DNA from: Planctomycetales bacterium
Lineage (GTDB): Bacteria; 4484-113
Direction of reading: 5' to 3'
Assembly: GCA_030606285.1 (NCBI GenBank)
Contig: JAUWGS010000020.1
Span: 1-32,857 of the forward strand
DNA: 32,857 nucleotides
Shown in pieces: positions 1-32,857 of this stretch; the first letter of the stretch is position 1, and each line of letters begins with the position of its first letter. The notes beneath the pieces were generated by a model. The model ran no database searches. It saw only the letters and a list, made by a program, of their open reading frames with translations, and had not been told where the DNA came from. The translations under genes and the position numbers were made by a program.

Positions 1-550
1 CGTAGTGCATCGCAATCGGCGTGATGTCTGAGATGCCGACTACTCCGTTCTGGTCGTAGTCGCCGAGGTTCCAGTAGTGCCAGGTAAGCACCAGATTGCC
101 CTCGCCGTCATCACCGAAGGCTAGATCTGCGACCTTGTTGGCTTCGCCGGTTGGCGGGGTGGACGCGAATTTACCCTCATGGGTAGGCCGGGCTAACCAG
201 CCCGGCTCTTCACCTTGCGGGGCTAGTGAGCCCCGCCTACCCGGAGGATAGCTGACCAGCGCCTCCCGGAGCGCATCCTTCAACTGCGCGAACAGCGCGG
301 CGTCGACGCCGTCGGGAGTTTCCAGCGCGTCGAGTTTGGCGAGCGCGTCTTCGAGGGAAATCACCGCCCGCCCCGGCGGGTAAACCTGGAAAGCCGGCGC
401 TACCCGGTGTTGTGGCTGACCGCCGCTCCCGACAAACGGCATCTGCTGCGCGGCTTTGTGCCTACCACAGCCAATGGCGCTCACAAGAAACAGCATCGCC
501 CCTGCGCATAGAATCCAGCGCAGGCTAACTCGCAGTTTTCTTGCACTCAT
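1..550 (-). CDS. Dockerin-like lipoprotein, N-terminal part (runs off window edge)
   Basis: The minus-strand frame is open from an ATG at 550 to the window edge, about 183 codons. A strong ribosome site (GGGGAGGA) lies 3-10 bases upstream of the ATG. The protein starts with a basic n-region and hydrophobic core ending in a plausible lipobox with Cys28 (SAIGC), so it is probably an exported lipoprotein. A Thr/Pro linker (ASTPPTGE) is followed by LTWHYWNLGDYDQNGVVGIS, then DITPIAMHY. This is the first half of a dockerin/EF-hand-like doublet (D-x-D-x-x-G-x-V-x-x-x-D). The same linker and doublet occur in the lipoprotein at 16330-19032, so the two are paralogues. A hairpin repeat at 181-242 is translated in frame. 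The ligand and function are unknown; the C-terminal domains are outside the window. Confidence 0.85.
   Translation of the reverse strand, partial: MSARKLRVSLRWILCAGAMLFLVSAIGCGRHKAAQQMPFVGSGGQPQHRVAPAFQVYPPGRAVISLEDALAKLDALETPDGVDAALFAQLKDALREALVSYPPGRRGSLAPQGEEPGWLARPTHEGKFASTPPTGEANKVADLAFGDDGEGNLVLTWHYWNLGDYDQNGVVGISDITPIAMHY
181..242. repeat. 62-bp double-hairpin element inserted in a coding sequence
   Basis: The element begins GGGTAGGC and ends GCCTACCC, an 8-bp terminal inverted repeat. Inside are two perfect hairpins: GCCGGGCT/AGCCCGGC (187-194, 199-206, loop AACC) and GCGGGGCT/AGCCCCGC (217-224, 229-236, loop AGTG). The structure is that of a REP- or MITE-like short palindromic element. 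It sits inside the edge lipoprotein. The paralogue at 16330 lacks the matching stretch of about 23 residues, which supports insertion. Confidence 0.75.
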
Positions 551-573
551 CGTCCTCCCCTTGACGGTTATAG

Positions 574-582
574 AGTATACCA
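574..582 (-). promoter_or_regulatory. Extended -10 promoter for edge lipoprotein
   Basis: On the minus strand the sequence reads TGGTATACT, an extended -10 element, 24 bases before the ATG at 550. No good -35 is seen at the usual distance. Transcription would start near 567, upstream of the GGGGAGGA ribosome site. Confidence 0.5.
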
Positions 583-650
583 TCGGAAAGCCGGCTGCGC
601 GGTAGCCCGCCAGCGCCGCTCCTAATCGCTGGGCTAGTTAGTCGCCGACA

Positions 651-718
651 CGCCATAGCGCTATGGCGACGGCGCGCCCAGCCTATTCGGTAGGAGGCAC
701 AGCGTGCCGTGCCCCTAC
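651..718. repeat. Intergenic palindromes (18-bp perfect palindrome plus imperfect hairpin)
   Basis: Bases 651-668 (CGCCATAGCGCTATGGCG) are a perfect 18-bp palindrome. Bases 690-718 form an imperfect hairpin whose arms are GTAGGAGGCAC and GTGCCCCTAC. A similar hairpin with TAGGGGCA/TGCCCTA arms occurs at 9668-9692. They lie in the 246-base divergent gap between the edge lipoprotein and proS, which otherwise holds only the two promoters. Confidence 0.6.
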
Positions 719-766
719 AGAAGTTACTATCTATGAACTCAAAACCTGTGAGCGGGGCGGTTCTGA

Positions 767-772
767 TATAAT
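767..772 (+). promoter_or_regulatory. Probable -10 box of proS
   Basis: TATAAT lies 24 bases before the proS ATG. No convincing -35 is found 17 bases upstream. A run of eight T (774-781) falls where the transcript should begin. Confidence 0.5.
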
Positions 773-796
773 CTTTTTTTTCGCACCGAGAGCGCT

Positions 797-2263
797 ATGG
801 ATATCGAACTAAAACACATCGCAAAACGCAGCGAGAACCTGTCGGACTGGTATACCGACGTGATTCTCAAAGGCGAGCTTGCGGATTACGCGCCCGTGCG
901 CGGGTGCATGGTCTACCGCGAGTACGGCTACGCTATCTGGGAACGCGTGAAGAAGCTGCTGGGCCAGCGGATCATAGACGCCGGTCATCAGGACGTCTAC
1001 TACCCGCTGCTCATTCCGCGCAGCCTGCTGATGAAGGAGGCGGAGCACATCGAGGGCTTCTCCCCGGAGGTCGCCTGGGTGACCATCGGCGGCGGCGAGA
1101 AGCTGGCGGAGCCGCTCGCGATACGGCCCACATCCGAGGTTATCATCGGCACGATGTGGGCGAAATGGATCGGCTCGTACCGTGATCTGCCGATCCTGCA
1201 GAACCAGTGGGCCAACGTGGTTCGGTGGGAGAAGGCTACACGTCCGTTCCTGCGCACGCTGGAGTTTCTGTGGCAGGAAGGGCACACCGCCCATCGCACG
1301 GAGAACGAAGCGCGCGAGGAGACAAGGTTGATACTCGACATCTACCGCGATTTCGCAGTGGATGACCTGTCCATGGCCATGCTGGCCGGCAAAAAGAGCG
1401 ATTCCGAGAAGTTCGCCGGCGCAGTGGAGACCTACGCTATCGAAGGAATGATGCCCGACGGCAAGGCGTTGCAGTGCGGCACGAGCCACTTCCTGGGGCA
1501 GAAATTCGCTAAAGCGTTCGAAATCAAGTTCCTCGACGACGACAATACCGAGAAGCTCGTATGGACGACCAGCTGGGGCGTCTCGCACCGCATAGTGGGC
1601 GGATTGATCATGCAGCACGGCGATGACAACGGCCTTATTCTGCCGCCCAGGGTGGCGCCGGTGCAGGTCGTCATAGTCCCGATTCTCTATGATGAGACGA
1701 AGGCCCAGGTACTGGAAGCCGCGCAGAAGCTGGGCCTGCTCCTGAAGTCGCACTCGGTCTTTGATGAGCCGCTTCGGGTTCACGCGGATCTGGACGAAAC
1801 CACAACGCCGGGCTTCAAATTCAGCAAGTGGGAACTCAAAGGGGTTCCCGTGCGTCTAGAAATAGGGCCGAAAGATCTGGCGAAGTCCCAGGTGATGGCG
1901 GTTACGCGTGACGACCGCGCCAAGCGTACTCTTGCCTTTGACCCGGGAGCCGGCACTTTTGAGCTCGAGGCGTTGACGGGATTGCTGGCGGGTGTCCAGC
2001 AGCGATTGCGCGAGCGCGCGTCGCAGGAGCTTTCGTCCCGCCTGTTCAAGGTGGAGAGCTTTGACGAATTCAAAGAGACCGTTACAGGGAAGGGCTTTGC
2101 CGTAGCGGCCTGGGACGGCACTGATGAGACGGAAGCAGCGGTCAAGGAAGCCACGTCTGCAACCGTTCGCGTGTTGAAAAAAGGGGTTACATCTGGTAAG
2201 GTAGCGTGCATCTATTCTGGCAGGCCCGCCCGGTACATAGCTTATTGGGGTCAATCATACTAG
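797..2263 (+). CDS. proS: Prolyl-tRNA synthetase, short archaeal/eukaryal-like type
   Basis: This cytoplasmic enzyme charges tRNA-Pro with proline. The 488-residue length fits the short ProRS class, which lacks the editing insertion between motifs 2 and 3 found in the long bacterial form. Visible class II signatures are IRPTSE followed by a motif 2 region (RWEKATRPFLRTLEFLWQEG, about residues 142-161) and motif 3 around HGDDNGLILPPRVAP (about 275-289). The C-terminus ends in tyrosine (YWGQSY), as is usual for this class. The start ATG at 797 has only a weak purine stretch upstream. The next gene begins 19 bases downstream of the stop, so the HtrA-like genes could be cotranscribed with it. No disruption is seen. 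Confidence 0.97.
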   Translation: MDIELKHIAKRSENLSDWYTDVILKGELADYAPVRGCMVYREYGYAIWERVKKLLGQRIIDAGHQDVYYPLLIPRSLLMKEAEHIEGFSPEVAWVTIGGGEKLAEPLAIRPTSEVIIGTMWAKWIGSYRDLPILQNQWANVVRWEKATRPFLRTLEFLWQEGHTAHRTENEAREETRLILDIYRDFAVDDLSMAMLAGKKSDSEKFAGAVETYAIEGMMPDGKALQCGTSHFLGQKFAKAFEIKFLDDDNTEKLVWTTSWGVSHRIVGGLIMQHGDDNGLILPPRVAPVQVVIVPILYDETKAQVLEAAQKLGLLLKSHSVFDEPLRVHADLDETTTPGFKFSKWELKGVPVRLEIGPKDLAKSQVMAVTRDDRAKRTLAFDPGAGTFELEALTGLLAGVQQRLRERASQELSSRLFKVESFDEFKETVTGKGFAVAAWDGTDETEAAVKEATSATVRVLKKGVTSGKVACIYSGRPARYIAYWGQSY

Positions 2264-2282
2264 TCAATTTGAGGTGAAACCT

Positions 2283-3416
2283 ATGTGGCCATACAAAATG
2301 GCGGCGCGGCTCTTCTCGCTCGCGGTCATTACGGCGGTCCTGCTGACTTCAGCCGCCGCGAGCGCACAGAACGGCGGTGTGTCAGGTTGGGAGCTGAACT
2401 ATGCGTCCGACGTCGCGGCGCAGATACTCAAGCCATCTGTGGTTTTCATCGAAACTCGCTTCGATCGCCCGCGTAACGATACCGAGTATGCCATCTGGAG
2501 TTACTTCCGGGGCGCGAGGCCGCTCTACGGCCTTTACGGAAGCGGCTTCATCTACAAGGACCCCAAGTACGTCATCACTACTCCTTTCCTCCTGACGCAC
2601 GCTGAGTACATCCGGGTGATCACAAGCGACGGCAGGGCCTTCCCGGCCGAACTGGTGGACGATGACGACGTATTCAAGACCGCCGTGCTGGAAGTGGACT
2701 GGGGGTATCACTATGAACCCGTCCCGGCGCTTCTTGCCAGCTCGGAGGACTTGAAGCTGGGTGAGCCAATCACGATTCTGGGCTACGATACCGAGGGAGT
2801 GGACTACGTCAGCACGGTTGGGGTCATCTCCGCGATCCGCAAGGAAATGCCCAGCGTGGAAGAGCCCACGGAGCAGTACATCCAGTTCGACGCGGCATAC
2901 GAGCTCCCGATGATGGGCGGCCCGCTTGCGAACATAAGAGGTGAGGTGGTTGGCATTGTCTACGGGACAGTCACCGACTTCTACCAGTCCAACATCAACC
3001 TTGCCGTTCCAATCAATGATCTGGTAAGAGTAGCGGACCGCATCATCTCAGGTGAGGCGAAGCGGCCGTGGTTCGGCGTGGAAACGCTGTGGCTGACCGA
3101 TCAGATCAGGCTCCTTAACAAGGTTCCTGAGCGCGTCGAGAACGGCGTTTTCATCACGTATGTTGAGCCCGGAAGCCCGGCAGATCTCGCCGGCCTTCTG
3201 CCGGGTGACGTTGTCATAGCGATGGAAGGCATCGTGTTTGCGTACTACTTCGACTACAAAGCGTTTATGCGGCGTGTTGACATCGGGCAAGTCGTCAGAG
3301 TCACCTACTGGCGCTACACCTCCGGTGTCACAGAAGCCCCGGGCACGGTTGACCAAGATATCTATGAAACTGTAGTGCAGATACTGGAGTACCCAGAGGA
3401 AGAGGAGGAAGAATAG
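2283..3416 (+). CDS. HtrA-like secreted pseudoprotease with PDZ domain (first of three)
   Basis: The ATG at 2283 follows AGGTGA by about five bases and gives 377 residues; a GTG at 2274 is less likely. A signal peptide ends near AAASA-QNGG. The protein has a trypsin-like fold of the HtrA/DegP type (about residues 50-255) and a PDZ domain (about 260-345, with FITYVEPGSPADLAGLLPGD). Aligned by eye to HtrA, all three catalytic positions are changed: His of TNNHV is Phe102 (ITTPFLL), Asp is Lys132 (VFKTAVL), and Ser of GNSGG is Met211 (PMMGGPL). The surrounding scaffold is well kept, so this looks like a maintained non-catalytic homologue rather than a decaying gene. The tail is rich in glutamate. 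It may bind substrates or regulate the active paralogue downstream; this role is inferred. Confidence 0.9.
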   Translation: MWPYKMAARLFSLAVITAVLLTSAAASAQNGGVSGWELNYASDVAAQILKPSVVFIETRFDRPRNDTEYAIWSYFRGARPLYGLYGSGFIYKDPKYVITTPFLLTHAEYIRVITSDGRAFPAELVDDDDVFKTAVLEVDWGYHYEPVPALLASSEDLKLGEPITILGYDTEGVDYVSTVGVISAIRKEMPSVEEPTEQYIQFDAAYELPMMGGPLANIRGEVVGIVYGTVTDFYQSNINLAVPINDLVRVADRIISGEAKRPWFGVETLWLTDQIRLLNKVPERVENGVFITYVEPGSPADLAGLLPGDVVIAMEGIVFAYYFDYKAFMRRVDIGQVVRVTYWRYTSGVTEAPGTVDQDIYETVVQILEYPEEEEEE

Positions 3417-3469
3417 CCGCATCTCAACGACCAGAGTCTGCGGCTGGCTGAACGTTGGAGGCATATGTA

Positions 3470-4642
3470 ATGAGAAACCTGCTTGCTTTGACAGTGGTGA
3501 TGGGATGCATCTGCCTAGCTGGCGCGGTTGCCGGTGCGCAAGAAGGGATGCTAAGTGATGAGGAAGGGTTGCGCATTTTGCGCGAGACGCCGGTCAATGT
3601 GCCAGAGCTCATCGAGAAGGTAAAGCGCGGCGTGGTGGTTGTGCAGCCTATCCTGGTGGAAGGTATCGCCGCCGCTGAGTTTGGCGGGCTGGGATCAGGC
3701 TTCGTAATCGACAAGCAGGGGCACATCATCACTAACACCCACGTTGCAGGAAAGGCATCAGTCGCTCAGATCATCTTCTGGGACGGCTACTCTGCGAGAG
3801 CTACTCTGGTTGCCGCAGCTCCCCACTACGACATCGCGCTGCTAAAACTGGATAGCCCTGACCCGGATCATCTCTTCCCGGTACCGCTTGGCGATTCCGA
3901 CCGTGTCAAGCCGGGAGACCTGGCTCTGGCAATGGGCGCTCCGGGCTCCATGGAAGGCTTCAATATCGACCGAAGCGACCCGCTGGAGGCTTACGGTCTG
4001 CGCTCGACGGCGACAATGCGTGTGGTCTCCGGACGTTATTCGGACATTGATTTCCAAGTCATTCAGAACTACTACGGCCGCAGGAGCTACGGTCTGGCCT
4101 ATGCGATGTATCTTCCCTACGTTTTCCGAACGCAGGCGCCGATCAATCCGGGCAACTCCGGCGGGCCACTGTTCAACCGTCACGGGGAGGTTATCGGCAT
4201 CAACACCTGGGGCGGTTCCTACATGCTCATGCAGCAGTCCAACTTCTCCGTGCCGATAAACTCCGCTAAGAGCTTCGTGGTGGAGGTGCTGGAGCACAAG
4301 CGCCAGGACATCCCGTGGATCGGGATACACTGCATATTCCCGCCCAACATTACGAACCCGGAAGCCTACATCGAATTCAAGGAGCGGTTTCGCCCGGAAG
4401 GTCTGTGGATTTACTCAGTGGAGCCTGATTCGCCTGCAGAGACGGCGGGCTTGCATGATGGCGATGAAATAGTGACTTTGAATGGAGAGGTACCGCCGAC
4501 ATCTGAAGAACTCAGGCTGGAGGTTCTGCTGGGGGAAATCGGAGTTGAGTATTTCCTCGGCGTCCGACGCGGCCACTACGAGTTCACGGTTCGACTGTTC
4601 ACCGTACCCAAACCCGATTATATAGCGAATTTCTCGGTGTGA
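3470..4642 (+). CDS. HtrA-like serine protease, intact triad, PDZ domain (second of three)
   Basis: The ATG at 3470 is chosen because GGAGG (3457-3461) sits eight bases upstream; an in-frame TTG at 3455 overlaps that ribosome site. The 390-residue product has a signal peptide (AGAVAGA-QEG) and an S1C (HtrA/DegP) protease domain. The triad is complete: His91 (NTHVAGK), Asp121 (YDIALLKL), Ser230 (PGNSGGPLFN). A PDZ domain with VEPDSPAETAGLHDGDEI lies near residues 310-370. Such enzymes degrade or refold misfolded exported proteins. An insertion of roughly 35 residues between the Asp and Ser segments (around DRSDPLEAYGLRSTATMRV) is longer than in typical HtrA. It is flanked by two catalytically dead paralogues, so it is the only candidate protease of the cluster. 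Confidence 0.93.
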   Translation: MRNLLALTVVMGCICLAGAVAGAQEGMLSDEEGLRILRETPVNVPELIEKVKRGVVVVQPILVEGIAAAEFGGLGSGFVIDKQGHIITNTHVAGKASVAQIIFWDGYSARATLVAAAPHYDIALLKLDSPDPDHLFPVPLGDSDRVKPGDLALAMGAPGSMEGFNIDRSDPLEAYGLRSTATMRVVSGRYSDIDFQVIQNYYGRRSYGLAYAMYLPYVFRTQAPINPGNSGGPLFNRHGEVIGINTWGGSYMLMQQSNFSVPINSAKSFVVEVLEHKRQDIPWIGIHCIFPPNITNPEAYIEFKERFRPEGLWIYSVEPDSPAETAGLHDGDEIVTLNGEVPPTSEELRLEVLLGEIGVEYFLGVRRGHYEFTVRLFTVPKPDYIANFSV

Positions 4643-4717
4643 GTTCGGTCTGCCCGGGCGCGACACCGGTTCCAGGGGGTTGTAGCGAGGGCTGGGGTAT
4701 ACATTGAGGAGACAAAT

Positions 4718-5803
4718 ATGAGCGTAAGATGGACCAATGTGGGGATGGCGTTGATTCTCTTCTTCGCTGTGGTCACAACAGCGGCAAGAGCGGACTTCGT
4801 AGCCGTCGAAGTCGCTAAAATGGCAAAGGAGTGCGTTGTCACCATTGAAGCGGTCAGCCTGAGTCTAACGGCCGTCTCGCTGACCTCGCGTCAGCAGCGC
4901 ATCGTGCAGAGCTACGACACCGGCCTTATAGTCACCAAGGATGGCTACATCCTGACCGATGCAGCGTCGCTGGAGGACGTAGAGGTACTGGATGTCACAC
5001 TCGCAGACGGCCGGAAGTTTGGTGCGGAGATTGTGGTGCAGGACGAAGGCTACGGCCTGGGGCTGATTAAGCTCAAGGAACCGCCGGCGGACCTCAAGCC
5101 AGCCAAGTTTGCGCTGGGCAAGCCGGTGCGCCAGGGCGAGTCGGTCGTCGTCGTTGGTACTGCCGGCGGCTACGGCCACACGGTATCCTACGGCATCATC
5201 TCCGCGATCCGCACCGTGCGCCTGGAATCAGGCCAGCTGGTTCCGGATATGATCCAGAGCGATGTCGTTGTCAATACCGGCAACGAGGGCAGCCCGCTGT
5301 TTAATGCGAACGGCGAAATCGTCGGTATTCAGGCCGTGTTCGGCGGCGGAGGCGCACTGGGGATGCAGAATGTAACGTTCTTCATGCCCGCACCGCTCGT
5401 AAAGAAGGTTATCGATCAGCTGATTGAGACTGAAGAGCCCGCGTTCCGGCCCTGGCTGGGCGTCATGCCCTACTCCGGCTCATTCGGGATGTTCGGACTG
5501 CGCGAGCTTTCCGATGACCTGCGGATGTATATGAACCTGCCCGACGAATACTGGGATGTTGGAATGCTCATCTACAATGTCTGGGAGGGCAGTCCGGCTT
5601 ATGAAGCTGGCCTGCGTTACCAGGACTTCGTTGTCAAGATAAACGGCGAACTGCTCAAGTCCATCGGCCAGCTGGAGAAGATCGTCTACGAGTCTGAGAA
5701 GGGCGATATTCTCGTATTCAGCATCATCCGCCGCGACCGTTACCGGGAGATAGAGTGTGAGGTCGGTGACCATCCCGAAGAGATGCTGATGTACTACTTC
5801 TAG
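4718..5803 (+). CDS. HtrA-like secreted pseudoprotease with PDZ domain (third of three)
   Basis: The ATG at 4718 is preceded by GAGGAGA. The 361-residue product has a signal peptide ending TAARA-DF. The HtrA fold spans about residues 35-255 and a PDZ domain about 290-345 (VWEGSPAYEAGLRYQDFVVKI). The catalytic positions are all replaced: His by Ala83 (LTDAASL), Asp by Gly113 (GYGLGLIKL), Ser by Glu190 (NTGNEGSPLF). The replacements differ from those in the first gene, so each copy lost activity independently, while glycines and hydrophobic positions of the fold are retained. TATACA at 4698-4703 could be a local -10 box. The stop is six bases from the stop of the convergent radical SAM gene. 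Confidence 0.9.
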   Translation: MSVRWTNVGMALILFFAVVTTAARADFVAVEVAKMAKECVVTIEAVSLSLTAVSLTSRQQRIVQSYDTGLIVTKDGYILTDAASLEDVEVLDVTLADGRKFGAEIVVQDEGYGLGLIKLKEPPADLKPAKFALGKPVRQGESVVVVGTAGGYGHTVSYGIISAIRTVRLESGQLVPDMIQSDVVVNTGNEGSPLFNANGEIVGIQAVFGGGGALGMQNVTFFMPAPLVKKVIDQLIETEEPAFRPWLGVMPYSGSFGMFGLRELSDDLRMYMNLPDEYWDVGMLIYNVWEGSPAYEAGLRYQDFVVKINGELLKSIGQLEKIVYESEKGDILVFSIIRRDRYREIECEVGDHPEEMLMYYF

Positions 5804-5809
5804 CCGGCC

Positions 5810-6883
5810 TTAGCCTTTACGCTCTGGAAGAACCAGCGAGCGAAGCGCTTTCCCGCAGGCGGGGCAGCGAGCCTCGTTTACCAGTGTGCGTGCGGAATAG
5901 CCTGCGCGCGAAATCAGTGTCTGCCCGCAGTCGGGACAGGTAGTGTCCCCGTCCGCGCCGGGCAGGTTGCCCAGGTACACGAATTTGAATCCGCGCTCGC
6001 GCGCAATGCGCTCCGCGAACCGAAGCGTGGCGACGGGCGTGGCCTCCTCGCGGTACTCGTTGTGCGGGAAGTAGCGCGTGAAGTGCCACGGCGTATCGTG
6101 CGGCACGTTGTCCGCCATCCACTCCACCATCGCACTTAGCTCTTCTTCGCTGTCGTTCCAGTTGGTAACGATGTTGGTGACGACCTCCAGGTGCACGCCG
6201 CTCTTGGCGACACGCGCGATGGTCTCCAGCACTTTCTCCGGGTGGTTGTACAGCGCCATCTGTACCAAATTCTCCGGCTTGATGGTCTTCAGGTCGGCGC
6301 GGTAGGCGTCGGTGACTTCAAGTACGTCTTTGAGCGGTTCGGGATTGATAAACGCGTTCGTCACCAGGCAGGTGTAGTAGTCGGTATGCTCGCGGAAGTA
6401 GCGGAAGGTATCCAGCACATACTCCATCCAGATGGTTGGTTCGTTGTAGGTGAACGACACACCGGTGGCCCCTTGCCGGCGGCAGATCTCAACCAGCGCG
6501 GGGGGCTCAATCGGCTCGCCTTCCAGCAGGCCTAAGCCCGCCGAGTCCGCATCGGCCATGGATATAGTCCAGTTCTGGCAGTGCTTGCAGCGGAAGTTGC
6601 ACCCGATGGTGCCCAGCGAAAGCACCAGCGAGCCGGGATGGAAATGGTAGAGCGGCTTTTTTTCCACCGGGTCAACCGCGATGGAGCTGGGGTGCCCCCA
6701 GATGAAAGTCACGAGCTCGCCGTCGAGCACGCCGCGCACGCCGCAGTAGCCCGTTTCCCCCTCGCGGATGATGCATTCGCGGGGGCAGAGGCCGCACCGG
6801 ATTTTCACGCCGAGCTCGTCCGGCTCAAGTTTTGCGAAGTATTTCGCAGGCTTGGCAGCGGATTTGAGCACTTCGGAAAACAT
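5810..6883 (-). CDS. amrS: Radical SAM enzyme of the AmmeMemoRadiSam family
   Basis: The protein resembles the radical SAM member of the AmmeMemoRadiSam system. Its cluster motif is CNFRCKHC (CxxxCxxC), preceded by a conserved N-terminal cysteine segment (CGLCPREC...GYCGVRG) and followed by a C-terminal zinc-ribbon-like tail (CPDCGQ and CPACGK). The start is uncertain. The frame is open back to 6952, but a -10-like TACAAT at 6905-6900 overlaps an ATG at 6901. ATG 6883 gives a 357-residue product that begins MFSEVLKSAAKPAKYF and is preferred. The Amme and Memo partner domains are not in this window. The exact reaction of the family is not settled, so the function is given only at family level. 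Confidence 0.88.
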   Translation of the reverse strand: MFSEVLKSAAKPAKYFAKLEPDELGVKIRCGLCPRECIIREGETGYCGVRGVLDGELVTFIWGHPSSIAVDPVEKKPLYHFHPGSLVLSLGTIGCNFRCKHCQNWTISMADADSAGLGLLEGEPIEPPALVEICRRQGATGVSFTYNEPTIWMEYVLDTFRYFREHTDYYTCLVTNAFINPEPLKDVLEVTDAYRADLKTIKPENLVQMALYNHPEKVLETIARVAKSGVHLEVVTNIVTNWNDSEEELSAMVEWMADNVPHDTPWHFTRYFPHNEYREEATPVATLRFAERIARERGFKFVYLGNLPGADGDTTCPDCGQTLISRAGYSARTLVNEARCPACGKALRSLVLPERKG

Positions 6884-6925
6884 TGCGCGTCCGGAATCCA
6901 TTGTAGCAGTTGAGCGCCGTTTATC

Positions 6926-6934
6926 TGCTAAACT
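6926..6934 (+). promoter_or_regulatory. Candidate extended -10 of queA (possibly leaderless)
   Basis: TGCTAAACT ends seven bases before the GTG at 6942, which would place the transcription start at or next to the start codon. A minus-strand -10 (TACAAT, 6905-6900) for the divergent radical SAM gene lies 20 bases away. Confidence 0.35.
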
Positions 6935-6941
6935 ACGCGGC

Positions 6942-8072
6942 GTGCCAGGCATTCCCCGGGACTACCCGGTTTCGCTCCTCGACTACGCGCTGCCCGAGGA
7001 GCTTATTGCGCAGCAGCCGCTTGCGGAGCGCGACGCTTCGCGCCTGCTCATGGTGAACCGCGCGGCGAATAGCGTTGCGCACTGCAAGTTCCGTGAGCTT
7101 CCGGAGTTGCTCCCGGCACGCAGTTTCCTGGTGCTAAACGACTCGCGGGTGATGCGCAGCCGCTACTTCTGCACGCGCGCAGGCACCGGCGGGCGGGTGG
7201 AAGTTTTACTCACTCGCGTCCACGACGACGGCACCGCCGAATGCCTGACGGAGGCGCGGGGGCATATCCAGCAGGGCGAGCGGCTGGCGTTTCGCGGCGG
7301 CGTCGAGTTTGAAGTGCTGCGTCCGACGGGGCGTGACGAGCCGGGACGCGTGCGCATTCTATACAATAACGAGACGCCGGACGTACCGCGCCTACGCGAG
7401 ATACTGGAGGCGGGTGCGCTGCCGCTGCCGCCGTATCTCAAAGAAAAGCTTAGCGACGAGGAGCGGTATCAGACGAGTTTTGCTGCCGAGACGGGCTCAT
7501 CCGCTGCGCCGACCGCAGGCCTGCACTTCACGCAGCGCACGTTCGACGAGCTTAAGCGGCGCGGGATTGACCACGCGCGGATCACGCTGCACGTCGGCAC
7601 GGCGACATTCCTACCGATACGCGGAGACGACGCGGCAAAGCATCATCTCGCGCCGGAGCCGTACTTTATCCCTGCGGCGGAGCTGAAGCGCATTCTCGCG
7701 GCGAAGCTTGACGCGCGGCCGGTTGTCGCCGTGGGCACGACGAGCATCCGCGTGCTGGAGCGGGTCTTTGCGGGCTGGCGCGCTGCGTGTGAAGAATTGA
7801 GTGTGAGTTCAGCGGATAAGTTGGAAAGCGTGCCGGATACGGCATTGGCCGAGCGTTTTGCCGCAGCGGGCGATACCGACCTTTACGTGCTGCCCGGATA
7901 CGAGTTTGAGTTTGTGGACGCTCTGCTCACCAACTTCCATTTGCCGCGCACGACGCTTTTAGCGCTTGTTTACGCGTTCGGTGGCCGCGAGCTTGTGCGC
8001 CGGGCCTACGACGAGGCGACTGCCCGCCGCTACCGCTTCTATTCGCTGGGCGACGCTATGCTGGTGGTGTGA
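6942..8072 (+). CDS. queA: S-adenosylmethionine:tRNA ribosyltransferase-isomerase
   Basis: QueA transfers and isomerises the ribose of S-adenosylmethionine onto 7-aminomethyl-7-deazaguanine in tRNA, the penultimate queuosine step. Family signatures are visible: YALPEELIAQQP at the N-terminus, VLNDSRVMRSRY, SSAAPTAGLHFT, HVGTATFLPI, VAVGTTSIRVLE and TNFHLPRTTLL. The frame is open back to 6768, but homology begins at DYPVSLLDYALP, so the GTG at 6942 (376 residues) is the likely start; it has no Shine-Dalgarno sequence. A low-complexity, poorly conserved insert of about 30 residues lies near residues 280-310. No other queuosine gene is in the window. Confidence 0.95.
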   Translation: MPGIPRDYPVSLLDYALPEELIAQQPLAERDASRLLMVNRAANSVAHCKFRELPELLPARSFLVLNDSRVMRSRYFCTRAGTGGRVEVLLTRVHDDGTAECLTEARGHIQQGERLAFRGGVEFEVLRPTGRDEPGRVRILYNNETPDVPRLREILEAGALPLPPYLKEKLSDEERYQTSFAAETGSSAAPTAGLHFTQRTFDELKRRGIDHARITLHVGTATFLPIRGDDAAKHHLAPEPYFIPAAELKRILAAKLDARPVVAVGTTSIRVLERVFAGWRAACEELSVSSADKLESVPDTALAERFAAAGDTDLYVLPGYEFEFVDALLTNFHLPRTTLLALVYAFGGRELVRRAYDEATARRYRFYSLGDAMLVV

Positions 8073-8099
8073 GGGGTGGGGGGCTGAGTTGGAAGGCAC

Positions 8100-8108
8100 T
8101 GGTATAAT
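8100..8108 (+). promoter_or_regulatory. Extended -10 promoter of the DUF3800 operon
   Basis: TGGTATAAT begins 28 bases after the queA stop. A start near 8115 would give a leader of about 95 bases before the DUF3800 gene. No -35 is seen at the normal spacing. Confidence 0.55.
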
Positions 8109-8210
8109 GGGGGAACCAACTTCGAGGGCATCACCAAGAACGAACTCGGAGTAATCTAGAGGCCCTCAAAGACATGGAGCTCCCGAAACGGTGAAGAGGA
8201 GGGAATAGAC

Positions 8211-8915
8211 TTGGCCGACTACGAGATTTATTGCGACGAGAGCCGTCAGGAGCTTTTCTACGATAAAGACAAGTCGCGGCGAGGCTTCGCTTTAATAGGC
8301 GGAATCTGGCTGCAAGCCAGCGAGAGACAGCGACTGAAGGATAAGATCAAGGATCTCCGAAGGCAGCACGAGGTCTTTGGCGAGTTCAAGTGGACCAAGG
8401 TTAGCTCTCGACGACTTCCATTCTATCTTGATTTAGTCAACCTTTTCTTCAATGAAGATGCGCTGAAGTTCCGCACTATCGTGTTACGAAACGATGAACT
8501 CGATACAGTGAAGTTTCACGAGAGAGACGCGGAGCTGATGTTCTACAAGTTCTACTATCAACTCATCAAACACTGGCTGGAAGATGGGAATTCCTATCGG
8601 GTCTTCGTTGACTTGAAAACCAGCCGCAAGCGGGATCGGCTTCAAACGCTTCACAATTGCCTTAAGTTCTCGAACCTAGCTGCGCACGTAGAGTTTGTAC
8701 AGGCACTCCCCTCTTCGGAAGTGGGTTTCCTACAACTCGCAGATCTGCTATTAGGTGCAGTCGGGGCACGCTTTAACAACGATACTGAGAGTCCCGCTAA
8801 GTGCGAAGTTCTGGCACTGATAGAAGAACATCTTAAGCGCCCGTTGGATCGTCCAACGAGCCGCTATTACATGAAGTTCAATGTATTTCGCTGGCGTCCG
8901 AGGAGTCGTTGGTAG
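8211..8915 (+). CDS. DUF3800 family protein (RNase H-like acidic motif)
   Basis: The 234-residue product starts at TTG 8211, with GAGGAGGG 8-15 bases upstream. It matches the DUF3800 pattern: YCDES at residues 7-11, GEFKWTK (57-63), VFVDLKTSRKRD (131-142) and a late FLQLADLLLGAVGA (173-186). The acidic residues Asp9, Glu10, Asp134 and Asp178 are placed as expected for a metal-dependent RNase H-like nuclease fold. Nuclease activity is an inference. GC is clearly lower than in flanking genes (28 of 60 bases in 8461-8520, against 42 of 60 in queA), pointing to transfer. The stop TAG shares one base with the start codon of the next gene, so the two are probably translationally coupled. Confidence 0.85.
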   Translation: MADYEIYCDESRQELFYDKDKSRRGFALIGGIWLQASERQRLKDKIKDLRRQHEVFGEFKWTKVSSRRLPFYLDLVNLFFNEDALKFRTIVLRNDELDTVKFHERDAELMFYKFYYQLIKHWLEDGNSYRVFVDLKTSRKRDRLQTLHNCLKFSNLAAHVEFVQALPSSEVGFLQLADLLLGAVGARFNNDTESPAKCEVLALIEEHLKRPLDRPTSRYYMKFNVFRWRPRSRW

Positions 8916-9343
8916 TGACTCTGCCTCCGCTTCTCAATCTGCCTAACGAAGGATCCTATCTTAACCACTTCAACCGCGTGTATCGGCCGAGAGCAAGCAG
9001 CATTGTCACATTCGATGGAATTGTCGTGAAGTTCTCGCGTGAGAATTTCTATCATGCTTTCTACACTGAATCCATTCGTGGTTCAGGTGTCAAAGACACC
9101 TTTAGCTTCGGTCGTGCGGAGAGAATGGACTGGATCAGATATGTCTTGGCGTCTGATTCCATGGAGCTTTACCGGAGAGTGATGACATCACGGAAAATCA
9201 GAAGAATCAGCCTTGAAGCGTCCACTCCATATGCTGTGGTCATCGAACTAAGGAATAACAACGCCAACATCGCTGGCTTTGTGACCGCGTATATCCCGGG
9301 ACCGAGAGCGCTTGCGAATATGAAATCTAATCCGAGATGGTGA
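8915..9343 (+). CDS. Putative BECR-fold (PBECR-like) RNase, partner of DUF3800
   Basis: The GTG at 8915 overlaps the DUF3800 stop by one base and has AGGAG nine bases upstream; it gives 142 residues. I see a short beta strand (SIVTFDGIVVKFS), an NFYHAF helix with His47, FSFGRAERMDWI, a long variable loop, then YAVVIEL and FVTAYIPGP with a C-terminal MKSNPRW. This pattern resembles phage-linked barnase-EndoU-colicin E5/D-RelE (PBECR) nucleases, in which a conserved His, Arg and a Thr/Ser near the last strands form the active site. The assignment is by motif recall and is not secure. It shares the low GC of its partner. A toxin-like or defence role is possible but unproven. Confidence 0.65.
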   Translation: MTLPPLLNLPNEGSYLNHFNRVYRPRASSIVTFDGIVVKFSRENFYHAFYTESIRGSGVKDTFSFGRAERMDWIRYVLASDSMELYRRVMTSRKIRRISLEASTPYAVVIELRNNNANIAGFVTAYIPGPRALANMKSNPRW

Positions 9344-9411
9344 GGAAAAGACCGCTGTTCGCGGCACAGCGGCCCAAGCCTTTGTGGGTCCCTTGCCATG
9401 GGCAAAGGACA
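9344..9411 (-). ncRNA. Candidate small RNA, antisense-side of the DUF3800/BECR unit
   Basis: A minus-strand extended -10 (TGGTATAAT, 9425-9417) should start a transcript near 9410. The transcript can fold a first stem (CCTTTG/CAAAGG) and ends in a second perfect 7-bp stem (9372-9352) followed by TCTTTTCC, which has the form of an intrinsic terminator. The RNA would be about 67 nt and stop at the end of the BECR gene. No known family is recognised. Confidence 0.4.
9345..9372 (-). terminator. Intrinsic terminator (minus strand)
   Basis: The arms CCGCTGT (9352-9358) and ACAGCGG (9366-9372) are perfect complements with a 7-base loop. Read on the minus strand, the hairpin is followed by TCTTTTCC. 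On the plus strand no T run follows, although the hairpin may still protect the 3' end of the operon mRNA. Confidence 0.5.
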
Positions 9412-9416
9412 CTTAT

Positions 9417-9425
9417 ATTATACCA
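9417..9425 (-). promoter_or_regulatory. Extended -10 promoter facing the DUF3800 operon
   Basis: The minus strand reads TGGTATAAT, identical to the promoter of the DUF3800 operon at 8100. It points leftward into the 3' end of that operon and has a terminator hairpin about 45 bases downstream. Confidence 0.45.
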
Positions 9426-9427
9426 CC

Positions 9428-9569
9428 GTTCGCAGCAGTTCGCTTTAGCCTAGGCGACTGCAAACGAACAGCAGCAAGAAGGGCCAGCACTACGCTACGC
9501 CTAGGAGAGACCTAGGATGCACCTAGGAAAGCCAAGGTTGATGGCAGGGATAAACGAACACAAGCGAAC
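9428..9569. repeat. Iteron-like cluster: GTTCGC pairs and three 11-bp CCTAGG repeats
   Basis: GTTCGC occurs at 9428 and 9438 (10-bp spacing). Its complement core CGAAC occurs at 9465, 9555 and 9565 (again a 10-bp pair). Between them CCTAGG lies at 9449, 9500, 9511 and 9522; the last three form consecutive 11-bp units. Helical spacing and inverted outer pairs suggest a protein-binding array. No gene overlaps it. Confidence 0.5.
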
Positions 9570-9589
9570 AGGTTCCCGCAAAAGACGAG

Positions 9590-9930
9590 GAGCCGGGCTG
9601 GTGAGCCCTCTGGCACCTGCGGTATGGCGGGCAAGCCCGGCGTACTCGGGGGGGACAATGCCGGTTGTAGGGGCATGGCATGCCGTGCCCTATTCTGGGT
9701 GGCGCCGGCTATCCAGCCGGCGAAAATGAAGGTCGGACACCCTCCATAGGCGGTAAACCTAGATAGGCATCCGCACCCTAAGCGGAGAAGACGGCGGCCC
9801 ACTGGTGGCCGCCCTACAGAAGAATAATCCGAGGGAATCACGGGCGAGACCCTCCGGTTACGCGCGGCGCGTGATGGCGGGCAAGCGCCCGCGCCACCGA
9901 GATAGGGGTCTACAAAAGAGCGGCGGGGAT
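9590..9930. repeat. Cluster of palindromic intergenic repeats
   Basis: Within the gene-free stretch 9344-9948 there are several GC-rich hairpins. They are an imperfect palindrome at 9668-9692 (TAGGGGCATGG.../...CCGTGCCCTA), CGCCGGCT/AGCCGGCG at 9703-9722, GGCGGCC/GGCCGCC at 9793-9813, and a bulged GGCG(GG)C hairpin around 9875-9897. GGCGGGCAAG also recurs at 9632 and 9876. These look like REP-type elements. I see no credible gene here; the long minus-strand frame over 9512-10084 is arginine/proline-rich noise. Confidence 0.6.
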
Positions 9931-9948
9931 GAATCCTTGGCCTACAGG

Positions 9949-10437
9949 CTAATCGCGGTCGGGGCTCGCAGGTTCGGCTAAAAAATCGGCCAGTTCGGCG
10001 CGGGTTTCGGGGCTGGCGGAATACGACGCCCAGCGCACGCGGTCTTTGAACACAAACGGGAATTCCGGCAGGCCGGTTTTGCACTGTACGCCCAGGCGCG
10101 TTAGCTCAAGCCGTATCACCTCCAGCGCGCGTCCGATCCGCAGATACGACTTGGCCGCCGTCAGCGGCGCGTACACCCAGCCGCCGGGCATGTCGCCCTG
10201 CCACAGGTGGAACTCCTTATGCAACAGGCTGACCGCAGCGCGCAGCTCATCGTCCAGCAGCGGGAACAGGCGTGAGCGCACGAGCTTGTCCGCGGCGCGA
10301 ACGGAGGGGCACTTCGTTCCCTGCAGCATGTTGGCTAGAGCGTACACAAACTGAGCGTGCGACCGGTGCAGAAGCCGCCGCAGCTTGCGCTCGGCGTAAT
10401 CCCTAGTAGGCCCGCGCTTTCTCTTGCCTCCCGCCAT
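9949..10437 (-). CDS. Hypothetical basic protein
   Basis: This frame encodes 162 residues from ATG 10437; a TTG at 10479 would add 14 residues. The N-terminus is very basic (MAGGKRKRGPTRDYAERKLRRLLHR). It has no signal peptide or membrane segment and appears mostly helical, with the segment EFHLWQGDMPGGWVYAPL in the middle. I recognise no family. Codon use resembles that of the neighbouring genes. The ribosome site is weak. It is followed by the repeat-rich stretch and lies 67 bases downstream of the arsenite pump gene, on the same strand, so it may be a distal member of the ars transcript. Confidence 0.55.
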   Translation of the reverse strand: MAGGKRKRGPTRDYAERKLRRLLHRSHAQFVYALANMLQGTKCPSVRAADKLVRSRLFPLLDDELRAAVSLLHKEFHLWQGDMPGGWVYAPLTAAKSYLRIGRALEVIRLELTRLGVQCKTGLPEFPFVFKDRVRWASYSASPETRAELADFLAEPASPDRD

Positions 10438-10504
10438 AATCTCGCTGATGATTCTCGCTGATTGGGGGCGGATTGGCAACCACGCGTGGCGAGTGGCTAA
10501 GGTC

Positions 10505-11548
10505 TCAGGCTTCTTGCGGGAAGAACCTCTCCTTAAACTTCAGCGAGACGTTCACCAAGCTGATGAGCACGGGCACTTCAATCAACGGGCCGATGACTGC
10601 GGCGAATGCCACACCGGAGTTGATGCCGAACACCGCAATGGCTACCGCGATGGCGAGCTCGAAGTTGTTGCTCGCGGCGGTGAACGACAGGCTTGCGGTC
10701 TTCGGATAGTCCGCGCCCACCTTGCGGCTGATAAAGAAGCTGACGAGGAACATCAGCACGAAGTAGATGAGCAGCGGGATGGCGATGCGCACGACGTCGA
10801 AGGGGATGCTGACTATCAAATTGCCCTTCAGGCTGAACATTACGACGATGGTGAACAGCAGCGCAATGAGCGTTACCGGGCTGATTTTCGGGATGAAGCG
10901 CGTGTGGTACCAGTTCTTGCCTTTGATGCGAATGAGCGTGAAGCGCGTGAGGAAGCCCGCGATGAAGGGAATGCCCAGGTAGATGAAAACGCTCTGCGCT
11001 ATCTGGCCAATGCTCACGTCAACCACGCTTCCCTTCAGCCCGAACAGCGGCGGCAGCATAGTGATGAAGAACCAGGCGTAAACGCTGAAAAACAGCACCT
11101 GAAAAATGCTGTTGAGAGCTACCAGGCCCGCGCAGTACTCCGAGTCGCCCTTGGCGAGCTCGTTCCACACGATGACCATCGCAATGCAGCGCGCCAGGCC
11201 AATCATAATCAGGCCGATCATGTACTCCGGCTTGTCTTGCAGGAAGGCAATCGCCAGGGCGAACATCAGCACCGGCCCGATAATCCAGTTCAGCACGAGC
11301 GACAGGCTGAGAACGCGCACATTGCGGAAGACGTCCTTTAGTTCCTCGTAGCGCACCTTTGCCAGCGGCGGGTACATCATAAGGATCAGGCCGATGGCGA
11401 TGGGGATGTTCGTCGTGCCGACCTGGAACTGGTTGATGAAGGACTCGACGCCTTCAACGAAGTATCCCAGCCCGACGCCAAAAGCCATCGCGAGGAATAT
11501 CCATAATGTTAGCAGCCGGTCGAGCAGTGAGAGTCTCTTCATGGTCAT
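10505..11548 (-). CDS. acr3: ACR3-family arsenite efflux permease
   Basis: The 347-residue membrane protein has about ten hydrophobic segments and exports arsenite across the cytoplasmic membrane. ACR3 signatures are the conserved cysteine of helix 4 (Cys121 in [18 protein letters not shown]) and the helix 9-10 region [13 protein letters not shown]...[11 protein letters not shown] with Glu324. The TTG-free start ATG at 11548 has a weak GAGAG upstream; ATG at 11542 is an alternative. It lies downstream of arsR and a truncated permease relic on the same strand and is expected to be derepressed by arsenite or antimonite through ArsR. No arsenate reductase gene is visible, so the operon alone covers arsenite. 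Confidence 0.95.
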
Positions 11549-11574
11549 GTTCGTACTCTCATTTATTTGAATGC

Positions 11575-11751
11575 CTAGTACGCTGGAATCGGGCAGGTAA
11601 GTACACGCCGCGCGTATTCGCGGACGAGGTGCAGCGCCTCCGTCAGCGCGTTTTCAAACGGCAACAGCTCGACGGGGATGTAAAAGCACGCCAGAAAAGC
11701 CGCGGCGATGACCACCAGCGATTTCCATTCGAGTCTCCAGTTTGTGCTCAT
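11575..11751 (-). pseudogene. N-terminal relic of an ars-operon permease (DUF318/PF03773 type)
   Basis: The frame from ATG 11751 overlaps the arsR stop by 4 bases (ATGA) and codes for only 58 residues. Its sequence (TNWRLEWKSLVVIAAAFLAC, then [20 protein letters not shown] and CPIPAY) resembles the first helix region of the long permeases, usually about 350 residues, that follow arsR in many ars operons. The frame stops just where the conserved ...CLIPAFFIAGA segment should continue, and acr3 starts 26 bases later. I infer an internal deletion that removed the rest of the permease. A functional small membrane protein of one helix is the alternative. Confidence 0.6.
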
Positions 11752-12110
11752 CGCTTGCGTCCTGCGCGCCGAGGACGCGGCGAAGCCACTTCCATTTGCT
11801 CCTTCGCCGCCGCCTGCATTGCGCCTTCCACGCATTTGAAGAAGCCGAGCACGCAGGGCATCCTGAGCCGGTAGTAGACCTGCGAGCCGCGCTTTTCGCT
11901 ATCCACTACGCCGGCTGCGTGGAGGACGGCGAGGTGCTTGGACACGGTGGACATGTCGGCGCCCACAAGCTTCGTTAGCTCGCACACGCACCGCTCGCCG
12001 CGTGAGAGTTCCTGCACGACCAGCAGGCGGGAAGGATGCGCCAGCGCCTTGAAGACTTTAGCGCGGGCTTCGAGCCGCGCGCGTTCGAGTTTACTTATTC
12101 GAGGCGTCAT
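11748..12110 (-). CDS. arsR: ArsR-family arsenic-responsive repressor
   Basis: This 120-residue (from ATG 12110) winged-helix repressor has the ArsR/SmtB pattern: FKALAHPSRLLVVQEL, metal-site segment ERCVCELTKLVG with the CVC motif of ArsR alpha-3, recognition helix DMSTVSKHLAVLHAAGVV and wing KRGSQVYYRL. Arsenite binding to the cysteines would release DNA. An upstream ATG at 12140 is in frame, but ATG 12110 has GGTGG about ten bases before it and fits the family start better. The gene is first in the operon and overlaps the following relic by ATGA. The tail is basic (SPRPRRAGRKR). Confidence 0.93.
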   Translation of the reverse strand: MTPRISKLERARLEARAKVFKALAHPSRLLVVQELSRGERCVCELTKLVGADMSTVSKHLAVLHAAGVVDSEKRGSQVYYRLRMPCVLGFFKCVEGAMQAAAKEQMEVASPRPRRAGRKR

Positions 12111-12156
12111 TGGTTTAGCACCACCTGGTTTGATTACCATCGTAATGGTTCAATTC

Positions 12157-12192
12157 ATTTGGCAATATAGCCAAATCACCAAGTGTTGTCAA
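12157..12192 (-). promoter_or_regulatory. ars operon promoter with ArsR operator
   Basis: On the minus strand TTGACA (12192-12187) is followed after exactly 17 bases by TATATT (12169-12164), a near-consensus promoter. A perfect inverted repeat, ATTTGGC-N6-GCCAAAT (12157-12176), covers the -10 box, so ArsR bound there would exclude RNA polymerase. Confidence 0.8.
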
Positions 12193-12215
12193 GGGGAATA
12201 AGAGAGTAGCGGGGG

Positions 12216-12310
12216 AAGCGTCTGTAGGGCGGCTATTCTTGCCCGCCACGCCTAAAGCGCCCGAAGGCTTGCCCGCCCGTGGAGGGACGAAGGAGGGACC
12301 AACAACCGTC
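12216..12310. repeat. Repeat-derived GC-rich intergenic segment
   Basis: This stretch has TGTAGGGCGG, two TTGCCCGCC copies and GAGGGACGAAGGAGGGACC, matching the vocabulary of the palindromic repeats at 181-242 and 9590-9930. A frame across it on the minus strand encodes only repeat translation. No gene is supported. A small TCGAAC-A-GTTCGA palindrome follows at 12355-12367. Confidence 0.4.
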
Positions 12311-12390
12311 ACTCGCCGCCCTGATTGCCCGCTTGAGGGGAGGATTCCAGCGAATCGAACAGTTCGACACAATACGAGAGAACGGTGGAC

Positions 12391-15120
12391 TTACGGGACA
12401 ACGATGAGATTGTCGGGGTATGTAACGCCGGAACCAGCGCCTGGATTATACAGAGTTACGTTGTACGTGTCAGGGCTAATCTCCTGCGTGAAACCCGAGA
12501 ACCAGAAATCATCAGCAGAGATATCAAGAGCGAAGTACACCAAGCCTCCCTGGGCCTCAGCGTCAAAAATGTGCGGACGTAGCAGGATGTCGGGAAGCGC
12601 TCCACCACCATCGACTGTCAGGATCAGGTGCGTGCCGCGCTGCGTATTGGGAAGCGTCGGATTGTCGTTGTGGCGCAGCCAGAGATTGTAGAACGTGAAG
12701 ACAACCACGTCATTGTCGCCCTGGTCAGCTATCTTGTCGGAGAAGTCGGGAATTGTTTCAGAACCGTCGGCACCCCACGGGCGCACACCGAAATCGCAGG
12801 TTCCGTCAATGACCACGTCGTTCCGCATAATTGGAATCCCAACTAGCGTGCGCGTCACCCCGCCAAGGTATGTCCCATGCTGAGTGAATAGCCCGAAGGA
12901 GATATCGCCGGTGCCAACCACAACAGCAATAAGACCAGCTAACAGATGCGGTTGACGGTAAGTTATCGGCATCTCACCATCCGCCTCACCTATCGTTCCG
13001 GGGGGTGTAGTGCCCCAGAGATAGTACACCATAGGGCTGTCAGGTATTAGTGGTGGTCCGATAGTACCGTAGACGATCATAAACTCCTCACCGTCTGCCC
13101 GGATTATGTCGTCGAAAGCGACTGTATCATCCGGCTCAAACTGTGGCGGTTCCTCAGCCGTCGGGTGCCCGCACGGATTCCGGCGGATTTTCGGATTCTC
13201 CGGCGCGAAGTATAGGTAAGGCTGACGACTATCGCCAACTGAGAACTCCACCTCAGGCCAGGTTGCCATCTCAACAAGCTCCAACACGGTTAGCATGAAT
13301 TCGAACGTGTCTTCGCCGTAGTCGTTCGTCACCGTGACGGAGGCTGCGTAATTACCTTCAGCGCCGAGCGACACCGTTGGCGACTCCGCAGTGCTGGTGT
13401 TCGGCGTGGCGCCGCCACCGAAGTCCCAAGCGTAGGTGAAGGGCTCACTGCCCGTCACGTTAGCTGTGAACTGCGCTACCGATCCCGGCAGGCCGGATGT
13501 TGGCGATACTGAGGATACTAGCGGTGCTCCAAATATATTCAGCGTAAAGTCATATGTGTCTTCGCTATAGGCGTTCGCGACTGTTAGGCTGGCGAAGTAG
13601 CTGCCGAGACTACCGAGCGTCACAGTCGGCGATTCTTCCGTGCTCGTGTTGGGCGTCGCGCCCCCGCCGAAATCCCAGGCGTAGGTGAATGGCGGCGCCC
13701 CCGAAACCTCGGCGCTGAAGCTGACCTCAGTTCCCGCTAATCCGTCCGTTGGACTGACGGATAGTATGTTGGGTATTTCGCCCCGGACACCGTTGTCGGG
13801 TCCACCCAATGGCCCATCCTTGTCTTCTCCCAGCGCCTGTACCCAGTACCAGCGTACAGCGGCGATGGGGGGCTCAGCATCCAGGTACGACAGCGTTTCC
13901 GCTCCCACTTCGGCAAGAAATTCCGCATCGCCCTCAACGTCGGTCTCGCTGCGATATAGCCTGTATCCCACGGCGCTCTCAACCGTAGTCCATTCAATCT
14001 CGATGTAGTCGAGGATGTCGTCGCTCGCGCTCACGCTGGGGGCTGCAAGCTCACGCGCTGCGTTAACAAGTGTCCTTCCCCCGAAACCCGCATTGTTCCT
14101 TGCCCGGACGGCGTATTGATACTCCTTGCCCGGGATGCCGGTTGCATCCGAGTAAGTCACTTCGGGCGCATTGATCCCGGCGAGAAGCACCGGGGGCTCG
14201 TCATCGTCCAGATCGTCACGGAACACCTGATAGATATACACGTCCGGGTCAAGGTTCGTGTCCCAGGTCAGGTTCACCCCTTCGGTATCAGTTGTCGCTT
14301 CAAGGCCCGTGACAATCGCTGGATCGGTGAGCAGATTCTCCTCCACCCAGGTGCAGATTTCCTCTATCGTCAGGCCGCCGGGGTCGTCGTCCTCATCCGA
14401 TACGGCTCGCACTGATGCCTCAAAGGGGAAGTCCGCAATAAGTCCCTCATCCGGCAGCGCGCTTGCAGCCTTGCTTCCGTTACTTGCCAGCACGCACAGA
14501 TAGAAGTTGTCACCCGGCGACTTGAAGCGGCTCTTGAGTGTCTCGGAGTTCACCGTAATCATCACGTCAACTTCGCCAAAGGGCCCGAACCAGCGCCAGG
14601 AGCCGATGCTGTAATCGGCAATGCCCACATAGTACGAAAGCGGGATGTCGTCGTCCTGCCCACCGCCGAAGGCGCAGGGGTCACAATCAATCAGCGTCTT
14701 CAGTGGCTTGGGGTCCGCGCCTATATCCTGGCCATAGACAGCGTACGCGTATTCGCCCGTTGCGTAAGCCCGCAGCGTCAGCGCTGTACCCTCGGTCTCC
14801 ACGTTCAGCCCCGATGTGCCGTTGGTGCCCGTCTGATCGTTTATGTAAGCATCCAGGCCCTGGCTGGTGACGGTCTCGTCCTCCGACACTCCGCGCGATG
14901 CATCAATACATCCATCAAGCGCCATCACGCCCGGCAGCACTCCGCCGTCCGAAGCATCGCCGGTCTGCTCAGAACGGTCCTGTTCTTGCTGCGCGGCTGG
15001 CGTGAGCGTCAACTGCGCAACCTGCCCGCGTTGCTTTCCACACGCGCCGAGAATCAGCGCGAGTATAACCGTCAGTGCGGTGATGACAGCCCAAACAGCA
15101 AGTATCTTCCCACGAGACAT
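12391..15120 (-). CDS. Large lipoprotein with FN3-like and two PKD domains
   Basis: The ATG at 15120 follows AGGAGAGGGGG and gives 909 residues; the frame is open further upstream but without homology. A lipoprotein signal ends LILGAC (Cys27). The next 270 residues are acidic with no clear domain. Two fibronectin-III-like modules follow at about 270-450 (LTWDTNLDPDVYIYQVFRD and IEWTTVESAVGYRLYRSE). Two near-identical PKD domains lie at about 460-640, each with TYAWDFGGGATPNTST. The C-terminal 270 residues are unassigned and beta-rich. The protein is probably anchored at the cell surface or in the periplasm. Its promoter lies at 15167-15175, back to back with that of the MBL-fold gene. Substrate or partner is unknown. 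Confidence 0.88.
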   Translation of the reverse strand: MSRGKILAVWAVITALTVILALILGACGKQRGQVAQLTLTPAAQQEQDRSEQTGDASDGGVLPGVMALDGCIDASRGVSEDETVTSQGLDAYINDQTGTNGTSGLNVETEGTALTLRAYATGEYAYAVYGQDIGADPKPLKTLIDCDPCAFGGGQDDDIPLSYYVGIADYSIGSWRWFGPFGEVDVMITVNSETLKSRFKSPGDNFYLCVLASNGSKAASALPDEGLIADFPFEASVRAVSDEDDDPGGLTIEEICTWVEENLLTDPAIVTGLEATTDTEGVNLTWDTNLDPDVYIYQVFRDDLDDDEPPVLLAGINAPEVTYSDATGIPGKEYQYAVRARNNAGFGGRTLVNAARELAAPSVSASDDILDYIEIEWTTVESAVGYRLYRSETDVEGDAEFLAEVGAETLSYLDAEPPIAAVRWYWVQALGEDKDGPLGGPDNGVRGEIPNILSVSPTDGLAGTEVSFSAEVSGAPPFTYAWDFGGGATPNTSTEESPTVTLGSLGSYFASLTVANAYSEDTYDFTLNIFGAPLVSSVSPTSGLPGSVAQFTANVTGSEPFTYAWDFGGGATPNTSTAESPTVSLGAEGNYAASVTVTNDYGEDTFEFMLTVLELVEMATWPEVEFSVGDSRQPYLYFAPENPKIRRNPCGHPTAEEPPQFEPDDTVAFDDIIRADGEEFMIVYGTIGPPLIPDSPMVYYLWGTTPPGTIGEADGEMPITYRQPHLLAGLIAVVVGTGDISFGLFTQHGTYLGGVTRTLVGIPIMRNDVVIDGTCDFGVRPWGADGSETIPDFSDKIADQGDNDVVVFTFYNLWLRHNDNPTLPNTQRGTHLILTVDGGGALPDILLRPHIFDAEAQGGLVYFALDISADDFWFSGFTQEISPDTYNVTLYNPGAGSGVTYPDNLIVVP

Positions 15121-15166
15121 GAGTCCCCCTCTCCTTGCGCCCGCATCGAGCGCACAAGCTAATCCG

Positions 15167-15175
15167 ATTATACCA
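15167..15175 (-). promoter_or_regulatory. Extended -10 promoter of the FN3/PKD lipoprotein
   Basis: The minus strand reads TGGTATAAT, 46 bases before the ATG at 15120. No -35 consensus is seen. Confidence 0.55.
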
Positions 15176-15305
15176 TTACTAGGCAGCAGCGTGACCGCGA
15201 TTCGCGCTGTGCGTGCCGGCTCTCCTTCCGCAACTCGGTGAACCAATTCTTGGCGGTTCAGATGACGATTCCGCGCCAAGACTTCCGCTTGCGCCTCTTT
15301 TAAAC

Positions 15306-15311
15306 TACAAT
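15306..15311 (+). promoter_or_regulatory. Probable -10 box of the MBL-fold gene
   Basis: TACAAT lies 17 bases before the ATG at 15329, with a weak TTCCGC 17 bases further upstream (15283-15288). The transcript would have a very short leader containing only the GGAGGT ribosome site. Confidence 0.35.
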
Positions 15312-15328
15312 CAGTGCTGGAGGTAATC

Positions 15329-16195
15329 ATGGTAGAGCTGGGGGGCTTCAAGCTTCATGTGCTTTCAGACGGCGTGTTTCACGTTGATGGAGGCCTGATC
15401 TTCGGAATCGTTCCGCGCGTGCTATGGAGTAAGCGCTTCGAGCCGGACGACCAAAACCGCGTGCCGCTGTATCTGAGGCCGCTTCTGGTGGACACGGGCG
15501 AGCAGCGCGTGCTCATAGATCCGGGCATCGGCGACACGTACGGCGAAAAATTCAGGAAGATTTACAGCATCGAGCGCGAGCAGGGGCAGCTTCTGGAGAG
15601 CCTGGCTAACGCGGGATACGCGCCCGAAGACATAACCGACGTAATCTTCACCCACCTGCATTTCGACCATTGCGGCAGCGCCACGAAGCTCGACGATGAG
15701 GGGGTGCCCCGGCTGGTCTTCCCCAATGCGTACCACTATGCTTCTGTCGAGGAATACGAGCAGGCGCGCAATCCCAATGCCCGGACTCAAGGCTCATACC
15801 GCGCCGACCTCATAGAGCCTATCGCCGCGACCGGGCGCGTGCACCCCATCCGCAAGACGGCGGATAGCATCATTCCCGGCTTCACTGTGCTGCGCACGCC
15901 CGGCCACACGCCGGACCACATCTCCTTTCTGATCCAGAGCCAGGGGCAACACCTGGTGTTCTGGGGCGACCTGATGCCGCTGGTAGCGCACATCAATCCC
16001 GTCTGGTCCGCCGCGCTGGACACGCACCCGATGGACACGATGGAGAGCAAGCTGAAGATGCTCAAGCGCGCGGTCGAGGAAGGCTGGCACTACCACTACT
16101 TCTACCACGAGATGAAGCCGCTGCTCACCGCAGACGAAGTCGCCGAACTCATATCCGTCGAAAAAGAGGCCAAGCCCCCTACCGGCGCGGTTTGA
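15329..16195 (+). CDS. Metallo-beta-lactamase-fold hydrolase
   Basis: The ATG at 15329 has GGAGGT six bases upstream and gives 288 residues. The zinc motif HLHFDH (residues 109-114) is present. Further ligands are expected at TPGHTPDH and FWGDLMP, and a distal His lies in the HYHYFYHE segment. The N-terminus (LHVLSDGVFHVDGG) and the overall layout resemble the MBL subgroup that includes lactonases such as YtnP and related hydrolases. The substrate cannot be read from the sequence. There is no signal peptide, so it is cytoplasmic. It sits alone between two large surface lipoproteins and is divergent from one of them. Confidence 0.9.
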   Translation: MVELGGFKLHVLSDGVFHVDGGLIFGIVPRVLWSKRFEPDDQNRVPLYLRPLLVDTGEQRVLIDPGIGDTYGEKFRKIYSIEREQGQLLESLANAGYAPEDITDVIFTHLHFDHCGSATKLDDEGVPRLVFPNAYHYASVEEYEQARNPNARTQGSYRADLIEPIAATGRVHPIRKTADSIIPGFTVLRTPGHTPDHISFLIQSQGQHLVFWGDLMPLVAHINPVWSAALDTHPMDTMESKLKMLKRAVEEGWHYHYFYHEMKPLLTADEVAELISVEKEAKPPTGAV

Positions 16196-16253
16196 GGACC
16201 AACATCCTTGGTGCAGGCAGCGCAGGAGGTCAGAGAAATCCGCACGCCGGGCA

Positions 16254-16282
16254 TTGCGCGATACGCGGTTTGCGGGCATAAT
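16254..16282 (+). promoter_or_regulatory. Promoter of the dockerin/PKD lipoprotein
   Basis: TTGCGC (16254-16259) and CATAAT (16277-16282) are separated by 17 bases. They lie 48 bases upstream of the ATG at 16330, which has its own GGAGGGG ribosome site. Confidence 0.4.
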
Positions 16283-16329
16283 AGAAGTGAATAGCCGGTT
16301 TCAGTTCTCGGTAACGGAGGGGAAACAGA

Positions 16330-19032
16330 ATGGGCATTTATATCAGTCGAGCGCTGAATGCGCGCTCAGTCGCGCTCATGGTGCTAATGATTTTGCTCGT
16401 CGCGCTCGCAGCATGCGGGCGGCGGAGCGTTTTCTCCGGCAGCGTTCAGGTGGCGGAGCCCAAAGCCGCGCCTGCGGTCGCGGCGGAGGAAGTGCAGGAC
16501 AGCCTTCAGGCGTTGCATCCGCCGCAGGGCGTTGACAGCGGGCTTTATGCCATCCTAAAAGGTTTCTTCGAGCAGGAGCTTGAGAGATGCGGCGGCGGTA
16601 AGCTCGCCTCCACGCCGCCTACGGGAGACGAGAACGCAATAGATGACCTTGCTATCGCATCCTCCACCGAGGAGACGATAACGCTTACGTGGTCGTACCG
16701 CAACTGCGGCGACTACGACCAGAGCGGCACGGTCGGCATCCCCGACATCACGCCGATTGCGGTCTATTACGACGTGGATGTGGCACAGGTTCCGGAGGCG
16801 GAGGTAGCCGACGGGAACGGTGACGGTTTCGTGACCGTCTCTGACATAACGCCCGTTGCGATGTACTTCGGAGTGGAGGTTGCGGGATACCGCATAAAGC
16901 AGGCGCTAAGCGAGGAGGGCGAGTACGAGACGGTCGCCGACATTGCGCTGCCTGAGCCGCCGGAGGTCGGGTGCATTACGTTTGAGGAGACGATTGGGCT
17001 GGAGGATAGCCCGTTCTTCCGCGTCGTGCCTGTAGACGGCGAGGGCGCGGAGGGCGCAGCGTCCAACGTGATGTACCACGGAGAGATTGTGGAGCCGCAG
17101 GTGCTGGGTGTGAACCCGCACAGCGGCACTGCTGACCTGGAGGTGACGTTCCGGGCCACGGTCGCAGGCGCGGAGCCGTTTGAGTACGACTGGTGTTTTA
17201 GCGACGGAGCTGTTCCGGGCAGCAGTACCGAAGCCTCGCCTACGGTGCGGATGACGTCAACGGGCGGGCACGCGGCGTCGGTTACGGTGACGAACGTCTA
17301 CGGCAGCGACTATTACGAGTTTACGCTGTGGGTGAATCCGGGAATACCGCCGGAGATACTGGGCGTGGTGCCGCACGCGGTGAAGGTAGGGGCGTCCACA
17401 GTAATTACCGCGATAGTGACGGGCCTGGCGCCGTTTGAGTACTCGTGGCAGCTACCGGGGCTTATTGAAGGCGACACCTCGGAGATGCACTCGCCGGAGG
17501 TATTGGCTACGGAGCCGGGCGATTACAAGTGTAGCGTGACGGTCGCCAATGGCAGTGGTGAAGAAACCTATGACTTCATCCTCAAAGCCGGCATGCCCGC
17601 AGACTTCCCGAAGGTGCTGAGCGTTCGGCCAGATGAGTTCTGGGGAGGAGTCCGTATCCGGCTCTATCCAGAGGTCACTGGTGCGGAGCCTCTCCATTAC
17701 TTCTGGGACTTCAGCGAGGACGCGTGTCCTGCCTACAGTATGAGACCTGTAGTGTCGCTGGGAGATGGGTGTATGGTAACGCTTGTCCTGTCCAATGATT
17801 ACGGCACGCACGTCTTCAAGTTCGAGGCTTCTGTGCTGGCCAGCAGCGAGCAGGACTGGAAGCTTAAGTCCGTTGACGAAATATACGGATCTCATATAAA
17901 GGATATCTCCGCAGCTATGATTGGTGGCCGGATGGGTGTTGCATACTGGATTCAAGGTGCGGACCTTAGCCGGGACATTGTTAAATTCTCGCTGGCAACC
18001 GACGAGCTTTCGTTTTCACATAGCGCCGGTGCAGGCGAGTGGATTGTTGATAGAAACGATGATTGGTCCAGCGCGCCACACGATATTGAGCTATGCGAAG
18101 TCGGCGGGAAGCCGATGATTGCCTACGAGATTGGGCGTCAGGGAGAAGACTCGAAAGTCTTGACGGTTGCGGTCTGTGAGAATCCCGAGGCTGGCTTGTC
18201 GGCTGAGTGGAACTACTACGCGGTTCCAGCGGGAGGGATGATTAAGGACATCGCCGAAGTTCAAGGCAGGCCGGCGCTCCTTTATGGGCGTAGGTCAGGC
18301 GACCCGTTAGTGCGGTATCTGTACTACGCGATCAATACGGAACCTGATGCCAGTGGTGTATGGCAGGAGGTGGAGGTTGCACAGTCCGAGGATTCTATTG
18401 GGATGGCGAGCCTGGGCGTCTTCGGTGGCAAGCCGGCCGTTGTGTACCTCTACCGCGAGGACGGCGCGCGCCGCCTGGGATACGCTTATTCGGAGCAGGA
18501 TGATGGTCTGGGCGCATGGACGCGCAATGACATCGTTGAGTTTCCCTCCTATCCTGACACTTGGGAGCGCTCGCACTCTCTGTGCGAGATCGAGGGACTG
18601 CCTGTAGTTGCGACGGTCTGGGTGGGGAATTATAGCCATGAGCTAAGGCTATACCAGCCCGACGCGCCTGACGGCTCGGGGATATGGAGCCACTGGACCG
18701 TCCTGTTCCAGGACCCCTACGAGGGAAAGGTTAACTTGGAGATGTCTCTGGCGGTGGTCAACGGTTCGCCCGCGATTGCGTGTCAGTCGATGTACTGGCC
18801 AGATCCCTTCTGCGCTGAGCGCTTGTGGTATTACACAACTGACAGTACCGACGGCTTCGGCGATTGGCGCGAAGTCGGCCTGGTAGACCCAATGCGTCCA
18901 AGTGGGAATGATCCGCAGCTCCTTGAGCTCCCCGACGGACGTCCGGCTATCATCCACAATCGGGATGGTCCGGACCATCCTGAGGACTGGGAGAACACTG
19001 ACGAGCTCTCGCTCGCGTACTGGAAGGAGTAG
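16330..19032 (+). CDS. Large lipoprotein with dockerin-like doublet, PKD domains and propeller-like repeats
   Basis: This 900-residue product begins with a lipoprotein signal (LVALAAC, Cys29). After a helical stretch and the linker LASTPPTGD comes a dockerin-like pair of EF-hand loops: DYDQSGTVGIPD with ITPIAVYY, and DGNGDGFVTVSD with ITPVAMYF, at about residues 132-180. Two or three PKD-type Ig-like domains follow at about 255-505 (YDWCFSDGAVPGSSTEASPT, then VTVTNVYG). The last 390 residues carry repeats of the form GxPxxxY (IGGRMGVAYW, VGGKPMIAYE, VQGRPALLYG, FGGKPAVVYL), suggesting a beta-propeller. It is a paralogue of the edge lipoprotein at 1-550. Localisation is likely the outer face of a membrane. 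The ligand is unknown and no cohesin is seen in the window. Confidence 0.9.
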   Translation: MGIYISRALNARSVALMVLMILLVALAACGRRSVFSGSVQVAEPKAAPAVAAEEVQDSLQALHPPQGVDSGLYAILKGFFEQELERCGGGKLASTPPTGDENAIDDLAIASSTEETITLTWSYRNCGDYDQSGTVGIPDITPIAVYYDVDVAQVPEAEVADGNGDGFVTVSDITPVAMYFGVEVAGYRIKQALSEEGEYETVADIALPEPPEVGCITFEETIGLEDSPFFRVVPVDGEGAEGAASNVMYHGEIVEPQVLGVNPHSGTADLEVTFRATVAGAEPFEYDWCFSDGAVPGSSTEASPTVRMTSTGGHAASVTVTNVYGSDYYEFTLWVNPGIPPEILGVVPHAVKVGASTVITAIVTGLAPFEYSWQLPGLIEGDTSEMHSPEVLATEPGDYKCSVTVANGSGEETYDFILKAGMPADFPKVLSVRPDEFWGGVRIRLYPEVTGAEPLHYFWDFSEDACPAYSMRPVVSLGDGCMVTLVLSNDYGTHVFKFEASVLASSEQDWKLKSVDEIYGSHIKDISAAMIGGRMGVAYWIQGADLSRDIVKFSLATDELSFSHSAGAGEWIVDRNDDWSSAPHDIELCEVGGKPMIAYEIGRQGEDSKVLTVAVCENPEAGLSAEWNYYAVPAGGMIKDIAEVQGRPALLYGRRSGDPLVRYLYYAINTEPDASGVWQEVEVAQSEDSIGMASLGVFGGKPAVVYLYREDGARRLGYAYSEQDDGLGAWTRNDIVEFPSYPDTWERSHSLCEIEGLPVVATVWVGNYSHELRLYQPDAPDGSGIWSHWTVLFQDPYEGKVNLEMSLAVVNGSPAIACQSMYWPDPFCAERLWYYTTDSTDGFGDWREVGLVDPMRPSGNDPQLLELPDGRPAIIHNRDGPDHPEDWENTDELSLAYWKE

Positions 19033-19078
19033 ACCGCTCACGCTATAGTGCCCTGCGGCTTTACCGCGCTTCGTAGGC

Positions 19079-20512
19079 CTACCGGTTGGGCTTTATTACC
19101 AGCACCCTTGGCTCGGTGAGTTCGTCCATCGCATAACGAGGGCCTTCGCGGCCAAATCCCGAATCCTTCACGCCGCCGTAGGGCAAATGGTCCAGCCGCG
19201 CAATCGGCGTTTCGTTTATCAGCACCGCGCCGACTTCCGTGTGCTCAAACGCGTACTGCGCCTTATTGAGATCGTGCGTGAAATACCCCGCTTGTAAGCC
19301 AAACCGCGAATCGTTGACCTTCGCTACAGCCTCTGCGAAGTCGCAGTAAGGCTCAACGACCGCAAGTGGTGCGAAAGCCTCTTCCGCGCAGACCTTCGAG
19401 TCGCGCGGCGCCTCGGCGAGAATCGTCGGGGCGAACACTGCACCCTCAGCACCGCCGCCGCCGCAGAGCACCTTCGCGCCCGCGTCTTTGGCTTCGGCAA
19501 CCCACGCGCCCACGCGCTCCACGTCGCCCTGCGAAATCATCGGGCCGTTGAGCACTTCTTCGTCGAACGGGTCGCCGGAGCGAATCTTAGCTTTCGTGTA
19601 TTCAACGAGCGCTCGCGTGAATTCGTCGTACAGCGCGTCGCGCACGAAGATGCGCTGGATGCTGATGCAGACCTGCCCCGAGTACGCGAACGCCCCGCGC
19701 GCGATGTGCGCCGCGATTGAGGGAATATCGTCCACTTCGTCCACCACCACCGCCGCGTTGCCGCCTAGCTCCAGCGTAATGCGCTTGCGCCCGCACTTGG
19801 CCTTCAGTCCCCAGCCGACTTCAGCGCTGCCGGTAAACGAGATTTTGCGGACGCGCTCCGACGCAATCAGCCCTTCAAGCTCCGACGGCGCTGTGGGCAC
19901 GACGTTATACGCCCCCGCCGGAACTCCCGCGTCGGCGTAGATTTGAGCCAGCATCAGCGCCGTCAGCGGGGAATACCGCGCGGGTTTGTGGATCACCGTC
20001 GATCCCACCGCCAGCGCGGGCGCGATTTTGTGCGCAACGAGGTTCAACGGGAAGTTGAATGGCGTGATTGCCAGCACCGGCGTGAGCGGAAAGCGCCCGA
20101 TAAGCGCGTATTTTCCGCCCGACGCGCCGTAGGCTTCCTGCAGGTGCAGCTCGCCCGCGTAGCGCCGCGCCTCTTCGGCTGCGATGCGAAACGTGCCCAC
20201 CGCGCGCTGCGCCTCGCCGCGCGAAAGCGCAATCGGTTTCCCCGCCTCCAGCGTGATAGTTTCCGCAAGCTCTTCGGCGCGCTCAGCAATTAATTCAGAA
20301 ATCCGCAGCAGCAAATCCGCCCGCTGGTATGGCGCCAGGATTGCCAGCGCATCTCCCGCGGCTTCCGCGGCACTTAACGCATCGTCGAGCATAGCAATGT
20401 CCGCGCGCCCAACTTCGGCGATGGTCTCGCCGTTATAAGGGTTGGTCACGGGGAAGGTGCCTTTTGCGTCCACGAACTCGCCGCCGATAAAAGGTCTGGT
20501 CTCGTATCCCAT
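19079..20512 (-). CDS. NAD(P)-dependent aldehyde dehydrogenase
   Basis: The 477-residue protein belongs to the aldehyde dehydrogenase superfamily, which oxidises aldehydes to acids with NAD(P). Key residues are Asn153 (PFNFPLNLVAHK), general base Glu248 (TLELGGNAAVV) and nucleophile Cys282 (YSGQVCISIQR); FTGSAEVGW is the cofactor turn. The CISIQR signature and length resemble the lactaldehyde or glyceraldehyde-3-phosphate (non-phosphorylating) branch, but the substrate is not determined. The ATG at 20512 lies six bases after a TATAAT box, so the mRNA is probably leaderless. The stop is 46 bases from that of the convergent lipoprotein gene; a short GCGG/CCGC hairpin lies between them. Confidence 0.95.
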   Translation of the reverse strand: MGYETRPFIGGEFVDAKGTFPVTNPYNGETIAEVGRADIAMLDDALSAAEAAGDALAILAPYQRADLLLRISELIAERAEELAETITLEAGKPIALSRGEAQRAVGTFRIAAEEARRYAGELHLQEAYGASGGKYALIGRFPLTPVLAITPFNFPLNLVAHKIAPALAVGSTVIHKPARYSPLTALMLAQIYADAGVPAGAYNVVPTAPSELEGLIASERVRKISFTGSAEVGWGLKAKCGRKRITLELGGNAAVVVDEVDDIPSIAAHIARGAFAYSGQVCISIQRIFVRDALYDEFTRALVEYTKAKIRSGDPFDEEVLNGPMISQGDVERVGAWVAEAKDAGAKVLCGGGGAEGAVFAPTILAEAPRDSKVCAEEAFAPLAVVEPYCDFAEAVAKVNDSRFGLQAGYFTHDLNKAQYAFEHTEVGAVLINETPIARLDHLPYGGVKDSGFGREGPRYAMDELTEPRVLVIKPNR

Positions 20513-20518
20513 ACGCCC

Positions 20519-20524
20519 ATTATA
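20519..20524 (-). promoter_or_regulatory. -10 box of the aldehyde dehydrogenase gene
   Basis: The minus strand reads TATAAT with only six bases between it and the ATG at 20512. The predicted transcription start coincides with the start codon. No Shine-Dalgarno sequence is present. Confidence 0.5.
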
Positions 20525-20563
20525 GGCGCTCGCGCCGGGATGCCACCAGCGGGCAGCAGTAGC

Positions 20564-21199
20564 CTAGTCCTCTTCCTCCACAAGCGGCTGTGCGTCAAAC
20601 TCCACGGCGTCAATAAGCGCCACAAGCCAGGCGCGCTGCTCCGGCGTAAGCGCCTGCCGCGAGATGGCGGCGAAGAAGAAATAGTCCGGCTTGCTGTAGA
20701 AATGGTGGTAATACAGGTAATACTCCGCGTTCGGCTCCTGCGGGACGTAGGACGGGATGAGGCTTTCGTCCTCGGGATTGCGGAAATGCAGTATCTGGCA
20801 TAGCCCCGGCTTGCCCTGCGCCGAAAATTCCTCGTCCACCTCTGGCCCAAGGGGCGTCAGGCCCGACTCGATGAGCTGGAAGCGCACCTGTTGGGCGAAA
20901 AACTGGAAGAAGTCCGCCTGCGGCTCCTTCGTCAGGAGAATCCCCGCATTGCCGATGCGCTTGATGCCGAGGTCGTAGCTAACGCTTCGCAGGTAGAGCG
21001 GAAACTCGGACGAGCCCTCGGAGACGATGGAGGTGAAGACTTCGGGGTCGTAGGTTACGCGTATTCCCAGTGCGGGGGAGAACGCCGTTGTCCACTCTGG
21101 TGTGGGGGCCGGCTGCGGGCGGCCCAGCAGGCAGGAGGCCATTAGCGGCGCTAGCGTAAGCAGCGTAAGCAACACAAGGGCTTTCGTTCTAAACCGCAT
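20564..21199 (-). CDS. Putative lipoprotein of unknown function
   Basis: The 211-residue product has a lipoprotein signal ending LMASC (Cys23) and then a short Pro-rich linker. The body (FSPALGIRVTYDPEVFTSIV, later LRSVSYDLGIKRIG and YYLYYHHFYSKPDYFFFAAI) looks like a single alpha/beta domain of the kind found in small secreted stress or binding lipoproteins. I recognise no named family. The acidic tail is VEEED. The gene starts inside the last 11 bases of nusB, so it is probably translated from the same message. Confidence 0.8.
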   Translation of the reverse strand: MRFRTKALVLLTLLTLAPLMASCLLGRPQPAPTPEWTTAFSPALGIRVTYDPEVFTSIVSEGSSEFPLYLRSVSYDLGIKRIGNAGILLTKEPQADFFQFFAQQVRFQLIESGLTPLGPEVDEEFSAQGKPGLCQILHFRNPEDESLIPSYVPQEPNAEYYLYYHHFYSKPDYFFFAAISRQALTPEQRAWLVALIDAVEFDAQPLVEEED

Positions 21200-21692
21200 G
21201 CTTTTGTTTCAAATCGTCGAGGTCGCGGACGATACCGCCGAGTATACCGTTCACGAACTTGTTGCTTTCAGCTTCGCCGTAGAGCTTGGAGAGGTCCAGC
21301 GCCTCGTTGATGACGATTTTGAACGGCGTGTCCATGTACATCAGCTCCGCCAGCGCCATTCTCAAAATGGTGCGCTCCGGAGCACCGATCCGGTCGAAGC
21401 GCCATCCGTGCGGGTAGCGCTGCAGTATGTCGTCCAGCACGTCCTGGTTCTCGCACGCTTGCCGGCAGACCGTCGAAATAAACTCGCGGTTGGAGTCGTT
21501 GAACTCGCCCACGACCACGCCTTCATCGCCGTCGCTTTCGTCGAAGAGGTTTTCCTCGAACGTGCGTTTCAGGAGGTCTTCGATGGTCACGCCGGGATGC
21601 TGCTCCAGCTCGAACAGCAGTTCAAACGCCTTGCGGCGCGTCTTCCGCCTGGAAAGCGTCTTAGGTTCCAGGTTCTCCCGGCTCTCGTCCAT
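21189..21692 (-). CDS. nusB: Transcription antitermination factor NusB
   Basis: NusB binds boxA RNA with S10 (NusE) and supports rRNA antitermination. The 167-residue protein shows the family pattern: RRKTRRKAFELLFELEQ at the start, ERTILRMALAELMY in the middle and INEALDLSKLYGEAESNKFVNGIL near the end. The segment between helices 1 and 3 is longer than usual and acidic (EENLFDESDGDEG). It is preceded by the LCP gene on the same strand with a 72-base gap and overlaps the following lipoprotein gene. Confidence 0.96.
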   Translation of the reverse strand: MDESRENLEPKTLSRRKTRRKAFELLFELEQHPGVTIEDLLKRTFEENLFDESDGDEGVVVGEFNDSNREFISTVCRQACENQDVLDDILQRYPHGWRFDRIGAPERTILRMALAELMYMDTPFKIVINEALDLSKLYGEAESNKFVNGILGGIVRDLDDLKQKHAV

Positions 21693-21764
21693 TTCAGTGT
21701 TCAGTGTGCGCGAACTCTCCAGTAATATGTTACCCGATGCGGCCGCACTCGTCTCGTTTTCGCA

Positions 21765-22934
21765 TCAGGCCTCTCCGTCCTCTTCCAGCTCCTCGCTGTT
21801 TGACTCCCCGGGAGCGCTCTCTGTTTCAATTCGCGGTATGAGGTTTTCCAGGAATTCAAGGCTCTCCTGCAACCATTCGCGCGTCGCTACTTGGTAGGAA
21901 ACGCCGTTGAAACGCTCCTCTTCCGAATAAACGGTCGCGGTCTGGATGAACTCGTCTTCAACGTCCGGCACGCGGCGCGCGAGTGCGGTCAACTGGTCAA
22001 GCGTGAAGTTGGTCTCAAAGGTCTCGCTCAACGCAGCGAGCACGGACGGCAGCCTGCGATATGCGCCCCGCTTCTTCAGCGTGCTGAGAACAGCTCGCAT
22101 CGCCTTCTGCTGGCGCTGCATCCGGCCGATGTCCCCCATCGCGTCGTGGCGGAAGCGCACGTACTTGAGCAGCATCTCCCCGTCCATGTGCTGCAGTCCT
22201 GCGGGGATGTCGATTACCAAGTCCTGCGCGTGGTCAACGTACTTCAGCGGCTTTTCCACGTCAATGTTCACGCCGCCCAGCGCATCCACGAGCTTGACGA
22301 AGCCGTCGAAGTTGATGAGTATGTAGTAGGGAATCTCCACGCCGAGCAGGTCGTCCAGGCTCGACTCCACCCACTCAACTCCCGCTCCATCGCGCTGCTC
22401 GCCGTAGACGTAGGCGTGCGCCAGCTTGTCGTAACTGCCTTCAGGCAGGCGCACCCGCATATCGCGGGGAACAGATAGCACGCGCGTCTGCAGTGACCGC
22501 AAATCCAGGTTCGCCACCATCACGGTGTCACTGCGGTGCGGCGGGTCGCGGTCAAGCCCCACGAACAGCACGTGGATGCTATCCGCGCCGTGGAAGTACG
22601 GCGGCAGCGATCGGCCGGGGGTGATTGTGTTGGCGATAATCTTCGCGCGGCTGGTCGGCACGCCGGTTGCCGTATGCACGGGCCAGAACAGCCAGATGAG
22701 CAGCGCCAAAACGACGATTCCCGCCGGCAGGAAGATGGCAAGCAGCATTGAAGTCTGGCGGCGGCGGTGGGCTGCAACGCGCTTCTTCACCGCCTGGTCC
22801 ATCTGCCAGCGCGATGGCTGCGACCCGGGCTTGCGCGGGCCCCGGTGCGCATCGGCAGGCTTGCGCTTGTTCCGCGCCTTTGCGAGCATTTTTTCCGAGA
22901 GCCTATCCAACGGATCGCTCCAGAATGAGTTCAT
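21765..22934 (-). CDS. LytR-CpsA-Psr (LCP) family cell-wall glycopolymer ligase
   Basis: LCP enzymes attach anionic or other glycopolymers from lipid carriers to peptidoglycan at the outer face of the membrane. The protein has a basic cytoplasmic N-terminus, one membrane helix (about residues 62-83 from ATG 22934) and an extracytoplasmic LCP domain with HVLFVGLDRD, HRSDTVMVANLD, LSVPRDMRVRLP, KLAHAYVYG and VRFRHDAMGDIGRMQRQQ. The arginines and aspartates of the pyrophosphate site are present. The C-terminus is acidic. ATG 22934 is preferred over a TTG at 22946; either start lies inside the end of yqeK, an overlap of 32 or 44 bases. Length is 389 residues. Confidence 0.92.
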   Translation of the reverse strand: MNSFWSDPLDRLSEKMLAKARNKRKPADAHRGPRKPGSQPSRWQMDQAVKKRVAAHRRRQTSMLLAIFLPAGIVVLALLIWLFWPVHTATGVPTSRAKIIANTITPGRSLPPYFHGADSIHVLFVGLDRDPPHRSDTVMVANLDLRSLQTRVLSVPRDMRVRLPEGSYDKLAHAYVYGEQRDGAGVEWVESSLDDLLGVEIPYYILINFDGFVKLVDALGGVNIDVEKPLKYVDHAQDLVIDIPAGLQHMDGEMLLKYVRFRHDAMGDIGRMQRQQKAMRAVLSTLKKRGAYRRLPSVLAALSETFETNFTLDQLTALARRVPDVEDEFIQTATVYSEEERFNGVSYQVATREWLQESLEFLENLIPRIETESAPGESNSEELEEDGEA

Positions 22935-23490
22935 TGTAGAAGTCAAGCGTCGCCGTGTCGATGAGAGCTCCTTTCCCCGTCAGGTAATTCAATCCTAAGG
23001 CGATGACCACAAGGCAAAGCTCGTTCAGGCCGTCGGTGGCGCGCGCGCGCAGCTCTTCCACGCCTTCGTATTCTCGCCCGGGCTCCAGCTTGTCGGCGCA
23101 AAACACTATCCGTGCCTCGCGGCACATTCCCCGGCCGCCAACCGTATGGTAGTACACCGCTGAATACACGATTCCGTCGGTGACGCTAAAGTCCCGCCGC
23201 AGCCGGTGCGCGCCGACTCTGGCATGCAGCAGTGCGGGAACGCGCTGTTCAATTTCCGTCGGCTCGTAGCCCAGCGCCTTGGCTTCGTCGAGCAGCCGCT
23301 GCGCCTGCCAGTGCTTGCAGTTATCGTGCAGCAGCGACGCCAGTTCGATGCGCTGAAGCTCGCGCCCCTCGCAGCCGTACCGCTTGGCAAGCTCAAGCGC
23401 GGTATCGCGCGTCCTCACCGTGTGCAGGTAAAGCTCGGCGGGCAGCTGTGATGCCACCAGTTCCGTTGCGCGCTGGATATCCGCTTTCAT
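22903..23490 (-). CDS. yqeK: YqeK-type HD-domain hydrolase (diadenosine tetraphosphatase)
   Basis: Characterised YqeK proteins are symmetrical Ap4A hydrolases, splitting Ap4A to two ADP. The 195-residue protein has the HD metal site: His23 (LYLHTVRTRDTA), His55-Asp56 (SLLHDNCKHW), His in LLHARVGAH, YYHTVGGRG and Asp in VFCADKLEPGR. The start overlaps the mutS stop by 4 bases (ATGA), indicating coupling. yqeK followed by an LCP gene is a known arrangement in several bacterial phyla, often with rsfS next; no rsfS is found here. Confidence 0.93.
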   Translation of the reverse strand: MKADIQRATELVASQLPAELYLHTVRTRDTALELAKRYGCEGRELQRIELASLLHDNCKHWQAQRLLDEAKALGYEPTEIEQRVPALLHARVGAHRLRRDFSVTDGIVYSAVYYHTVGGRGMCREARIVFCADKLEPGREYEGVEELRARATDGLNELCLVVIALGLNYLTGKGALIDTATLDFYNELILERSVG

Positions 23491-26039
23491 CGGTCCTTGC
23501 CGAACAGGCCAAGCTGCATTATACGACGACTCTTCTGCAGCGATTCTTGTTTCAAATCCTCAAGCTGCGCCAGCACCACGCGCGCCCGTTCGATGACTTC
23601 GGGCGGCAGTCCGGCCATCCGCGCGACTTCCACGCCGTAGGATTCGTCAACGAATCCCGGCACGACCTTGTACAAAAACACCAGCTCTTCGCCCGCCGAA
23701 CGCACCTCGACTTTTAAGTTGCGCACGCGCACCAAAAGCTCCGCCAGCTCAGTAAGCTCGAAGTAATGCGTGGCGAACAGCGTCTTCGGATGCGCCCGCT
23801 TGCCCTCGTGCAGAAATTCCACGACCGCCCGCGCGATGCTTATGCCGTCGTAGGTGCTGGTGCCGCGCCCGATTTCGTCGAGTATCACCAGCGACCGGTC
23901 CGTCGCCGAATTTAGAATCTCCGCCGTCTCCACCATCTCCACCATAAACGTGGACTTGCCGAGCACCAGCGCGTCGGTAGTCCCGATGCGGGTGAAGATG
24001 CGGTCGACGACTCCGATGCGCGCGCTCTGCGCCGGGACGAAACTCCCCATCTGCGCGAGTATCACCACGAGCGCAACCATCCGCATATACGTGGACTTGC
24101 CGCCCATATTGGGGCCGGTGATGAGGTTTATCTGCACCGCGCCGTTGTCCAGAAACGCGTCGTTGGCGACGAACCGCTGGCGGCCCACCATCCGCTGCAC
24201 CAGCGGATGCACTCCGCCTTTGATCTCCAGCATCTGCGACGAATCCACCGACGGTCGCGCCCATTCTTCGCGCCGCGCGGTCTCCGCCAGCGCAAGCACG
24301 TAGTCGATTTCGGCGATTACCGTCGCCGCCGTGTGCAGCTCGTCAGCGCGGCTGCGCACAAATGCCACAAGCTCCTCAAACAGCTTTCGCTCCAGCGCTT
24401 CGGCGTCCGCCTGCGCCGAATTCAGCTCGCGCTCCTTTGTCTGCAACTCCTCGGTGACGAAGCGCTCGGCGTTTACCAGCGTCTGCCGCCGGTGGTAGCC
24501 GAACTCGTCGCGCACCAGGTGCAGGTTCGCCTTCGTGACCTCGATGAAGTAGCCGAACGCGTCTGTGTGCTTGACTTTAAGCGACCGGATGCCGGTAAGC
24601 TTCCGCTGCTGCTCTTCAAAACCCGCGAACCAGCTTTCGCCGCTGGTAACGAGATCGCGCAGCCGGTCAAGCTCCGCATTGAAACCGGCCTTAAACACCA
24701 CGCCTCCACCGAGCTGGCGCGGCTCGTCCGCCAGCGCGCTTAAGTGTTTGCAGACCTGCGCGCAGTCGGGAAGCTTCTCGCTGAACCGCGTTAGCAGCGC
24801 ATCGGTTCGCGTCCGCAGCGCGTCCTTTATCTGCGGTATAAGCGCCAGGCTTTCGCGCAGCTTCACCAGGTCCGGCGGATTTGTGCGGTCGAGATTCGCC
24901 CGGTTGGCAATGCGCTCGATGTCGTCGATTGCGTCAAGCGGCTCGGCAAGCGCGCGCGAAGCGGCCTCGTCTGCGGCAAGCTCGGAAACCGCGTCCAGAT
25001 GCGAATTGATAACCGAAGGAGTCGCAAACGGCGCTGTAAGCCGCTCCTTGAGCAGCCTCCGGCCCATTGGCGTGTGCGCCGGGCCCAGTATGCCCAGCAG
25101 CCCGCCAGCGACTTCACGCGGTCCCGCGCCCTCCTGCAACCGTTCAAGCTCTAAATGCCGCACCGCGTGCCCGTCGAGCTGCAATTTTTCATCGAGCGCA
25201 AACGGCTGCACGAAAAGCTTCGGCTCCTCGACTTTGAAAACATCTTTGAGATACTGCACGAGGTAAAACAGCGCTATCTGCACCGCCGGTGTCTTCGCAA
25301 GCCCGAAGCTCTCCAGATGCTCGGTTCCGAAAAACTTCTTGGCAAAAAACTCCGCGTCCTGCGCTGATACTTCTTTGGCAAAGCTGTGCACCACGGCCAT
25401 CGGATGCAGCTTCTTGAAGTCGGCGATTTCGCCGCGCCGCGCCAGCGCCTCGTCCAGCAGAATTTCCTGGGGGCAGATGCGCTCTATTTCCGCGACGGCG
25501 CGCGCCATTGCGCGCTTGCCGTCAAGTTCGGTGAACGCCACGCGCCCGCCTGACGATTCCAGCAGGCAGAATCCCAGCTTTCCCCGGTGCTCGGCGAGCG
25601 TTAGCAGGAAAACGCCGCTGTCGTCGCTCAAAAACTCGTCTTCAACCAGCGTCCCGGCGGTGATAATGCGGGTAACTGCGCGGTGCACTAATCTTTTGCC
25701 CGGCCCCGGCTCCTCCATCTGGTCGCACACCGCGACTTTCTCGCCCGCGTCCACGAGCTTTTTCACGTAGCGCATCATTGCGTGGTGCGGAATGCCGCAC
25801 ATGGGCACACGCACGCCCTTGCCCGCCTGGCGCGATGTCAGCACGACGCCGATAATCTTCGCCGCGCGCTCCGCGTCCGGCCCGAACATCTCGTAGAAGT
25901 CGCCCAGCCGGTAGAGCAGCACCGCGTCCGGGTGCTCCCGCTTAATTGCGAGGTACTGCGAAAACAGCGGCGTCAGCTTCTTTTCCGGCAGCGGGAGGTA
26001 ATCCCCGCCCGCACCGGCTGTGTCCTCGGTTTGCTCCAT
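23487..26039 (-). CDS. mutS: DNA mismatch repair protein MutS
   Basis: MutS recognises mismatches and recruits MutL. The 850-residue length is typical. The N-terminal mismatch-binding domain has GDFYEMF with Phe48 and Glu50, the residues that stack on and contact the mismatch. The ATPase domain has Walker A GPNMGGKSTYMR (about residues 640-651), DEIGRGTSTYDG (about 720) and ATHYFELTEL. No disruption is seen. The gene leads a minus-strand run mutS-yqeK-LCP-nusB-lipoprotein. No mutL is in the window. A TATAAT lies 11 bases before the ATG, so the leader is very short. Confidence 0.98.
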   Translation of the reverse strand: MEQTEDTAGAGGDYLPLPEKKLTPLFSQYLAIKREHPDAVLLYRLGDFYEMFGPDAERAAKIIGVVLTSRQAGKGVRVPMCGIPHHAMMRYVKKLVDAGEKVAVCDQMEEPGPGKRLVHRAVTRIITAGTLVEDEFLSDDSGVFLLTLAEHRGKLGFCLLESSGGRVAFTELDGKRAMARAVAEIERICPQEILLDEALARRGEIADFKKLHPMAVVHSFAKEVSAQDAEFFAKKFFGTEHLESFGLAKTPAVQIALFYLVQYLKDVFKVEEPKLFVQPFALDEKLQLDGHAVRHLELERLQEGAGPREVAGGLLGILGPAHTPMGRRLLKERLTAPFATPSVINSHLDAVSELAADEAASRALAEPLDAIDDIERIANRANLDRTNPPDLVKLRESLALIPQIKDALRTRTDALLTRFSEKLPDCAQVCKHLSALADEPRQLGGGVVFKAGFNAELDRLRDLVTSGESWFAGFEEQQRKLTGIRSLKVKHTDAFGYFIEVTKANLHLVRDEFGYHRRQTLVNAERFVTEELQTKERELNSAQADAEALERKLFEELVAFVRSRADELHTAATVIAEIDYVLALAETARREEWARPSVDSSQMLEIKGGVHPLVQRMVGRQRFVANDAFLDNGAVQINLITGPNMGGKSTYMRMVALVVILAQMGSFVPAQSARIGVVDRIFTRIGTTDALVLGKSTFMVEMVETAEILNSATDRSLVILDEIGRGTSTYDGISIARAVVEFLHEGKRAHPKTLFATHYFELTELAELLVRVRNLKVEVRSAGEELVFLYKVVPGFVDESYGVEVARMAGLPPEVIERARVVLAQLEDLKQESLQKSRRIMQLGLFGKDR

Positions 26040-26050
26040 CGCGTCCGGCT

Positions 26051-26056
26051 ATTATA
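26051..26056 (-). promoter_or_regulatory. -10 box of mutS
   Basis: The minus strand reads GGCTATAAT, ending 11 bases before the mutS ATG at 26039. A start near 26044 leaves a leader of about five bases with no ribosome site. Confidence 0.45.
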
Positions 26057-26218
26057 GCCGCCCGCGCCGCGTTGGTGCTCAGGAGGTGGACGAACTGCTT
26101 TTCCGTGGGCTGGCTGTTTCTTTTGGATCGCGCAAGCGGCATAACACCCAAAATTCGGAAGGTCTATCTATTCACTTGATGCTTTTGTGAACCAGTGATA
26201 CACTTGCAGCATCTTGCT

Positions 26219-26239
26219 GGGGGAACTTGGAAGTTCCCC
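26219..26239 (+). promoter_or_regulatory. Leader hairpin upstream of small lipoprotein gene
   Basis: GGGGAACTT and AAGTTCCCC form a perfect 9-bp stem with a GG loop, nine bases before the GGGAGGT ribosome site of the gene at 26262. No T run follows, so it is not a terminator; it could affect translation or mRNA stability. Confidence 0.4.
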
Positions 26240-26261
26240 GGGCAAAAGGGAGGTACATGAT

Positions 26262-26828
26262 ATGGAGGTTAGGGGACTCTTTCGCGGGACTACCGTTACG
26301 GTATTTCTTCTCCTCTTCTCGCTCATCGCTTTCGCTTGTGGCGGGGGAGGCGGAGGACTCACTCCGACACCACTTGACGGGGACGGGGATGACTATCCGC
26401 AACATTACAGTACCGGTCTTGACGGTGACTGGTACGTCAACGCGTCGAACGTCCAGTTTGTGGACCCGCAGGGCGTGTGGAACGCTGCTAACCGCGCCGA
26501 ATTCAGAGAGGACATCGAAGAAACCATGCTCCTTGAAATTCGCAACGGCAGAGAAGTTGTGGGTGACTTGCCATTTGGCATACACCTTAGCGAGAACCGG
26601 CTGAGCAGGTTATCCGACACGCAATACCAGCTGGTTCAGCGCGGCAGTGGAACTGTTACTGAGGGAGGAGCAACTGTCACGGTGAACGTGGAAGTCATCT
26701 ATTCGGGCTCCGTCAACACGTCTCGCACCCTTTGGACAGCATCGGGCATCTGGAGGTACACAGCCTCCGGACCAGGAGGCACAGTAGCTGCCAGCATAAC
26801 GTTCGACTTCATCGCCACGAAGGATTGA
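26262..26828 (+). CDS. Small lipoprotein of unknown function
   Basis: The ATG at 26262 has GGGAGGT eight bases upstream; earlier in-frame starts are not supported. The 188-residue product has a lipoprotein signal ending FAC (Cys26) followed by a six-glycine run and a Thr/Pro linker. The remaining 150 residues are beta-rich with repeated tyrosine/tryptophan strands (YSTGLDGDWYVN, TASGIWRYTASGPGG, VAASITFDFIA), consistent with a compact beta-sandwich or lipocalin-like barrel, but no family is recognised. The gene stands alone, divergent from mutS, and is followed by a decayed stretch. Confidence 0.82.
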   Translation: MEVRGLFRGTTVTVFLLLFSLIAFACGGGGGGLTPTPLDGDGDDYPQHYSTGLDGDWYVNASNVQFVDPQGVWNAANRAEFREDIEETMLLEIRNGREVVGDLPFGIHLSENRLSRLSDTQYQLVQRGSGTVTEGGATVTVNVEVIYSGSVNTSRTLWTASGIWRYTASGPGGTVAASITFDFIATKD

Positions 26829-26970
26829 GCGCTCAGATGCTGGAGCAACTTTGTGTTCCCGACGAACGCGGTCTCGCAGCGTGACAGCTTGACCATGGTG
26901 TTCCCGCCTGGCGCTGCGTGAGGCGGTAGATGTACTCGATACAACTTGGGTGGGAAGTGAGGACAACTAG

Positions 26971-27072
26971 CTCCGCGCTATCAACCCCGATGGCATACCG
27001 GACGGTATCATCGTCCTCTATGAGCTCAAGGACGGCAAGGTGGTCAAGGTCACGTGGGCGGACGACCTATGA
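26971..27072 (+). pseudogene. Possible C-terminal gene relic
   Basis: The stretch 26829-27155 has no intact gene. From 26971 a frame reads LRAINPDGIPDGIIVLYELK then DGKVVKVTWADDL and stop, which looks like the tail of a real protein, but it is closed upstream by TAG at 26968. Immediately after the preceding lipoprotein stop, the same frame stays open to 26923 (NFVFPTNAVSQRDS...). Both look like decayed coding DNA. Confidence 0.3.
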
Positions 27073-27115
27073 GATAGCTCTGCTGCTCGTAGATGCGCTT
27101 GTAGCGCTTCCCCAA

Positions 27116-27124
27116 TGGTATAAT
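27116..27124 (+). promoter_or_regulatory. Extended -10 promoter of lipoprotein gene 27156
   Basis: TGGTATAAT lies 31 bases before the ATG at 27156. The leader contains the ribosome site GGAGG (27144-27148). Confidence 0.55.
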
Positions 27125-27155
27125 CCCTGCCCTGATATCTACTGGAGGTTATCGT

Positions 27156-27677
27156 ATGCGATTTGGCATAGGAATTTTGCTGCTTACGCTGCTCGTGCTG
27201 GCCGCCGGCTGCCAGCAGGCAGCGCAGAAGGCCGCCGAAGGCATGGCCGAGCGGGCGATTGAAGCCCAGTCCGACGGCAAGGTCTCAGCCGATATAAGCG
27301 GCGACACGATGAAGATCACCGACGCCGAAACCGGCGAAGAGACCATCGTCAAGACCGGCAAGGGCGGCCAGAGCATGCCCGAGGGCTGGCCCGCAAAGCT
27401 GCCCAAGTACCCCAACAGCACCGTCCTCAGTTCGATGAGCTCGGAGACTCCGGAGGGCAAGGCCTACCATGTCGCGCTCCATTCGTCCGCCACGTCCCGG
27501 GACGTCGCCGACTTCTACGTCGGGAAGGCCGAGGCTGCGGGCTACAAGAAGCAGGCTGAGATGGAGACACCCGAGGGCATCACGCTCGCCTTCGAGTCCG
27601 CGACAAATACCTTTATGGTGACTGTCGTCACCTCCGACGGCGGCTGCGACGCGTCCCTGCAGCTAATGCCCAAGTAA
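27156..27677 (+). CDS. Small lipoprotein of unknown function
   Basis: The ATG at 27156 has GGAGG seven bases upstream. The 173-residue product has a lipoprotein signal ending LAAGC (Cys19), then a helical Ala-rich stretch (QQAAQKAAEGMAERAIEAQS), a short beta segment (ADISGDTMKITDAETGEE) and a C-terminal domain (PEGWPAKLPKYPNSTVLSSM, later SRDVADFYVGKAEAAGYKKQ). The latter has the helix-plus-sheet layout common in small secreted lipoproteins that carry a 'YPNA..' segment. The specific function is unknown. It has its own promoter and is convergent with metK, 39 bases away. Confidence 0.85.
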   Translation: MRFGIGILLLTLLVLAAGCQQAAQKAAEGMAERAIEAQSDGKVSADISGDTMKITDAETGEETIVKTGKGGQSMPEGWPAKLPKYPNSTVLSSMSSETPEGKAYHVALHSSATSRDVADFYVGKAEAAGYKKQAEMETPEGITLAFESATNTFMVTVVTSDGGCDASLQLMPK

Positions 27678-27716
27678 GCCGGACAGCCTGCGTTCTCGCC
27701 CGCGCGAAAATCCGCG

Positions 27717-28934
27717 CTACTTCAGCGCCTGCTTGATGGCGTCAACCTTGTCCAGCCGCTCCCACGGAAGCTCCAGGTCCCAGCGCCCGAAGTGCCCGTA
27801 GGCCGAAACCTGCCGGTAGATGGGCGCGATAAGGTCTAGGTTTTTGATTATCGCCGCGGGCCTAAAGTCAAACACGTCGCGCGACCGCAATAGCTCTTCA
27901 ATGCGCTCCACCGGAACGGTTTCCGTGCCGAACGCGCAGGCGTTTATGCTCACCGGATGCGCGCAGCCAATGGCGTATGCCACCTGGATTTCTAATTTTT
28001 CCGCCACGCCCGCCGCAACGAGGTTCTTCGCCGCATACCGCGCGTAATAGCTTCCGCTGCGGTCAACCTTGCTCGGGTCCTTGCCCGAAAACGACCCCCC
28101 GCCGTGGCGCGAATACCCGCCGTAAGTGTCAACGATTATCTTGCGGCCCGTAAGCCCCGAATCGGCGAGCGGTCCGCCCTTGACGAACTTCCCGCTGGGA
28201 TTCACCAGCACGCGCTCGGGCGCCACCTTGCCTTCGGGGAACCATTTTTCGGGCACGATGGGCGCGACCACCGCGTCTATTAGCTCGCGCTCAATCTTCT
28301 CCGGGTCAATATCCGGCATGTGCTCCGCGGCCAGGATGAGCTGTTCCACCGCCACCGGCGCGCCGTTTTCGTAGCGCAGCGTCACCTGCGTCTTGCCGTC
28401 CGGCCCGATGTAGTCGATGGCGCCGTTCTTGCGCACCTCGGCGAGCTGTTTGGCCAGCCGGTGCGCGAAGAATATGGGCAGCGGCATGAACGTGCCCTCG
28501 GCGAGCGCCTCGCTTTCGCGGCAGGCGAACCCGAACATCATCCCTTGGTCGCCCGCGCCCTGGCGGTCGAACTCGTCAACGGCTGTGCCCGTGCGCTCCT
28601 CCTCCGACACCCCGACGCCGCCCGCGATGTCGCTTGACTGCTCGTCGATGGACACCAGCACGCCACACGTCGCGCCGTCGAAGCCGAACGCCGGCGAATG
28701 GTAGCCGATCTCCTGCAGCGTGCGCCGCGCAATGCCGTTCATGTCCGAGTAGCAGTCGCACGTAACCTCGCCGATGATCATCACCAGCCCCGTGGTGCAC
28801 ATCACCTCGACTGCGACGTGCGCGCGCGTGTCCTTAGCCAAAATGTCGTCGAGGATGGCGTCCGCGATGGAGTCGCAGACCTTGTCCGGATGCCCCTCGG
28901 TCACCGATTCACTGGTAAATACCGTCGTCGCCAA
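27717..28934 (-). CDS. metK: S-adenosylmethionine synthetase
   Basis: MetK makes S-adenosylmethionine from ATP and methionine in the cytoplasm. The 405-residue length is normal. Signatures are [26 protein letters not shown] (the hexapeptide loop) and [16 protein letters not shown]. The start codon is TTG at 28934 with GGGGAG five bases upstream; no ATG lies nearby in frame. The promoter TGGTAGAAT overlaps the end of the HD gene. A second copy of the first 20 codons and part of the upstream region is found at 32566-32626, suggesting the operon upstream was inserted at this gene's start. Confidence 0.98.
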
Positions 28935-28936
28935 TT
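28876..28936 (-). repeat. Direct repeat copy 1: metK 5' end
   Basis: These 61 bases match 32566-32626 with a single mismatch, in the same orientation, 3690 bp apart. Beyond 28936 weaker similarity continues through the promoter; before 28876 it stops abruptly. This is a candidate attachment or recombination site. Confidence 0.8.
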
Positions 28937-28962
28937 TGACTCCCCGCGTGTGTGCTGGAACC

Positions 28963-29520
28963 CTATTCTACCACCACCTCTCGCAGCAGGCGCACCAGCG
29001 CCTCCTCCTCGTAAGCAATGTGCCGGACAATCTCCTGCGCCCGTGGGGAAAGCCGCCTATAGCCCCAGCGAGATCGCCGCTTCGCTTCCTCCCAACCCTC
29101 CCGCCGGTAATAGAGCGGCAAGTTGACATCGAAGTAGGAGATGCCGTCCGCGTCCTTGATCAGGTCAGAGCGGAGATCGCCGCCGACCTCATGAACCTCC
29201 ACCAGGCGGCAAGCCTCGTCCACGATGTGCCGTTCCACGCCACAGGCGGTTAGAATCGGGCGCAGTATTTCCGCCCCGTTGTGGGCGTGGGCGGCCTTGA
29301 AGGCGTCGTAATCGTCGAAGTCTGCACGTTTTACTTTGACCTCATTGATGGCTCGGTCAATGTCGTGGGCCAGCGCCGCCAGTTGCAGGGCATCGTCCGC
29401 ATCCGGTGCCAGGCGCAGCAGCCACTCCAGGGTGTTGTCGGCGTGACGCGAATCCTCCGGCACCCGTGATCCCGAAATGACCAGCCGGATTCTCTGTTTG
29501 GCACGATCGATGCTATCCAT
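28963..29520 (-). CDS. HD-domain phosphohydrolase in the inositol operon
   Basis: The ATG at 29520 lies 8 bases inside the upstream gene's end and has AAGG upstream; it gives 185 residues. HD-superfamily metal residues are visible: His26 ([10 protein letters not shown]), His52-Asp53 ([11 protein letters not shown]), His78/His80 ([12 protein letters not shown]), His110 ([10 protein letters not shown]) and Asp123 ([10 protein letters not shown]). Such enzymes hydrolyse phosphomonoesters or phosphoanhydrides. Because it is the last gene after MIPS and the cytidylyltransferase/transferase fusion, it is a candidate for the phosphatase that finishes di-myo-inositol-phosphate or a related inositol product. 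That role is inferred from position only. The metK promoter lies over its last codons. Confidence 0.85.
28965..28973 (-). promoter_or_regulatory. Extended -10 promoter of metK
   Basis: The minus strand reads TGGTAGAAT, 30 bases before the TTG start at 28934, overlapping the HD gene's stop codon. The displaced metK fragment has a matching TGCTAGAAT at 32654-32662. Confidence 0.5.
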
Positions 29521-30835
29521 CGCGTGCAACCTTGATGCGGCGCAGGACCTCCAGATTCATCGCCACGGCAATTACGACCAGCATCGGCAGTACCAGATTG
29601 GCTGCCGCACCCAGGAAGATGAGAAACACCCTCACATCCCGCCCCATGCGTAATCCGGCCCTGCCCCCGGCATTGATCCGCTCGCGCATCAGGTTGTCGT
29701 ACTTGTCCGCGGTGTAACTCAGCATAAACGAGCCGATTATGGCCATGAAACCGATGAAGATTACTAAGCCGCTCACCTCCGCCGCCAGCAGGTGCCAGGT
29801 CAAACCGAACAGCAGAAAGGCGTCGGCATAGCGGTCCAGCACTGCATCGAACCAGCCGCCGAAGTCGCTGCTTTGGTACTTGAGCCTGGCCACTTCGCCG
29901 TCGCAACCGTCAATGATGGATGCGAACTGTGCCAGAACACCGCCAGCGAGCAGGGCGGGATACCCGCCCAGCGCAAACAGTCCGGCGGCCAGCAGGGAAC
30001 ACAGAAACGAGAATAGAGAAATCTGATTGGGCGTAATGTTGAGTTTCACCAAATGGCGGGAAAACAGCAAGGAGACGGGGCGGTTTAGGTAGCGTGATAC
30101 CGGCCCGTCGTTAGACTTGTCGCGGAGCCGATTCAGCAGAGCCTTCTCCGCCTTTCTGAAGGCTATAGGATCGTCCACATCGATCCAGAAATCGCTTGTA
30201 AGGATCGCCTTGGCACGTCCCTCGTTGGCCAGGACTCGCACAGCCCCGGACAGCGTAGTGTCACCGTCTTTATCTCTGCATTGCTCCAGGGCCCCAAATA
30301 TGGCGGGGGAGCACAGGAAAATACCGGTGTCGAAGCCGTTGAAGTCGGCCAGTCCTTTGCCGATATCGCGGACCTTCCCGTCTTCCACCCTGACGCGGGT
30401 GACATCCTCCAGGTCGACGAGGGGATTGCGGGTGTCGTCGTCAACCCCGAGCGCGATCTCCCCATCATCCAGGGCATAAACTGTCAATGCGCGGGCCAGG
30501 TGCGGATCGAAGAGGTGATCCGCCATGAGCAGCAAAAAGGATTCGTGCAGAACCTCCCGCGCCTTGAGTACCGAAAGACCGTTTCCTTTCTCCCAATCGT
30601 CATTAACAAGTGGAGTGATCCGAATCGCAAGGCGCTCTGCTAGCCGCTTCAGGAAACCGCGTACCCGCTCGCCCTGGTAGCCGGTAACGATATAGAATTC
30701 CTCCGCGCCGGCTTCCATTGCGGTGCGAATGACGCGTTCAAGCAGGGGAACGCCCAGGATGGGGATGAGAGGCTTGCTGTCACCCCTCTGCTGTAGTCGG
30801 CTTCCCTTGCCCGCTGCGAGGATCAGGCACTTCAT
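29513..30835 (-). CDS. Bifunctional CTP:inositol-1-phosphate cytidylyltransferase / CDP-alcohol phosphotransferase
   Basis: The N-terminal half is a nucleotidyltransferase (KCLILAAGKGSRL, SKPLIPILGVPLLERVI) expected to form CDP-inositol. The C-terminal half is a multi-helix CDP-alcohol phosphotransferase with the full motif D-x2-DG-x2-AR-x8-G-x3-D-x3-D (Asp309 to Asp334 from ATG 30835). The same fusion in thermophiles makes di-myo-inositol-phosphate-phosphate from CDP-inositol and inositol-1-phosphate. A lipid acceptor giving inositol lipids is an alternative. ATG 30835 has AAGG eight bases upstream; ATG 30841 is too close to it. The protein has 440 residues and is anchored in the membrane by its second half. 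It overlaps the HD gene and follows MIPS by 10 bases. Confidence 0.92.
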   Translation of the reverse strand: MKCLILAAGKGSRLQQRGDSKPLIPILGVPLLERVIRTAMEAGAEEFYIVTGYQGERVRGFLKRLAERLAIRITPLVNDDWEKGNGLSVLKAREVLHESFLLLMADHLFDPHLARALTVYALDDGEIALGVDDDTRNPLVDLEDVTRVRVEDGKVRDIGKGLADFNGFDTGIFLCSPAIFGALEQCRDKDGDTTLSGAVRVLANEGRAKAILTSDFWIDVDDPIAFRKAEKALLNRLRDKSNDGPVSRYLNRPVSLLFSRHLVKLNITPNQISLFSFLCSLLAAGLFALGGYPALLAGGVLAQFASIIDGCDGEVARLKYQSSDFGGWFDAVLDRYADAFLLFGLTWHLLAAEVSGLVIFIGFMAIIGSFMLSYTADKYDNLMRERINAGGRAGLRMGRDVRVFLIFLGAAANLVLPMLVVIAVAMNLEVLRRIKVARDG

Positions 30836-30845
30836 CGCCATCGCC

Positions 30846-31955
30846 TTAGCTACCGTTGATAAACTGTTCTGTCATCTGGAAGGCTTCATCGTCCGTGAAC
30901 TGGCGAGGTGGATGTTTATAGAAATAGGCCGCTGGCGCTTCCAGTATGCCGCCCTGTCCCCGGTCCAACGCCAGTTTGGCGCATCGGATGCAGTCGATCA
31001 CCACACCACCCGAATTGGGTGAATCCTCTACCGACAAACGCATTTCAAGGTTCATGGGCACATCACCGAACAACTTGCCTTCCATACGGATGAAGCAGAC
31101 CTTGTTGTCGTTTTGCCAGGGCACATAATCGCTGGGACCGACGTGAATGTCGTCATCTGGTATACGGTGGGCGGCTACGGACTGCACAGCCTCGGTCTTG
31201 GACTCCTTCTTGGACATCAGACGGCTGCGGTTTAGCATATTGAGGAAATCCGTGTTGCCGCCCGTATTGAGCTGGTAGGTGCGTTCCAGTTTTACACCGC
31301 GCTTGGCAAACAGATCGGTTAGCGTACGATGGATAATGGTCGCCCCCAACTGGGACTTGATGTCGTCGCCCATAAGGGGAATACCGGCCTTCTCAAAGAG
31401 CTTTGCCCACTTCCCGTCAGGATTGCTGGCAATAAACACCGGGATGTTGTTGACGAATGCCAGCCCGGCCTTCAGTGCGCAGCCGGCATAAAACCGGGTC
31501 GCTTCCTCGGAGCCAACCGGCAGGTAATTCAGGAGAATTTCCGCACCGGATTCTTTGAGTGCTGTAATAGTCTCATCCTCGGTGGGCTCCGGTTCATCAG
31601 CCAGGACAAAGGTGCGCGTTTCATCATAATCCTTCATATGGTCCGAAAATCCGTCCAGAATCCTGCCCATCCGTACGTGGACGCCGGATTTGGGAAGGTC
31701 GGAACAGAAAACCGTCGTGCAGTTGGGGGCGGCAAATATAGCCTCATGCACATCGACGCCGACTTTACGCTTGTCGGTATCGAAGGCCGCGACAACCTCG
31801 ATGTCGCCGGGCTTGTACCCGCCGATTTCCCAGTGCATCAGGCCGATGGCACTTTGCGGGGTCTTTTCCCGGTAGTAATGAATACCCTGTATCAAAGAAC
31901 TGGCGCAGTTTCCAACGCCGACAATGGCAATCTTGATCTTACTCATATCTTTCAT
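30846..31955 (-). CDS. Myo-inositol-1-phosphate synthase (MIPS)
   Basis: The enzyme converts glucose-6-phosphate to L-myo-inositol-1-phosphate with NAD. The 369-residue size (from ATG 31955) is that of short bacterial/archaeal forms. Visible features are the Rossmann start KIAIVGVGNCASSLIQGI, the conserved NYLPVGSEEATRFYA, GDDIKSQLGATIIHR and YQLNTGGNTDFLNM segments, and SPNSGGVVIDCIRCAK near the end. ATG 31955 has GGAG seven bases upstream; an in-frame ATG at 32024 lacks one and has no homology. It is the first gene of the inositol operon. GC is lower than in metK (32 of 60 bases in one sampled line against 36 of 60). Confidence 0.96.
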   Translation of the reverse strand: MKDMSKIKIAIVGVGNCASSLIQGIHYYREKTPQSAIGLMHWEIGGYKPGDIEVVAAFDTDKRKVGVDVHEAIFAAPNCTTVFCSDLPKSGVHVRMGRILDGFSDHMKDYDETRTFVLADEPEPTEDETITALKESGAEILLNYLPVGSEEATRFYAGCALKAGLAFVNNIPVFIASNPDGKWAKLFEKAGIPLMGDDIKSQLGATIIHRTLTDLFAKRGVKLERTYQLNTGGNTDFLNMLNRSRLMSKKESKTEAVQSVAAHRIPDDDIHVGPSDYVPWQNDNKVCFIRMEGKLFGDVPMNLEMRLSVEDSPNSGGVVIDCIRCAKLALDRGQGGILEAPAAYFYKHPPRQFTDDEAFQMTEQFINGS

Positions 31956-32044
31956 TGTTTTCTCCGCGTTCTTTCGATGAATGCGCTCTTCTCGGGAAAA
32001 GCGATTCGTTTCGTTCGTTGCCATTCGGAATAAGGCTGGCAGCT

Positions 32045-32466
32045 ATCTTCCGGTTGGCTACACTACCCCGTGGGCCGAGCACAGCGGTGCAGGCATATGC
32101 CGATTGGCAGGTGTATTCCGTAACGCCACTTGCGAGCGTATGATCGCGCGAAACCCCGTAGGCGAAGTCCCACTCGTACTTGACGATGGTGCCGTCTGGG
32201 ACGTAGGAGCCATCGTCGAACGGATGGACGTACATCCGCACTCCTCCAGCAGTGGGAGGTGCTCCGGGCACCGAGACCGGTCTACCTGCTCTGACACCTG
32301 CTACATTACGACTGTCCGGAGGTGATTCCTCGCTATTCCCGCCGTTTGGCGGAAGGGAAGCTGTGAGGGGCGACGGTGCTATTGTCGCCGCATTTCACCC
32401 GCCGCAGATGGAGAAGAGGAGCGCGGTAAGGACACGAAGCGAAGGCGCGCTCGCTATTGCTCTCAT
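32045..32466 (-). pseudogene. Broken PKD-domain lipoprotein
   Basis: From ATG 32466, with AGGGGGC seven bases upstream, the frame reads a lipoprotein signal (RVLTALLFSICGG) and then hits TGA. The same frame continues openly with a Pro/Ser linker and an eroded PKD domain (GSYVPDGTIVKYEWDF, SGVTEYTCQSAYACTAVL) in which canonical residues such as the Asp of SYDPDG are lost. Homology ends near 32045, then the frame runs into the MIPS start region. This is a truncated, stop-interrupted relic. Other genes here end in TGA, so recoding is unlikely. Confidence 0.65.
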
Positions 32467-32555
32467 AGTAAAGCCCCCTAGAATCGATCTTCCCCGCAGA
32501 CATCGTCCGCGGTACTACTCAGAATACACCATATCCCGGCTCATGTGAAGTGCAG

Positions 32556-32624
32556 TCAGGAACCACAGACCTTGTCCGGATGCCCCTCGGTCACCGATTC
32601 ACTGGTAAATGCCGTCGTCGCCAA
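32556..32624 (-). pseudogene. Displaced 5' fragment of metK
   Basis: The fragment starts at TTG 32624 with GGGAGGA upstream and encodes [19 protein letters not shown], as in metK apart from Val5 to Ala, then GS and TGA at 32556. A -10-like TGCTAGAAT (32662-32654) precedes it. It appears to keep the original metK promoter and ribosome site but only 20 codons of metK. Confidence 0.8.
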
Positions 32625-32626
32625 TT
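32566..32626 (-). repeat. Direct repeat copy 2: metK 5' end
   Basis: Sixty of 61 bases match 28876-28936 in the same orientation. Together the copies bracket the inositol operon and the PKD relic. Confidence 0.8.
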
Positions 32627-32815
32627 ATCCTCCCGCACTGCGTGCTGGGATTCATTCTAGCACTTGTGAGATGGGGGGAAGGAAGCGCTGCTACAAGTTG
32701 CGCATCGACGAACAATAGGCTCTTCACTCTTCAGGGTGGAGTCCTGAGTGTAGAGGTGAAAAAGAGGAGGGGATCTCCTAAGATGAAGTTGTGAAAACAA
32801 CAAAGGAGGTCCCCG

Positions 32816-32857
32816 ATGGGAAGTATACCAGAACACTTTGAACTGAGAGATTTTGAG
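32816..32857 (+). CDS. Start of an unidentified gene (cut by window edge)
   Basis: ATG 32816 is preceded by a strong AAGGAGGT and encodes MGSIPEHFELRDFE before the window ends. The 150 bases upstream are A/G-rich and hold a bulged hairpin (CACT-C-TT-CAGG / CCTG-AGTG, 32725-32750). A transposase or another mobile-element gene is possible given the adjacent metK duplication, but 14 residues do not allow identification. Confidence 0.5.
   Translation, partial: MGSIPEHFELRDFE

Follow-up and report, generated by a model that had tools for sequence, protein, structure and literature searches.

A conserved trio of tandem HtrA-type genes with an active protease between two pseudoproteases

HtrA proteases are model allosteric enzymes that function as trimers of protease domains and have mostly been studied as homotrimers. 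Natural mixtures of active and dead paralogous protease subunits are found in the ClpP/ClpR rings of cyanobacteria and plastids, which differ from HtrAs in belonging to an unrelated protease family of ATP-dependent rings. Activation of HtrAs is relayed from each protomer to the adjacent one, where loop L3 of the first acts on loop LD of the second, and in engineered mixed trimers an inactive HTRA1 protomer restores the activity of an assembly-defective one, although the dead protomers that support another protomer's activity in this case are variants of one human protein and not natural paralogues (PMC11252331). Bacterial HtrA pseudoproteases are already known, namely MamO and degenerate MamE copies. 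The active HtrA MamE and the pseudoprotease MamO are encoded in one gene island, and MamO, which lacks an active site of its own and performs no catalysis, is required for MamE-dependent proteolysis; direct contact between the two proteins was not detected, and the effect of MamO required its TauE transporter domain (PMC4794232). Plant Deg7 combines an active HtrA protease domain with a degenerate one, in addition to PDZ domains, and trimerization is reportedly mediated by the degenerate domain (PMC3473262). DegS and AlgW are envelope-stress proteases of the single-PDZ HtrA type, forming all-active trimers, whose PDZ domains bind hydrophobic C-termini (YxF/YYF or WVF) of outer-membrane proteins or MucE, which switches the protease on; YYF is a DegS-activating tripeptide (PMC8545111).

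The stretch of DNA analyzed here (the window; 32,857 nucleotides) contains three tandem genes which a first-pass annotation, made from the sequence alone, had placed at positions 2283-5803 and described as encoding HtrA-fold proteins with PDZ domains. All three open reading frames were found there, each with a Trypsin_2 and a PDZ domain. The features of the locus are as follows.

Positions 797 to 2263, + strand: proS, archaeal-type (class I) prolyl-tRNA synthetase (NCBIfam TIGR00408, 535 bits vs cut-off 437).
Positions 2283 to 3416, + strand: gene 1, predicted secreted HtrA-fold pseudoprotease with PDZ, Phe-Lys-Met at the catalytic positions (Pfam, alignment, AlphaFold2, dN/dS).
Positions 3470 to 4642, + strand: gene 2, predicted secreted HtrA with PDZ and an intact His91-Asp121-Ser230 (Pfam, triad, dN/dS).
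Positions 4625 to 4639, + strand: last five codons of gene 2, ANFSV, a [S/T]-hydrophobic, PDZ-ligand-like C-terminus (conserved in trio middle genes).
Positions 4718 to 5803, + strand: gene 3, predicted secreted HtrA-fold pseudoprotease with PDZ, Ala-Gly-Glu at the catalytic positions (Pfam, alignment, AlphaFold2, dN/dS).
Positions 5792 to 5800, + strand: last three codons of gene 3, YYF, a hydrophobic C-terminus (sequence).

The trio is closely spaced on one strand, gene 1 starting 10-19 nt downstream of proS, and is followed by a radical SAM gene and queA. GTG at 2274 and TTG at 3455 are alternative starts of genes 1 and 2, respectively. Promoter- and terminator-like sites are rarer in the trio region than in shuffled sequence, and no + strand promoter-like site was found in this region, so co-transcription of the trio with proS is plausible. 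Gene linkage alone need not mean contact between the encoded proteins.

Trypsin_2 scored 60.9, 101, and 77.7 bits in genes 1, 2, and 3 (Pfam cut-off 27.6) and is followed in each protein by at least one PDZ domain (PDZ_6/PDZ_2, Pfam, above cut-off), which is the HtrA/Deg architecture. All three N-termini are signal-peptide-like segments ending in A-x-A, as read by eye, and the proteins are probably periplasmic. AlphaFold2 models of genes 1 and 3, predicted as monomers from 32-row alignments, reached a mean pLDDT of 86.0 and 87.9, with DegP (Z 32.6, rmsd 3.9 over 299 residues) and Deg1 (Z 30.7, rmsd 4.7 over 314 residues) as the best PDB matches. Both outer proteins are thus confidently predicted HtrA folds despite their lost catalytic residues, in line with the first-pass reading that fold, PDZ domain, and signal peptide had been kept.

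All three proteins score below the NCBIfam DegP/DegQ/DegS/HhoA cut-off (best TIGR02037 scores 135.8, 170.7, and 192.1 vs 416.2), and gene 2 is far under the MamE cut-off (65 vs 800 bits). Genes 1 and 3 share the degenerate catalytic triad of the MamO family; MamO, however, also contains a metal-binding site and, at its C-terminus, a TauE transporter domain (PMC4794232), and TauE gave no Pfam match in any of the three proteins. MamE carries c-type cytochrome motifs (PMC4794232), whereas no CXXCH heme-binding motif occurs in the gene 2 translation, and the order here is dead-active-dead, with two dead partners of separate descent instead of the single one of the magnetosome system (PMC4794232). 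The trio also differs from plant Deg7, a single polypeptide with one dead domain, in consisting of three separate bacterial proteins encoded by three open reading frames (PMC3473262).

The residues aligned at the catalytic positions are F-K-M in gene 1, H-D-S in gene 2, and A-G-E in gene 3, exactly as first read, and only the middle copy keeps the triad; its numbering as His91, Asp121, and Ser230 holds provided that translation of gene 2 begins with the ATG at 3470. These three columns are invariant across gene-2 orthologues, and His-Asp-Ser is present in 17/17 trio middle copies and in all 22 ordinary HtrAs of the final comparison set. His and Ser are absent from all scorable outer copies (30 and 29 scorable); in the second of the three lineages described below, an insertion makes the alignment around the His column of gene 1 uncertain, and neither alignment puts a His there. 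Six other HtrA-family proteins encoded in the same genome all retain His and Ser; the only triad change is Asp to Glu in two of them, gene-2 paralogues that lie in tandem on contig C29. Since these proteins keep His and Ser and the ordinary HtrAs are His-Asp-Ser throughout, the loss of the triad in the outer copies is more than chance. Ordinary tandem HtrA arrays were ruled out as an explanation, the four unrelated tandem pairs examined from other genomes being all His-Asp-Ser.

Within the window's phylum, gene 1 carries F-K-M, F-D-T, I-D-T, F-K-Y, or D-H-T, and gene 3 carries A-G-E, T-G-E, R-G-E, N-G-E, D-D-T, or Y-D-Q. Thr at the Ser position of several outer copies, together with Asp and His swapped at the first two positions in two gene-1 orthologues, could be taken to mean that the outer copies are active through an alternative catalytic arrangement. 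We regard this as very improbable: the Ser position of outer copies is occupied variably by M, T, Y, D, Q, E, or R, and neither the gene-1 nor the gene-3 proteins share an invariant His, Ser, or Cys when all lineages are compared. An alternative triad was rejected, there being no conserved nucleophile or base; the intact alternative that the first-pass annotation had named as contrary to its reading was thus not seen.

Complete trios, 14 in number, were found in three phylum-level lineages together with two truncated at contig ends, and the transcription order is dead-active-dead in all 14, which bears out the conserved synteny that the earlier note had proposed to look for. A complete trio is present in 8/10, 4/4, and 2/3 of the genomes examined per lineage. 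The sample of the window's phylum comprised 10 genomes from four families. Eight contain the full block proS - gene 1 - gene 2 - gene 3, with proS the immediate upstream neighbor in all eight complete trios by tblastn synteny, and gene 2 is duplicated within the block in G005 and G009; in G008 gene 1 runs off the contig end, and no trio gene was found in G002, a genome that is 77% complete. The same tblastn synteny did not place proS adjacent upstream of the trio in the other two lineages. The second lineage, a small phylum, carries the trio in G254, G118 (with two middle copies), G381, and G385, and the third in G090 and G360, with gene 1 of G231 lying near a contig end.

Trios beyond the window's phylum were located by gene-3 profile matches, the surroundings of which were then inspected; a restriction of the trio to the window's phylum, as given by a strict gene-1 search, was overturned because these outside matches were full trios. 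Among 385 genomes surveyed, which represent more than 250 families, gene 1 was found only in the three lineages, complete-trio gene 1 matching at E <= 1e-99 and the next match (E 2e-65) being an ordinary His-Asp-Ser HtrA, and a second gene-1 survey, centered on another lineage and covering nearly the same genomes, yielded no further lineage. Further gene-1 profile matches (G182, G177, G315, G145, G121, and contig C43 of G231) were ordinary His-Asp-Ser proteins. Searching viral contigs with gene 3 returned one distant HtrA only. A search of genome contigs matched one distant Phycisphaerae HtrA.

Copies of the gene-2 type also occur away from the trio with no adjacent pseudoproteases (C29 of the same genome, C49 of G003, and C40 of G004), so this active type is apparently able to function by itself or within other assemblies, whereas no solitary gene-1- or gene-3-type gene was seen except at contig ends. 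This distribution bears on the main rival explanation, according to which each outer copy is a periplasmic protein in its own right, without catalysis (a chaperone, or a substrate- or metal-binding protein), that serves the same pathway as gene 2 and shares no complex with it. There are documented cases of HtrA folds repurposed for a separate function, as in metal binding by MamO (PMC4794232), and position-specific conserved segments, RGARPxYG in gene 1 of the window's phylum and DDLxMY...W in gene 3, would fit such roles. However, in three lineages the trio genes are always found together, in fixed order and with an active relative between the outer two, and no common metal site is suggested, because the lineages share no invariant His or Cys. 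We consider independent roles in one pathway unlikely, while taking them seriously.

In maximum-likelihood trees, which contain long branches and call for caution, positions 1, 2, and 3 form separate clades, each with members from all three lineages (support 98/92, 13 rows; 99/97, 18 rows; and 100/98, 12 rows, respectively), and ordinary HtrAs form a clade of their own (100/98, 18 rows). Proteins of the newly found complete trios scored ~330-400 bits with the profile of their own position vs 44-139 with those of the other positions. Because the three position-specific clades, the profile scores, and the gene order agree, we conclude that the trio formed once, whether it spread between lineages by descent or by transfer. 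Gene-1 orthologues of different families are ~37-46% identical and are therefore old genes.

Pairwise Nei-Gojobori dN/dS ratios, which are rough since several pairs approach saturation at synonymous sites, were 0.077, 0.083, and 0.064 for genes 1, 2, and 3 in G000/G001, where proS gave 0.087 (dN 0.064, dS 0.731); 0.090, 0.096, and 0.072 in G005/G006; and 0.033, 0.020, and 0.027 in G090/G360. The G381/G385 pair was left out, its synonymous sites being saturated. Estimated copy by copy, as had been suggested, the ratios of the dead copies are similar to those of the active copy and proS, and by this measure the outer genes are constrained as much as the active one, under purifying selection. Synteny in three lineages, the division into three distinct clades, and a low dN/dS comparable to that of the active copy strongly support selection for non-catalytic copies, the central claim of the first-pass annotation. 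The variation of catalytic residues between genera might instead suggest decaying duplicates or assembly artefacts, to which we give next to no credence: frames are full-length in 14 complete trios of three lineages, the fold is kept, and dN/dS in the window's phylum is 0.06-0.09. Random pseudogene decay of the outer genes, named at the outset as an outcome that would count against selection, was rejected by dN/dS and synteny.

Two further properties concern the mechanism. At a mapped position which we take to be the aromatic trimer core of HtrAs (DegP Tyr163 / HTRA1 Phe278), Pro or Ser is present in 16/16 gene-1 proteins and Pro, Ser, Thr, or Ala in 14/14 gene-3 proteins. A bulky hydrophobic residue is found there in 16/22 ordinary HtrAs, a comparison limited by the variation of this position within the ordinary HtrAs themselves and by the non-independence of the sequences. 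This suggests altered assembly of the dead protomers.

The second property is the C-termini, which are [S/T]-hydrophobic in 17/17 trio middle proteins vs 0/22 ordinary HtrAs; eight gene-2 relatives outside the trio end in the same way. The endings of this type are FSV, LTY, VTY, and GTL, with FSL and FSI in some non-trio copies. Gene 3 has a hydrophobic C-terminal residue in all 13 complete proteins, its orthologues ending in YF, FF, YI, FI, SI, GI, or TV, and gene-1 C-termini are mostly acidic or polar tails (EEEEEE in the window). The trio proteins have the same single-PDZ architecture as DegS and AlgW. The YYF of gene 3 is of the kind bound by these two, but those proteases are triggered by tails of other proteins (PMC8545111), whereas the possible PDZ ligands of the trio would be built into neighboring paralogues.

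We lean, if only slightly, toward a hetero-oligomeric periplasmic protease in which the pseudoproteases of genes 1 and 3 sense, scaffold, and switch the active gene 2. Gene 2 would provide the sole active site of the machine, and genes 1 and 3, keeping the HtrA fold and PDZ, would be its structural, sensing, and regulatory protomers. The simplest form would be a 1:1:1 heterotrimer, because HtrAs act as protease-domain trimers and there are three paralogous positions. Since HtrA activation passes between protomers, the dead protomers could switch the active one through the L3 to LD contact, and the PDZ domains would read substrates or the hydrophobic C-termini of partners ([S/T]-hydrophobic in gene 2, YYF-like in gene 3), the tails serving as internal PDZ ligands. 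Hetero-assembly, its stoichiometry, the direction of regulation, and PDZ-tail docking are what we infer; L3-LD activation, the HTRA1 rescue, and the MamO/MamE and Deg7 precedents favor this reading, and the hetero-oligomers first proposed, in which dead subunits recruit substrate or restrain the active copy, are plausible by analogy.

Restraint could also be the whole function of the outer copies, as inhibitors or decoys acting as poisoned subunits or as competitors for PDZ ligands. Dead protomers in an allosteric trimer could reduce activity, and the DegS-activator-like C-terminus of gene 3 could compete for PDZ sites; yet in mixed trimers a dead, trimer-competent HTRA1 protomer left the activity of the wild type undisturbed and was able to rescue a mutant (PMC11252331), and two separately conserved dead clades exceed the needs of plain inhibition. 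We therefore find pure inhibition improbable. The most specific version of the hetero-oligomeric protease, an obligate heterotrimer of three specialized paralogues with one active site per trimer and self-encoded PDZ-ligand tails, present in at least three phylum-level lineages, is offered tentatively, its chances falling somewhat short of even.

The first-pass annotation knew of no described bacterial system with an active copy between two dead ones. For the layout itself this stands: no description of a conserved two-dead-one-active HtrA set was found in the open-access literature searched, with few subscription journals covered. It needs qualification in that a pseudoprotease working with an active HtrA is known from MamO and MamE. 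The data suggest that the trio is an ancient multi-part enzyme made mostly of dead subunits. If so, sensing or scaffolding would have been split from catalysis by nature, twice and stably, into separate genes, and the share of each HtrA protomer would become directly testable, which is hard in the homotrimers usually studied. The trio is also a further bacterial example of conserved pseudoprotease subunits, besides the magnetosome protein MamO.

In three genomes (L204:2182-4983, L049:4934-7292 and L052:5905-8319) the trio carries an in-place duplication of its middle, active gene (gene 2), with the outer dead genes still single-copy. Away from the trio, two genomes have a second tandem cluster of gene-2 paralogues:

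L011:5092-9159 (contig C29, 297-301 kb, of the genome carrying the window), three copies
L207:3527-6115 (genome G001), two copies

Every paralogue in both clusters keeps the FSV C-terminus, and the catalytic-triad Asp is replaced by Glu in two of the three C29 copies and in one of the two from G001.

Downstream of the trio, the window carries:

5810-6952, minus strand, AmmeMemoRadiSam-type radical SAM gene
6768-8072, plus strand, queA (Pfam match to QueA)

The listed coordinates of these genes overlap; because the Pfam match begins only at residue 69 of the listed queA product, the real queA start probably lies further downstream than 6768. Two large PKD-domain proteins are encoded elsewhere in the window:

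12391-15351, minus strand, 986 aa
16330-19032, plus strand, 900 aa

A nucleotidyltransferase/CDP-alcohol phosphatidyltransferase fusion adjoins inositol-1-phosphate synthase (29513-32024, minus strand), an arrangement expected for a pathway that makes inositol lipids or an inositol phosphate solute.

Members of the second lineage have, ahead of the trio and in place of proS, genes for a protein with a SPOR domain and one with hexapeptide repeats (L203:9204-10818, L205:9629-11352), which hints at a cell-envelope role.
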